Source: Rhizoclosmatium globosum (taxonomy: Eukaryota > Chytridiomycota > Chytridiomycetes > Chytridiales > Chytriomycetaceae). Taken from it: a stretch of DNA of 64,000 nucleotides. The notes beneath the pieces are model-generated. The model was not told the DNA's origin, made no database searches, and was given only the letters and a program-made list of their open reading frames with translations. The translations under genes and the position numbers were made by a program. Location: contig MCGO01000066.1 of NCBI GenBank assembly GCA_002104985.1, positions 178,714-242,713 of the forward strand. The letters run 5' to 3'. This document shows positions 1-64,000 of this stretch, piece by piece. Within the stretch, counting starts at the first letter, position 1, and each line of letters begins with the position of its first letter.

Positions 1-433
1 GAATGGCTTGCTCCACCTGAAGAAGCGCGTACAACACAATGAACACAACAAGAAACGGCTGAATCCAAGGTATCGTTGATTTTATAACGGGGAGGCCACG
101 GTTCCACGTGTACACGACAATCAGATATTGGAATATGGCTGAAAAGGTGCCCGACAGACAAATATAAATGACCGTTAGTTCTGGGTCTGCACAAAACGCG
201 TACAGATATTGAAATATGACGCCAAGAAAATTACTGATAATCATGGAAATTAGGAGTATGTTGAAGCTGGTGAAGATGGATTTCCTTGTTGAAACAGCTT
301 CTTGAAAGCAAAGGAGAGCAATGGATAAAAGGAAGAGGGCGGTGAAGACTAGAGTGATCCATGTGTCTATGTTGACTACTTCGTTATATGCATCGTTGTA
401 TGGAATGGCTGTTGTGTCATTGAAGGAACTCAT
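1..433 (-). CDS. 7TM receptor-like protein, family A, C-terminus outside window
   Basis: The ATG is at 433 and the frame stays open to base 1, so the 3' part of the gene (after about 144 residues, transmembrane segment 4) lies outside the window. The start MSSFNDTT carries an N-glycosylation sequon. It is followed by the family hallmark of a short polar N-terminus with a Y..YN..N.IDTW motif, a first hydrophobic segment at about 25-45, a second after KSIFTSFNILL, and a third ending in YTWNRGLPVI. That WNRG.PVI motif recurs in the genes downstream at 522, 1518 and 2619. It is the first of four same-strand tandem copies. The family is not one I can name; an orphan G-protein-coupled-receptor-like role in the plasma membrane is inferred only from seven helices, an extracellular sequon-bearing N-terminus and a basic C-tail in the complete paralogues. 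Confidence 0.75.
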   Translation of the reverse strand, partial: MSSFNDTTAIPYNDAYNEVVNIDTWITLVFTALFLLSIALLCFQEAVSTRKSIFTSFNILLISMIISNFLGVIFQYLYAFCADPELTVIYICLSGTFSAIFQYLIVVYTWNRGLPVIKSTIPWIQPFLVVFIVLYALLQVEQAI

Positions 434-521
434 TTCCCTTTTATCGCATTGTTCATAGAAAGATTTACATGCGTCAACCAGAAGATACTATTACGTTACA
501 ACCAAAAGATTGACTTTATTG

Positions 522-1484
522 TTAATGAGTTGCATCAAATTCGTTCGCTTTTCCCGGTATTAGATCGCTGAATCGTAGAGCTACGTTGATGATTTTTGAG
601 TTAGATCTACTGTCGCCATCATCTTGAAGCAGTGCCCACTTCAGTCCAACTTGAGCGACCAGGAACAATAAAGGACCTAGGTCACTTACATGAAGACTGA
701 ATGAATATAAAAAGATGGATATAGTCCGGTCTGAGTCATAAGACCAAACTGCATAAAGAACGTAGAGAGTCAACCAGAATTCGATGCAAACAAAGGAAAT
801 TACGCCAAACCAGGATATGACGACAAGTTTTCTAACATTAAGCTCGTTGTTCATGTTTCTTATAGACCACAGGTAGTAGATATAGACTGCAGTGATGAAT
901 GCGTCGAAAGAGGCGATTGATACTTCAATAGCAATCGTTTGTATCCTCACAATTTGATCCAATAAGTCAAGAGGTAAATTTACGTTTGACATAGAGAACG
1001 CAATGTTGTCAAGAGTAAACACAATAAGCTCGCTGACTTGAAGAATTCCATAAAACACCAGAAAAGCAACCAAATAAGGCGAAATCCATGAAATCGTAAC
1101 TTGAATCACCGGAAACCCTCGGTTCCACGCGTATAAAACAATTGAATACTGGAATATAGTTGAAAAGACTGATGCAATGCAAAGGTAAATCACAGACAAT
1201 GTTGGATCCAGACAGAAAGCATAGATGTACTGGAATATCATTCCAACGCAGTTGCTTATAATCATGGTTAAAAGAAGTACGTTAAAAACGCTGAACGTCT
1301 TTCTTGGTCTATTTGAGGCTGCGTTCGAAAGCGCTTCACGAACAAGAAGGACAGCGAGGATTATCAGAAGTAAAATAGATACAGCTAGTGTGGTCCAAAA
1401 ATCAATTGTTGTCGCTTCGTTGTATGGTTCAAGGTAAGGAGATTCAGTGGCATTTGAGCTCATTTTTCTATTGTTCAAATTCAT
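522..1484 (-). CDS. 7TM receptor-like protein, family A
   Basis: A single-exon gene of 320 residues from the ATG at 1484; a second in-frame ATG at 1463 gives an N-terminus (MSSNATES) closer to the paralogues, so the start is uncertain by 7 residues. Seven hydrophobic segments are visible, with the family landmarks YAWNRGFPVI after helix 3, YYLW..R at the end of helix 5, VISWFGVISFVCIEFW in helix 6 and the closing VGLKWAL after helix 7. The C-tail is short and polar (DDGDSRSNSK). It lies 88 bp from the previous copy and 33 bp from the next, all on the minus strand, which fits local tandem duplication. Function unknown; a receptor role is inferred from topology. Confidence 0.8.
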   Translation of the reverse strand: MNLNNRKMSSNATESPYLEPYNEATTIDFWTTLAVSILLLIILAVLLVREALSNAASNRPRKTFSVFNVLLLTMIISNCVGMIFQYIYAFCLDPTLSVIYLCIASVFSTIFQYSIVLYAWNRGFPVIQVTISWISPYLVAFLVFYGILQVSELIVFTLDNIAFSMSNVNLPLDLLDQIVRIQTIAIEVSIASFDAFITAVYIYYLWSIRNMNNELNVRKLVVISWFGVISFVCIEFWLTLYVLYAVWSYDSDRTISIFLYSFSLHVSDLGPLLFLVAQVGLKWALLQDDGDSRSNSKIINVALRFSDLIPGKANEFDATH

Positions 1485-1517
1485 TCAGAAGTTTTCATTA
1501 AATATAAGCATATAAGT

Positions 1518-2447
1518 TTATTTACAGTCGCTTTTCTTCTGTTTTTGGGTATTGTCGTTTGAATTTGATTGACGTTGAACGAAAGTATCTGGTTTGTGTT
1601 GGTAAAGTACATCATTTTTAAACAATTCCCATTTCATAGCAAGTTGAACGATCAGATACAAAATAGGACCTAAGTCACAAATATGTAAGCTTATTGAATA
1701 AGTTTGGAGTGAAATAGGAGGCAGTGGCGCGTTCAACCAATACGTGTAAAGAACAATGAAAGTGAGCCAGAACTCAAGAGCAATGAATGACACGATTCCA
1801 AAACGGGATAAAATAACGAGCTTTTTGACATCAACATGGGCGTCGCGAAGTTTGTATAAATAGATGATGTAAACACAGAAAACAAAGACATCAAATGAGC
1901 CCACAAGCACATCGATAGCAACATTCTGATTGCTGACTATGGTAATAAAGAGACCCCAGTGCTCATGCATAATTAAAAGATACATTGCCAAAGAGGACAA
2001 CGTGAAGAATATGAATTGACTGATCAATAACAATCCAAATAGCGCAAGAAACACGGCCAAATACTTTTCGACCACAGGAAAAGTCGCTTGAATAACAGGA
2101 ATCCCACGATTAAGAGTATATAATACAAGCAAGAACTGAAAGATTGTGGCAAAGAAAAAGCATAAACAGTCGTAAACCACTATTGACATCCAATTCGTGC
2201 TTTGATAATATATAAACTGAAATATAGTGCTTAATAGATTGGAGAGAGTCATTGCTACAAAGAGAACATTGAAACCGGTGAAGATTGAAGTTCGATTCAT
2301 CCGTTTGGGTTGTTTCCAAGCAATAACAAAAAATAGAATCAATAACACGATGGACGAGGCTGTGGTGGTCCAAAAGTCTATAACTGTCACTCGATTGTAC
2401 TCATAGTAGAAGTCTGCGGCGATGCTATCGGAGGTGGTATTGTTCAT
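1518..2447 (-). CDS. 7TM receptor-like protein, family A
   Basis: 309 residues with a clear ATG at 2447 and two N-glycosylation sequons in the first 30 residues region (MNNTTSD start). The seven-helix pattern and motifs are kept: YTLNRGIPVI after helix 3, KLVILSRFGIVSFIALEFW in helix 6 and QLAMKWEL after helix 7. The C-tail is rich in Q, N, K and S. Third of four tandem minus-strand copies; only 33 bp separate it from the 522-1484 gene, so promoters and 3' ends must be compact. No break seen. Confidence 0.8.
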   Translation of the reverse strand: MNNTTSDSIAADFYYEYNRVTVIDFWTTTASSIVLLILFFVIAWKQPKRMNRTSIFTGFNVLFVAMTLSNLLSTIFQFIYYQSTNWMSIVVYDCLCFFFATIFQFLLVLYTLNRGIPVIQATFPVVEKYLAVFLALFGLLLISQFIFFTLSSLAMYLLIMHEHWGLFITIVSNQNVAIDVLVGSFDVFVFCVYIIYLYKLRDAHVDVKKLVILSRFGIVSFIALEFWLTFIVLYTYWLNAPLPPISLQTYSISLHICDLGPILYLIVQLAMKWELFKNDVLYQHKPDTFVQRQSNSNDNTQKQKKSDCK

Positions 2448-2618
2448 TTGATTGTTTTCATTGTGATTGAATTCTGAAACCTCAAATCTGATGAAGAAGA
2501 ATATTCCGTCAGATTTTATTTACAAATCACTCTTGAGTAGATTTTAAAATGCCCTTCACTCGTGGTTTTTTTGCAATCAAATTTTGAAGCTGATCGGTTC
2601 GTTAAGATGCAAATGCCA

Positions 2619-3551
2619 TTATTTGACTTGATTCGATTCAACACCTTTCACAGTCTCCGATTTATCTGAAACCCCTGCAGCATTCCTGTGCAAAGACTGT
2701 CTCGCGCGTTCATCTTCTTTCTGTAAGGCCCGTTTCATGGCAAGTTGTATCAAGATATAAAGCAATTGCCCTATATCCGAAATATGGATTCCCGCGGAAT
2801 ACGTTGCTAATGAAACTGTCGGAGAAGCAGCATTCGCCCATATTGTATACGCAACAACAAAGTTTAACCACACCTCGAGAGTTATGAACGATGCAACGCC
2901 ATATCGCGAAAGAATTACAAGTTTGTTCACATTTAAACCAAGGCTCCTCACGGATCTCAAGTAGAGAGCGTAAAACGTTGCAATAATGACGTCAAAAACA
3001 CACATGAAAACGTTTGTCGCAATCGTGTGGCCGTTTAGAACCTCATTGAACAAAACCTGCTGCGATGCAATGTTTTCATCGTTGACGGCGACGTTATCTA
3101 GGACGAACCAAATGAATTGACTTGCTTCGAGAAGGCCAAATAGTATCAATACAACTGTAAAATACGGGCACAGCTTTGGAGCTATTGTTTGAATGACAGG
3201 TGATCCGCGATTCCAGGTGTAGAATATCACAAGAAATTGGAATGAACATATGAAGAAATAGCTGATGCTGATGTATATGTTCACGAAGAGTGGAACGGTG
3301 CTTTCGTCATAGATGAACTGAAATATCAGGGCTAGAGCATTGCACATAATCATTGAGAATAGCAGGACGTTGAAGCTGGTGAAGACAGATTTTTGAGTGT
3401 GACTATTTCGATCGTTCCAGACAAGGCGGGCGAATATAAGAAGGAATATGGATGTCGCCACCATGGTGATGTAGAAGTCAATGTGAGTCGCGTTGTTGTA
3501 TACATCATCGTACAGAGTCCAGAGTAAGATTGTATCGTTAGTTAAGCTCAT
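2619..3551 (-). CDS. 7TM receptor-like protein, family A
   Basis: The open frame extends to 3740, but I place the start at the ATG at 3551 because the protein then begins MSLTNDTILLW..YDDVYNN, matching the paralogues, and gives 310 residues. The 63 extra codons upstream have no counterpart in the family. Landmarks are YTWNRGSPVI, KLVILSRYGVASFITLEVW and QLAMKRAL. The C-tail (KEDERARQSLHR) resembles the DDERTAQEK tails of the genes at 5481 and 6870, linking it to that subgroup. About 170 bp separate it from the preceding copy. Confidence 0.8.
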   Translation of the reverse strand: MSLTNDTILLWTLYDDVYNNATHIDFYITMVATSIFLLIFARLVWNDRNSHTQKSVFTSFNVLLFSMIMCNALALIFQFIYDESTVPLFVNIYISISYFFICSFQFLVIFYTWNRGSPVIQTIAPKLCPYFTVVLILFGLLEASQFIWFVLDNVAVNDENIASQQVLFNEVLNGHTIATNVFMCVFDVIIATFYALYLRSVRSLGLNVNKLVILSRYGVASFITLEVWLNFVVAYTIWANAASPTVSLATYSAGIHISDIGQLLYILIQLAMKRALQKEDERARQSLHRNAAGVSDKSETVKGVESNQVK

Positions 3552-3813
3552 TATTAAGTAAATCCCTTTGTTTGAAAGATTAGTCGCCAACAATTGGATC
3601 GTGAGAATGTTTATATGCATGGAGTAGACATTTTGAATTAGCAGATGTCTTGAGTTGGTAGAACTGGGAAGAGTCATTCCACTCAGACAGCCCCGTCCAA
3701 ACTGCGGAAACAAATTTGAGATACGGAGTATAGTTTTCATTTCGAATATTCATTTATTTGCGCAAGTCGTGCACGCAATTTGACGTTTCGAAAGCTTGTT
3801 GCGGAGTAGGTTT

Positions 3814-4162
3814 TCACTTTTCAAAGGGACGTTTCGCCATTTCGAATCGATCGACTTTCTGAAGTTCTTCCTTTGATTCTGCTTCGATTGGAGGAGTTAC
3901 AGGAGTGAATGGAGCGTACAAGTCAGGTGTTGGTTTGCGTTCTTTGCCGAGGACCACTGAACTTGAATGGTTAAACCAGGACTGTTCGAGAGTACTTTCT
4001 AGCAAGGTGCTTACATCGCTGATAGAGCCCATAGGATGAAAAGACAATCAGAGGAATGGCCCAGGTGATGGTTGTCCAACTAAGGCAGTATCAGTATTAA
4101 GCAGTTAAGCCTAAGAGAGGGTACCTTCGCACTCTGTCTTTCGCAACTAGTTTAAGAAACAT
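3814..4162 (-). CDS. small single-pass membrane protein, three exons
   Basis: I assemble an 81-residue protein from exons 4125-4162, 4015-4079 and 3814-3956. The introns are 45 nt (GTACCC...CCTTAG) and 58 nt (GTAAGC...TTCAG, branch TTTAAC). The product starts MFLKLVAKDRVR, has one hydrophobic helix at about 15-31 (ITWAIPLIVFSSYGLY), then QRLVLGKERKPTPD and a charged tail ending RPFEK. A basic start, one helix and a short charged tail are typical of small inner-mitochondrial-membrane subunits or assembly factors, but I do not recognise the family. It is divergent to the CIMIP1-like gene, with only 63 bp between the two ATGs, so they share a promoter region. The longer unspliced frame at 3814-4047 reads through the second intron and should not be used. 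Confidence 0.65.
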
Positions 4163-4225
4163 TACTGATTATGGGTTGAATGGATAGTTTTTGTGGATTT
4201 ACTTTTCTTTGTTTGATTTGACAAA
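4163..4225. promoter_or_regulatory. shared divergent promoter, 63 bp
   Basis: The start codons of the small membrane protein (minus) and of the CIMIP1-like gene (plus) lie 63 bp apart. The stretch is T-rich on the plus strand with no clear TATA box. Both genes must be driven from it or from sites inside the neighbours' 5' ends. Confidence 0.45.
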
Positions 4226-5390
4226 ATGGCTCCAAAACAGGTATCACCGACCGCAGGGCAGAGGAAGCAAACTGAGTTGGCTGCAAAGAAAGAAGCGGCG
4301 CGGCTGGCGGACGCCCTGGCTGCCGCGAGCAACTTCAGCTGGTGCGTTGAACCCTAACCCTAAGAAGAGTATTCCAGCTGCCAACGAAGCTTAACCCCAA
4401 CCAACCCGCCTTAACCCTAACCCTAATCAGGCTCGATCGCGTTGCTAAGGAAATGAAAGCTCAGCGCGAGTGGAGCGATCGGTGGGGCGCCTTGAACGAT
4501 CCGAAGCTGTACCGAGGCGAAGAGACTCCCGAGGCGCCAATCAGGGCTCCGGTACGTTCCTTCGCAGCGATACCTTGGATACTTTAGCTTATTCTTCTAT
4601 TATGTTCCAGCCGACAAAGTGGTCCGCTTACAGCATTATCAACACACCAAAAAGGAATCCTTTGTCTTCGCGACCCTCCTCAGCCGAAGAATATCCCAAC
4701 ACGGAACAATACAACAACTTCAAAGTTACCGGCGCTCGACATGATTACTTATCGCATCACAACGCGCGACATCCAAATCACCCCACACCAAATAAAACGG
4801 GAACTGGTCACACACGACCCACAGAAACAACAACATACGACCGTGAATACGGAGGCCGCTTCGAATTTAATCACAAAACTGGATTATATCACCGTGTGAT
4901 GGATGGAAACGGGTCTGGTCCGCCTGGAAAGCCACCCATCTACCAACACCAATCAAATTCAGGGAGGACGAGTACAATCCCACCCTCCTCCAGAACACCC
5001 TCCCAACAATCAAACTATTCTCACATAATACCTCCGAAACGGAAATCACACGGATCTATACATTCCACGCCAAATTCATCAACACCTTCATCCCGTGCAC
5101 CTTCCTCACTCGCGAAAACTACGATTCCTTCACCTACACCAGACCCATCGTTTGTCGTCACAAATGGAGTATCAAATCTAAACCTGGATGCAAACGAAAT
5201 CGTGTATCCGAATGGGAACCGTGTACGGTTAAGGGGGATCATGCCACATTTACCTGCGGACCGGTACAACTATCCAGCATCCACAAACATGGAGTATGGA
5301 TGGTATCGCAAGAGCCTGGAGATTTATGGGAGTACCAGTGCGGATTTCGCAAAGGAGAGTTGGAAACGTGCAATGGAGACTCAGAAATGA
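4226..5390 (+). CDS. LLC1/CIMIP1-like flagellar protein
   Basis: Three exons (4226-4341, 4431-4551, 4611-5390) give 338 residues. Residues about 36-65 read NFSWLDRVAKEMKAQ then REWSDRWGALNDP. This matches the consensus W.D.v..E..A...W...WGfL of the LLC1 domain of vertebrate C20orf85 (CIMIP1), a microtubule inner protein of motile cilia. The rest is low-complexity, rich in S, T, P and H, with a YDREYGG..EFNHKTGLY segment and a C-terminal EYGWYRKSLEIYG motif. A role inside the zoospore axoneme is inferred. Intron 1 contains telomere-like CCCTAA repeats. The last about 160 nt are duplicated at 6630-6800. Confidence 0.6.
4342..4430 (+). repeat. intron with telomere-like CCCTAA repeats
   Basis: Intron 1 of the CIMIP1-like gene holds AACCCTAACCCTAAG near 4350-4364, degenerate TTAACCCCAACC copies near 4391-4402, and CCTTAACCCTAACCC near 4409-4423 followed by TAATCAG. 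The repeat itself supplies a perfect CTAAC branch site a few bases before the CAG acceptor. Confidence 0.7.
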
Positions 5391-5480
5391 GAGAAAAGGA
5401 GGGTCAGGGGAACAGGAGTTTCTATATTTCAGCTTTGGGACAAAGTAAAAAAACAATAAATGATTAATGGAAGTGTGTTT

Positions 5481-6470
5481 TTATCGAATTGATCGGCTTG
5501 GACGGTATTCAGATGCCGTTAAATATGATTTCCTCTCTGAACCAGAACTTTCTGACGTTGCCATTGCTTTAGCTTTTACAACGCGGTTGATTTTCTCTTG
5601 GGCTGTTCTTTCGTCGTCTCGCATGAGGGACCATTTCATGGCTAGTTGGAGGAATAGGTATGCTAGAGGTGATAAATCGTAGAATCTCAGGAGGATAGTA
5701 TATGTCGTCAAAGAGCATTCTGGAAGAGCAGCATTCGTCCAAATATTATACAAGACAATGGATAATTGCCAGATTTCCAGAACAACACAAGACGCTATTC
5801 CATATCGCGAAAGAATCACGAGCTTTTCTACATTGTTGGAGCTACCAGAAATACGTTGTAAATACATTGCATATACACCGATTACAAGAACATCAAATAT
5901 TAGCATGGATGCATTGACAGCCATTAGTTGTGCATTGACAGCAGAGTTGAAAAGATCCGTGCTTGACGTGAGAAGCGTTGTGTAATTCGATATAACAAGC
6001 AGAGTCGTGAATATCAACAAACTGATTTGAAGTATCCCGAATAGAATCAAGAATACAATCAAGAATGGTGGAATAGACGGAAGCAACAACTGAATAACGG
6101 GTAGCCCGCGTCGGTATCCATACAACATCATCAAAAACTCCAATAACCCAGTGTAAAAAGTCAAAAACGCGCAATATACGACTGTGTGAATGGGGTCAGA
6201 AGCGTTTCCATACAATTGGTTGAAAACTGTGAGAAATAGGTTTGAGAGAACCATGACTACCAGGAGAATGTTTGTGTAGCTTAGTATTTTCTTCTTTGTT
6301 CGACTGTCTAGAGGAGATGTCCAGGTTTCTCGTCGAATAAGCGCTGCAAGTAGTATGAGTTGTAATATTGCGGCAGATATCGTAATCCACAAGTCTTGAT
6401 AAGACAACGTGCTGAAAACTTGGCTATACGGCGCCCATATCTCAGTCGAATTTAAATCGGTTGAGTTCAT
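5481..6470 (-). CDS. 7TM receptor-like protein, family A
   Basis: Start placed at the ATG at 6470 (MNSTDLNSTEIW), giving 329 residues; the frame stays open to 6590 but that extension is not shared with paralogues. Two sequons sit in the first 10 residues. Landmarks: YGYRRGLPVI after helix 3, KLVILSRYGIASCVVLEIW in helix 6, QLAMKWSLMRDDERTAQEK after helix 7. The C-tail ends in a serine-rich stretch. It is a recent duplicate of the gene at 6870: the two share nearly identical helices 6-7 and C-tails. It converges tail-to-tail with the CIMIP1-like gene, 90 bp apart. Confidence 0.82.
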   Translation of the reverse strand: MNSTDLNSTEIWAPYSQVFSTLSYQDLWITISAAILQLILLAALIRRETWTSPLDSRTKKKILSYTNILLVVMVLSNLFLTVFNQLYGNASDPIHTVVYCAFLTFYTGLLEFLMMLYGYRRGLPVIQLLLPSIPPFLIVFLILFGILQISLLIFTTLLVISNYTTLLTSSTDLFNSAVNAQLMAVNASMLIFDVLVIGVYAMYLQRISGSSNNVEKLVILSRYGIASCVVLEIWQLSIVLYNIWTNAALPECSLTTYTILLRFYDLSPLAYLFLQLAMKWSLMRDDERTAQEKINRVVKAKAMATSESSGSERKSYLTASEYRPSRSIR

Positions 6471-6629
6471 TACAGAAAACGCGTTATTCAAGATCGACGT
6501 TCCTTGGAGGGATTGAAATGTGGGGTGAATGAAAATCTCATTATTCCTTAAAAAATATGGTGACATGAAAGGACGTTTTACTCTTTCCATGTTATGAAAA
6601 GGTCCTAGTACAATATCAAACCTTTATCC

Positions 6630-6862
6630 TCTATAACCTCGCCTCATTTACCCGCGTATCAGTATAACTACTCAGTGTCATGAATGTAGAGTATGGAGGG
6701 TATCGTAAGAGCCTGAAGATTTATAGTAGTACCCGTACAGATTTTGGGAAATATGTTATGGAGACTATAAAATGCGCGAGAATGTGGGAGAAAGAGAGTA
6801 GACCACAGAGGCATTTCTATATTTCAGATTATAACGTAAAACAAATAAATGTTCAATAAAAG
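6630..6862 (+). pseudogene. duplicated 3' tail of the CIMIP1-like gene
   Basis: This stretch aligns with 5230-5480: the codons for PHLPA..YNY, EYG.YRKSL.IY.ST and MET.K are recognisable, as are the 3' untranslated bases and the AATAAATG end. Stops and small indels break the frame. It sits in the same position relative to the 6870 receptor gene as the parent tail does to the 5481 gene, so a segment covering the gene tail plus the whole neighbouring receptor was copied in tandem. Confidence 0.75.
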
Positions 6863-6869
6863 TGAATTT

Positions 6870-7862
6870 TTATCGAAGTGATCCGCTTGGACGGTTGTCA
6901 GACATTGTGAAGTGTGACTTGCGTTCAGAGCCAGAAGTTTCTGACGTTGCAATCGCTTTGGCTTTTACAACGCGGTTGATTTTCTCTTGGGCTGTTCTTT
7001 CGTCGTCTCGCATGAGAGACCATTTCATTGCTAGTTGGAGGAATAGGTATGCTAGCGGTGATAAATCGTAGAATCTCAAAAGGATAGTATATGTCGTCAA
7101 CGAGCATTCTGGAAGAGCTGCATTCGTCCAGACATTATACAAGACGATAGATAGTTGCCATATTTCCAATACAACACACGAGACAATCCCGTATCGCGAT
7201 AGAATCACAAGCTTTTCCACATTGTTCGGGCCACCGAATACACGTTGTAAGTACATTGCATACACGATGATGACAAGACAATCAAAGAATATCATGGATG
7301 CATCGACTGCCATTATATGTCCATTTACAGCAATTCCAAAGATACCCGAGTCTTCACTCAATTCTGTTGAAAGATAATTGGATATGACTAGGAGGACGGT
7401 AAATATCAAGAGACTAATTTGAAGTATCCCAAACAGTATCATGAACACGACGAGGAATGGTGGAATAGATGGAAGTATTAATTGTATTACAGGAAGCCCA
7501 CGTCGATACATATACAACATCATTGCAAATTCCAATGCACAAGTCCAGAATGTTAAAAACGCGCAATATATAACTGTTGGAATGGCTTCAGAAGTGTCTG
7601 CATACAATCGATTAAAAACCTGGAGAAACAAGTTTGAGAGAATCATGACTATTAGGAGAATATTTGTGTAGCTTAGTATTTGCTTTTTAGTTCGACTTTC
7701 TAGAGGGGATGTCCAGGTTTCTCGTCGAATAAGCGCTGCGAGTAGTATGATTTGTAATATTGTCGCGGACACTGTAATCCACAAGTCTTGATAAGATAAC
7801 GTCCTGAAAACTTGGCTGTATGGAGCCCATATCTCCGTTGAATTGAGCTCTGTTGAGTTCAT
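6870..7862 (-). CDS. 7TM receptor-like protein, family A
   Basis: 330 residues from the ATG at 7862 (MNSTELNSTEIW). It is the closest paralogue of the 5481 gene; the last 110 residues differ at only a few positions, whereas the extracellular loop after helix 4 (STELSEDSGIFG against TTLLTSSTDLFN) is much more divergent. That pattern, conserved helices with a fast-changing outer loop, is what ligand-driven divergence would look like, but two sequences are too few to show selection. The copy arose with the adjacent gene-tail fragment at 6630-6862. Confidence 0.82.
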   Translation of the reverse strand: MNSTELNSTEIWAPYSQVFRTLSYQDLWITVSATILQIILLAALIRRETWTSPLESRTKKQILSYTNILLIVMILSNLFLQVFNRLYADTSEAIPTVIYCAFLTFWTCALEFAMMLYMYRRGLPVIQLILPSIPPFLVVFMILFGILQISLLIFTVLLVISNYLSTELSEDSGIFGIAVNGHIMAVDASMIFFDCLVIIVYAMYLQRVFGGPNNVEKLVILSRYGIVSCVVLEIWQLSIVLYNVWTNAALPECSLTTYTILLRFYDLSPLAYLFLQLAMKWSLMRDDERTAQEKINRVVKAKAIATSETSGSERKSHFTMSDNRPSGSLR

Positions 7863-7984
7863 ATTCAGCAAACGTAAGATTGGCGTGACTGTTGGGTGTC
7901 GCAGAATGGTAAATCTCTTTGTTACCGAACCATAGGTATATAAAATGATCTTTACTAATTCTTTCGTGATGTTAAAAAGGCGGA

Positions 7985-9683
7985 TTAATCTCTTGACTTG
8001 ATCAGTCCTTGTACAACGGCCTCGATATCGTCAATCTCTTTGGGTGCTTCTGCACTCAACACTGTGCAATCCGTCTCTCCAATCACAACATCGTCTTCGA
8101 TACGGATTCCGATGCCGCGATACTCGGCTGGGAATCTCTCTGTGTCTGGGACATAAATGCCAGGTTCTATTGTGATGACCATCCCCTTTGTCAGCTTTGT
8201 TGTTCGTGGGACGGAGCCTGTATCATGCACATCAAGACCCATCCAGTGTCCAACATGATGAGGGTAAAGAATATTCATATCCTTAAGTCAACAATGAGTT
8301 CGTGATTTTCGAAAAGAAGATTTAAGACTTACGTTGTAACTCAGCCTTCGCCCAAACAGCTTGGAACACTCAACTCGAAGTACCTCGAAAGCAAGATTTT
8401 GCAGTTCATCTAAAGAGGTATGCGACCGTTCGTTACACTTGTCGATACATGCTTTCTGGGCCTTCAAAACCGCCTGATACAGTTTCTTTTGCGGCTCCGT
8501 AAACTTTCCAGAAACTGGCCAAGTTCGAGTAATATCTGACGCGTATCCTCCATATTCACCACCAGCATCCATCAAAACCAGATCCCCGTCCTTCGCCACA
8601 TGTCTGTTGATAACATAATGCAACGTCAGCGCATTCTTCCCAGCAGCTACAACAGGAACGTAAGCCAACGCATCCGCACCACGTCGTCGAACTCCATGAT
8701 CCATAACACTGTGTAAATACGCCTCCGTCACACCCGGCTTCGTCGCGGACATAGTATCAACATGCGCACGACCACTGATCTGACCGGCTTTTCTGAGGAC
8801 TGCGATTTCGGCAGGGGATTTGATGAGTCTCTGTTGGGCGAGTGTGCTTCCGACTCCCGAGAGTTTCCTGACTTTGAAGAGATTGACGGGTTTAGACGAA
8901 GACGGGTCGTTTAGGTGAGAGAGTAGGGTGGCGTAGGGTGTCCAAGCTGGAACGGCTGGAGCTGATGCAGCGTGGTTTGAGTGGAAAGGGCCTGGGGGAA
9001 GGGCGTGTGAAGTGGGGAGATCGGTGATGATTTGCGAGTGAGTAGATGGGAGTTGCGAGTTAAGGAGAGTGTTCAGTCTTTCTGGTAACCGGTGGATTGG
9101 TTCTGCGTTTGAGATGCCAAAGTACAGTTTTGCACCCTCCAAACCGGAACGAGGCCCGTCCCAGATTTCTGTTGCAGGATCTCTTGGACGAAGAAAAAGT
9201 GTTTCTTTGTAGTTGTCGCCTTGGTCCTTTTCTGATTTGGTAGTTGGTTTAGTTGATGAAGGGGAGAAGAAACCAGTCGGTACCAATGACAAGACAGGCA
9301 TCAGGCTCATTAAATCCAGTTAAATAGAGTAAATCTGTATTCTGGTGAAACTCGTGGAAAATGCCTCCTGTTGCATAGCGCAATGCATATCCAGCTACAA
9401 CCGCAACAGATCCATCTGGAAGAGAGGCTGCAAACTTTCTCCTTCTTTCGAGATACTCTGCACCAGAGATTCCTGGAGTAATATCACCCTCACTGATCAG
9501 GTGTGGATGTGTGTGAGATGCTGGTTGTCCGAGCGATCCGAGGTTTCCGAAGGCCGAGAAGCTTCTCCGTTGCCTCAATCGATTCTCATTACAAGAAAGT
9601 ATTCGATGTGGTAACATAAGTGGCAGACATCTTGGTCTACTCCGTGTGAATGTCGAAAGGGCCCTTGACAGGTTTCGTTGCAT
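7985..9683 (-). CDS. mitochondrial Xaa-Pro aminopeptidase (XPNPEP3/Icp55 type)
   Basis: Exons 9284-9683, 8333-9231 and 7985-8281 give 531 residues. Introns are 52 nt (GTACCG...ATCAG) and 51 nt (GTAAGT...TTAAG). A basic, hydroxylated start (MQRNLSRALSTFTRSR) fits a mitochondrial presequence. The N-terminal creatinase-like domain contains DLLYLTGFNEPD and WDGPRSG. The M24 metallopeptidase domain shows all five metal ligands: LMDAGGEYGGYASDITR (two Asp), PHHVGHWMGLDVHD (His), ITIEPGIYVP (Glu) and IRIEDDVVI (Glu). Icp55 trims one residue from imported proteins after the processing peptidase, which stabilises them. Length matches the family. No break was found. Confidence 0.93.
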
Positions 9684-9843
9684 TTGAAAAGAGAAGTGAT
9701 TAAGAAAAAGGACAAATAAATGAACGATTAACTTGTACTCTCTCGGCTTACTTCTTTTTTGTCTTAGTTTTCTTTGAGCAATAGTTTATTGATGCAATAA
9801 TATCGTTACAGGTGAACAATGTCCTTTGTATTAACTCGATTCA

Positions 9844-10776
9844 ATGAACACAAGAAATGATACAGTCCTTCCTCAAGAATGGGATGCTGACTACGCTTTA
9901 ATTGAGGAGCAGGATATTTGGATCACTCTTGTTGCTTCTGCTCTTTACTTTGGGTTTCTTGGAATGTTTGATTGGTATGAAGCCAAGAAGAATCGACTGC
10001 TTCTATCGCCAGTGAACGCACTGTTATTCGCCATGATAGCTTCAAACTGCTTGATTGTGGTGTTTACTCAATTATATTCTGTCTGTTATGAAGCAAACAA
10101 GATAGCTATTTATATCTCGTTGTCATACTTTTTCTTTGGTGTGTATGATGGACGCGAGGCTTGCCCGTGGTCAGAATAGTGTGGCCAAAGTGTCGCCCGT
10201 ATCTTGCTACCTTCCTTGCTTTTATTGTCGTTCTTGAAATTGTACAGTTCGTATTTCTTGTTCTACAACAGATAGCCACCTACCTTCCTTTCCTCAATAA
10301 CATATTGAATACGCTCACTGATTTTTGTAACATCTTGCAATAACATATTGAATACGCTCACTGATTTTTGTAACATCTTGATCATTGCAGTAAATGTCGT
10401 TGTAATCGCATTTGATACTTTATGCTATCTTCACTATCTTCAGCAAAATAGGGAAGATATATCAGACCTCGAAAAACTTCAAATAATTTCTTATTTCGGC
10501 GCGGTCTCATATTTCTGCTTAGAAGTTTGGTTCACTGCAATTGTCATTTACAATTTTGAAATAATCGTATCACCGCGAAACTATTTTTTGCTAAAAGTAA
10601 CGACTAGAATATACGATCTTGGGCCGTTGGTTCATGTGGAGCTACAACTGTGGATGAAATGGTCTCTGTTGAAACTCAGGGAACGAGAAGAAACCAGTGT
10701 CAGAGAAAGTATATCACTTCAGAATAACTTTCAAAGTTCTCGCATCAGGAAAGTGAAGATTCTTACTGAAGGATAG
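9844..10776 (+). pseudogene. 7TM receptor-like family A pseudogene
   Basis: The start and first three helices are good (MNTRNDTV...LYSVCYEANKIAIYISLSYFFFGV) and so is the end (LQLWMKWSLL). Two independent lesions break it. About 33-36 nt that encode the end of helix 3 are missing near 10143-10153, shifting the frame before the RGLPVVRIVWPKC segment. A perfect 43-bp tandem duplication (10296-10338 and 10339-10381) in the outer loop after helix 4 shifts it again. The closest intact relative is the next gene at 10846. Confidence 0.85.
10296..10381 (+). repeat. 43-bp perfect tandem duplication
   Basis: Two adjacent copies of a 43-bp unit starting AATAACATATTGAATACG; they differ only at the final base (C or A). 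The unit length is not a multiple of three and disrupts the pseudogene frame. Identity of the copies points to a recent event. Confidence 0.95.
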
Positions 10777-10845
10777 TAATAAACTATTGAACAAGAGATT
10801 TTCAAACGATTTTTGTTTCTTTAACAATCCGCCATTGAGTAACAG

Positions 10846-11832
10846 ATGAACGCAACCAATACTACATCTTTAGATGAGTGGTTTATTGAGTACGCAAATG
10901 TTGAGTTGCAAGACCTTTGGATCACAGTGTCAGTATCAATCCTTCAACTTCTCATCCTCGGAGCCCTCATACGCATCGAGATTACTTCTAACATTGGTCG
11001 AAAAACCATTTTCTCAACTTTGAACGTCTTGTTGTTCGTCATGATAATCTCAAACTTGCTGATAATGGTCTTTTCACAACTGTATTCTGTCTGTTATGAC
11101 CCCGTATGGATAGTCATTTACATCTCATTATCGTATTTATTTTCTGGAGTCCTGGAGTCCGTCATCTTGATATATAGTTGGATACGAGGTTTCCCCGTCA
11201 TTCAACTTGTGTTTCCAAGGTGTCAAGTTTATATGAACGGCTTTTTGGTACTCTTTGTCATTTTGGAAATAGTTCAGTTCGTGTTTCTCTTATTGCAGCA
11301 AATTGCAATGTACACATCTCTGCTCAATGATCAACTTGATATGCTTACATACATCTCAACCGTTATACCCGTCGCAGTCAACGTTGTTGTGATTCTATTT
11401 GACGCCTTCGTCGCTGGATTTTATGTTCGCTATCTCCGGTCTGTGCGAGGAAACGATCTCGACGTTGAGAAGCTCGAAATTCTTGCGTACTACGGAATCG
11501 CGTCGTGCATATTCTTGGAAATTTGGTTAAGTGGTATCGTTATTTACAACTACTTTGTAATTTCTCCGACTTTGAATGTATTGAAATTGAGTGTGTCACT
11601 GCGATTCTACGACTTGGGCCCACTTGCGTTCATGTTTTTACAGCTTGCCATGAAATGGGCCTTACGAAATGAAGAAGTCCGGCGAGACTCTCGAAAACGG
11701 ATAAGGATAGAGTCTGCAAAGATGGCTTCATCGGGACAACCTGTTATGACCTTGAATCTGGAAGCTTCAAGGCCAAGTAAGGAGAAACGCCAATCCTCAG
11801 GTTTTAAACAGAGCGATAGCATAAAGGAATAA
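10846..11832 (+). CDS. 7TM receptor-like protein, family A
   Basis: 328 residues, start MNATNTTS with two sequons. Helices lie at about 25-43, 55-76, 88-112, 126-147, 171-195, 212-236 and 248-270. Motifs: YSWIRGFPVI, KLEILAYYGIASCIFLEIW, LRFYDLGPLAFMFLQLAMKWAL. The cytoplasmic tail (about 55 residues) is basic and serine-rich. It is the intact neighbour and closest relative of the pseudogene at 9844 and lies 70 bp downstream of it. Confidence 0.82.
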   Translation: MNATNTTSLDEWFIEYANVELQDLWITVSVSILQLLILGALIRIEITSNIGRKTIFSTLNVLLFVMIISNLLIMVFSQLYSVCYDPVWIVIYISLSYLFSGVLESVILIYSWIRGFPVIQLVFPRCQVYMNGFLVLFVILEIVQFVFLLLQQIAMYTSLLNDQLDMLTYISTVIPVAVNVVVILFDAFVAGFYVRYLRSVRGNDLDVEKLEILAYYGIASCIFLEIWLSGIVIYNYFVISPTLNVLKLSVSLRFYDLGPLAFMFLQLAMKWALRNEEVRRDSRKRIRIESAKMASSGQPVMTLNLEASRPSKEKRQSSGFKQSDSIKE

Positions 11833-11918
11833 TTTCCCCCCAAAATTTAATAACTCATTTTTGGAAGGATTTACATTTTACATGAAGTCAACAACCTTTT
11901 GAAAGCATCTAAAAATCA

Positions 11919-12914
11919 ATGAACTCGACAGATATCGTTGCAAACCCCTGGGCGTCATATACAGAATCTTATAACGCAGTCGCACTGCAAGACATGTGGT
12001 TAACTATAGCTGTATCAGTGCTGCAACTTGTCTTGCTGGTTTTGCTTATTAGATCCGATTTACATCAAGGACATACGATGAAACATAGAACAATATTCTC
12101 TGCAGTGAATCTACTTATATTTTCGATGGTCCTGTGGAATTGTCTCGCAATGGTGTTTACAGGGCTGTACGTTTCCGTGATTGACCCGATAAAGATATTG
12201 GTGTATCAAATAGTCGATACTGTCTGCTATAGCGTTCTCGAGTGTGTTATATGTTTTTATACATGGAAGAGAGGGTTGCCCATAATTCAGCGCGTCGTAC
12301 CTTCAATGCAGCTGTTCCTTGTCATATTCTTGACAATCTTCGTGCTGCTTCAAATAAGTCAATTTATTTGGGCGTGTTTACAATCTATGGCAACGATGGG
12401 GATGTTGTCGGGTATTGATTTAAATCTTTTCATCTCAGTTGTCAATTGGCATACTATCGCGATGAACATCATTATGTTTTTATTTGAAGCTTTCGTTGCA
12501 ATAGTATATGTGTCATACCTTCGGTTCGTCTCAAACGATGATAATTTCCAGCAGGATGTTGATAAGCTCAGAATTATATCACAGTATGGAATAGTATCAT
12601 GCATCAGTCTTGCAATCTGGTTAATTGGAATTATTTTGTATAATTTGTGGCTTACGGCAGAGGCTCCACCATTTGGTGTTACCGGAGTGCTAGTGTCGCT
12701 TCGGATTTATGACGATTTCCCAATTATCTACATTTTCATTCAATTAACTATGAAGATATCTCTTCAGAGATATGAAATTATGCGTGAAATGAAGATGCGA
12801 GAGCGTGTTGAAAATGCACGGTTATTGTCAAATTCGACCAAAGGAACATCGGTTGTTCCAACGATGAATAGAAGTCCACAAGTTTCCACGTTAATGAAAG
12901 CCTCTGAAGGATAA
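11919..12914 (+). CDS. 7TM receptor-like protein, family A
   Basis: 331 residues, start MNSTDIVANPWASY. It forms a tandem pair with the 13064 gene: both have the NPWAS..ESYNAVALQD.W start, the CFYTWKRG.PIIQRVVPS segment and the same DDFPIIYIFIQL.MK ending in place of the D.GPL motif of other members. The inner loop before helix 6 (VSNDDNFQQDV.KL.IISQYG) is two to four residues longer than in the other members. Confidence 0.82.
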   Translation: MNSTDIVANPWASYTESYNAVALQDMWLTIAVSVLQLVLLVLLIRSDLHQGHTMKHRTIFSAVNLLIFSMVLWNCLAMVFTGLYVSVIDPIKILVYQIVDTVCYSVLECVICFYTWKRGLPIIQRVVPSMQLFLVIFLTIFVLLQISQFIWACLQSMATMGMLSGIDLNLFISVVNWHTIAMNIIMFLFEAFVAIVYVSYLRFVSNDDNFQQDVDKLRIISQYGIVSCISLAIWLIGIILYNLWLTAEAPPFGVTGVLVSLRIYDDFPIIYIFIQLTMKISLQRYEIMREMKMRERVENARLLSNSTKGTSVVPTMNRSPQVSTLMKASEG

Positions 12915-13063
12915 AATTGCAGAAGCGATACATAGTTAGTGGCTTGGTTGGTAGATCAATCGTTTTTAATGGTGTTAAAGATTGAAGCAACATAAAGGAG
13001 GAGTGAAAGGATTTACATTTTATGACATTGTCATTTCTAAATTCAAAGACTTACTCTTGTCAG

Positions 13064-14062
13064 ATGAACTTAACAGATACGCCTGCTGAAAACCCCTGGG
13101 CGTCATTTACAGACTCTTATAACGCGGTGGCGTTGCAAGACACGTGGTTAACGATGGCGGCATCGACGCTGCAGCTCATTATGCTAATGCTACTCATCAG
13201 ATCTGATTTACACCAACGAGGCATGATTAAACAGAAAAGAATCTTCTCTGCAGTAAATATACTTATCTTGCAAATGATTCTGTGGAACTGTTTGGCTATG
13301 GTGTTTACCGCACTTTATGTTTCAACAACCGACACGATTAAAATATTGGCGTATCAAATAGTTGACCTATTCTGCTATGCGTTTCTTGAGTGTTTAATAT
13401 GCTTTTACACGTGGAAGAGAGGTTCACCTATTATTCAGCGCGTCGTGCCTTCAATACAACCGTTTCTAATTGTCTACTTGACTTTATTTTTTTTGCTTGA
13501 AATCAGCTTGTTTGTGTGGGGCGCTTTACAATCATTGGCAACTATGGGAGTGTTGTCAAGTATAGATATGAGTCTCCTTAATATAATTGTGAACTGGCAT
13601 ATTATCTCAGCAAGTATAATTATGATCTTGTTTGAAACTTTGGTGGCTGGAGTGTACGTTGTGTACTTGCGGCTTGTTTCAAATGATGATAATTTCCAGC
13701 AAGATGTTCAAAAGCTTAAAATCATATCACAGTATGGAATAGTATCGTGCATTTGTCTTGCGATTTGGCTCATTGGAATTATTTTGTATAATTTTTGGCT
13801 TACAGTTGAGATCCCTCCTTTTGGTGTGATTGGAGTCCTGGTGACGCTTCGTATTTATGATGATTTCCCAATTATCTACATATTCATTCAACTTGCTATG
13901 AAGCTTTCACTTCAGAAATTTGAAAGAAGGCGAGGAACTAAGATGCGAGAACGGGTCGAAAATGCGCGGTTGTTGTCAATTTCACATAAAGGGACATCGG
14001 TTGTACCAACAATAGATAGAAGTCGAGGAGTTTCCACATCAGTGAAAACTTTCGAAGGATAA
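13064..14062 (+). CDS. 7TM receptor-like protein, family A
   Basis: 332 residues from the ATG at 13064 (MNLTDTPAENPWAS); the frame is open from 13022 but the extra 14 codons have no counterpart in the twin at 11919. Helices and the DDFPIIYIFIQLAMK ending match that twin closely; the region after helix 4 (ALQSLATMGVLSSIDMS) is conserved too, so this pair is a recent duplication. C-tail ends RVENARLL.......TSVVPT as in its twin. Confidence 0.82.
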   Translation: MNLTDTPAENPWASFTDSYNAVALQDTWLTMAASTLQLIMLMLLIRSDLHQRGMIKQKRIFSAVNILILQMILWNCLAMVFTALYVSTTDTIKILAYQIVDLFCYAFLECLICFYTWKRGSPIIQRVVPSIQPFLIVYLTLFFLLEISLFVWGALQSLATMGVLSSIDMSLLNIIVNWHIISASIIMILFETLVAGVYVVYLRLVSNDDNFQQDVQKLKIISQYGIVSCICLAIWLIGIILYNFWLTVEIPPFGVIGVLVTLRIYDDFPIIYIFIQLAMKLSLQKFERRRGTKMRERVENARLLSISHKGTSVVPTIDRSRGVSTSVKTFEG

Positions 14063-14094
14063 AAGGAAAAGTCAATAAATGGTTATACGTTATT

Positions 14095-15048
14095 TTATTT
14101 TAGTCTCGCAACGCCGGTCTGAGTCAAACAACTATTGCTTGAAGTCTTTTGAATAGCAGTTTCAACAGCCGCAATTTGTTTTTTGATTCGATGGTCTGTT
14201 TCTCGTTGAAGTTCCCACTTCATGGCCAACTGGATGCTCAAATAAACAATAGGTGTTAAATTTGAAATGAGAAGAAGGGCTTGAAACAGGTTTTTGTGGT
14301 CTGACTTGAGCTGTGTAGGATCCATAAACAGGTAATTGTACGAAACAGTCGCACTTTGCCAAACCATCAAACATAATGATGATACGACGCCATACCGGGA
14401 AAGCACAAGCATTCGTTGGAAATCGAGGACCTCTGCTTTTACACATTGAATATACCAAACATAAATGGCTGTAGCAAAAATATCGAAACCAAGAATGCAA
14501 ATGTTGATAGCAATTGAAAGGGCGTTGGCGACGGTATTCAATACTTCAGTACCTGATTCAGCATAGGCAGCATTAATAAGAACAACGTCTACAATAAATT
14601 GAATGGTTTGAATTAAAGTATATAGTTGGAGAAACAGAGTAAGAAATCGTTGGCGTTTCGGAAGCATTGTTTGAATCACAGGCAACACTCGCTGCCATGC
14701 GTAAATGACAATCGAAAATTGGAACAAACCTGCGGTTAGAGAAGCTATGATATCAAACGTTTCCCGAATGTTTTTATCATCTGAATGAGCCGATATAAAG
14801 ATTGCAGACAAGCAATTCATCAGAATCATTGACATAAGCAAAATGTTGATTAAGTTGAATGCCTTTTTAAAGTTTGCGTTTCCAACTTTCGAGAATGCAT
14901 ATCCTCTGAAAACGAGGGCAATAAGACCAATTATAAGGAGAATAGATGTTGGAATTGTGGTTGTGATGACAAGGTGTATGTCGTTGTCATAGACGTAGCT
15001 AAAGTTAAGCCATTGATCGTAGAGACTTGGTTCCGATGTCACATTCAT
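14095..15048 (-). CDS. 7TM receptor-like protein, family A, divergent
   Basis: 317 residues from the ATG at 15048 (MNVTSEPSLYDQW). Seven helices, YAWQRVLPVI after helix 3 (R-V in place of R-G), RMLVLSRYGVVSSLCLMVW in helix 6 and QLAMKWEL at the end. It is the most divergent member of the family here and is convergent with the 13064 gene, whose stop is 33 bp away. Confidence 0.78.
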   Translation of the reverse strand: MNVTSEPSLYDQWLNFSYVYDNDIHLVITTTIPTSILLIIGLIALVFRGYAFSKVGNANFKKAFNLINILLMSMILMNCLSAIFISAHSDDKNIRETFDIIASLTAGLFQFSIVIYAWQRVLPVIQTMLPKRQRFLTLFLQLYTLIQTIQFIVDVVLINAAYAESGTEVLNTVANALSIAINICILGFDIFATAIYVWYIQCVKAEVLDFQRMLVLSRYGVVSSLCLMVWQSATVSYNYLFMDPTQLKSDHKNLFQALLLISNLTPIVYLSIQLAMKWELQRETDHRIKKQIAAVETAIQKTSSNSCLTQTGVARLK

Positions 15049-15216
15049 TGTTAAAGACAATAGTACAAACTTCTGCCAATGATTGGCCCCTTTCTTTTAT
15101 AAAAAGAATACTTTAATGCAAACAATGCAACACAAGCATCAATCGACGAACTACATACAACCAAAAAATACACTCCATCCAAAGAATAATAACAAGAAAA
15201 ATCACGACTTCTGACT

Positions 15217-16929
15217 TCAAGCAGACATCACGTTTTCCTTTTCCTCATTTCCACCTTCCTTGTCATGGGCATCAGGAACTCTGGACGCCGCGAGCCCAGA
15301 TGCGTCAAAAGCCTTCTTCGACTTCTCTTCAAGACCAAGATCAGATTCCGGCGCGACAGGGGTGTTGTGAGGAACAGATTGCTCAACAGGAGTCGATGGT
15401 GTCTTTTGCTGAGACGTAAATGGGTTCGACATACTAATCATGATGTTAGCTTAAATTATATCAAAGATAAGGCAAGTCTTACTTCAAGGCACGCTTGAAG
15501 AATGGCTCCTTCTTTGGGCTTGACCGTCCTGCTGGGACATCTGACGCGTTTTCGTACGTGTTCTTTGCATCGCCAAGCAAACCGACGTTCTCATTCTGGT
15601 CTTTGGTATCCGTTTCACCAGAGGGTTGCTTCTCGTGTTTCTGGAAACTATGATATTACGAGAGAAAGTTAGTTTAATGAGAAGAATCAATTTACTTACT
15701 GCTTCTTGATATTTGAGAACGCGTTTGAAACCTTTGTCTCCTCCTTCATAACAAACTTTTCAATCGGGCTATGCTCGGGCACGTCGTCTTCGATCGTGTT
15801 AGGACCTGGTTGAGAATGAGAGTCGGTGGAGGAGTCAGTCGACGGCTTAGAGCCGTTTCCACCGAGTTTGAAGACGTTCTTGAGTGAGAATGGAGCTTGC
15901 TTTGGTGGGGAGTCTTTTCCTTGTTCGTTGGCATCAGAGATGTTAGCATTATCACTTGCTGCGGGAGGAGAGCTTGGCTTGGGTTCATCGGACTTTCCAC
16001 CGATATGTAGCTTCTTTTTGATGTTTTCGAGAGAGAATGGGGACGGGTTTGGAGACGTTGGCTTCGATTTAGATTGATCCTTCGGTTCTTCGGGAGTGGA
16101 GGGCGACGAAGAATCATTCTTTCCGAAGAGACTATTTCTGAAGATAAGGTTAGTAATGCGTTAGAAATTTATCAGTATGTCTTCACTGGAGTGGGTCCTT
16201 TGGATCAAAGTTGGACTCCTTCTTGGCTCCTTCCGTGGGGGTGAGTCACTCTTTCCAAGAATACTGGTGAATGACGTAAGTAAGAGTGTAATTACGTCAA
16301 ATTAACTGGTTCAACTCAACTTGGTTGGATTCATTCCCTCCGCATTACCGGTAAACGGCTTGTTTTGTTCGCCCCCTTCCTTCTTCTCGTCATGGCTGGA
16401 GGACGATTCATCCTTTCCAAGGATACTATCGTGTAAGCCATTACGTAAGTAAGTTACAAAGTCAATATACTCAGTATGACTCAACTTGACTGGGTTCATT
16501 CCCTCCACATTAAACGATTTGTTGGGTTCACCCTCATGCTTCTCCTTCTGTTGTTGCCCGAGATCAAACGCTTCGTCAGTTTGGCTCTCCACGTTCTTTT
16601 TGGTCGCGTCGGCAGCTTTTTTGGTGTTATCAGAGATGCGTTCAGGAGTTATGAAGGGGAAAGAAGGGCAACGAACCATTTTCGGCCGCGGGAGCAACTT
16701 GGTCAGTAGATTTCATCATATCCGATGCCTTATTCTTCGTTTCTTCACCCGATGGAACTGAATCCGCAGCACTTGCTTTGGCTTTCTCAGCTGCTGCGCC
16801 ACTTGATTCCAAGTCGAAGCTTCGCGCAACTTGGTTCCCGGCATCAGTGATACTGGATTCAATCTGTTCTGGGTTCTCCAAGGACGGGAGCTTTGGTGGT
16901 GCTTGCGAGTATCTCGGTGGCGAAGTCAT
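15217..16929 (-). CDS. disordered S/E/K-rich protein with repeated exon module
   Basis: Seven exons: 16677-16929, 16486-16615, 16321-16425, 16187-16263, 15700-16137, 15483-15647, 15217-15433; introns are 47-62 nt and one has a perfect TACTAAC branch. The protein, about 461 residues, starts MTSPPRYSQAPPK and is predicted disordered, rich in S, P, E, K and N. A module of the form N(I/S)L.GK.(D/E)S.....EGMNP.K recurs across exons 2-5, and the introns between copies are similar at both ends, so exons were duplicated with their introns. A run of five G on the plus strand (16237-16241) must be six for exon 4 to join exon 5 in frame. I do not recognise the protein. Confidence 0.6.
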
Positions 16930-17054
16930 TTTTCGCGTTTTGTTTTTCAATCAACTGAATTTGCTGCGCCTCCGGGTTAAATACGTACATTTTTTTATTT
17001 CGGGGAATTATTCAGGAACAAGAGAGATATGGACAAAGTAGCGAAATCATAAGA

Positions 17055-19295
17055 TTACAACGTGTACACCAACTTCTTACCGCTGACCTTTCCTTCACGC
17101 ATAAGTTGCAATCCGTGCAAGACACCTTCAAGTCCAACACCGCCCTCATTCACAGAAGGAGTGTGTACCTTCACCTTTCCACTCGCCAACAACGAGTTAC
17201 TCAAGACAGCCCATCCCTTGGCAAACTCAAAGTCGGATGGAATATCCGGGATATTCAACCAATCTCCCATCTTGAAACCTTTTCCAATCACGGTATACGC
17301 CATAGTGCTCTTGACAACGATAGCTGGGTTGATAGATGTCAATTTGGATGCCTCGACACCGAGAAGGTTCGAGTAAGTTCCTCCGTTTGTGCTGATTGCG
17401 TTCGCGCTGATTGGGATGGACGAGCCTTCAGAAACGCAGTCAAAGACGTGGGTCAAGGTGTTGTTTGTGTATGCGCGAATGTCGGCGGCAACAGTAGGCG
17501 AGTTGTAGTCGAAGATCTTGTCGGCACCAAGTGAGGTCAAGTAGTCAAAGTTTCTCGGAGAAGCTGTGGTGACAACCTTCCAGCCAGAAAGTTTTGCGAA
17601 TTGGATGGCGAGGGCACCAGTGGCCGTAGAGCCTCCGTAAATCAAGATAGTGTTGTTTGTTGGGGTTGGAGTAGCTGAAGGGTGTGGGAGTCCGAGGGAT
17701 TGGTAAAGTCCTTGACCAACAGTAAAGATTCCGACACCAAGAGTCGCTGCATCTTCGTAACTGAGGTTGTCTGGAATCTTGCTTTGGATGTCGCCCTTTG
17801 CGGCAATGATTTCTCCGAAACTGCCGTCTTCGTGGTTGACGGCGTTTGATCCGTGAACAACTCCCCAGACACGGTCTCCCTTCTTGAGTCCGTTGGTGAC
17901 CTACAAATCGAGAATGTATTAGAATCCAGAGAAGCGGTCCCAGTAACTAAGACATACCTTTGGTCCAACTTCCAAAACAACTCCAGCATAATCACATCCA
18001 ACACGCGCACCCTTGGAAGCGAAATAGTCAATGTGCTTCCAGTCAGTTGGGTTCAATGCGACAGCCTTGGTTTGAACAAGAATAAAGTCGTCCCTCAACA
18101 CTGGTGGAAGGATGTTGACAACGCGAGCATCCTTTGGACCTTGAATCACAATAGCTTTGATTTGTGGAGCAAGAGTGTACACGAGCTTCTTTCCACTGAC
18201 TTTTCCTTCACGCATCAACTGCAAGCCTTTCAGGACACCTTCAAGACCGGCTCCGCTTTCGTTCACGGATGGAGTGTGCACCTTGATTTTCGAGGCAGCC
18301 AAGAGAGAGTTCGAGAGGACGGCAAACTTTTTTGCAAACTCAAAGTCGGATGGAATGGCTGGGAGGGCGTTCGCACCAATAGTAAAAGCGCGTCCCATCG
18401 CAGTGTAAGCGAGAGTGTTCTTGACAGTAATCTTTGAGTTAACAGAAGTAAGGACCTTGGCGTCGATAGTCAACAAGGCAGAGTAGATTCCTCCCTCTGG
18501 ACCAAACGAGTTTGCCGAGATTGAGAGTGAAGAACCCTCGGAGACACAGTCAAACACGTGCTTGATGGCGTTGTTTGTGTATGCACGAATATCGGCGGCA
18601 ACAGAGGCAGAGTTGTAGTCAAAGACCTTGTCGGCTCCAAGTGATTTCAAGTAGTCAAAGTTTCGTGGAGAAGCAGTGGTGACAACCTTCCAGCCAGACA
18701 GTTTCGCGTACTGAATAGCAAGGGCACCCGTGGCAGTAGATCCTCCGTAAATCAAGATATAGTTATCAGAGGCAGCTGGTGGATTCTCCAGCGAAGGAAG
18801 TGGAAGCCCAAGCGACTGATACAGCCCTTGTCCAACAGTGAACAGTCCAACACCCAAAGTCGCAGCCTCTTCAAACGAAAGGTTGTCGGGAATCCTGCTC
18901 TGGATATCTCCACGCGCAGTAATCACTTCTCCGAACCCGCCGTCTTCGTGGTCTACTGCATTTGATCCATGCACAAGACCCCAAACGCGGTCGCCGACTT
19001 TCAGGCCGTTTGTAACCTGTCAAAAGGGGGTGTGGGATAAGCTTCCTGGTTGACTGTGGGAGAGAAGGGAAAAGGAGGTTACCTTTGAACCAACAGCGAG
19101 AACCACGCCCGAGTAGTCGCAACCAACACGTGCTCCAGGCGACGCGAGGTAGTCAATGTGTTTCCAGTCGGTTGGGTTCAACGCAACAGCCTTTGTTTGA
19201 ACGAGGATATTGTCGTCTTTGAGAGTTGGTACGGCAATGCTTTGGATGCGGGCGTCCTTGGCAGCTTGGATGACGATTGCTTTTGTGGTGGACAT
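17055..19295 (-). CDS. two-module MDR enoyl-reductase-like enzyme (tandem fusion)
   Basis: Exons 19083-19295, 17958-19016 and 17055-17900 join into one uninterrupted frame of 705 residues made of two full medium-chain dehydrogenase/reductase modules. Each has KAIVIQ..KDAR at its start, a GroES-like part (NPTDWKHIDY, RVGCDY.GVV), the nucleotide motif YGGSTATGALAIQ, and a GKKLVYTL end. Neither has the Cys/His pattern of a structural zinc site, which fits the zinc-free trans-acting enoyl reductase/ToxD-like group using NADPH. Module 1 has lost its stop and module 2 its ATG. The two introns sit at the same place in each module (after VGSK and VGPK), 353 codons apart, showing duplication then fusion. 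The substrate is unknown and no polyketide synthase is nearby. Confidence 0.82.
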
Positions 19296-19747
19296 TTTGT
19301 TTGTTGGTTTTTGGGCGGGTTGTTTTGGTTTGGGAGAAAGGTTGGGAAACAAGTCGGTATAAGAAGTGGTTGGTTTGGATTTCAAATTGAACAATGGGAT
19401 TTGATATGTGAAGGGGGTGGTGTGCTTTTTTGCATTTCAAATGCATTGTTTGGAGTGGAGATGTAGTGATTTGTAAGCAGTCATAAACGATCTACCGTTA
19501 CAAACCTCGTTATTTATAGCTTTAGACACATTTGCCATTTGGAAATCTTCTGTATTGTTGGATTTGGTTTGTAATCTTGAACCACAAGGTACCCTTTAAA
19601 TAACCGTGCATATCAGTTTCGAATATCAAACTCATATCTCGCTTTATATTGAAATTTATCGCATGTTCTTTGACAGTCCTCATTGTTACCACTAAAACCT
19701 TGATTGGTCAACGAAACCAAACTGTGATTGGAGTTGTACAAGTTACC
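19296..19747. promoter_or_regulatory. divergent intergenic region
   Basis: 452 bp between the fused reductase (minus) and the receptor gene at 19748 (plus). The open frames seen here are antisense or have no family support. A CTTTAAATAA stretch near 19595 is the only TATA-like element that I see on the plus strand. Confidence 0.35.
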
Positions 19748-20707
19748 ATGAACTCAACAAATGACGCACCGTCAGTCGATACATCATGGGAGCTGTATTA
19801 CAACGCCTTCAATAGATGTATGGTTCAAGACGCCTGGATAACCCTTGCTGTTTCCTTGATTCAAGTGATTCTATTGGTTCTATTACTATTACGAGACATA
19901 GACTTGGGTAAAACTCGCGGAACGTCAACGAAGCTTTCCTCACCAATCAACGTGCTGATATTCAGTATGACTGTTTTCAATTGTCTGACAAACGTTTTCA
20001 AGTACGTTGCAGCCACGTCAATTGATGGAGTCCCAATGGTGGTCTTCTTTGCATTGTCAAGTTTCTGTCTTGTTGTGACGCTTTACTCGATTGTTTTGTA
20101 CTCCTGGAAACGGGGATCGCCTGTTATCAATCTCTTGTTTCCTTCGATCAAGTCGTTTGGGGTTGTTTTCTTGGTTGTTTTAGGGATTGTTCAAGTTGCC
20201 CAGCTCATCACCGCCATTCTAGCAAATATGAACCTCATCTTGGTGTATCCAGCAATTTCTAGTGATTGGAAATTGATGGCTGATATAAATTATGGATTGA
20301 CTATCACTATGGATGTGTCGATGTTTGCGTTTGACCTTTTTGTTGTTTTGGGATACCTGATGTACTTGAGAGCAGTACGAACAGCTCAATATCCCGACAT
20401 TCAGAAACTTCAAATTATTTCTCGATTTGGTTTATGGTCGTGCTTCTGGCTTGAAGTGTACTTGGGCTGCTTCATTCTCTTCACATATTGGCAGACTCAA
20501 CCGGACGCTCCCGCTGTTTCGACCTTTGTATATGAAGGCGTACTTCGTATTGTAGATTTAGGACTATTAGGATTTGTGTTCATCCAGCTCGGTATGAAGT
20601 GGGCACTATTAAAAGACGAGGAACGGGAATTAAAACAACGGAGACAAAGAATCGACGATGCGATCGCTGTAACGAATAATTCAAAGAGCGGCTTTCAATC
20701 AAAATAA
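19748..20707 (+). CDS. 7TM receptor-like protein, family A
   Basis: 319 residues from the ATG at 19748 (MNSTNDAPSVDTSW); the open frame begins at 19649 but the first 33 codons are not shared with relatives. Motifs: YSWKRGSPVI, KLQIISRFGLWSCFWLEVY, VDLGLLGFVFIQLGMKWALL. It heads a four-gene plus-strand run (19748, 20759, 21929, 23064) that shares the YT/YSW.RG.PVI.....P form and D.QKL.IISRYG, of which the last two are decayed. Confidence 0.82.
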   Translation: MNSTNDAPSVDTSWELYYNAFNRCMVQDAWITLAVSLIQVILLVLLLLRDIDLGKTRGTSTKLSSPINVLIFSMTVFNCLTNVFKYVAATSIDGVPMVVFFALSSFCLVVTLYSIVLYSWKRGSPVINLLFPSIKSFGVVFLVVLGIVQVAQLITAILANMNLILVYPAISSDWKLMADINYGLTITMDVSMFAFDLFVVLGYLMYLRAVRTAQYPDIQKLQIISRFGLWSCFWLEVYLGCFILFTYWQTQPDAPAVSTFVYEGVLRIVDLGLLGFVFIQLGMKWALLKDEERELKQRRQRIDDAIAVTNNSKSGFQSK

Positions 20708-20758
20708 ATATGAGATCCCAAGGAACAATATGATTTTCAGTATTGTTTCGTTTTTGGA

Positions 20759-21670
20759 ATGAACTTAACCAACACATCCGACGCGCCTCTTTGGGACGAT
20801 TACTTTTCTGAATCACTGCGACTGGACGAAATCGATTTCTGTATAGTCTTAATTGTATCGTTAGTCCAGCTCCTTGTATTAGGCTTACTGATAAAGTCGG
20901 AAAGAACTGTAGTCCGACAGAAGCCATCACCGAAAGCACTTACAAGCGTGAACGTTCTGATTCTTTTGATGATAGTATCCAACTGTTTTGTGAGCGGTTT
21001 TAAATTCTACACCTGGAAATCCATCAACGATACATTCCTTCTCATTGTTTATTCTACTGTAATGAACTTTTCGTTATCCGTTCATCTATTTGTCTTGGTG
21101 TGTTATACTTGGATACGTGGAATCCCTGTGATTCAACAATGCTTTCCGTGGGCGTATCCAATGTTGAAGGGATGTCTAATCTTGTTCGGATTGATTCAAT
21201 TCGTTGCCTTTCTCGCCTCAGTGGCAACAAATGTTTCATTAGTTGTCTCCAGCCTCTCGGCTTATTGGGAGGCGTTGGCACAAATCAATCTGTACTTATC
21301 GTTCACTATTGACGCTTACATATTCGTCTTTGATATCGTTGTAATTCTATTTTACTTGAGATACTTGGCATCTATATCGAAAGAACCTGCAATTCATGAT
21401 ATTCAAAGATTGAAGATCATATCGAGATATGGAATCGTGTCGTGTCTATGGCTGGAGCTGTGGCTGAGCTCTTATGTCGCGTTTAACTCGTTTAGCTCAC
21501 AAACTATCCCGAGCGTTGGGATATCAGCCTACTTGGCCGCTTCTGGGTTCTTTAATTTGGGTATTTTGATCTATGTTTCCATTCAATTAGCTATGAAGTG
21601 GTTCTTAGTCAAAGAGAAGAAGTTGAGACTTTCAATCGTGTTGGAAATGCAAAAGCAGCATCGACGATAG
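20759..21670 (+). CDS. 7TM receptor-like protein, family A
   Basis: 303 residues, start MNLTNTSDAPLWDDY with two sequons. Motifs: CYTWIRGIPVIQQCFP, RLKIISRYGIVSCLWLELW, IYVSIQLAMKWFLVKEKK. Short basic C-tail. It lies 51 bp after the 19748 gene and is the intact parent-like copy of the pseudogene at 21929, which it matches over its whole length. Confidence 0.82.
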   Translation: MNLTNTSDAPLWDDYFSESLRLDEIDFCIVLIVSLVQLLVLGLLIKSERTVVRQKPSPKALTSVNVLILLMIVSNCFVSGFKFYTWKSINDTFLLIVYSTVMNFSLSVHLFVLVCYTWIRGIPVIQQCFPWAYPMLKGCLILFGLIQFVAFLASVATNVSLVVSSLSAYWEALAQINLYLSFTIDAYIFVFDIVVILFYLRYLASISKEPAIHDIQRLKIISRYGIVSCLWLELWLSSYVAFNSFSSQTIPSVGISAYLAASGFFNLGILIYVSIQLAMKWFLVKEKKLRLSIVLEMQKQHRR

Positions 21671-21928
21671 GAAAAAGGAATCTTATTTCCATAAATGTAT
21701 CCAATCCCGACTCAGAGAATCGCGTGTTTAATGATTGATCAGCAAAGAGATGCAAGAGACGCAATGTTTTAATATAACAGATATGGATATGTACTTTCTT
21801 AAACGTGATTCCACATCAAAGCCGGCTATTCTCGTAGCAGCAATTTTAAGACTAAATAAAAAATGATACTTTATGCTTTCAACGGACAATGTGATTTTCA
21901 TGAGTGTTCAGATATCCTTTTTGTTACA

Positions 21929-22887
21929 ATGAACTCAACCAACACATCTGACACAGGTTCTGTAGACTCTTGGGGCGATTACTACACAAAGTCCTCGCAG
22001 CTTGATGAAGTTGATTTCTATATCGTCACAGCTATTTCCGTGCTCCAGCTTCTGATTTTAGGCCTCCTCATTTGGTCCGAGAAAAAGACGACAGCGAAAG
22101 TCTTCACCAGTGTAAACGTGCTGATACTTCTTATGATTATATCAAACTGCTTCGTCAGTGGTTTTAAGTACTATACATGGGGATCCACTGCCGATATGCT
22201 CCAACTCATCGTTTATTCAACACTCATGAACTTTTCATTCTCAGTTCATCTCTTTGTTCTCGTATGTTATACATAGACACGAGGTAAACCGGTGGTTCAG
22301 CAGTTCTTTCCATTCTTGTATCCTATTTTGAGAGGTTTTGTTGTCTTGTTCGGGTTGATTCTACTCACGGTGTTTATTGCTGCAGCTTTGGCAAATGCTT
22401 CATTTGTGGACTCATCTCTTGAACCTTACTGGGAAACGTGTGTACAAATCAATACGTACCTGACGTTTACTATTGATGCGTTTATTTTCGCGTTTGATTT
22501 AGTTGTGGTTATGTTTTATTTGAGATACCTGGCGTCCGTATTGAAAGATCCTGCAATCCACGACGTTCAAAGGCTTAAGGTTATATCGAGATATGGGATT
22601 GTGTCGTGTATGTGGCTCGAACTATGGTTAAGCTCCTACGTTGTTTTCAACTACTTTAACTCGCAGCTAATTCCAAGCATTGGATTATCATTTTACCTGG
22701 CTCTGTCCGGATTCTTTAATTTGGGTATTTTGGTTTTATTTTTATTCAATTGGCTATGAAGTGGTCTCTACTTAAAGAGAAGGAGTCAAGACTGTCCATT
22801 ACACGTGCTTCAATACCCGTGCTCTCATTGCGGATTCAAGAGACGACCGGTTGTCAACTGGAAAACACATCCGTGTCTCCACAATAA
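21929..22887 (+). pseudogene. 7TM receptor-like family A pseudogene
   Basis: Starts MNSTNTSD and follows the 20759 gene closely. Within the CYTWIRG motif the Trp codon is TAG (22274-22276), a nonsense change. A second lesion, a one-base deletion near 22730-22740 in a T-rich run after GILV, shifts the frame before QLAMKWSL. The intended frame then runs to TAA at 22885. The nonsense mutation is not a homopolymer artefact, so decay looks real. Confidence 0.85.
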
Positions 22888-23063
22888 GCAAAATTTATGA
22901 TACAGGCACCAACGCATCTGGACGCGAATCAGAGAGTCGGAATGTGATTTAAGTCATTTTTAAAACGAGATTTTTTCAACAAAGAGATTTACAAGGTTTG
23001 CCTTTTGTGAGGATTATCACACAATCTGTCACACACTACCAATCCACAACGCCTCCAAAGAGA

Positions 23064-24073
23064 ATGAATATAACAAACTCGTCGACAATAAGGACAAGCC
23101 CTGGGCACCGTACTCGTCCGCTTCTTATGCCCTTGATTTTAAAGATCTATGGATCGTTGCATCGCTCTCTACAGTTCAACTCCTTGTTCTTGCGGTAATT
23201 CTGTGGTCGGACTTGAAATCCAGCAAACCAGTCAAGGCGTTTACAACAGTGAATATCCTGCTTGTATCACTGATTGGAACAAACACTCTTCTCATTATTT
23301 TCAAGTACTTCACTTGGGGAACTTCTGAAATAACGCGATTGCTAGCATATTCGACGATTATGAACCTGATTCTTTCACTCCATTTGTTTATTCTTGTCTT
23401 TTACACTTGGACAAGAGGTCTTCCCGTGATTCAGCACTTATTTCCTATGGCGTATCCGATTTTATTGGGATTTCTTGTTTTATTTGGGTTTGTGCAGGCA
23501 CTGAGTTTGCGACATCAGTTTTAGCAAACTTGGCGATTGTTATACCTTCACTACGGCCACAATGGGATCTATTCAGTCGTTTGTGCTATTGCTTTACTAT
23601 TGCAGTGGATGTTTTAATCTTTGGCTTTGATATATTCGTCGTGTTCTGTTATTTGAAGTACCTACGGCCAGTTTCAAAAAACACTGACTTACCTGACGTC
23701 AAAAAACTCAAGATTATATCGTGTTATGGAATAGTATCATGCGTTTGGCTTGAATTATGGTTGATTTCGTTTATTCTCTTCAATTACATAGGCTCGCAAA
23801 CTGTTCCTAACGTTGATCTATGGGTTTATATTCTTGCCTCGGGATTCTTTGACTTGGCTATCATGTCTACATATTCATACAACTTGCGATGAAATGGTCG
23901 CTGCAGAAGCAAAGGGGGACCGATTGTCAGAAGCGAAACATCGAATTCACAATGCACGAGCTTTGTCAGGTGAACATGCAGGACCAAGTTCCACCATAAT
24001 TAGCAGTACTGTATACAACGGCCTCAATGTTTCCGTACGCCACTCGGAGAGTGCTACAGGAAATCATAAATAA
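23064..24073 (+). pseudogene. 7TM receptor-like family A pseudogene
   Basis: Homology to the 20759 gene is continuous but spread over all three frames. Breaks lie near 23090 (between MNITNSSTI and DKPWAPYSS), near 23500 (after LFGFVQ), near 23865 (before FIQLAMKWSL) and near 23915 (before RLSEAKHRIHNARAL). At least four shifts in about 1 kb make a functional gene very unlikely. Confidence 0.85.
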
Positions 24074-24107
24074 AGAAATGATTGTTATTTGTTTGATTTC
24101 TACGGAC

Positions 24108-25030
24108 ATGTTCCATCAACTACTCAGTAAGCCCGCCATCTTTCATAAGCTTCTATGGACACAATCAGCCCGAGCCTATTCAACGAAGCCCTTGTTGACA
24201 CCAGTTGGACCCTTCTTTGTTGACCACGCCTACTTCCAAGTCCCCCAAACACGATGCCACCTAATCAAGCCCAACCAAGTTTGTGTTTGTGTTTGGCTGG
24301 GCAAATGGACAACTTCGAAATGTGCAAAAGTACACCGAGTTCTATTCGGAAACGGGCTTTGTTCCGCTCGTTGTCCTGTCAAACTCGGACGATGTTGAAC
24401 GCACTCGGTCGATGACCCAGCATTGGATGCTTTTGATGACCTGATTCCGGTGCTTGAAAAGTGTGGTATCGTTGCAAAGACTGGCGCTCACTCTCAATCT
24501 GTGCTGACAAATCCAACAATCGCCGTGCATGTTCTGTCAAATGGCGGCGTTATGAAGCTGAGACACTTCTTGAATGCTCTTCACTCCGAAATCTTGTTAT
24601 TAAGCCGAAATGTGCAGTTGTGCTTGATTCTTGTCCGGGACTCCCTGATATCGGGAATCTGAGCACGTTCGCTGTCATGGACGTGAAGAATCCATACTTC
24701 AATCGCATTGCAAAGTTTATGGTTGGGATGGCTCTTCACTTTCAGTCTCTATTTGTGGATATGACCCAACATCCAATCGCAACTAGTGCGCCTTATGTGG
24801 TCAGTGAACGAAATACGGATGGGAATTTGATTGGGCCACGTCTATTTTTGTATAGTGATACGGATGAGCTGGTGCGATGGCAGGATACACAGAATTGGAT
24901 CAAATCTGCAAAGGCGGAAGGATTGTATGTGGACCAAGTGTTCTTCAAGAATAGTCCACATGTAATGCATGCCGTTGTTTACAAAAAACAGTATTGGGAA
25001 GCTGTTGCGTCATTGTTGAATAAGCTTTAG
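24108..25030 (+). pseudogene. TMEM53-like (DUF829) protein, frame broken
   Basis: An N-terminus with mitochondrial-presequence character (MFHQLLSKPAIFHKLLW) is followed by DUF829 landmarks: FVFVFGWANGQLRNVQKY, then VHVLSNGGVM, then AVVLDSCPGLPD and a conserved C-terminal half ending LLNKL. These lie in different frames, with shifts near 24277, 24420 and 24595. DUF829 proteins have an alpha/beta-hydrolase-like fold and vertebrate TMEM53 sits in the nuclear envelope. No GT-AG pair restores the frame at all three points. Either a decaying gene or a sequence with several indel errors. Confidence 0.65.
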
Positions 25031-25093
25031 CCAATAAACAAGAGATTTTCAGGGAATATCCTCTGGCCAATATTCCAGCCTTCTCCCACTTAA

Positions 25094-25954
25094 ATGGCTT
25101 CAAATATGACAGAGGACAATCTGTGGGCAGAGTATGACGTACAATTTGTGATTGCAGCCTTGCAAGATTTGTGGATTACAGCATCCATATCGACACTTCT
25201 TCTTGCCTGTTTGGGTTTCTTGCTTCGAAAAGAACGTAATAGGAATCAAACAATAACACTGTCTTCAGTTAATATCTTGCTTATACTTCAAATTATCACC
25301 AATTTACTTGTGTCCTTCTTCAACTACCTATTTGGAGCAGCACTTTCTCCATCCCTGATGTTCTATTATACTCTTCTCGCACAGATTAATCTCAGCCTTA
25401 CTCAGTGTCTCATTGTTTTTTACGCTTACGCAAGAGTGCGACCAGTCCTTGAGACGTTGTATCCTCTGATCCTGCCATTTATTCTAGTCTTTCTTGGAAT
25501 CTATGGAGTATTGCAACTAAGTCAAGTAACATGGATAGGTCTTTTTAGTTACGCATACAACAACAACTTGTCGACTCAAACTCAAAACTTTTTCAGCAAA
25601 GTCGCCGATGCACACTCCATAGCTGTAGATATAGCAACAATATCATTTGATGCGTTTGTAACGGGCATGTATGTGATTTATCTCCGGTCTGTCAGAGACT
25701 TTAATATCACAACGGAAAAGCTGAAGATAATTGCAAAGCATGGAATCGTGTCGTGTATAGTTTTAGAAATGTGGCTTATATCTATTGTACTTTACGACTA
25801 TTGCTCATATTCAGTGGTCCCACCTGTGAATGTACTTCAGTTTATTCTTTTGCTGAGGATTAGCGACGATCTCGTTTTGGTGTATTTCGTGATACAAGTT
25901 GCGATGAAGTGGGCTTTGATAAAGATGATGAAAGGACCGAAAGTCGAACCGTGA
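25094..25954 (+). CDS. 7TM receptor-like protein, family A, tail frameshifted
   Basis: 286 residues with all seven helices. Motifs: YAYARVRPVLE after helix 3 (R-V-R in place of R-G), KLKIIAKHGIVSCIVLEMW, QVAMKWALIK. Just after the last helix the frame runs to an early stop (MMKGPKVEP). One missing G in AAAGATGATG near 25921 would restore DDERTESR and a serine-rich tail that continues openly to 26157. The receptor core is intact, so the protein may still fold without its tail. Confidence 0.7.
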   Translation: MASNMTEDNLWAEYDVQFVIAALQDLWITASISTLLLACLGFLLRKERNRNQTITLSSVNILLILQIITNLLVSFFNYLFGAALSPSLMFYYTLLAQINLSLTQCLIVFYAYARVRPVLETLYPLILPFILVFLGIYGVLQLSQVTWIGLFSYAYNNNLSTQTQNFFSKVADAHSIAVDIATISFDAFVTGMYVIYLRSVRDFNITTEKLKIIAKHGIVSCIVLEMWLISIVLYDYCSYSVVPPVNVLQFILLLRISDDLVLVYFVIQVAMKWALIKMMKGPKVEP

Positions 25955-26153
25955 AAAAAGAGAGGGCAAAAAGTGTTTCGGGGACGTTGCATCGACCCAC
26001 TGTAGTCGTATCGTCAAGTATTGCTGACAGAAACTCTTTACAAGTAGTGAGTAGGAGTGCATCAGTCATAGGAAACAGAAGCTCGTTCAATGTTGCAAAC
26101 CGAAGTGCATCAAATATAAAGAGTATTAACGCGTCGACAAAATCACAGGATCT

Positions 26154-27149
26154 TTAATGCTTTGATCGAGTATTATGCATTAAAGAAGATTTGATTTGAG
26201 ATGTTGATTGTGTCTTGGAAGCGTTGGATGAATTCCCTGCCTCCTCTAAATCTCGTAGGACTTCTGGGCTTGGGGCGGCAACGTTTGCTTGAGCGCCTCC
26301 ATTAAGGCTGAACAATTCAAAGAATCTTGGAGACATTACACTGTCGATGACCATTAGAGGTGCGATACAATACCCCCTGACATAAATAAGTGCGTTATTT
26401 GAATGACAAAAGTACACTTTCGATACATACATATTCCACATTTCATTCGTATAGAAATTCCCTCCCCAAGTTCGATATGAAATCGATCCCAGCACGTAAA
26501 TAGCTTTTATACACCCTGTTCTCAGAGAAAGCTGGCAGATATACCACTTCCGAGCAGGTGACATTGTCATTCGAGATATCTTCACAAGAAACCATATTTC
26601 AAAGTACACAAACGCGAGAAACGCACCCGCACCCGTTCCCAAATCAAAACCAAAACAGTTCTTCAAACCTGGAAACCAACACGGCATATGTGCAATCAAT
26701 GTTCCAGCTGAACATAGGAAGAACACGACTACATCAATGTAGATCGGATCGCGGCAGAGCATCACTTTTCGATAATATAACAACCAGAATGACGTCACAA
26801 ACGTAAACGGGACCGAAACGTAGTTAGCTCTCATTCGATGTGTGCAATCGGCGTTTGGGTCCATGTTGAATGTGATGCAGTCCAAGTAATACATCCCAGC
26901 GATGCTTGTTGCAAAGTTCGATATGAGACCAAAGTAGAGGACTGCCCAGAAGAGAGTCTTCTTTGCGAGGCTTGTTGATTTTATAAATAGGGTGAGGGTT
27001 ATGACGAGTTGGAGGGCCTGGAAGGCGATCCATGTTGCGTTGTCTCGTTGGGCCCAGGTATACGTGTAAATCCAGCCTGAAGTTTGCGTGCTTGTGATGT
27101 TTTGAAGGGAGTCGGGGTTGGAGGTTGCATGGGACTGGATGAAGTACAT
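26154..27149 (-). CDS. multi-pass membrane protein, family B
   Basis: Two exons (26432-27149 approximately, and 26154-26376) separated by a 54-nt intron (GTATGT...GTCAG) whose length keeps the frame, so an unspliced reading is also open. Start chosen at 27149 (MYFIQSHATSN), as in the paralogue at 27404. About seven hydrophobic segments are visible. Motifs shared within family B: SGW.YTYTWAQRDNATWIAFQ, GMYYLDCITFNMDP.ADC, LLYYRK, HMPC, DLGTG.GA.LAF.YFEIWF, SISYR.WGGNFYTNE, APLMVIDSVMSP. The C-tail is serine-rich. I do not recognise the family; receptor or channel roles are both possible. Its stop overlaps by a few bases the open tail frame of the convergent 25094 gene. Confidence 0.75.
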   Translation of the reverse strand: MYFIQSHATSNPDSLQNITSTQTSGWIYTYTWAQRDNATWIAFQALQLVITLTLFIKSTSLAKKTLFWAVLYFGLISNFATSIAGMYYLDCITFNMDPNADCTHRMRANYVSVPFTFVTSFWLLYYRKVMLCRDPIYIDVVVFFLCSAGTLIAHMPCWFPGLKNCFGFDLGTGAGAFLAFVYFEIWFLVKISRMTMSPARKWYICQLSLRTGCIKAIYVLGSISYRTWGGNFYTNEMWNMYVSKVYFCHSNNALIYVRGYCIAPLMVIDSVMSPRFFELFSLNGGAQANVAAPSPEVLRDLEEAGNSSNASKTQSTSQIKSSLMHNTRSKH

Positions 27150-27403
27150 CTTTGGAGATTGACGTTCCCCGACAATTATCTTTACTATCTCCAGATGTGA
27201 GACATATTGAAATAAAACAAAATTTCTCTGACTTTTTGTGGTTTCTTTAATTTCGCGAAGGTAAATTGGGAACCAAGGCTTCTTTGCGCAACTCACTGGA
27301 CGCTGTAAGATATACACCGCTTCTGAAATTTAAAGCAGTTTACGAATCCTTGAAAGCTGTTTTACCGTGTCACTTTAACCGCGTCACTGAATTCACAGTG
27401 CCT

Positions 27404-28395
27404 TTAATGTTTAGATTGTGTATTGTGTAGTAAAAAAGAATTGATTTGGGGTGTGAACTGTGTTTTGCAAGCAATGGATGAGTTCTCTGCTTCCTCCAAG
27501 TCTCGCAGGACTTCTGGGCTGGGAGCGGCTACGTTTGCTTGAACGCCTCCTGCTAGGCTGAATAAATCGAAAAACTTTGGCGACATTACACTGTCAATGA
27601 CCATTAGTGGTGCGATGCAATATCCCCTAATATAAATATACTAAGTAAGAATAAGAAAAGGGGGAAAGAAACGTACATATTCCAAGCTTCGTTAGTATAG
27701 AAATTTCCTCCCCAAGCTCGATATGAAATGGATCCCATCACGTAAACAGCCTTAATACAGCCCGTACGCAACGAAAGCTGGCAGATATACCACTTCTTGG
27801 CTGGCGCCATTGTCATCCAAGATATTTTGATTAGAAACCATATTTCAAAGTACAAGAACGCGAGCAAAGCTCCTATCCCCGTCCCTAAATCAAAGTCAAA
27901 GCAGTTCTTTAATCCTGGCAATAAGCATGGCATATGCCCCGTAAGAGTTCCAATCGAACAGATCCAAAACACAACCAAATCCAAAAAGTATGGATCACGA
28001 CACAAGTTCAGCTTCCTATAATAAAGAAGCCAAAACGACGAAATAAACGTAAACGGCGCCGTAACATATGTCGTTCTCATTCGTCGCGTACAATCGGCTT
28101 TTGGATCCATGTTGAATGTTATACAGTCAAGGTAATACATTCCTGTGATGCTCGTTGCGAGGTTTGAAACGAGCCCGAAATAGAGGACTACCCAGAATAA
28201 AGATTTTTTGGCGAGGCTTATTGATTTGACGAGGAGGGTGAGGGTTGTCACAAGTTGGAGGAGTTGGAAGGCGATCCACGTCGCGTTGTCGCGTTGGGCC
28301 CAGGTGTAGGTGTAGACCCAGCCTGATGTTTGGATGTTTGTAATGTTTTGAAGGGTGTTGGGGTTGGAAGCTGTATAGGAGTGGATCAAGTACAT
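27404..28395 (-). CDS. multi-pass membrane protein, family B
   Basis: Two exons (27677-28395 and 27404-27626) with a 50-nt intron (GTACGT...ATTAG) at the same codon as in the 26154 gene, after WNM. Start MYLIHSYTASN. It is a close tandem paralogue of that gene over its entire length; the inner helix 4 region (LVVFWICSIGTLTGHMPC) differs most. Both keep the Cys pair GMYYLDC.....ADC in the first outer loop, which could form a disulphide. Confidence 0.78.
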
Positions 28396-28489
28396 CTTTT
28401 GAGATTGACGTTCCCAGAAAATTCACTTACTACTATTGTAAGTTAAGCATATTTGAATTAAGAAATATTCTTTTTTTTCGCATTGTTCT

Positions 28490-29020
28490 TTATTTTCGCA
28501 AAGTTAAATTGGCAGACCTTATTTGAGAGGTTCTTGAGTGTGAAAATGAAGAAAGTTTAGATTCTTCCAAATCACGTAACACATCGGGAGGTGGCATTGC
28601 GTTGTTTTCTTCAACACCTCTTGCCAGATTAAATATCTTAAAGAATCTTGGAGACATGACACTGTCGATGACTATTAAAGGTGCAATACTCTGTTTAGCA
28701 TCACCCCAAAGTCGATATCAGAAACGTTACATACATATTCCAGACTTCATTTGTGTAAAAATTCCCACCCCATGCTCGATACGAAATGGATCCAAGCACG
28801 TAAACAACCTTCAAACAACCCGTTCTCATAGAGAGTTGGAAAATATACAGCTTTTTAGATGGTTCCATTGTCATTCGAATTATCTTGATGAGAAACCAGA
28901 CTTCAAAGTATAGAAACGCGAGAAAGGCACCGATCTATCATGTTGCGTTGCTTGTTGGTCCCAACTGTAGATGTATACCCAGCCTGTTGTTTGAAGGTTT
29001 GTAAGTTTGATTGTAGGCAT
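28490..29020 (-). pseudogene. family B pseudogene with large internal deletion
   Basis: The first codons (MPTIKLTNLQTTGW.YIYSWDQQAT) match the family B N-terminus. The sequence then jumps, near 28932, straight to GAFLAFLYFEVWF, losing about 110 residues that cover helices 1-4. The remainder (SISYRAWGGNFYTNEVWNM, a degraded intron, VIDSVMSPRFFKIF and a tail to TAA at 28490) is recognisable. Third member of the tandem family B run. Confidence 0.8.
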
Positions 29021-29129
29021 TATGTTGAGAGTGTGCGTGGGAGTACATTGCAAGGGATTGGCGATGCAGCTGATGGATAGTTATTCTTGACAATCCCATA
29101 ACCAATTCGAAAGAACAACAGTCTCGAGT

Positions 29130-30325
29130 TTATTGATACTCTACAAAGTAACTTTCACTTTCTTCAAAATATTGAAACGCTTTGACGCGTCGTTTGTGTA
29201 AAAGGTCATCAAGATACCGCGGGAACTCGAATCCATTCAGTGTAACTTTTCCTTGATTCGCACTTGCAAAGAAACCTTCCTTTTCAGTGTCTCCCGCACT
29301 CAACCATAGCCAATCAAGCTTGTTGCCGCGTTTCATAACAAACTCTTCCACTTGTTTCGGAATTCCGTTCCATATACAGCTCCCATCGTCAAACTGAACG
29401 AAGTACACGTCTTTTCGACCGAAAGTCACGAATTGAACTGTTTTCATTGTCATTTCCATACGTGATTTGAAGTCTTTCGAACCATCGCAAAAGATGTGGC
29501 CGTTGAGGAGTTGAATGAGGTATTGCTTTTTAGGACCTAGGGAGATATAATCGATTCCTCCTTTTTGATGGTCCAAGAGCTGAGTTATGACGGACGGTGC
29601 CTTTCGACAAAAGTAGGATCCTGAGTTGTTTATTTTGATGTATCCGCCTTGAGGGGTGATTGCGATGCAGCGGATTGAGTGTGGAGTTGAAGGAAAACCT
29701 TCAGGGAATGTGAGTGAGTATTCGTAGCGGGATTGGGGAGGTTGTTTGGGGGAAGAGTAGCGGCTTGGAGGGGCTTCTTCTGGATCCCACACTGTTTTGC
29801 GGTCTTTTCAGCGGAGATTGCGCGGAGGAGGCGTTTACTTGCCAATCGAAGGTCTTGCGCTTCTTCCTTTTTGCGTTCCCAAAGGAACTTGTGGAGTGTT
29901 TCTTGGCACTCGTTTACTCTAAGTTGTAGGGTTTCCAGGTGTTCGCGTATGATTTCTTCTTCTTGTTCGAATGAGAAATCGTCTTTGATTGTTGTTTCTG
30001 ATTCTTTTTGGCGTGGAAGGGGTTTGTGTGTTGAAGTGGAATCGATGCGGAATGTGCCCATGTCCTGCCGCCTTTTTCCGGATTTGGGTGTTGCGAAAAT
30101 GTCGTCGAGTTCTTTTAGGTTGACGCCATGGCGGATGTAGCTGGATTGGTCTTTGCCGACGGAATCAGCGATTGTGACTGAGACTGTCTGAGTTACGTAG
30201 TAGACTGTGATGCGCCACTCTAGACCTGGATATTTGTACGATAGCGTTCCAAGAGCTTCATTGTGGGAGAGGAGGACAAGGCCGTGTGTTAGGGCGATTG
30301 AGCGAACAGTGTCGATATTGTACAT
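29130..30325 (-). CDS. coiled-coil plus DGS-repeat protein, family C
   Basis: The first part (30325 to about 29800) starts MYNIDTVRSIALTHG, has a globular region with LEWRITVYYVTQTVSV and a coiled coil (EEEIIREHLETLQLRVNECQ). The second part (about 29810-29130) has repeats of about 50 residues of the form V.FVTFGRKDVYFVQF.DGS..WNGIPK. Such repeats are common in fungal and protist proteins and resemble propeller blades, but I cannot name the family. The two parts are in different frames; a one-base shift near 29810 is needed, since no intron of plausible size fits. The paralogue at 47076 has the same layout. Confidence 0.6.
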
Positions 30326-30589
30326 TGTTCATTGTCCCCTAGGTAAAAACCTTAATTTATCCTTTTAAAAGAAGAAGTAAGTAAGAAGGTAAATGCTGAA
30401 CATAGTGCGACAAATGCTATTTCCAATATTCCATAAGGTCTGATTTCCAAGCAGTAGAGGAATTTCGAAGCATATGAATTTATCATCAGAGGATTTGCAC
30501 GCATTTTGGCCGATAAAAGGGAGGGTGAAACAAGAGAGATCAGATTCAACGTGATTTCGAAGCAGACCAATTTTGACACCCAAATCCAA
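30326..30589. promoter_or_regulatory. divergent intergenic region
   Basis: 264 bp between family C (minus) and the ABC transporter (plus). T- and A-rich; no ORF with support and no clear motif. Confidence 0.3.
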
Positions 30590-33500
30590 ATGGCTCAAGA
30601 GGCTACCACACAAGCGCCGCCTCCACCAACGACAAAGAAGTCTCCGTGGATTCTTGCTGGTAGAAGAGAAGGTTGATATCGCAGTTGAAGTTGAAGGGGA
30701 AGTTGATGAAGGGGAAGTTGAAAAGAAGGAGGACAAGCCAGCCCCGCCGCCAAAGCTGCCCTTCTTTTCCCTCTTTAAATACGCTGATGCCACTGATAAA
30801 CTGCTCTTTCTTGGTGGCATTCTGTTCTCGGTCGTGGCAGGTTTGTAACTTCAAAGATTGCCTTGTATTAAAAGATTGACAACTGGTTCCAGGTGGTCTT
30901 TCGCCCTTCCTCTTTCTCGTGTTTGGAAACCTTCTTGGAGCATTTGGCCTGATTTACACTGATCCAAACGCATTTGATTCTGAGCTGCGAAAGTACATTC
31001 TATTCTTTGTGTACCTGGGCCTTGGATCGTTTGTGCTTAATTACATTGGAACGCTGTGCTGGCGATTGACTGGCGAGCGGCAGTCGCTGCGCATTCGAAC
31101 TGGATTCTTGGAATCGGTGCTGCGACAGGACGTGGCCTGGTTTGACGAGCGACGCGCCGGTGATTTGGCATCGCGACTTTCAACGGACACGTCGTTGATT
31201 CAATCGGGAATTTCGGAAAAGGTTGGACTGGCCCTGCTTTATTTGAGCTCGTTCTTGGCCAGTTTCGTCGTGGCGTACACTCAGGGTTCGTATCCTCTGA
31301 CCTCCGACATTTGATGACTGATGAAGAACTGATTTCAAATCTCCACTTTACCCTACTTTACCGAAAACACAACAACAGGATGGAAGATGGCTTTGGTTGT
31401 TACTGCTGCCGTTCCAGCTCTTGGAATTGTCCTCGCTTCCACGTTCGCTCTTCTCGCAAAACTTACAAACCAAGGCAAACTGACTATGCTGAAGCTGGAG
31501 CTCTCGCGACTGAAGTCCTTGGTTCCATCAGAACTGTTTTTGCTTTCGGTGGTCAAAAGCGTGAAGGTGATGCGTATGAGAAGCTGTTGGTTGATTCTCA
31601 AGGTATCAGACGCAAGAAGATCTTTTCAACGGGTATTGGTTTCGGAACTGTCAACCTCATGATTTACGCTTTCATTGCTCTTGCTCTTTGGTATGGAGCT
31701 ACTCTTTTGGTCAAGGGTGAATACCAGGGTCAAAATGTGATGATCATCTTCTTTACTCTCCTCGTTGGATCTTTCTCGATTGGTAACTTGGGTCCATACG
31801 CAACCTCGTTCGCAAGGTATGCTGATTTATTCTAAACTCCTTGAGCTTACTAAACATTACCTGCAGTGCACAAGGAGCCGCGTACGAAGTCTACAGCATC
31901 ATCGATCGAAACCAACTGTCGTCAAATCTGTCACTGAAGGCGTCAACATCCCCGATTCGCCAAAGAGATTGAATTCAGAAACGTGAAATTCAACTACGCC
32001 TCTCGTCCTGACGTCCAAGTTCTCAACGGCCTGAACCTCAAGATCCCATACGGCAAAACCGTTGCTCTTGTTGGAAGCTCTGGATCCGGAAAGAGTACCA
32101 TCATGCAAATGTTGCAACGTTTCTACGACCCTGTTGAAGGATCGGTCCTCATTGATGGTGTCGACTTGAAAGATGCGAATGTGCGTTCGTTCAGAAGTCA
32201 GTTGGGTGTTGTGAGTCAGGAACCTGTTCTGTTCAGATACAGTGTCAAGGAGAATATCCGGTTTGGAAAGTTGGATGCGACTGATAAAGAGATTGAGGAG
32301 CTGCGAGGGCTGCCAATGCTTATGACTTTATTAAGGAGCTTCCGGAGGGTTTCGATAATGATGTTGGGGAGAGAGGGTCGCTTTTGAGTGGTGGACAGGT
32401 GAGTCAGAGTTTAAGAGTAGAGGAATACTGACGTACTTGTTAGAAACAACGTGTCGCGATTGCTCGTGCGATTATTAGAAACCCACCTATCCTGTTGTTG
32501 GATGAAGCCACTAGTGCCTTGGACTCTCAGAGTGAGCAAATTGTGCAGGATGCTCTTGAGAAGGTATGAAAATCCAATCCAAGCAGAATATTCATAGCTA
32601 ACGAATATCGAAAGGCGTCTGTCGGAAGAACTACGATTGTGATTGCGCACCGATTGAGTACCATCAAGGACGCTGACTTGATTGTCGTTCTCGAAAAGGG
32701 AGAAGTTGCAGAAATGGGAACTCACAACGAGTTGTTGGCCAAGAAGGGTCGGTACCATGAACTTGTGTCGCGTCAAGAACTCAAAAAGAACGAGAAGGAG
32801 GAGGATGCTGATATCGAGAGGGACACGACTCCTACTCCTCTTGAAAAGGCCGCTGTTGTTGGACTCTCTACTTCTACTGAGTTGGTTAATGTTGCTGTCA
32901 CGGATGGAAAGGAGAAGACTCCGGTGGTAGAAAAGGAGAAGGTCAACTTCAAGAACTTGTTGAGATTGATTGGGTACAACTCACAACAGTGGTACTTTTT
33001 GGCGATTTCTGCTACAGCTGCGACTGGATTGGGTCTTGCGTTCCCGTTGTACTCGCTCTTCTTTGGAAAATTGATTGCTGCCTTCTTCGATCCAAATGTT
33101 TCTAGTTTACAAGACCAAATCAACACTTGGTGTCTTGTGTTTTTGGTTATCGGAATCGTCGGATTTTTGGCCACGTTCACGCAAATTGTTTTTATTGGTC
33201 TTTACGGTAAGTTCAACGAAACAGGATGTAGGTGTAAACTGACGGTTGATATAGGAACCAAGGTGTTTGTCAAGATTCGTGTGATGGCTATGCGCAATAT
33301 TCTTCGCCAGGAAATTGGATTCTTTGATGAAGGAAAGAATAGCTCGTCTAACTTGAGCGAGACTCTTGGTCGTGATGTTGAAACCCTTGAAGTATTGATG
33401 GATCAGACCGTCGCGCAAGCTTGGTCGTCTATTGTCAACGCTATCGCTGGAACTATTATTGGACTTTACTACAGTTGGAAGTTGACCTTGGTCGCGCTTG

Positions 33501-34808
33501 CTTTGCTCCCTGTTCCAACTCTCGGAATTGCTCTTGAAACGCAAGCGAAATTCGGAAGCAACAGCAAACTCCAAGTTTACTTTGACCGTGCCACTTTCAT
33601 CGCCAACGAAGCTATTTTCAACATCCGTACTGTGATCTCCCTTGGTTTGGAAGACTTCTTTATCCAAAAATTCAAGGATGAGCTTGCAGCGCCTTACAAA
33701 ATCTCGATCCGAGCTGCGTTTGTTGCTTCGTTTGGACCTGCTTTCTCTCAGTGTGCTCAGTTCTTTACGTATGCGGTTTCTTACTGGTATGGAGGAACTC
33801 TCGTCAAGAGTAACGATACTTCGTTCCAATCCATGAACATTGTTATTCAGAGTGTGTTCTTCATGAGTTTGGCTATTGGTCAAGTTGGTGCTCTTGCGCC
33901 ATCTATCACAAAGGCTCTTTTGGCTGCGAACAAAGTGTTTGCACTTGTCGACAGAGTCACGTTGATGGACACGACTGTTGGAAAGAAGGTTGAGGCTCCT
34001 GAAATTACTGGAGACGTTTCGCTTTCGAAGGTCAAGTTCTCGTACCCAACTCGTTCGGAAGTGCAAGTCTTGAAGGGTGTGGACATGGATGTCAAGCCGG
34101 GAATGACGATTGGGTTGGTTGGTGCTTCTGGATGTGGAAAGTCTACCATCATTAGTTTGGTTATGCGATTCTACGATCCAACTACTGGAACTTTGTCGTT
34201 TGGTACTGGATCTGAGGCGTTTGATGCCAAGACTCGGCAGTTGGAGTCTATTCGTAGCTTCATGGCTATCGTTAGTCAAGAGCCAGTCTTGTTTGCTCGT
34301 ACTCTCGCGGAAAACATTCGATACGGAAATGAGAATGCGACTCAAGCGGATGTGATTCAGGCTGCGAAGGATGCGAATATTTACGACTTCATTTCCACGC
34401 TCCCCGATGCGTTCGAGACTTTCGCTGGTGAACGTGGAACTCAGTTGTCTGGTGGACAGGTAATTTTAGAGGTGTTTTGACGCCATGAAGCTAACTATTT
34501 TTCAGAAACAACGTCTTGCTATTGCTCGAGCCCTTGTACGTAATCCAAAGTTCTTGCTCTTGGACGAAGCTACTTCTGCTCTTGATACAGAATCAGAGAG
34601 TGTTGTGCAAGACGCGTTGGACAAGGCATCTGTTGGTCGTACAACTTTGATTGTGGCCCACAGACTCAGCACAATCCAAAATGCGGACTGTATCTACGTG
34701 TTCAAGAAGGGAAGAGTTGCAGAAAAGGGAACTCACCAAGAATTGTTGCAAAAGAAGGGGATTTACTTTGCGTTGGTGGAGCAGCAAAGTTTGGCTGCGA
34801 ATTCGTGA
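30590..34808 (+). CDS. full-length ABCB/MDR (P-glycoprotein-type) ABC transporter
   Basis: Eight exons (about 30590-30840, 30893-31285, 31379-31816, 31867-32398, 32444-32563, 32615-33206, 33255-34459, 34506-34808) give about 1280 residues in the TMD-NBD-TMD-NBD order of plasma-membrane efflux pumps and fungal a-factor-type exporters. NBD1 has Walker [16 protein letters not shown], Walker [13 protein letters not shown] and IAHRLST; NBD2 has [26 protein letters not shown] and VAHRLST. The second half is intact. The first half needs one added base near 31478, 31910, 31965 and 32302, plus a shift in the N-terminal tail near 30655. These are at A or G runs, so the gene may be functional and the sequence wrong. 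The substrate is unknown. Confidence 0.85.
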
Positions 34809-34916
34809 TATCGTTAGTGCCTGATAATATGTGTTTTATGAGTTAGAGTAAAAGTCTGAGTTATCTCTTCAAATTGGAATTTGGAATCTGTTCCAAAAAT
34901 ACCGAGAAACCAAAAT

Positions 34917-35882
34917 ATGTCACAATTCGCCCTTCTTCCGAATGAGATTCGGGCTAACGTATTTGTATACTTGGACCCTCACGATCTATTTCGTCTTCGC
35001 CGTGTGTCGAAAGCTGTTGGGCAAGAACTCATAGAGCTAACACTGCTGTTTTCATTCGCTCAATTGAACATACAAATCTTTTGCGCTGACTATACGTCCA
35101 CAACGACTGGTATATTGAATAGCTATTGCTTTGATAATTTAAATTGGCATAACCTACCAACGATTTACTTGGAAGCCGCCATTCTTGAATTTGGGTTTGA
35201 CTCAGTTTCCCCTATGGTGAATGACAGATATAAGATGGAAGAAGCGCTATGGAATATCATCAATCAGCCGGTTGGAAGAATCGGGACCAGAAAATTGCGG
35301 GATTCGGAAGTGATTGAGGCATTGGACTTTGTCAGTAAGGGAAAAGATGCTCACCTTCTAGTTAAATTATTAGCTGGAGGACAAGAGCCTTCGAGTCGTC
35401 TTTTTGTGAATGCCATCAAGTATGGGAACAGCTCAATGATTCAAGCTCTGTTTCAAGCGATCAAAACCCCTTCCGAATGTTGTGACGTTTGCACCTTTGG
35501 ATGCTACAGACAAGTCCGAAACCAGCTGCTCGCTCTTGCTGCAAAATCTGGGAATGCATCCGTCTTTCGATTCTTGTTAGGCTGTAACGCTGTCGACGTG
35601 TCTTACAATAATAATGCTGCATTGTTGGCGGCCATACGATACGGAAATTATCAAATTGCGTTTGACATCCTTGAAGACTCACGCTTCAATTTCACAGCTC
35701 CAAATAATATAGCGCGTGAGCAGGCTATTCTTGAAGCTCGCGCGAAATACAAGGATGTTTATCAACTGCTCAACTATTTCGGGGTGTCTAATCGAACTGG
35801 TGCACGTCAAACAGAATATACTAATGAAATGAAAGAGCTCGCGAAATTAAGCATCAAATTGAAACAAACTGCGATGGTCTAA
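34917..35882 (+). CDS. F-box protein with repeat-like C-terminus
   Basis: 321 residues from the ATG at 34917. Residues 5-45 form an F-box (LLPNEIRANVFVYLDPHDLFRLRRVSK), which would bind Skp1 and recruit substrates to an SCF ubiquitin ligase. The remainder contains ankyrin-like helical repeats (ALLAAIRYGNYQIAFDILEDS; LLALAAKSGNASVFRFLL), as in many expanded fungal F-box proteins. No introns and no break. It is convergent with the RasGEF gene, 26 bp away. Confidence 0.8.
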   Translation: MSQFALLPNEIRANVFVYLDPHDLFRLRRVSKAVGQELIELTLLFSFAQLNIQIFCADYTSTTTGILNSYCFDNLNWHNLPTIYLEAAILEFGFDSVSPMVNDRYKMEEALWNIINQPVGRIGTRKLRDSEVIEALDFVSKGKDAHLLVKLLAGGQEPSSRLFVNAIKYGNSSMIQALFQAIKTPSECCDVCTFGCYRQVRNQLLALAAKSGNASVFRFLLGCNAVDVSYNNNAALLAAIRYGNYQIAFDILEDSRFNFTAPNNIAREQAILEARAKYKDVYQLLNYFGVSNRTGARQTEYTNEMKELAKLSIKLKQTAMV

Positions 35883-35907
35883 TATGAGTTTTTATTTTTC
35901 TCCCTAT

Positions 35908-38900
35908 TTATTTTCCAGCATCAGGTTTATTCGCTATTTGAGTTGAGCTTCCATGAAGACTGTTGGAATATAATGATGTTATGGAACTATTCTCACTTCC
36001 ATCCTGAGTTAACTTTGATTTAGAAAGGTGTAATGGCTTCTGTGGAATCGCTGGTGGAGTTGAAGGTCTCACACCAAGAGTAGGATTGATAGTAGGTTTT
36101 GGCAAAGAGGGTAAAGCCGTTGCTCTCAAGATTTCTGGAGGTGCTTCAGTTCGAGGCGAGTCTAACACAGATGTTTGTTTCCCTAAAACTCCGACAGTGT
36201 TCTTAAGCTCTTGAACTGGCGTCCCTGGTGTCTTAAGTCCAGGTTTAGGCTTTTCATCCACCGAATCGTATAAAGGCATAACAGGAGTTCCAGATAACGG
36301 AGTTTTAGTTCCAGATTTACCAAACTTGCTACCCCAAGAAAGGACTCCTGACGTAGCAACGGGTGGTATGACGGCTGATGGCAAGGGTGCTGGTGTTTTT
36401 ACTGGGGCTTCCGGTGTTTCGGATCCTTGACGAGATGTCGTAGGTTTCAAAGACTTTAATGCACCTTGTACTTGTATTAATGTGGTAGGGGCGGCTGCAT
36501 GTGTAGTTGATGCGACGGCTATCGGTGTTGGTGCTTCCCGTTTGGGTGAAGATATGCTCCTTTTATCTTGTTCCAATGGTCCTTCTGACACTGATGGTTT
36601 CACTTCGATCGTGACTACTCCCCCGGATTTTTCAATTTGCTGCGGAGAGTCCTTTGCTACTCCTGTGGAAGTTCCAGAATCGGCGTTACCTGCAGAAGAT
36701 GCCCTTCTTCTCAGTTTGTTTTTTTCCTTCGAAGAATCAACGTGGGAAGCATTCGAAGTCAGAGAAACTGCTGAAACTTCCTGTTGAGCCGGAGTTGTCT
36801 TTCCGAATCCAAACAGTCGCGAATGATGAGAGGTGTCTTTGGATTCAAGAGAATTGCTGCTTGTGTCGGTGTGAATCATAGATTTCGTCTGTAGATCTGG
36901 CTTGTGGGGTGTGTCTGATGAAGACTTTGGCTTCCCCCTTTCGCACTAATTGATTCGGATTCAGAGGCTTCCTCTGGATACGAGAAAAATGAGGTGAAAA
37001 AGTTGTGCCGGTGGTTTCCACTCGCAGCTCCACTGGCTGGGGTATCTTTCGGAACGGCTGAATTTGTTGAGCTGGAGGATCGTCTGCGAGTTCGAGGTTC
37101 GAGAGCATCAGCTGCATTCACCAGTATTTCCAACTTTCGCTTCAGTTCTTCAGACTCGATGGCTCCATAACCTGGTCCGTAGGCAGATGCAGGTTCATCC
37201 GTAGTCGCATTTGCTAATCCGTTAATGGTTGAATGACCAATGCTGCCGCTTATGCTGTCGAAAGAGCCGGCCTTACCTGTTTAAAGATTAACAATTATCT
37301 GGAATATATAAATCCTTACTCTCTGAGCTTTGAATGATGGCACTATTGGGTCGCCCGTTGATACCAGCATCCATTGAAATACTTTTTGTTGCTCCAACCA
37401 AGTCATCGCCTTCCAAGTTTGTCATTGATTTTTGACGTCTGCGAAGAAGTTGGTCTAGCTGCTTTCCTCTAGAAATTTCTGGAGTCAATTGTTTTCCGGC
37501 CTTCGCAGGAGCCTTGGCTGTATTCAAAGTAGATCCGCTTGCAGGAGAATTTGTTCCAGATTGAGTCGCCTGTTGCTTGCTCTTATTGGTTACCAAAGTG
37601 TATGCTGTTTCTTTGATGGCCTCAATAAATGAGGTGGATCCAGCTATGGTTCTTGTCCGCGTCAACGCTGGAGATGCAGCTAACGCAGAGACTTCTTTTG
37701 GACGTAAAAATGATGATGTCTGGGCTGCTTCGAAGGAGGTCTTTGACATGGTGGATTCGTCGTCAGATATTCGTGATTGAATTTGTTCTCGATCTTCTGT
37801 TGAGTTTGCATCATAGGAAGATACTGTTGGGGCCTTGACAACTTTTGGCTCACGACTTGCGCTCATGTCATCGACTTCTTTTTCGGAGACCCACTTTCGT
37901 GTCAGAAGCCAGTGCGAAATAAACGAACCAATATCTTCTTCGTTTGCATCCTTGAAAAGTGCACCTAGTGTTTCAACCCCTTGTTCAGTAAGGCCCCCTC
38001 CTTGTACTTTCCGTTTGATTCCTTTTTTCTGAAGATTTGAGGTTCCAGCAGCAGTGCTTTGTGCAAGGTCAAGATCAATCAACATCTCGTAAGAATAGCG
38101 TGGACCGAGACTACAATATCGAATGAACTTTTGGATTTCTTGAATTCTTTTATCAGACGCAATATCAATGCTTTCCTTCTTCGCAACGGCCATGAGATAT
38201 GTTACATCATGCAAAATTACACCAAGGAACGGGACGATTGGTCTTGTTTGATTGGTTTTAATGAATTGTCGGTAGGCACTGTAGTTGCTTTGTTCCGACA
38301 CCAATGCACACAAATCTTCAAATTCCGTCAGATCGTTCGCATTCTTTTTCCTTAGATGAGCCCAAGTCTTTTTGAGCCGTGTTATTGGAGGTGTATTTAA
38401 TGCGCTTGTAACAGCCTTCAGGCCTTGGAAATTATTGAACTTTTTGAGGAAGACTGCAACTTTGAACCATTTGGTCATTACTTTGACCCGTCCAATAATA
38501 TCCATTTGTTGCAGAATCGAACATTCAACTAATCGTGTTAAGTAATTGAAAAATCTGATCCCGCTTGTAATGAAGGTGCCGGTGATTGTGGAGGTTTGTG
38601 ATTGAGTATATCGTTTGAATGTATTTGACGCAACAGGCTATGATCAATAAGACAGAGTTGAAACGCGATTGCTATTGGACGGAAGCAAAATAGATTCACA
38701 CTTGGATTGCTGACGGAGGCCAGTTGAATTAAATGCAGAATCTTGGCTATTTTCGTCCTTATTGAGTTGGCTTCTTCTTCATCTCCGGTGGTTCCTGTAA
38801 TTGATGACTGGGCTTGAGAAATGAGTTGGCTTATGGTATCGGGATCATCGCGGAGTTCGGGGCTTGCGATGGAAGAAGAAGTTGGGGTCGCATTGACAAG

Positions 38901-39826
38901 CGAAATGAGTTTTTGATTTAATGATAGATATGTCGAGCTGAGTGGCGATGTGGGGACTTCAGGCTGGGATTTGGGGCTCTTCAGCCTATCATGATGGGGA
39001 TGTTTTAGTTCAAACGGAAGAGACGGGCTTCTTACTTGGAGACTTCAACCTTGACTTCATCCAGTTTTGGTTCATTGGATTTGGTAACGGAGCCTTCTCT
39101 GGATGTGGGTCCATCTGGATTTGTTACTATTGAGAGCTGCACACTTCGCTCCCCATCATTAGCATATTCCTCAGCAGACGCCCGCATCAAAGAATTTTGT
39201 TTTGAATCCCGTAAATCGTATGAATCCAATGTAACAGACTTTCGAACACCCGCAGGAGATGCCTTTGCGTCAGATTTCAAACTGAACTCTGGAGGGAAGC
39301 TGTCTAGTACAGCACTGAACAGTGACACTTCTGGAGCTCCAGATGAAGGTTTTTCGTCGACGCCAAAGAAACTTGAGTTGTTCCGTGCTATGTGGAAGTT
39401 GAGCACTGACTCTAGCTGTCAAACGCTCACCAGACGCTTTGGCCAAAGGAGAAGGAAGTTGAGGCGTAGATGGTTTCATTGTCGCCAACATGGCTCCAGC
39501 TTGAAGAATATCCTCGATTTTAGTGATACACACGCGACAGAGAGGAATCATGCGAAACAATGCCTCATCTCCGTTCTTAAGAAGACCTATCGACATAATA
39601 AGACTGATATATCTTTCATAGTGTAACTTTACCATTATCACTCATTTCGACATTGGTCTTCAGTCGAACGACTAGTTTCCCGAGGTTGGTGAGGTACTGG
39701 TCATATGCTTCCTGAGAGAGATAATGTAAGCGCTGTTTAGAAACTCGAAGTGAGAGTAAGTACCCTTATTGACCCGTTGGACGCGATTTGTGAAGCGCAC
39801 TTGACGGAGTATTCTATGGCGTCCAT
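35908..39826 (-). CDS. RasGEF (CDC25-type) with MIT-like N-terminus
   Basis: Six exons (39764-39826, 39633-39711, 39431-39586, 39036-39387, 37320-38985, 35908-37276) give about 1228 residues. The first 60 residues (MDAIEYSVKCASQIASNGS..EAYDQYLTNLGKL) look like an MIT-type three-helix domain. A disordered stretch follows, then the RasGEF catalytic domain: FRPIAIAFQLCLIDHSLL, YLTRLVECSILQ, W.KVAVFLKKFNNFQGLKAVTSAL, RLKKTWAHL, FLGVILHDVTYL. The C-terminal 600 residues are S/T/P-rich and disordered. It would load GTP onto Ras-family GTPases. Two single-base gaps (GCGGGATC near 38560; a five-C run at 36934-36938) must be filled to keep one frame; both are in homopolymers. Confidence 0.8.
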
Positions 39827-39906
39827 CGTGGTTCATCAACTCTCACAGAAAACCTTCCAGAACACGAAAACGGTTCAATATAATATTCACAGCAAGTTTA
39901 TTATCA

Positions 39907-41773
39907 TCAAAACCGTATTGCTCCACCCCAGAGCAATCCATTAGATGATTTATCTTGGAAAGGAGGGGAGTCTATATTCGCAGATGTTTTGCCAACATTC
40001 AACCCTAACACTTCTTTGACATTCGCTTGGATTGCTTTTTCGACTTCCAACTCAAGGCCAAGCTCGTCGTCCAAAACCGCTGTTAATCTTTGCAGCAGCC
40101 CAAACAGTCCAAGCAAACTGACAACTTCAAGTACAGCCCACGGATTATTTCTGGAGGCAGCCATTAACTGCATCGAAAGTATATAATGATCGACGTTTCT
40201 CGTGGCAATCTTCGCTGTCAGCAATTGACTCAAATCGAAGAAGTCTGTTGGAATATTGCTGTCGTCCCCAGACCAACCGTGATTTCGTTCGAATGCCTTT
40301 GCCAACATATTCGAATCAACACGGTTGTCTAAAGCTAATTTCGCAAAGTGGGATGCAAGATAGATGTTAGATGTTGACCGGAAGTAAATAAATCCAAGAA
40401 TGAATTTGTCACAGCGGCGCATCAAGTACGGATGACCACTTGTGTTGAAATCGGAACTTGTGAAAAGTAATAGATTGAGCATCATACAGAGATACCGCTT
40501 CATGTCCAATGAGTGTATGTTGGTCAAATATCGAGGCAAGAATCCAAAGTTTTCTTGTATCCACTTGTTTAGACTGGATGTTGTATGAGGGAATCCTTTT
40601 AGTGTAGTAGATATGATTTGGTTCGCTTTTGCTGCTTGTGACGCGACTTCCATGGTTTTCTTGACAGCACCGCCTTTGAATTGAGCAGTCGAGTATCGGG
40701 TTGATCTTGGACGGTCTTTATCTGAAGGACGAGGGATGTCGAAACTGAGCGTACGATATGGGGCTTTTCCTTCAGGGTTACTAGGAACCTTCTTTGGTTT
40801 GGAAATGGTGTTCCCGTAATCCGTTCGTCTTCGACCGTTTGTCACTGGATTCATTCCTGGCACTTGTAACGTATCTCCAAATTTTCCAGGACTTTGTAAG
40901 TCGGGTGAAGTACATCGCCTTCTTAGATCGCTTAGACTTAAGCTCAGGCTTTTGTCTTTTGCGAGACTATGTTCGCTCACTGCTTTGCGAAAGCTGGATC
41001 GGAATGTTCCTATGTTCCATCCAGTCCCATCCAAGACTACGGTTGCGTACTCCTCAACTTCTGGTGGTATGTCGGGAACCAGTAGCTCATTGATTGTGTT
41101 TGAGAAAGCTGGTATTATCGATTGAATAAATCGTTTCTAGAGGATGAGATCCATACCTGCATCCCGCAAAGTATTCCAATCTGTTGTAATCCCTTTTCTC
41201 CAAAGAGTTTGACTCCATAATGTCGTAGTGAAACATTCCTAACAGCAGGTACCAGCGAAGAAGCGAGTACAAGTCTTTGGGCTACAGTTTCTTTGAACGA
41301 TAAGTCGTCGACGTTATTCTTATCGGTTTTGGTTTCTCGAAAACGTGGGCTCCTGTGAATAGACTTCCCCAACAACAGAATAAAGACGAACACAACGGAC
41401 TCTCCGCAACAAGTGAACTTGATGTTAAGATTTCTCGGCGCATTTTACAGAGATGGGAGATATGCCTTACTAAAGGATAAGATTCCCAATTTAATGTTAA
41501 ATCACACGTTTACCTAACTCGCACTGCGGTGATCCTGTCATTGAAGTAAAAAGTATGTTTCTAGCCTGAAGGAATGGTATCCATGATGACTCTACATACA
41601 AAGATGGGCTCGGTTGTCCCACAAAGTACATAGTCATAAAAGAAATGGCCCAACTTCGTTTTCTACTTGCTCTTCGTCAACGAGTTGATACAGTTGGTCT
41701 ATTTAAGCAGTCAGCCAGGATATGCAATGTGTCAAAATACGTAACTGTACAAAGTGGGCGGGAGTATGTTCAT
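39907..41773 (-). CDS. AhpD-like two-domain protein, copy 1
   Basis: Four exons (about 41746-41773, 41514-41698, 41157-41469, 39907-41108) give about 576 residues once three single-base gaps (near 41640, 41400 and 41160) are filled. The N-terminal module ends LFGEKGLQQIGILCGM.AFSNTINELL.PDIP, the signature of AhpD-like (carboxymuconolactone decarboxylase fold) fungal proteins. A disordered linker follows, then a second all-helical module (YLTNIHSLDMKRYLCMMLNLLLFTSS; YLASHFAKLAL; NPWAVLEVVSLLGLFGLLQRLTAVLDDELGLE). No CxxC catalytic motif is evident, so redox activity is doubtful. The end LWGGAIRF matches LWGGNIVL of copy 2 at 41889. Confidence 0.65.
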
Positions 41774-41888
41774 CTTTGCATAACAATGGTGGTTGAAAGA
41801 AATCACCGTTCAATGTAAAGAAAGAAGAACGTATTAAAAATTCTACTTTTAAAGTATAAAAAAAGGATCGAAAAATCACCAAGAATGA

Positions 41889-44800
41889 TCATAATACAAT
41901 ATTTCCACCCCACAACTTCCCAGTATTCCGATTCCCCTTCCCCGCAACCTGAATATTCAACCCAACAACACTTTCCTTCAACTCGGGTGTATTCACAATA
42001 AATTCGCTTCTTCCACCACCTCCAAACCCCAACTCCCGCCCATACTCACTCTGAATCACCTCCTTCACTTCAGCCTCAAGCCCAAGCATATCATCCATCA
42101 CAGCCGAATACCGGTGCAACATCGCAAACACACCCATTAATCCAATCACCTCCATAATCGCCCATGGGTTCTTTTTTGAAGCTCTGTAAAGACGCGGCGC
42201 TACTTCGTATGCGTATTTCGAGTGGGATCCACACTTTGCGGCGAGGATATGGGTTAGGAGTGTGTAGTCTTCTGGGTACTCTGGGGTTTCTTCTGGGGTT
42301 TTACGGGCTGTGGAAGTTGCTTTTAGGATTTGGGAAGTGGAGAGTCCGGCGTTGTGGAGGAGTTTTGTGAAGTGGGCGGCGAGGTAGGGGTTTGGGAGGC
42401 ATTTGAAGTATATGTATCCGCAGAGGTACTTTTCGGAGGAGTGCATTAGGTATGGGTGGTTTTGGGTTGGGTTCTTGTCGAGGATGTGAAGAGGAGGGTT
42501 GAGAGGGTGTAGCAGAGGGATTTTTTGTGGTCTGTTGATTGGAGGGTTGTTAAGTAGCGCGGTGGGAATGTGAAATGGGTTGTAAGCCAGTTTGTGAGGC
42601 CTTTTGAGGTTGTGGGAAGGGTCTTGTAGAGGTCAGATGTCATGCGGGATGAGGTAACCGAGTTTTTGACAAAGGAGATTCGACGTTTGATGCCATTTTG
42701 TTCGACAGGTTGGGAGAGTTGAAAAGTTTCTAACGGGTCGGGGGTGAAGACTAATGGGAGTGACGCACTTCGAGTGGACTTGACCTTTTCTGATGATGAT
42801 TTGACGACGTCAGAAGCGCGAACCTTGTTCTTCTTTGCCGATGAAAACACTGAGAATCGAGGCGGAGAAAACGTTGATTTTGTGGAAACTCGATAATGGT
42901 TGCTAAAGTTACTCGAGCGTTGGCTTTCGTTTATGACGGATATTGAAGTGTAGTAATTAGATGCGCTCGACTTTCGTTGGCTCTCTGGTGGAGATGTGAT
43001 GGACGTTACATGATTCGACGCGCTTGATTTTCTCTGGCTCGTTATCGGCGATGTAAGGTGTGTGCTTGTTATTTGTGACAATACAGGCTGTGGAGTTGTG
43101 CTTGAAGATGGGCCATGCGATTGATTTTGGCTGATGATGGAACCTCTGGTTCTTGCGGATCTCACACTTCTGCTGGTTGCGACTGTTGAAATTGGTTGCA
43201 CCATCGAAGCTCGTTTTCCAGTAGGACTGTCTTCGCTGGAACTACGTTCATGTCTTGCAGCGATGGAAGGACTTCCGCCATCGGCAGTAGAGGTGACTGG
43301 AACTAAAGTCGGTAGCGCTGGTGTTGATGTTGTATTCATATCGTTTCCAGTATCACTACTACTTTGTCGTTTTATTGAAGAACCTCGAGAGCTTGACTTG
43401 ATGACAGAAGTTAATTTTTTGTTGATGCTTGCTGTACTCTTTGTTGGTTTAGGAGCAGTGTTTGGTTCCACTATAGAATGTTCGGGTGTCTTGACAATAG
43501 GCATCGGTTCTGTAGTGTCTGATTTCCGGCCAGGGTGGTTTGAGGCCGTTACACTCACCGGTCGACTCATAAGAACGTGAATCGCAACAATAGCATCAAC
43601 ACTGATTGTATGTACTATATTCGATTCTGAATCCTTTTCTTCCTCGGTGCGTTCCATACTCGGTAAGTTTGTGCCACTTTTGCTTTTGCGACGGTCAGGT
43701 AGTTTCGTAGGCGGTATGTACTCCATGCTCTTTCCTTGTTCGATGCTCTTTCGCGACTGAGATATTTCAATACTCTTTCGTGAAGTTTCGATGCTCTTTC
43801 GAGATGTGGCAATACTTTTCCGTGATACGTCAAGACTCTTTCGTGAAAAGTCAACACTCCGATTCAAGGAGCCGTTTGTGGTTGACCCAAGTCGAGATGA
43901 TCGACGCATTTCTTCTTTAATGGCTGCAATTTCTTCGAGTGATTTAAGTTGACCCCGTGATGAGGTGTCGAGGAATCCATCGAATTGGTTTCTTTTTTCG
44001 AGTTTTGAGTACGAAGTTCGGTAAGGGCCAACTGTCCAGCCTGTATTCGCCAAGACTTCTTGTGCATATTTTTCGAGTGGAGGCGGAATATCAAAACAGA
44101 GCAATTCGGTGATCGTGTCATGAAAAGCTTCCATGATGTAATCAGAAATTCATCAAGTGGGTATACGAACTTACCAGCTACACCACAAACGATAGCAAGC
44201 TGTTGTAAACCCTTTTCGCCATAATGTCGCACCAGACTCAGTCGCATCCTTTCAGTTCGTTGTGGCGGTGTTATGGAAGCAGCAATAACCGCCCGAAAAG
44301 CCGTCTTTTCCTTTTCCTCACTTGTCGATTCCACCTTTTTATCCAGCAAAGTCAAAATCAGTTTAATATCGGTAGAGGGGGATTTGAGTGTAGCAATGAA
44401 ATTGAGTGCTGACAGGGGAGATTCTGCAACGAGAGACGAAACACAGGCAAGCAGTTTTCGTTGGCGGAGCGATAGTTTATCAAAGGGCGTAAAAGGAAAC
44501 TGAAAGGATGGATCCGTTGAAAACAGAGGAAGTGACAGAGCAACAGACACGTGGAATACGGGCAGCCAGGAAGATTGGATGCTGAGTGTGTGCAAGTTCA
44601 TGTTTGGCGTTTGCTGTGATTCAGGATGGTTTTGGGTGAGAAAGGCGAGCCAGGCAGAATACTCTTTTTGGAAATCTTGTTCGTTTGTGAATCGTTTGAG
44701 TCGGTCTGTTTTGTTGGTTATTTTACGTATTATTAAAGCGATAATAGTTACTGTAGAGAGACTTCTCATCTGAGGCCATGATTGGGTTGGTTGGGGTAAG

Positions 44801-44914
44801 AAAGAGTAAATCCAAGAGTAAATCTCTAACTGAAAAGGATGGATTTTGTGCACCGGGCAGCAGAGCAACTGCTTCCTGATTTGAAGAGGCTGTAGTACTC
44901 GTTGATGAAGCCAT
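41889..44914 (-). CDS. AhpD-like two-domain protein, copy 2
   Basis: Exons 44752-44914, 44175-44705 and 41889-44127 give about 977 residues. The first module has LSLRQRKLLACVSSLVAESP and HYGEKGLQQLAIVCGV..FHDTITELLCFDIP, as in AhpD-like proteins. A 350-residue disordered linker contains a degenerate repeat (RKSIETSRKSIEISQSRKS) rich in RKS motifs that could be kinase targets. The C-terminal module (YLTTLQSTDHKKSLCYTL; YLAAHFTKLLHNAGL; NPWAIMEVIGLMGVFAMLHRYSAVMDDMLGLE) parallels copy 1. One base is missing near 42480 (CCTCGACAAG). Tandem paralogue of copy 1, with shared intron phases. Its ATG overlaps the proposed ATG of the divergent SCFD2-like gene. Confidence 0.65.
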
Positions 44915-47072
44915 GCTGCAGGTGAGTCCCCTTAGTACTATAGTAGGTTACTAGTGACAGTGCTAATCAGGCAAACTGAACAGGTTCTCAAATGGAGTGT
45001 TCCAAATGGCCTAAATACTCTTTTTGCAAGTGGTTCTCTCATTGTTCCAATTGACGATGGCATCACTGGCTTCAAGTGAGTTCCCTCTCGAATGTTGACT
45101 CTGTTCCTTCCTTGACCCCAATCTAACTTCCTCCAACAGTCTCTCTCTTCCTTCTTCTTTGGTCTTTCTTGTTTCTTCGCACATTTCTCGATTCGAACCT
45201 CAAATCAAAGCATCCATCTTCAACCGCCCTTTTCTTCAGTGCGAATTGTGTCGGTGTTGAATGAGCAGAAACACGTGCAGGAACTCGAGTTCGTGAATGA
45301 TTTGGCGGTTGCTTTTGATGCGTACCTGGGCTTTGATCAAGGCTATTTTGCTTTGGTGGAGGAAAAGATTCGGGGTTGGGTTGAGGAGAGTGCACGAAGG
45401 TATTGTAATTCAAGATTTGGCACGTTGCAAATGGATAACACTGCTTTCGACAGACATAATTCAGATTTGGATGACGATGATATCGAAATCTTTGTGGAAT
45501 CGGCCCCACTGTCGTTTGCAACAATCACACACGACTTTTTCACTATTCCTGCTCTTGATTCAATGTTCCCATCCTTGACCGGACCACCGACAACTCCTCA
45601 AAAGTCTTTGGAGGCACCAACTTCTTTCGATGTATGTCACTCCATCATCCAAATCCTTAATGACTCTTTTTCCGTGGACAGGCTCAAACACGACAACTCG
45701 CAGCATCTCTCATTACTCTTCTTGACGCACTCTCCGTTCGAGAAGAATTCTTTGTACTCGGAGAAACTTCAAGAACTCTCGCTCGATGCATTATTTCTCA
45801 GTCTAGTACCGATACACCCCGAAGAAACCCTACAAACCCAAATAGTATCGCTGTTTTATTGATGGATCGATCGCTTGACTTGTCAGTCGTTGCTGGACGT
45901 GGAGATAACCTTCTAGACACGATATTCCGTGAACTTGAGAGCTATGAAGGGTTGGGACCACTTGACAAGAAGGTTGATGTGTCCGTGTATGGATCTACGT
46001 ACCCGTACCCTCTCTCTATCGCGCACTCAGTGGAACTAGACGCTATGGATTTCCTGAAAGTCGTCGGTTCTCTTTCCGTAAAAGACGGTCTTGTGGCTGT
46101 TCGGAAGCGGGTGGTTGATTTGATGGATCCGAGTAAGAAACCAAAAGTGCTTGGACGCGTTAGTGTGGATCAGGTGGAAGGGTTTTTGAAGCAGTGTTCG
46201 TGGGGGAAAGGTGGTGGTGTTGGTAAAATGGGGGCTTTGTGTGCGGCTGTTGTTGAGGCTGTGAAGAGGGATTCACAGAAAGAGTTGATTAAAAGTGTGG
46301 AGAAGGCGGTTGTGGGGAGTGTGGTGGAAGTGTATGAGGGGTCAGTGCTGTCGTACCTGTCATGGATTTTGTAGCCACGCAACAGTGTCCGATGGAGGAT
46401 GTACTGGCGCTGCTAACGTTTGCAGTTTCTGCGATGGGTCCGGATATGCAGATAGATGCCGATATTAGGCACAGGTTGCGAAATGTTTTACTCGAGGGAC
46501 TCAGACGAGAACAGGTGGATGAACGAAAAGAAATGTGGATCGAGGAAGTGCTGGATCGGTTAGAAATGATTGCAGACACTCGCTCGGGAATGAAGCAAAG
46601 AGGGTGAGTTTTGTTCAAAGTATTTGTGTGTCATCTAAAGTAAACCCGAACAGATTAATTGATCCAGACACATTCCACCATACCGCTCACTCCTACGTCA
46701 TCAACTGACGAAAGCCTTTGGCGCAATTGCCGACGAAAACAAACTTTATCCGCCGATTCTGATTTCCAGCACATTCCTTATGGCGGCACACTGGGCAACG
46801 TCCTCAACAAATTCTCAAGGCTTCTTGGAGGTGCCGTTCCCCGCATTCGTGAATACAGACGTGTGCTGGTTTTTGTTGTTGGGGGTGTTACTGCGCAGGA
46901 AGTAAGGGATGTTCGAGAAGTTGGGCGGGAGTTTGGAGTGGATGTCTTGTTGGTGGGACTGCGGTCGCAACGTGGAAAGGCGTACAATCGGTGTTATATC
47001 CGGGGGTTCCTGGTGCATAAAAATGGATGTATTTATCTTCGTTTTGTATTTGGAGGTAAATGGCAATCATAA
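44913..47072 (+). CDS. Sec1/Munc18 family protein, SCFD2-like
   Basis: Exons 44913-44921, 44984-45075, 45140-45631, 45682-46603 and 46654-47072. The N-terminal part (LVFLVSSHISRFEPQI), the central VLLMDRSLDLSVVAGRGDNLLDTIF segment and the C-terminal RVLVFVVGGVTAQEVRDVREV segment follow the Sec1-like family, closest in layout to SCFD2, with an implied role in vesicle fusion by SNARE binding. Four one-base gaps (near 45237, 46339, 46697 and 46760) are needed. The first exon is only nine bases and its position is inferred from the splice sites, so the start is uncertain. Confidence 0.6.
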
Positions 47073-47075
47073 ACA

Positions 47076-48182
47076 ATGCCTTTTGACCTTGCCTCTGTTG
47101 TCACGCTAGCGCAAGACGCTGGTTTTCGGCATATTCCACATAATATCGCATCTTCTGTTGGTATATTCCGGTATCCAGAGACAGAGTGGCAAGTCACTGT
47201 TTATTACACGACGCAAACCGTTGCAACTTCTGTAGGTCACCCACTCAAACGAAAGAGTCAGCTATTCCGCCAGAATGTGACGTGGACTGAACTAGCCCAA
47301 ATCTTTGAGTATCCAAAGTCTCATATCAGCAAATCCTTGCATCGAACAACTCTTGCGCATAATAACTCAAAAGAAGAAGACATTATCGAACATGACATTG
47401 AAGAAGAGTCTGCAATTCGTTCTCATTTGAAGAACCTCGAATTTCAAGTTCGCGAGTGTCAAGCTTTATTACAAACAGTGTTACTCAAAAAACAAAAGGA
47501 AGCTGAAATGAAGCGTAAAGCTGAGGAGCAAAGGTGGAGAATTGAAGAAGCCGCAGCCAAAAAAGCAAGAATGGAAGCTGAAGTAAGGATGGAGAAACTA
47601 AATAAGCGGGGAAATAAGTGTATATGGTCGTTAAAGTATGATAGAGACTTTCCAGACATGGATGATACTGTCTGTGTTGCAATCGCGACACGGAGGATAT
47701 TAAGTGTGCTGACAAGATCGTGTCAAAAACGCGTTCAAAAGATTGTACAAATTATAGAAGAGTTCTGATGGATTATTCTCAATGGGGATGCATTTCGTGC
47801 ATAAGAACGGAAAAACGTATTGGGATCTTGGTGATGATGAATACAACCAAGCGTTTACGGATGAGTATCATTCTGAAGGGGTTGAGTTTGTTGCGTTCGG
47901 CTCGTGTGATTCGTTTGTGATTCAGTTTTGGATGGGAGTTTGTCGTGGAATCGTATACCGAAAAGGCTTTCAAGTCTGTTGAAAAAGACTAGGCGGAGAG
48001 CTGTGACTGTTTGGTTGAGTACAGACGGGGAAGGATTCTTAATCGCGTTTGAAGATGGTAGTTATGAGGTGGAGTATGAGGGTAGGTTTCCAAGGAAAGT
48101 GGAGAGAGTGTTGGAGACAAAAAGAGTGAAGCAGTTTCTGTATGTGGAAGATTTAGAGTGTTATTTTGTTCGATATACTTAA
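47076..48182 (+). pseudogene. family C coiled-coil/DGS-repeat protein, frame broken
   Basis: Paralogue of the 29130 gene: MPFDLASVVTLAQDAG start, EWQVTVYYTTQTV, a long K/E-rich coiled coil, then repeats (VEFVAFGSCDSFVIQF, DGSLSWNRIPK, EDGSYEVEYEG.FPRKVE) and a YFVRYT end. The reading frame changes near 47690, 47770 and 47930, so it is either a pseudogene or several bases are wrong. It starts only 4 bp after the stop of the SCFD2-like gene, on the same strand. Confidence 0.65.
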
Positions 48183-48189
48183 GTGAATG

Positions 48190-48660
48190 CGAGACAAATT
48201 AAACGCAATATCAAAGTGAAACATACCACCAACACCAGCAGCTATCGACAAAAATACGATCTTAAAGTGATTGATGAACACTTCAAGGAGCTCGAGTAGG
48301 CACATGAAGATATTGTGTTGTGGGCGTCTGTCTTTGAAGGAACCGTCCCAATGAAGTATGTGTTGCTTCGGAATTGGTGTTTTTGTATTCCCACACAAAT
48401 GGCGCTTTTCATTAACTTTTTTTGACTTCCTTTTTCTCATCGTTTGGGTACATGAAGAATTTTCGATAAGGGGAGGAATTGGGGCTAGGCGCATCCGCTA
48501 GGGTGCAAGCGTGGAGACTTGAGATGGCGGGAGGCGAGTCAAGTTCGATCACCCAACAACGCAGCCAAGAGAAAAGAACTACTTGTTTGGATTTTGCTTC
48601 TATCAATTTGTCACTGTACATTTCCAATACATTTCCGTAACCAATGATTAGTCCGCTGCA
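48190..48660 (-). other. unassigned stretch with a possible gene remnant
   Basis: On the minus strand a frame includes a hydrophobic segment (EVFINHFKIVFLSIAAGVGGM) that ends at a good splice donor (GTATGT), but no downstream exon exists: the neighbouring sequence belongs to the family C gene on the other strand. It may be the 5' fragment of a membrane-protein gene cut off by rearrangement. Low support. Confidence 0.25.
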
Positions 48661-48749
48661 TTAGGGTCCCAACCCCACAAGGAACTGAATATTACCGGTT
48701 GTATAAGAGTTTTGCATCTGCACATATAACTATAGGTTCTGAAACAATG

Positions 48750-48950
48750 TAGGGCCTTTTCACACTTGTTGGGCATACTTTCTGAGAGTGTGTGTTCAGT
48801 GGCATTTTCGCAGGCATTTTCGCCTGACTCCAAGACTGTGGGTTCTGAATCACAAAACGAAACAGTTAAACTGTATTCTGTGGAAACAAGAGAATGTTTG
48901 GAAACATATTCTTGGGATCCAAGTAATTCAGAAGTAAGGGATGGGTGTGC
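48750..48950 (+). pseudogene. remnant of an NLR WD40 tail
   Basis: The bases match 52700-52800 and 54290-54400 of the NLR gene: CACACTTGTTGG, then SESVCSVAF, SPDSKTV, ETVKL.SVET.ECLET and a DWDPS-like end. Only about one repeat and the C-terminal tail start remain, with no NACHT domain upstream. It is the end of a lost tandem NLR copy. Confidence 0.75.
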
Positions 48951-48954
48951 ACTC

Positions 48955-49240
48955 TCAACAACAAATCCAGAGAACCAAAATGGACACACAGGTGGTTTTC
49001 TTCTTTGTTTTCAGATTGTTGGTGGTTCGCGATGGATTTTGGTTCAAGATTGATTGAAAACGTACAACCAGTAGGATCATCCCTCGTCGTCCTTCCTCCC
49101 ATTGCCTCACGCTCTTCTTCCATTGTCTTCCGAAACAACACACCTCTTCAATCAACACCGCTTGCCCTCTTGATCATCCTTGAGCCTTAAACTGGTTTAA
49201 ATTGGTGCCATCATTCTCCTCTTCTGAGCATTTCTGCGAC
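48955..49240 (+). repeat. NLR promoter block, upstream copy
   Basis: This block is repeated at about 54911-55230. Shared landmarks are GTGGTTTTCTTCTTTGTTTT, AGATTGTTGGTGGTT, GGTTCAAGATTGATTG, CTTCCGAAACAACACAC, CCTCTTGATCATCCTTGA and TTTAAATTGGTGCCA. It directly precedes the NLR 5' untranslated region, so it is probably its promoter. Confidence 0.8.
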
Positions 49241-49318
49241 CAGTGTCCTAATCTATCTCTCTTCAGCTTTGCCTATCCGTACAGCTTTTTCCCTTTACAA
49301 GTAGAGACCAGCAAATTG

Positions 49319-49373
49319 GTGAGTTGAACCCCCATCACACTCGCTTGCATCCGTTCTGATCCATCTCCCACAG
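49319..49373 (+). other. 5'-UTR intron of the NLR gene
   Basis: A 55-bp GTGAGT...CCACAG intron ends five bases before the ATG at 49378. It is typical of highly or conditionally expressed fungal genes; splicing is inferred from the consensus sites only. Confidence 0.55.
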
Positions 49374-49377
49374 AACA

Positions 49378-52300
49378 ATGGGTAACTCTCAGTCTAATTT
49401 GGGTAAGGCATTGGACTTGGGTGTTTCTCAGACCACTCACTCACTCTTTACTCCGGCAGTGAAAAAGAGTCCCAAGAAACAGAAGAACGAGATCGCTCGC
49501 AATGACCATTCAACCAACCTTACTCATGGCTCCATGGCGAAGTCGACTGCACTGTCCATAACTGATGAGGACAATGATCCATCGTCGCAATCACATGTTG
49601 CAGGTAAAGTCCGCATGTGACGTTGTGGTCCAACGTTTACCCAGTCACAGCCACCGTCAAAGTCTCTGACAATCAAGAACCTGATGTCGTGTCTCCGGTC
49701 ATCACTCCATCTGTTGTGGATGCTGTCGGGTTGGCCCAACGCCCAAAACCCAATACCACCCCAACACCTTCTGAATTCAGAAGCAGGACTTGTGAGTGCC
49801 ATTGCCAGTACTCATTTACTCATTCGCCGTTGTTAGTGGCCAACTTGGTTGATCCCACGCTCTCAAAAGAACTTGAAACGGAATCGAAGAAGTTGGTCAA
49901 TGCAGTCATCAAGATGATTCAGACATCTGGCAATCAGACTCTCGAAGATTCCGCAAAGAACTCACCAGGAAAAGAGCTCATTGATATGATTGACGCTGCG
50001 GCCAACAATTACTCCGAGTATGAGCCAAAATTGAATGAGGCTTTGGATCAGTTTACTGCCTCAATTCCTGTTGTGAGCGATGTCGCCTCATCGTTGAGCC
50101 AGGGACTCAAGAGTTTGGAGAGTATTGTCACAAACGTTGCTGATGTAAGCCTTTCAAGAAGGTATTTTTTCAAACTGACATGTTTTTCGTTTCAGACTCA
50201 TCCACTCTTGAAAGTGGCTTGGAGTCTCATTAGTGCCGGGTTTAAAGTGGGTGTCTTGTTTCTGTATCCAAACCGCTTTAATACTCTTAACAGATGGTCA
50301 AAAACGCAGCCGATCTAGATAGTAAGTTTGTGGAACTTGTCAGGGCGTTTGACAATACTTCGGGCCATATCCGGATCGCGATGACGGCTGAAGCCGGTGG
50401 AATGTCGGCGGCAGTTACGGATTTTGTTGTACAGGGTATCAACGATTGCATGAAGTGCACGATTCAATTGGTCCAGTTGTGTTTGGAACACGACAATCAA
50501 AACAAGGGTATGTTGAGTTGTGATTCTTGTACTCTTTTTCCTAAAAAACAATGCAGTTGCTCGATTTGTATTTGCGGGATCTGCTATCGACAAATTCAAA
50601 ACAATGAAGGAGTCTCTTGACGTCTCTGCTTCGGAGCTTCGGGAGAAATTGGGCACTTCCAACTTTGTCATTTCAGCAGACATAAGTGCAAAAGTTGATG
50701 TTGGGCTTGCCATTAGTGCAGATACCAGTGGAAAGGTTGATGCCATAAATACAATGGTCACTCAACTCGTCAAATCTAAAAATGAGTCCAAAGAAGGTTT
50801 GTTCGCTTCGTTTGTCTAATTGCTTAACTCATGGGTTTCCCGGAAACAGATCCTCTAAGCTTCATTGGTTATCCTTTCAATGATAGTGTGGCCCTGATCC
50901 AAAAACTTTCAATACAGTCAACTGAAGGGACACGAAAGTGGCTTCTTGACGAAATTCTTGAAAAGTTTTCTTCTGTCGAAGTGTACTGTCTTCGTGGCGA
51001 AGCGGGTGTGGGAAAATCTGTCATTTCGGGATGTCTTGGAAAGCGTTTACATACGCAATTGAAGGCGGCCTTTTTTTGTAAGAGCGGAGATGCCAACAGA
51101 AACAATTTGGCTGCTTTGATTCAAAATGTTGCACATCAGGTGTGTTTGTGGTTTGTTTCTTTCGTTGCTGACTTCCTATTCACCAGTTGGCTCAAGCCAA
51201 CCCTGAATTCTACAATGCTCTTGTTGAAACTCACAAAGTCTTTTTTCAGCAGTTTAAAAGAGAACCCGCTTCTGTGGTTGAGCTATTAGATAACTACATT
51301 GTCATTCCCTTGAGCAAGTGGCCCGAAAACGAACCATGTTTCGTGATTCTCGATGCATTGGATGAACTCTCGTCCAACAGTTCCCTCATCAAAGACATTG
51401 GCACCCTTTTGACTAAATTTTCTGCATCCAAAAAAGTCAAACTCTTTGTCACTACCAGAACTGACAAGGCTAGCATGGAACAAATATCGCCAGATCGTTT
51501 GACGGCAATCATCAGGGACTTTCCTCATGAAAACAAAGATACTCAACATAACTTGGAAGACATCGAATTGTTTGCCGGCAAACGACTCGAATCAACTCTT
51601 GGGAAAAAAGTCACTGATGCCGACATTTCCACACTCGCAAAGTTCTTCCAAGAAAAGTCAAATGGATTGTTCATTTGGGCAGCAATGGCGTTAGACAAAT
51701 TATCCTTGTCGAACACGTACAAGAACATCGAGTGGATTGCAAGCAATAGTACCCAGAGGATGGAGCTCCTCAAAATGGAACTGCAAGAAATTGCCAAGTT
51801 GGGATTGTATGATTTCTACACTTTGGCCTTTGAAAGGACGTATCCTCCCAATGAAGACAAAAAGTATTTCCAAGCGGCAATAGGATTCGTTTTGCATGCC
51901 AAGGTGCCAGTCTCATTGAAGTTGATTGCCACACTAGTGCCTGAATTTGACGGTCTTCCCCATTCAGAAAACCCCTCACCTAAAGAAATATTTGCTGTCA
52001 GAGATTATGTTGAACGCTGTTCGTCGTTGCTCTATAATGATGACCCGATGATAGGCTGAATGGCAAGCTTCACTTTATACACAAAACAGTGCGCGAATAT
52101 CTCTCTGATGAAAAGACATTGTTTTTCATCAATGAACAGTTGGTGTCTGTTCAGATCGCCAAAACATATTTAAAACGTTTTTGTGGTGACAAGTTTCTCT
52201 TCAAAAACATGGCCAACTTGGCCGTTACCGCTTCTGAATCCTACAGTGGGAACACCTTGTCCGAAGAGTTGGTATATGGTGTGCAGTATTGGCACAGACA

Positions 52301-54539
52301 CTTTATCGAGGCTCTCAGAAGCAACTGTGCTATTCAGGATAAAAAAGAACTCATACACTTATTTGTCAAGTTCTGTGAAACAAAACTTGTGTACTACCTG
52401 GAAGCTATTGTTCTGTTGGGCAAATTAAACGATATTCCTCGTCTCGTCGCTGATCTCACTGCATGTCTTCGGGAAATCGGGTTTGAGTCACTTTTTGACA
52501 ACTCACTTTTGGCTGGAAATGAGGTACTCTCGTTACTCAATGACCTTAGGTGTGTGGCCATCAATTTCCGGACCCAGTTGTTGGTGAGCGCACTGCAAGT
52601 TTACAACCATGCCTTAATCGCGGTGCCTCAAGAAACCGTATATTACAGGCTGTATCAGAGTCTTGCAACTGCGCGCATTACTATTGGTGCTGAAAAAGAG
52701 TGGGGTCCATTCACACTTGTTGGCCATTCTGAGAGTGTGTATTCTGTGGCATTCTCGCCTGATGGTAAGACTGTGGTTTCTGGATCAGATGACAGAACAG
52801 TCAAATTGTGGTCTGTGGAAACTGGTGAGTGCATCAAGACCCTTGAAGGGCATTCTGGAGATGTGAACTCAGTGGCATTCTCGCCTGACTCCAAGACTGT
52901 GGTTTCGGGATCTTGGGACAAGACAGTAAAATTGTGGTCTGTAGAAACTGGGGAACTCTTAAAGACCCTTGTTGGGCATTCTGAGGGAGTAAAGTCAGTG
53001 GCATTCTCGCCTGATAGCAAGACTGTGGTTTCTGGATCAGCTGACCGTACAGTCAAATTGTGGTCTGTGGAAACAGGGGAATGTCTCAAGACCCTTGTTG
53101 GGCATTCCGACAGTGTGGATTCAGTGGCATTCTCGCCTGACTCCAAGACTGTGGTTTCTGGATCAGGTGACGAGACAGTCAAATTGTGGTCTGTGGAAAC
53201 TGGGGAACTCTTAAAGACCCTTGTTGGCCATTCTGTGACTGTGTGTTCAGTGGCATTCGCGCCTGACGGCAAGACTGTGGTTTCTGGATCAGGTGACGAG
53301 ACAGTCAAATTATGGTCTGTGGAAACTGGAGAACTCCACAAGACCCTTGTAGGGCATTCTGATGGTGTGCTTTCAGTGGCGTTCTCGCCTGACTCCAAGA
53401 CTGTGGTTTCTGGATCCCTTGACAACACAGTCAAATTGTGGTCTGTGGAAACTGGGCAACTCTCCAAGACCCTTGAAGGGCATTCTGGAGATGTGACTTC
53501 AGTGGCATTCTCGCCTGACTCCAAGACTGTGGTTTCGGGATCTTGGGACAAGACAGTAAAATTGTGGTCTGTAGAAACTGGGGAACTCTTAAAGACCCTT
53601 GAAGGGCATTCTCTCTGGGTGACTTCAGTGGCATTCTCGCCTGACTCCAAGACTGTGGTTTCTGGATCATTGGACAACACAGTCAAATTGTGGTCTGTGG
53701 AAACTGGGGAACTCTTAAAGACCCTTGTTGGCCATTCTGGGACTGTGTGTTCAGTGGCATTCTCGACTGACGGCAAGACTGTGGTTTCTGGATCAGGTGA
53801 CGAGACAGTCAAATTATGGTCTGTGGAAACTGGAGAACTCCACAAGACCCTTGTAGGGCATTCTGATGGTGTGCTTTCAGTGGCGTTCTCGCCTGACTCC
53901 AAGACTGTGGTTTCTGGATCATATGACAAGACAGTGAAATTGTGGTCTGTGGAAACTGGAGAACTCCACAAGACCCTTGAAGGGCATTCTAACTGGGTGA
54001 CTTCAGTGGCATTCTCGCCTGACTCCAAGACTGTGGTTTCTGGATCCCTTGACAGAACAGTCAAATTGTGGTCTGTGGAAACTGGGCAACTCTCCAAGAC
54101 CCTTGAGGGGCATTCTTGGGGTGTGACTTCAGTGGCATTCTCGCCTGACAGCAAGACTGTGGTTTCTGGATCATATGACAAGACAGTGAAATTGTGGTCT
54201 GTGGAAACTGGAGAACTCCACAAGACCCTTGTTGGGCATTCTGAATTGGTGTGGTCAGTGGCATTCTCGCCTGACTCCAAGACTGTGGTTTCTGGATCAG
54301 ATGACAGAACAGTCAAATTGTGGTCTGTGGAAACAGGTGAATGTCTTGAAACACCTGATTGGGATGGAAGTGATCTTAGAGGCACATTCACTCCCTCAGA
54401 GTTAACAACCCGAGATGGTTGGATTTGCCAAGGCAAGACACTTTTGTACAACCTTGACTTAAGAATTGATGGTTATTCTGAGTCATCTGCTGTCTGGATT
54501 GTGGCAAACAATGTTGTTTGCCTCACTCTTAACGAATAG
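49378..54539 (+). CDS. NACHT-WD40 NLR (STAND) protein
   Basis: Eight exons (49378-49603, 49651-49791, 49837-50144, 50196-50246, 50294-50507, 50557-50796, 50850-51139, 51187-54539) give about 1607 residues. The start MGNSQSN carries a possible N-myristoylation signal. Residues 120-380 are helical and resemble the Goodbye/HeLo-like N-terminal domains of fungal NLRs (inference). The NACHT domain has Walker A GEAGVGKS at about 443-450 and Walker B CFVILDALDEL. A winged-helix-like part precedes 13 WD40 repeats of 42 residues and a unique 60-residue tail. Fungal NLRs of this build control heterokaryon incompatibility or antimicrobial defence by oligomerising on ligand binding. One C is missing near 52046 (GACCCGATGATAGG), which breaks the frame between NACHT and WD40 unless it is an assembly error. 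Confidence 0.88.
52712..54349 (+). repeat. 13 tandem 126-bp WD40 repeats
   Basis: Each repeat encodes GHSxxVxSVAFSPDxKTVV (first 19 residues) then SGSxDxTVKLWSVETGExxK and TLx. The backbone is almost invariant at DNA level. Variation concentrates at residues 4, 5, 7, 23, 25 and 38 (for example ES/Y, GD/N, EG/K, LW/T, NW/T; D/W/A/G/L/Y at 23; R/K/E/N at 25). Confidence 0.93.
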
Positions 54540-54910
54540 AAACTGTGGAGTACTTTGGATGCGCGAAAATGGTTAGGAAAAGTCCGATAATGTTTATTGG
54601 TTGTTGTGTGGTTGTTGGGTTTTTTGGGGTGTTGAGGTAGTTCTTTCAAATAACATTCATTTAACACCATCAGTTGGGGACCTAGTGAATTGATGTTTAT
54701 TCTCCATTGTCTTCTTCAGTGGTTCAGCTGCTTTGGGTCTACAATAATCTGGAACACTTATAAACTTGTTGTCACAAACAGCGCTTCTTCCACTTTCAGT
54801 CATTGTCGTCTTTCTTTTTGACACTGAATGGTTGGTTGGGTTAAAATGGTGAAGAACAAGGGGATGGGTGAGTGTGTAGGGACCCAGTGGTGAGAGGGAG
54901 GTGGAGATGG
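54540..54910 (+). other. NLR 3' flank
   Basis: 370 bp after the NLR stop. GT-rich stretch followed by mixed sequence; no supported gene. Open frames on the minus strand here are antisense to the promoter block and have no family features. Confidence 0.4.
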
Positions 54911-55230
54911 AGGTCAACAACAAAGTCCAGAAACCAAAATTGACAGAGAGGCGGTTTTCTTCTTTGTTTTTAGATTGTTGGTGGTTTGTGAGCTGCGTCA
55001 TATATTCTGGTTCAAGATTGATTGGGTTGGGGATAGGAAAAAAGGGGCCGAAGAAAACGTGCACATCCAGTAAGATCATCACTCTTTGTCCCTCCTCTGT
55101 CCCTCCTTTCTCCCATCGCCTCACGCTCCTCATTCAACGTCTTCCGAAACAACACACTTCTTCGATCAACAACCCATACCCTCTTGATCATCCTTGACCC
55201 ATAAATTGGTTTAAATTGGTGCCAGCATTC
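54911..55230 (+). repeat. NLR promoter block, downstream copy without a gene
   Basis: Second copy of the block at 48955-49240, same orientation, with a short extra stretch near 55030-55060. Homology ends sharply at GCATTC near 55230; the upstream copy continues with TCCTCTTCTGAGC, this one with ACCTAGGGTTC. No NLR gene follows; the new sequence belongs to the element described below. Confidence 0.78.
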
Positions 55231-55284
55231 ACCTAGGGTTCTATACTGTTGGATTAGGGTGATTAGGATGAGTCACCTCCATCC

Positions 55285-55355
55285 TGCAGGACGCTGACCT
55301 TGCAGGACCGTAACCCACAGGACGCTGACCTTGCAGGACCGTAACCCACAGGACG
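55285..55355 (-). repeat. inverted relative of the TCCT word array
   Basis: On the plus strand AGGACGCTGACCTTGC and AGGACCGTAACCCAC alternate, with about two copies of a 31-bp unit. Read on the minus strand this gives GCGTCCTGTGGGTTACGG, clearly related to the GCGTCCTGTGTTACCG words of the three large arrays but in the opposite orientation. Confidence 0.75.
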
Positions 55356-55364
55356 CTAACGTTG

Positions 55365-55448
55365 AGTGCAGGGGCCGCTACCCTCTAGTGGGTTTGATCC
55401 CACCACCTCGCGAGCGGAAGCAGTGTTACATACCAACTAAGCCAAAAA
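55365..55448 (-). mobile_element. tRNA-derived SINE-like head
   Basis: The minus strand reads TGGCTTAGTTGGTATG (a full Pol III box A), then CACTGCTTCCGCT in the anticodon-arm position, CGCGAGG, and GTGGGATCAAACCCAC (box B, with a five-base-pair stem). The acceptor stem does not pair well, so it is a tRNA relic rather than a working tRNA. It runs directly into the inverted word repeats at 55285-55355, as a SINE head runs into its tail. Confidence 0.55.
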
Positions 55449-55630
55449 TGTTTATTCTGAGAGATGGAAATCTACATCTGATGGCACATAGGCACAGGAG
55501 GTGACACTTTAACAGGATGATATTTCAGTCACACTCTATGTATGGTGGTTAATTCAGAGAGTAAATTCAGAGAATATCAGTATGTTTATTTAATATGCCA
55601 TTGAATATGCCCACTTTCAGCAACATTACT

Positions 55631-55936
55631 TCACTGTTGAACTGTATACTCAATTTTGGCTTTTGTACTTGAGTGCCTTCTCTTTGATCCACTTTGAGAA
55701 GCATCTTCAATTGTTCCCTGCAGAACTTGCATTTGCCTGAGTTGATCCAATGAGGCAGTGACTTGCTTCAATTTTTGCTCCAGCTCAGAGTTGCCATGAT
55801 TCACTGTGCCTATTTCCTCATTAAGGTCATGAATCTGCTCTGATTGCTCCTTCACAATGGCCTCCAGATGCTTAATGAAACGCAGGGCAGCCTGATAGCC
55901 ATCCATCAATGTGTCTCTATCAATTTCAATGATCAT
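55631..55936 (-). CDS. coiled-coil protein of the element
   Basis: 101 residues from the ATG at 55936. Residues 10-75 form a coiled coil (AALRFIKHLEAIVKEQSEQIHDL; LEQKLKQVTASLDQLRQ), followed by a basic serine-rich tail (SGSKRRHSSTKAK) that could bind nucleic acid or act as a nuclear signal. No family recognised. Word array 1 begins about 29 bp upstream of the start codon. Confidence 0.55.
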   Translation of the reverse strand: MIIEIDRDTLMDGYQAALRFIKHLEAIVKEQSEQIHDLNEEIGTVNHGNSELEQKLKQVTASLDQLRQMQVLQGTIEDASQSGSKRRHSSTKAKIEYTVQQ

Positions 55937-55964
55937 TTTGGTGATTAAAAAAGTCTTTCCTCCC

Positions 55965-56638
55965 TCCTGTGTTACCGTCCTCCAACAGCGTCCTCCAGGT
56001 TACCGTCCTCCAACAGCGTCCTCCAACAGCGTCCTCCAACAGCGTCCTCCAGGTTACCGTCCTCCAACAGCGTCCTGTGTTACCGTCCTCCAACAGCGTC
56101 CTCCAACAGCGTCCTGTGTTACCGTCCTCTATCAGTGTCCTCTAACAGAGTCCTCCAACAGCGTCCTGTGTTACCGTCCTCCAACAGCGTCCTCCAGGTT
56201 ACTGTCCTCCAACAGCGTCCTCCAACAGCGTCCTGTGTTACCGTCCTCCAACAGCGTCCTCCAGGTTACCGTCCTCCAACAGCGTCCTGTGTTACCGTCC
56301 TCCTACAGCGTCCTCCAACAGCGTCCTCCAGGTTACCGTCCTCCAACAGCGTCCTCCAACAGCGTCCTCCAACAGCGTCCTCCAACAGCGTCCTCCAGGT
56401 TACCGTCCTCCAACAGCGTCCTCCAACAGCGTCCTCCTACAGCGTCCTCCAACAGCGTCCTCCAGGTTACCGTCCTCCAACAGCGTCCTCCAACAGCGTC
56501 CTCCAACAGCGTCCTCCAACAGCGTCCTCCAGGTTACCGTCCTCCAACAGCGTCCTGTGTTACCGTCCTCCTACAGCGTCCTCCAACAGCGTCCTGTGTT
56601 ACCGTCCTCCAACAGCGTCCTCCAGGTTACTGTCCTCT
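55965..56638 (+). repeat. TCCT word array 1
   Basis: About 50 head-to-tail words of 13 or 15 bp: A = TCCTCCAACAGCG, B = TCCTGTGTTACCG, C = TCCTCCAGGTTACCG, with few point variants. In the part that I read word by word, B and C never touch each other; at least one A always separates them. The array ends just inside TCCTCTGATTCTG. Confidence 0.93.
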
Positions 56639-56772
56639 GATTCTGATTGCAGTCTGCAAAAAAGTTCTGCAATATTGTTTTGAATTTTTCTGCAACATGA
56701 GGAAAGGTTATCAAAAGTGTATTCTATTTCTGAAACTAAAACACCGATACAAATTAAAGCAACACAAATAAA

Positions 56773-59700
56773 CTATACAACTACATTCTGTTTTGCGGAC
56801 GGAAGATAAATTAAACCATTAGTTTTGGCATTATATGGTATTCCTCTTCCATCAATATGATACATTCGCAGGAATTGCATTCTTCTTTCACCAGGCAAAT
56901 TAAGATTAGAACATGCCCAAACTGCATGATTGGGATCAAGGTCACCACATGGCAACACCTCAAATCTTTTCCTTGCTTCAGCAACAAGCTTATTCTTCAA
57001 TGTCTCCTTGGCTGAATTGGCCTCATTTCTGCTACCATAAATAATGATAGATTGAAAAGAACGTAGTTGTTCCAGGAGTAATCCGAAGTACTTTGAATAA
57101 CGTCCCAGTCTTGTTGATCTATTTGGTGGGGACTGAAAAAAGGAAGCCACTTCTTGTTCATCAAAATTGATAAATCTTGCCAACTTGTCGTCATAACATT
57201 TTACCCGATTTCCAAATATTCCCTTTACCAGGTGATAGGGGTAAGCATTTTTGTTGTCAACAATCAGTCTCAGAGCATCAACAGTCAGCATCTTCCGACT
57301 CTTTACTTGCTGCATATTTTCAGGAAACCGAATCATATTTTCAGGCAAATCTTCTATAAGACCATCAAAAAGCATGTCTATCATTTGAGTAACTAGTTCA
57401 TCAACAGTCCGAGCATTTGGTGTTACAAGAATGTCTGTGACCCTTGGCTGAGATTGTATTGTTCTGACAATATCCATAATATGTGCCACCCTATCAGGGG
57501 CAAATGACTGATGCAACACAGATTCAGGATTATTCTTTCCTTTGCTTTTCTTTTTCTTGGAATACTTGACAAGAGCGGCCTTGTCAACAAACTTGGGAAC
57601 CAAACTCTTTGGCAATGGATCTCTGAATTCATCATTCAGAGACTGTGGATTAGCCAAAATCTGAAGCAGGGGAAAGGCTTGATATGGTACACTCCCGAAA
57701 GCATGGACTTGTTGAGTAAAGTAATGGAGAGTGAACAAGTCAAAGTTGGGTGTGTAATAACCTCTTGGCTTTGAAACCAAACAAAGAAACTCTTTTTGGA
57801 TGTAATTTGCTAATTCCATCCAGTATGGCTTTAGTCTAGAATGGCGGGACTGCAAGGCATAAGCAACGTCAGCCAAACTCAAAAGTGCTTGCGATCGAAT
57901 GTCAATGTACTGAATCAAGTCCTTTGTTCTTTCAACAATCAAAAGTGTAGATCTTGCAAGCCGATCAAACTGTTGGACCTTATTTTTAAAGTCCTGCAGG
58001 AATGCCGCAACAGCCCCTTCTTCACCTCTGACTTCACATCGCATCCCAAAACACATATCAACTGCCTTACGCAGATGGTTCTGGAAAGCTACAACTTTTT
58101 TACGAAGAGAATCAGAGTTGTTCATGATTTCCTCAACAGATATGCTGCTGAACCCATGTTTTGCGTCAACATGATCAATGGTCTGATACTTGAAACCAGA
58201 ATAGATTATAACCTTGAAAACACCTTCATAAGCACAATTTTGAGTGGGGACAGCTTTCAATCCTCCAATGTGAACACAATCCAACATTATCTCTCTTTCA
58301 ACAGAAAACCCCAAAGATGTGAGTAAAGCTTCCCAGTTACTGACAGGAGCAAGAGTAGTAATTCCCTCACTAGGATTTTGACTTTCAAACATCATGTTGA
58401 TGGCACCATCAACAACTGTAAATCTAGTTCTTGGAGTTGATGCAATACCTACAGCTGTATTTTTACGTTTATACATTGGATTTCCATCTCTCCATGCAGA
58501 TGGGGGGCCCATATAAATTTCAGATGTGTACAAATCCTTTACACCTTGATGAACACCAATGAACCGAAAATCACCCAATGCCGTCTTCAATTCTGCAATT
58601 CTTGGTATATTTTGTGTATTTAACAATCTCTTGAATTTTTCTGTAAATCCAGCAAGGTATTTTCCTTCAACAGTGACTGAAGGAAATCGAAGTCCAGGAC
58701 GTCCAACCATTGCATTGATTTGAAGCCCATGAGAGTCATTTGAGACACGTTGTAAAGTTGCAAGGGGAAGGATATCAGCAAGTACTGGTCTGATTCCATG
58801 ATCCCAAAGAAGTGTTTGGAATTGAGACAGAGTAAAGTTTTCTGGGCACTTATTGTATGTGATATACAAGCGAAACCTCTCTCCCTCTCCTATTTGAAAA
58901 TTTGGAATGTCTGCAAGATCCACTGGTTCCAAAATAGGTTGGCCACGTGCATCCACATCTCCAGTTGGTTGATCAATCATACAACCAAGCTAAACAGAAG
59001 TTCAGATAAGGTTGTTGAAACAACGTGCTCACCTTTTTGTCCAGAATATACTTGAAATCAGATTTGGGTAATAGCTTATACATTCCCTGGGGAAGTATAT
59101 CTTCCAAGTTTCTAGTAACTGTGATATCTGAGTCAATATCACAAGAGTAGTCAGATATGAGCTGTGCATGCAGTGCAGTGTTTCCCCATTTAACAATATG
59201 AGGAATCTTTCCAGTCACTAGCTCAATAAACTTTTTCATTTTAGGAGTCTGAGCATTAATAGAAATATCAATTTTTGATTTATCAGTTGTAGGCTTCAAG
59301 CCATGCCTTGTAAACATTTGCTTATGACTGTTGACAGCAGTTTCAAAGGACACAGAAGGGATTTGAGCTTGAGGAATGGATTCAACCAAGTTAACTCTGG
59401 CCTGCTGTCTCCACTCCATATTGGGATGGAGGGAATCAATCAATGTACCAATATTCGTAAGAATATGAGACTCCCACATTTCACTAATATCACTCTTTAG
59501 GAGAAGGTGTAAGCTTGCCAGCCATAGACTCTGAGTCTCATAGTTTCGGAATGAAAGAATGTCTTGGATGCAAAATATTTTAGAAGTATTAAGCCGGTAG
59601 GCTGTAAAAAAGTTCAATTAATATTGAGAATGTTCAACTGAAAACTTCACTGTTGGTGTCCTGCGCAGCATCATATACAAACAACAGGTCATCATCATCT

Positions 59701-59789
59701 TCTGAGGTGTTGGATGAGGAAGCACTGGAGTCACTGGACGATTCAGACAATGAGTCAGTATCTGGGTCAATTGGAGGCCAATGAGCCAT
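56773..59789 (-). CDS. 978-residue orphan protein of the element
   Basis: Exons 59639-59789, 59033-59601 and 56773-58989; introns 37 nt (GTTGAA...TTACAG) and 43 nt (GTGAGC...TTTAG). The N-terminus (MAHWPPIDPDTDSLSE then SSSD.. and EDDDDLLFVYD) is acidic and could be an activation or histone-binding region. The central part has no motif that I recognise: segments include LYITYNKCPENFTLSQF, GDFRFIGVHQGVKDLYTSEI, YEGVFKVIIYSGFKYQTIDH and RMYHIDGRGIPYNAKTNG. A lysine patch (KYSKKKKSKGK) lies near residue 720. No reverse-transcriptase, HUH, DDE or tyrosine-recombinase signature was found. It is the longest gene in the element and its frame is intact, so it is probably still selected. Word array 2 begins about 96 bp upstream of its ATG. 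Confidence 0.75.
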
Positions 59790-59884
59790 TTTGTGAAGGG
59801 TTTGAATGATTCTACTATGGAGAATCAAGGCCTGTCTTTATAGTGTTTGTTTGGTGAATGACAATTCAAGTGACAATTTTGGCT

Positions 59885-60258
59885 GCGTCCTCTAATACCG
59901 TCCTCTAATACCGTCCTCTAATACCGTCCTCCAACAGCGTCCTGTGTTGCTGTCCTCCAACAGCGTCCTCCGACAGCGTCCTGTTTTACCGTTCTCCGAC
60001 AGCGTCCTGTGTTACCGTCCTCCAACAGCGTCCTCTAGTTACCGTCCTTCAACAGCGTCCTGTGTTACCGTCCTCCAACAGCGTCCTGTGTTACCGTCCT
60101 CCAACAGCGTCCTCCAACAGCGTCCTCCAACAGCGTCCTGTTTTACTGTTCTCCGACAGCGTCCTGTGTTACCGTCCTCTAACAGCGTCCTGTGTTACCG
60201 TCCTCCGACAGCGTCCTGTGTTACTGTCCTTCAACAGCGTCCTGTGTTACAGTCCTCT
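59885..60258 (+). repeat. TCCT word array 2
   Basis: About 28 words, same orientation as array 1. It opens with three TCCTCTAATACCG variants, then mixes TCCTCCAACAGCG, TCCTCCGACAGCG and TCCTGTGTTACCG. It has more variants than array 1 and only one 14-bp C-like word (TCCTCTAGTTACCG). Confidence 0.92.
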
Positions 60259-60677
60259 GAAAGCACCCTCCAAAAACAACAAAAAGAAACTGTGGTGTAA
60301 ACCTAAGTTGTCTTCTTCTTTAAGCCTGATGTCTATCTCTCATAAAACCAATCTCACATCAATGTTTAGCAAAACCAAGCTTCCAAAAAAATAGACTCAG
60401 ACTTTGTGGAAAATATGGCATAATTTTGATTAAATTTCATCCAATGCATTTAGGGGTAATAGTTTAATATTCTTTTTCTGCAAAGATGGAGGTTTTTATT
60501 GTAGTGTACCTAAAACAATTTGAAGTAATTATATCTATTAATGCATTCTTTGTTTTTGGGTCCTGATTTTCTCTTTTTGGAAAAGGCGTCTCCAATTTAT
60601 TGTCATCGGCTGCCTCAGCAGAGCTGCCCTCAATCAAGGAACTCTGGAAGTGGATCTATAGTAAGTTCCTCCTGTTT
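60259..60677. other. AT-rich stretch without a supported gene
   Basis: About 420 bp between array 2 and the minisatellite gene. Short open frames only, no splice-supported model and no repeat seen. Confidence 0.4.
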
Positions 60678-61415
60678 CTATGCACATTCCCTTGAGCTGT
60701 TGGCAACATCTTTGCCTTCTTGCTTGTTGTCCAACTGAGGATGGCTCTCTTCCTGTACTGTACATAGGGAGCCTTCTCTGAACTCATCCAAGGCTGCACT
60801 GTGCATGCTTTGGAAGGGTTTGCTGACAGCATGTAGAGAAGGTAAAGAGGCAGTGTTTCTTCTCAGCTTGTCCAACTGAGGATGGCTCTCTTCCTGTACT
60901 GTACATAGGGAGCCTTCTCTGAACTCATCCAAGGCTGCACTGTGCATGCTTTGGAAGGGTTTGCTGACAGCATGTAGAGAAGGTAAAGAGGCAGTGTTTC
61001 TTCTCAGGTTGTCCAACTGAGGATGGCTCTCTTCCTGTACTGTACATAGGGAGCCTTCTCTGAACTCATCCAAGGCTGCACTGTGCATGCTTTGGAAGGG
61101 TTTGCTGACAGCATGTAGAGAAGGTAAAGAGGCAGTGTTTCTTCTCAGCTTGTCCAACTGAGGATGGCTCTCTTCCTGTACTGTACATAGGGAGCCTTCT
61201 TTGAACTCATCCAAGGCTGCACTGTGCATGCTTTGGAAGGGTTTGCTGACAGCATGTAGAGAAGGTAAAGAGGCAGTGTTTCTTCTCAGCTTGTCCAACT
61301 GAGGATGGCTCTCTTCCTGTACTGTACATAGGGAGCCTTCTCTGAACTCATCCAAGGCTGCACTGTGCATGCTTTGGAAGGGTTTGACATGATGTAGCTC
61401 TTGTCCAAAGGGCAT
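60678..61415 (-). CDS. protein made of 47-residue tandem repeats
   Basis: 245 residues from the ATG at 61415, in one open frame. After a short leader (MPFGQELHHV) come five copies of a unit KPFQSMHSAALDEF followed by REGSLCTVQEESHPQLD and KLRRNTASLPSLHAVS; the fifth is cut and a unique NKQEGKDVANSS.. end follows. Each unit keeps one Cys. The frame is maintained because the repeat is 141 bp. It is divergent to the dioxygenase gene, 96 bp away. Coding status is plausible but rests on the open frame alone. Confidence 0.5.
   Translation of the reverse strand: MPFGQELHHVKPFQSMHSAALDEFREGSLCTVQEESHPQLDKLRRNTASLPSLHAVSKPFQSMHSAALDEFKEGSLCTVQEESHPQLDKLRRNTASLPSLHAVSKPFQSMHSAALDEFREGSLCTVQEESHPQLDNLRRNTASLPSLHAVSKPFQSMHSAALDEFREGSLCTVQEESHPQLDKLRRNTASLPSLHAVSKPFQSMHSAALDEFREGSLCTVQEESHPQLDNKQEGKDVANSSRECA
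60727..61390 (-). repeat. 141-bp coding minisatellite, about 4.7 copies
   Basis: Units are nearly identical at DNA level; the differences seen are C or G in CTCAG(C/G)TTGTCC and C or T in CTTCT(C/T)TGAACTC. Such homogeneity indicates recent amplification or gene conversion. Confidence 0.93.
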
Positions 61416-61511
61416 CCCTTATCTTTTTGAGCAACATCCTTGGCTCTTTCCTTATATCTTATTTTTCATTATGTCCGATTCACACTTGTATTGCGTTTAT
61501 AGTTTAGATTA

Positions 61512-63213
61512 ATGCCAAAGGTAACGCGCCTTTCAAAGCTGGTTACCTCCAAGGCCAGTCACAAGAAAATGCAGAATATTGATGCCCAGGATTCTATCAA
61601 ATCTACACAGCTAGTATGGTTATCTCTTACTTGTCTTCTTGTCTCCTGTTCTGCATTTTGACCTATCTTTTCTTTTAAGACAAGCAATCTGTTTCAAGTT
61701 TATTCTCAAAGTGTGCCTTGTTCCTTGTCTGGCCCTTGTCCAACAACTCTAGGCAAATTTTCTGAAAATTTTGCCTCTGTTACAGATAAGGTATGAAAAG
61801 AACCCTAAAGTCTTGTTGTTGTTAAGGCAAATTATTACAGTGTGATTGCAGCAGTCCTTCCAAACAAGCACATACACCTGATTCAGACAGTGAGGAAGAA
61901 GAAGATTTTTCTGATGACACTTTAGAAGAAGAGGTGTCTCCTTTTGTTTGGTCTTATGATTGTAAGTTTTAAATTTTTGGGGTCCCTTGCTTTGATTAAT
62001 TTTTTTGGAAAAATGAGATATGATTCCTGTCTCTGAATGGACAGGTGCCCATCCTTTAAAGGATTGTAAAACACCAGAGTACCTTGAGAACAATGCTTCT
62101 TTTCCTCCTTCTCAAAAGCCTTGCCCAGAACGTAGGAAAACCCACAAAAACTTGGTCCAAACTATCGTAAAGTATAAGGTGTTTTCTTCAAACTGCACAC
62201 TTGCAGACATCAAAAGACGCAAGCTCCTCATTGGTCAGAAACCACCCCCTTTTGTGAATGACATTGCCAACTATATTGATCTGTCTGAAGGTGGAAATGT
62301 GTTCACCACAGATGGCCATTTACTTCTCTCTGTTATGCCATCTTTTCTGGACCATGTCTACTACACAAAAGATTCTGCCGCTCAAACCTATGGCAGAGGT
62401 TTTTTTCAGCTGGGGAATCAAGTATATCATGCTGAATCTGTGGCCCTTGGTGCTCTTATAGCATTAGCAGGATCGTTTAAGAAGCTCCCCCAGCCCAATG
62501 ACATTCGCCATGATGGATATGCCCGTTTTGGTGGAGTGCTTCATTTAGGCTTGCGCTTTCCTCGTGGCCACTATTTTGCAGAAAAATATGATGGTGGTAT
62601 TGTTCCTTCTGCCGATTGTTCAAGTTCTTATTCTAGAAAAGCATACAGTGCTTATCAAAGGAGTATGGCTCCCATTCAGCAAGCAATTGGTCTCTTATAC
62701 TCACTTCTGGCACCAAAGGCCTATGAACGGGACCAAAAAATTGTAAATTTTTACTCAAGAGCCACAGGCCTCATTGAAGCAATCTCATGCAGCCGCACAA
62801 CAAAACTCATGGTTGCCATTCCAATCTGTGACAATGTAACCGTTCATTTTGATGGAAAGGATGATGGGCATAATGATACGTTAGCCCCAATGACTGTATT
62901 TGGCTATTTTGAAGGGGGGTGGTTGGTCTTCCCTGGTCTAATGGTCAAGGTGAAATATGTTTCTGGGACATATGTGCTCACCAGACCTCACTTTTTGGAA
63001 CATTGTATCACAGAAATCACAGGTCCTAAAATGTTTGATGTAAATCATCCAATAGTCCAGCTATTTCACTCCCGTAATCAATCAAGAGACAAATGGATCA
63101 AAAATTACTGGACCATGACTGAAACAGAACTAAAAGAAAAAAGGTCTTCGGTTTGGCCTTGTTCACTACAACGAGAAGTTAGCAGCTACTCATGCAACCA
63201 AAAAATAAAATGA
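61512..63213 (+). CDS. 2-oxoglutarate/Fe(II) dioxygenase, TET/JBP-like
   Basis: Exons 61512-61613, 61680-61790, 61841-61961 and 62045-63213 give 500 residues. The N-terminus is basic (MPKVTRLSKLVTSKASHKK), then acidic (DSDSEEEEDFSDDTLEEE). The C-terminal domain has the double-stranded beta-helix pattern: H379-F-D381 in VHFDGKDDGHND, then VFGYFEGGWLVFPGL, and the distal His431 in RPHFLEHC about 50 residues on, with a Lys ten residues later as a 2-oxoglutarate ligand candidate. This order (HxD, G.FEGG..P.L, LEH) is that of the fungal 2OGFeDO group, which includes transposon-linked TET/JBP enzymes that oxidise methylated DNA bases. Substrate here is inferred. The first three exons are supported by splice signals and open frames only. 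Confidence 0.7.
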
Positions 63214-63280
63214 CTTTCTGAATATTATCATTTTATGCATTCATAATTGTGTTGTCTTTCAAGGGCAACGTATGTGAATT

Positions 63281-63661
63281 TCCTCCTATTTTACTGTCCT
63301 CCAACAATGTCCTCCAACAGCGTCCTCCAGGTTACCGTCCTCCAACAGCGTCCTCCTGTGTTACCGTCCTCCAACAGCGTCCTCCTGGGTTACCGTCCTC
63401 CAACAGCGTCCTGTGTTACCGTCCTCCTACAGCGTCCTGTGTTACCGTCCTCCAACAGCGTCCTGTGTTACCGTCCTCTAACAGCGTCCTGTGTTACCGT
63501 CCTCCAACAGCGTCCTCCAACAGCGTCCTGTGTTACCGTCCTCCAACAGCGTCCTCCAACAGCGTCCTCCAACAGCGTCCTGTGTTACCGTCCTCCAACA
63601 GCGTCTTGTGTTACCGTCCTCCAACAGCGTCCTCCAACAGCAACCGATGCTACTGTCCTTT
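63281..63661 (+). repeat. TCCT word array 3
   Basis: About 28 words in the same orientation as arrays 1 and 2, mixing TCCTCCAACAGCG, TCCTGTGTTACCG and rarer forms such as TCCTCCTGTGTTACCG and TCCTCCTGGGTTACCG. It ends about 110 bp upstream of the H3-like gene's ATG. Confidence 0.92.
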
Positions 63662-63771
63662 TGACTCTGCAACATTCCTCTCTCCTATTCTATTTTTAAT
63701 AACATGATTTGTTTTAAATCTACCGGCATTTATTTGTCCTGTTTAAATTCAAGAGTTGAACACCAAATCCA

Positions 63772-64000
63772 ATGGCAAGAACCGCACAGACTGCAAGACG
63801 GAGCACTGGAGGCAAAGCTCCAAGAAAGAGGATTGAAACAAAAGCAATCAAAACAGCAGCAAAGAAGCGTGGCCCAAGGAATCCTGGAGACTCTGCAGTC
63901 ACAGGACCTCGGGGAGATATCATATCTCAAATAGTGGGTATTGCAGGGTCTGACAGCCAAGGATCCAGCTCGGTTCATCAAGGATCTATTACAGTTGCTC
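63772..64000 (+). CDS. protein with histone H3-tail-like N-terminus, cut by window end
   Basis: The ATG at 63772 opens a frame of 76 codons that runs off the window. After Met the sequence reads ARTAQTARRSTGGKAPRK, then RIETKA. Aligned to canonical H3 residues 1-24 it is identical at 19 positions; K4 is Ala, K9 is Arg, and 19-21 are RIE in place of QLA. K14, K18, K23, S10 and T3 are kept. From residue 25 on the similarity fades: the next 50 residues (ending SVHQGSITVA) are G/S-rich and show nothing of the H3 histone fold. It sits after word array 3 inside the element, so it is probably element-encoded. A host H3 variant with an unusual intron is a less likely alternative. Confidence 0.75.
   Translation, partial: MARTAQTARRSTGGKAPRKRIETKAIKTAAKKRGPRNPGDSAVTGPRGDIISQIVGIAGSDSQGSSSVHQGSITVA

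What the first reader, a model, noticed from the sequence alone, without database searches (positions are those of the whole stretch)
63772..64000. Element-encoded histone H3 tail mimic lacking K4 and K9
The sequence directly shows an ATG followed by ARTAQTARRSTGGKAPRK. H3 starts ARTKQTARKSTGGKAPRK. Nineteen of the first 24 positions agree, and the two differences in the first 18 residues fall exactly on K4 and K9, the residues whose methylation marks active and silent chromatin. K4A and K9R would keep reader and writer contacts but block methylation, as expected of a decoy that evades or sequesters silencing machinery. The following residues are not a histone fold. I know of no transposon-encoded H3 tail of this kind.
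Basis: partly seen in the sequence, partly recalled or inferred. Interest (0 to 1): 0.92.

Follow-up and report, generated by a model that had tools for sequence, protein, structure and literature searches.

The report
Fungal subtelomeric histone H3 tail mimic
A chytrid fungus carries, near several chromosome ends, repeated copies of a gene for a non-histone protein whose first 18 residues copy the tail of histone H3 but lack its key lysine 4, and a related fungus has kept this mimic too, which suggests a way of engaging the proteins that read chromatin.

Summary
The window lies in a 56.9-Mb genome, inferred to be the chytrid Rhizoclosmatium globosum. The contig ends inside the gene, but nine other near-identical copies exist; six read through as a 360-aa spliced protein. 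Mature residues 1-18 match H3 at 16 of 18 (K4A, K9R). No histone fold was found behind it.

Two Obelidium mucronatum proteins share the body (45% and 43% identity) and also begin with an H3 tail: ARTRQTAGKSTGGKTPKK and ARTPQTASRSTGGHAPKR. K4 is lost in all three, three different ways; K9 is kept in one. Eleven positions (A1 R2 T3 Q5 T6 A7 S10 T11 G12 G13 P16) are invariant, whereas the linker behind is not. Codons agree with host H3 no more than by chance. So the tail looks like an old motif under amino-acid constraint.

Copies lie near contig ends; three of the eight other contigs end in TTAGGG arrays. Six of ten have a TET/JBP-like ORF just upstream. Relatives elsewhere have such a neighbour but no tail. 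No transposase was identified.

Best reading: a permanently K4-unmethylated H3-tail mimic for host H3-tail readers. A K9-methyltransferase decoy fits poorly. Binding, expression and the C-terminal fold are untested.

The parts
63772..63999 (+). 5' part (76 of 360 codons) of the H3-tail-mimic gene; cut by the contig end
   Evidence: copies that read through 360 aa in C35, C246 (two), C377, C388, C360
63775..63828 (+). codons for mature residues 1-18, the H3-tail mimic ARTAQTARRSTGGKAPRK
   Evidence: 16/18 identical to H3; 17 residues incl. Met shared with host H3 but only 4-6 codons identical, 5.42 expected with uniform synonymous choice
63296..63641 (.). 13-bp minisatellite GTCCTCCAACAGC between the dioxygenase-like ORF and the mimic gene
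   Evidence: similar arrays at 55976-56624 and 59886-60264
62020..63213 (+). TET/JBP-like 2-oxoglutarate dioxygenase ORF (this copy is frame-shifted after residue 374 relative to the C388 copy)
   Evidence: Pfam Tet_JBP E 0.015 here and 0.0093 in the C360 copy, 15-16 bits against a cut-off of 34.9; HxD and distal H align with relatives that score 2.7e-8 and 1.2e-9; shift
60727..61386 (.). 141-bp tandem repeat array (4.7 copies), open on the minus strand (60678-61415)
   Evidence: present in the C360, C179 and C388 stretches, not found in the C246 stretch
56773..58980 (-). ORF-A, 735 aa; repeated subtelomeric gene of unknown function
   Evidence: no Pfam, NCBIfam, PHROGs or PADLOC match; one PDB hit at E 0.17 only; copies
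58973..59617 (-). 214-aa ORF immediately upstream of ORF-A, probably its first exon
   Evidence: a relative (48-100% identity) adjoins 7 of the 8 ORF-A loci found in the five stretches

Best explanation
The gene encodes a non-histone protein with a flexible N-terminal arm that imitates the tail of histone H3. Removal of the first Met (expected because Ala follows) would expose A1-R2-T3, the end that H3-tail readers grip. Because K4 is replaced (A, R or P), the arm can never be methylated there and would behave as a permanent 'H3K4me0' tail. It most likely docks on one or more host H3-tail readers that need the free A1-R2 end and tolerate an unmethylated position 4 (PHD or ADD type, or an LSD1-type pocket). 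It would thereby either titrate them or bring the conserved C-terminal domain, and perhaps the neighbouring TET/JBP-like enzyme, into chromatin-regulating complexes, so keeping subtelomeric copies expressed. Shown: the tail, its conservation in two genera, loss of K4 in all three homologues, the absence of a recognisable histone fold, multiple copies near contig ends (some with telomere repeats), the dioxygenase-like neighbour. Inferred: Met removal, nuclear site, reader binding, anti-silencing purpose.
For: Three homologues from two genera share the tail. 11 of 18 tail positions are identical in all three and in H3; by alignment columns three-way identity is 11/18 in the tail, 2/19 in the linker (one-sided Fisher p 0.0016) and 114/322 in the body (p 0.027). 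In P0004 the tail is kept although the body starts about 117 residues later than in P0001, as for an independent docking motif. K4 is replaced in 3 of 3 by three different residues. Against host H3, 17 shared residues have only 4-6 shared codons, 5.42 expected under uniform synonymous choice, so the residues, not a recent copy, are preserved. Host H3 starts canonically at 10 places. Six of 10 copies read through 360 aa. A TET/JBP-like ORF lies within 1.5 kb upstream in 6 of 10 copies, and relatives without the tail at C101/C301 and C110 also adjoin such an ORF. Contigs C388, C360 and C371 end in TTAGGG arrays: 3 of the 8 contigs other than C384.
Against: No expression, localisation or binding evidence. 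Only three tailed proteins (one from this genome) were found in about 5.8 billion (the search misses distant relatives), so the constraint rests on few sequences. One intact copy (C360) reads MKRT, which would spoil the H3-like end. R. globosum is reported to have very low 5mC and low 6mA (PMC8298701, passages), so the substrate of the dioxygenase-like neighbour is unclear; that ORF is below the Pfam cut-off and has Lys or a gap where TET enzymes have the 2OG-binding Arg. Four of ten copies lack it within 1.5 kb, including both C246 copies. No host reader was searched for. Five of the eight other contig ends, and the C384 end, show no telomere array, so assembly breaks at repeats may explain part of the end bias.
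Confidence: 0.42

Rival explanations
1. Phospho-acceptor mimic: the arm is a substrate or pseudo-ligand for H3-tail kinases and their readers (Haspin, Aurora or VRK type; BIR-type readers of A1-R2-T3ph), linking subtelomeric genes to mitotic chromosome machinery.
For: All four hydroxyl residues of H3 1-18 (T3, T6, S10, T11) are kept in 12 of 12 cells of the three homologues, lysines in 5 of 12 (Fisher p 0.005, post hoc). The unrelated C269 ORF also keeps a hydroxyl at all four sites.
Against: Neutral residues Q5, A7, G12, G13, P16 are equally invariant, so hydroxyls are not singled out; basic residues next to the acceptors, which H3 kinases usually prefer (recalled), are relaxed at 4 and 8; kinases and readers were not searched for.
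Confidence: 0.18
2. One reading: K4A and K9R make the tail an inhibitor of the H3K4 and H3K9 methyltransferases that would silence the element.
For: K4 replaced in 3 of 3 homologues; K9 to R in 2 of 3 and in the C269 ORF.
Against: P0003 keeps K9; R8 is G or S in both Obelidium proteins. K-to-A/R/P is not the known trapping change (K-to-M, recalled). A search for Pre-SET domains found none, but its controls rang nowhere, so it is uninformative.
Confidence: 0.1
3. The tail is simply a basic arm for nuclear import or DNA binding, and the likeness to H3 is incidental.
For: Positive charge is kept in all three at positions 9, 17 and 18.
Against: The non-basic scaffold is what is frozen: 10 of 11 non-basic positions are invariant, against 1 of 7 basic ones (Fisher p 0.002, post hoc).
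Confidence: 0.12
4. Cis substrate: the C-terminal domain is a cysteine peptidase that clips H3, and its own N-terminus is an auto-inhibitory or self-cleaved H3-like substrate.
For: In the five aligned relatives H220, N266-G-x-Q269, D274-C275 and Y277 are invariant, the residue order and Q-C spacing of Ulp1-like peptidases (recalled).
Against: No Pfam or NCBIfam peptidase match passes a cut-off; a profile comparison with host Peptidase_C48 sequences gave no support; a weak YopT-type match of P0003 (E 0.13) would imply a different catalytic order; relatives without the tail keep the same domain.
Confidence: 0.12
5. Relic of an H3 exon captured by chance, with no present function.
For: 2 of 10 copies are frame-shifted in exon 1 and one in exon 2.
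Against: Tail kept in two genera (11 of 18 positions in all three) while codons are randomised against host H3 and the adjacent linker is not conserved.
Confidence: 0.06

Closest known systems
H3 N-terminal mimicry proteins (Chen et al. 2021 Biochem J, PMC8166343; not held; content recalled; seen only in the reference lists of PMC10208167, PMC10182654 and PMC13361950)
   Same: Non-histone proteins whose processed N-terminus imitates the start of H3 and is read by PHD-type domains (recalled)
   Different: Those keep a methylatable lysine at position 4 and only a few H3 residues (recalled); here the likeness spans 18 residues and K4 is lost in all three homologues
Viral H3-tail mimics: influenza NS1 (ARSK), SARS-CoV-2 ORF8 (ARKS), HDV S-HDAg (PMC10208167, passages)
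   Same: A selfish or foreign protein carries an H3-tail-like motif to engage chromatin factors
   Different: Short motifs that keep the lysine; here an N-terminal 18-residue copy in a fungal genome
PAF15 (Pfam PF15715, PCNA-associated factor histone like domain)
   Same: H3-like N-terminus; weak match of ORF residues 1-45 (E 0.38, 12 bits against 23.4)
   Different: Below the cut-off, and no hit with the full 360-aa protein
TET/JBP-encoding DNA transposons of fungi (Kojima 2025, PMC12730594; abstract, section 4.2 and term passages seen)
   Same: Repeated loci that encode a TET/JBP dioxygenase, proposed there to counter silencing
   Different: The words Rhizoclosmatium, Obelidium and Chytridiomycota do not occur in its main text; no transposase identified here; this neighbour scores below the Pfam cut-off
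Canonical histone H3 of the same genome
   Same: First 18 residues 16/18 identical
   Different: No histone fold found; codons no closer than chance; multi-copy near contig ends

Membership tests
Histone H3 or H3 variant | histone fold after the tail | tested here: not met
   No Pfam match in the 360-aa protein or its 209-aa first exon; no copy of this gene among the 37 PF00125 hits of the genome
Histone H3 or H3 variant | H3 N-terminal tail sequence | tested here: met
   16/18, 14/18 and 12/18 identical to H3 in the three homologues
H3 N-terminal mimics read by PHD fingers | A-R start exposed by Met removal | tested here: inconclusive
   A1-R2 encoded in 9 of 10 copies and both Obelidium proteins; Met removal inferred only
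H3 N-terminal mimics read by PHD fingers | methylatable lysine at position 4 (recalled criterion) | tested here: not met
   A, R, P in the three homologues
H3 N-terminal mimics read by PHD fingers | binding to a reader domain | not testable with these tools
   needs a binding assay
TET/JBP dioxygenase (neighbour ORF) | Pfam Tet_JBP above cut-off | tested here: not met
   E 0.009-0.015, 15-16 bits against 34.9; the relative in L041 passes with 38 bits
TET/JBP dioxygenase (neighbour ORF) | HxD...H iron site and 2OG-binding Arg (recalled motif) | tested here: inconclusive
   HxD and H align with the relatives; the Arg position is Lys or gapped
Ulp1/clan CE cysteine peptidase (C-terminal domain) | profile match or fold | tested here: inconclusive
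   No profile match, hhalign without support but with few sequences, structure prediction switched off
DNA transposon | transposase and element ends | tested here: inconclusive
   No transposase among the neighbours scanned with Pfam; minisatellites lie between genes and gene content differs between copies; element ends were not mapped
Viral gene | relatives in virus contigs | tested here: not met
   No relative of the mimic or of ORF-A in IMG/VR by tblastn

The most novel reading that the evidence does not exclude
Chytrid chromosome ends carry a selfish two-gene epigenetic cassette: a TET/JBP-like dioxygenase acting on DNA and a K4-less H3-tail protein acting on histone readers, together keeping the cassette out of silent chromatin. 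The tail was added to a pre-existing module (relatives without the tail exist), and a second, unrelated protein in the same genome (C269) may have gained a similar K4T, K9R tail independently.
Probability: 0.2. Interest if true: 0.9.

Novelty: new variant of a known kind. Interest (0 to 1): 0.76.

Why it matters
Histone mimicry is described mostly as short motifs in viral proteins (PMC10208167, passages). A nearly complete H3 tail kept on a non-histone fungal protein, without K4 in all three homologues, is a natural test of which H3 residues readers need and of whether subtelomeric or mobile genes imitate an unmethylated H3 tail to control silencing. R. globosum JEL800 is described as a promising laboratory model with a published transcriptome atlas (PMC8887899, abstract start and passages), so the question can be tested.

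Tried and rejected
Host H3 variant or pseudogene: rejected, no histone fold found and codons no closer than chance. Viral origin: no relatives in IMG/VR for the mimic or ORF-A; a DNA-pattern scan gave 93 stretches; all 93 were examined, the best shares 10 of 19 positions with the H3 start and none has STGG in its first 20 residues. Peptidase_C48 membership: host C48 hits exist (21 matches), but a profile comparison with four of them gave no support. Other weak Pfam hits of the Obelidium proteins (XTBD E 0.17, Nop14 E 0.007 over the charged insertion) were taken as chance. A PDB search with the profile of the whole family reached H3 only at E 0.18 or worse, because most rows lack the tail. Further tail-like starts: of five one-mismatch hits, C24 lies in a frame without an ORF of 40 aa and C224/C382 start a 46-aa ORF beside a transporter-like frame; C40 and C335 were not fetched; C269 is kept as a noticed item. 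MAFFT splits the P0004 tail; the ungapped N-terminal comparison in the same call gives the same count, 11 of 18. In one search the L011 row is meaningless (other strand) and was dropped; L001 and L002 gave no H3 start. The Fisher tests are post hoc on three related sequences and treat positions as independent.

Literature: nine searches of the open-licence PMC library. Their capped listings (10 to 25 rows each) showed no report of an H3-tail protein of this kind in chytrids or transposons. Iyer et al. 2014 on fungal TET/JBP is recalled, not read.

Full report
1. The observation. The ORF begins at 63772 (+) and runs open to the window end. The window is G000:C384:178714-242713 and the contig stops at the same base, so this copy is cut after 76 codons. 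Mature residues 1-18 are 16/18 identical to H3, with K4A and K9R; the likeness fades after residue 18 (5 of 16 in 19-34). PDB chains of H3 are the best sequence matches (E 3.4e-5, residues 1-34).

2. The whole gene. Searching the same genome gives ten copies: the window's, eight others identical over the 76 residues, and one (C360) that reads MKRT instead of MART. The database protein P0001 (360 aa) is the spliced full form: exon 1 codes for about 208 residues, a 35-bp GT...AG intron follows, and exon 2 ends the protein. Six of ten copies read through 360 aa (C35, C246 twice, C377, C388, C360); C62 and C371 are frame-shifted in exon 1, C179 in exon 2, C384 is truncated. No Pfam family is recognised in the full protein.

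3. The host. A relative without the tail, P0002, is listed as Rhizoclosmatium globosum BCR33DRAFT_768282 on a 419,223-bp contig. Contig C301 of G000 has that length and carries the same protein. I infer that the genome is R. globosum (Chytridiales, Chytriomycetaceae).

4. Homologues. Searches of about 5.8 billion proteins found two further tailed proteins, both from Obelidium mucronatum of the same family: P0003 (366 aa, 45% identity over the full length) and P0004 (476 aa, 43% over 319 residues of the body, plus the tail as a separate match). Tails: R. globosum ARTAQTARRSTGGKAPRK; P0003 ARTRQTAGKSTGGKTPKK; P0004 ARTPQTASRSTGGHAPKR. Changes from H3 are K4A, K9R; K4R, R8G, A15T, R17K; and K4P, R8S, K9R, K14H, R17K, K18R. 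K4 is the only position changed in all three, each time to a different residue. Invariant are A1 R2 T3 Q5 T6 A7 S10 T11 G12 G13 P16.

5. Is it selected? Three-way identity is 11/18 in the tail, 2/19 in the following linker and 114/322 in the body (one-sided Fisher, tail against linker p 0.0016, tail against body p 0.027). In P0004 a long charged insertion separates tail and body, yet the tail is kept. Against the host's own H3 genes 17 residues (Met included) agree but only 4-6 codons, where 5.42 would agree under uniform synonymous choice. So the tail is not a recent H3 copy, and a drifting relic is unlikely. Host H3 starts with the canonical MARTKQTARKSTGGKAPRK at ten places.

6. What varies. 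Of 7 basic positions 6 vary; of 11 others one varies (p 0.002). All four Ser/Thr positions are kept (12/12 cells) while lysines are kept in 5/12 (p 0.005). These tests are post hoc, on three related sequences. They speak against a plain basic arm and against a lysine-centred decoy, and leave two live ideas: docking on readers of an unmethylated H3 tail, and a phospho-acceptor mimic.

7. Location. All ten copies lie 0.2 to 17.2 kb from a contig end and point towards it. Contigs C388 and C360 end in TTAGGG arrays, as does C371. The C179, C377, C62, C246 and C35 ends do not (C246 has a single TTAGGG), nor does the C384 end; assembly breaks at repeats may explain these. Going towards the end, the order in the window, C360, C179 and C388 is (-) ORF-A, a 141-bp repeat, (+) dioxygenase-like ORF, (+) mimic, with minisatellites of GTCCTCCAACAGC between genes in the window. 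In the C246 stretch the dioxygenase-like ORF and the 141-bp repeat are not found and the mimic is doubled.

8. Neighbour. The ORF at 62020-63213 is a distant TET/JBP-like dioxygenase: sub-threshold in Pfam, but with HxD...H aligning to ORFs at C101 and C110 that score 2.7e-8 and 1.2e-9. Those ORFs also stand next to relatives of the mimic's body that lack the tail. The dioxygenase-plus-body pair is thus wider than the tail. A TET/JBP-like ORF was found within 1.5 kb upstream in 6 of 10 mimic copies. R. globosum is reported to have very low 5mC and low 6mA (PMC8298701, passages), though C5-methyltransferase domains are present in the genome (25 matches).

9. C-terminal domain. Invariant H220, N266-G-x-Q269, D274-C275, Y277 recall a Ulp1-like peptidase order (recalled), but profile tests did not support it, and a weak YopT-type hit (E 0.13) would imply another order.

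10. Mechanism. I favour a permanent H3K4me0-like tail used to tether or titrate host H3-tail readers (0.42). Rivals and tests are listed. A K9-methyltransferase decoy fits less well because R8 and K9 are not treated consistently among the homologues.

11. Novelty. Histone mimicry is known (PMC10208167, passages), and H3 N-terminal mimics with a lysine 4 are described (Chen et al. 2021, recalled; not held). The listings of nine literature searches showed nothing like an 18-residue, K4-less H3 tail on a repeated fungal gene. I call it a new variant of a known kind.

Noticed in passing
L047:1504-2274 (G000:C269:4703-5470): An ORF of 256 aa, single-copy and unrelated to the mimic, begins MARTTQTARRTTNGPEF, a second H3-like start (9/18; K4T, K9R, S10T) in the same genome; independent mimicry or chance.
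   Followed up: partly
56773-59617 (-): ORF-A (735 aa plus a 214-aa upstream ORF), an orphan gene with relatives at 97%, 54% and 28-29% identity in other contig-end stretches, no known domain.
   Followed up: partly
51187-54539 (+): NPHP3_N/NACHT-like ORF followed by a protein with 13 WD40 stretches, the look of fungal NLR-like proteins (recalled).
   Followed up: no
522-25954: Twelve ORFs of 286-373 aa that look alike and multi-pass membrane by eye; no family search made.
   Followed up: no
L031:1850-3050 and L035:5875-9080: Other ORFs between the mimic and the telomere: a stretch that looks Gln-rich by eye, and ORFs with Cys-rich parts without Pfam match, one of which recurs on C388.
   Followed up: no
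L019:1501 (G000:C360:341252): One otherwise intact copy has MKRT instead of MART by a two-base change, which should keep the initiator Met and spoil the H3-like end.
   Followed up: partly
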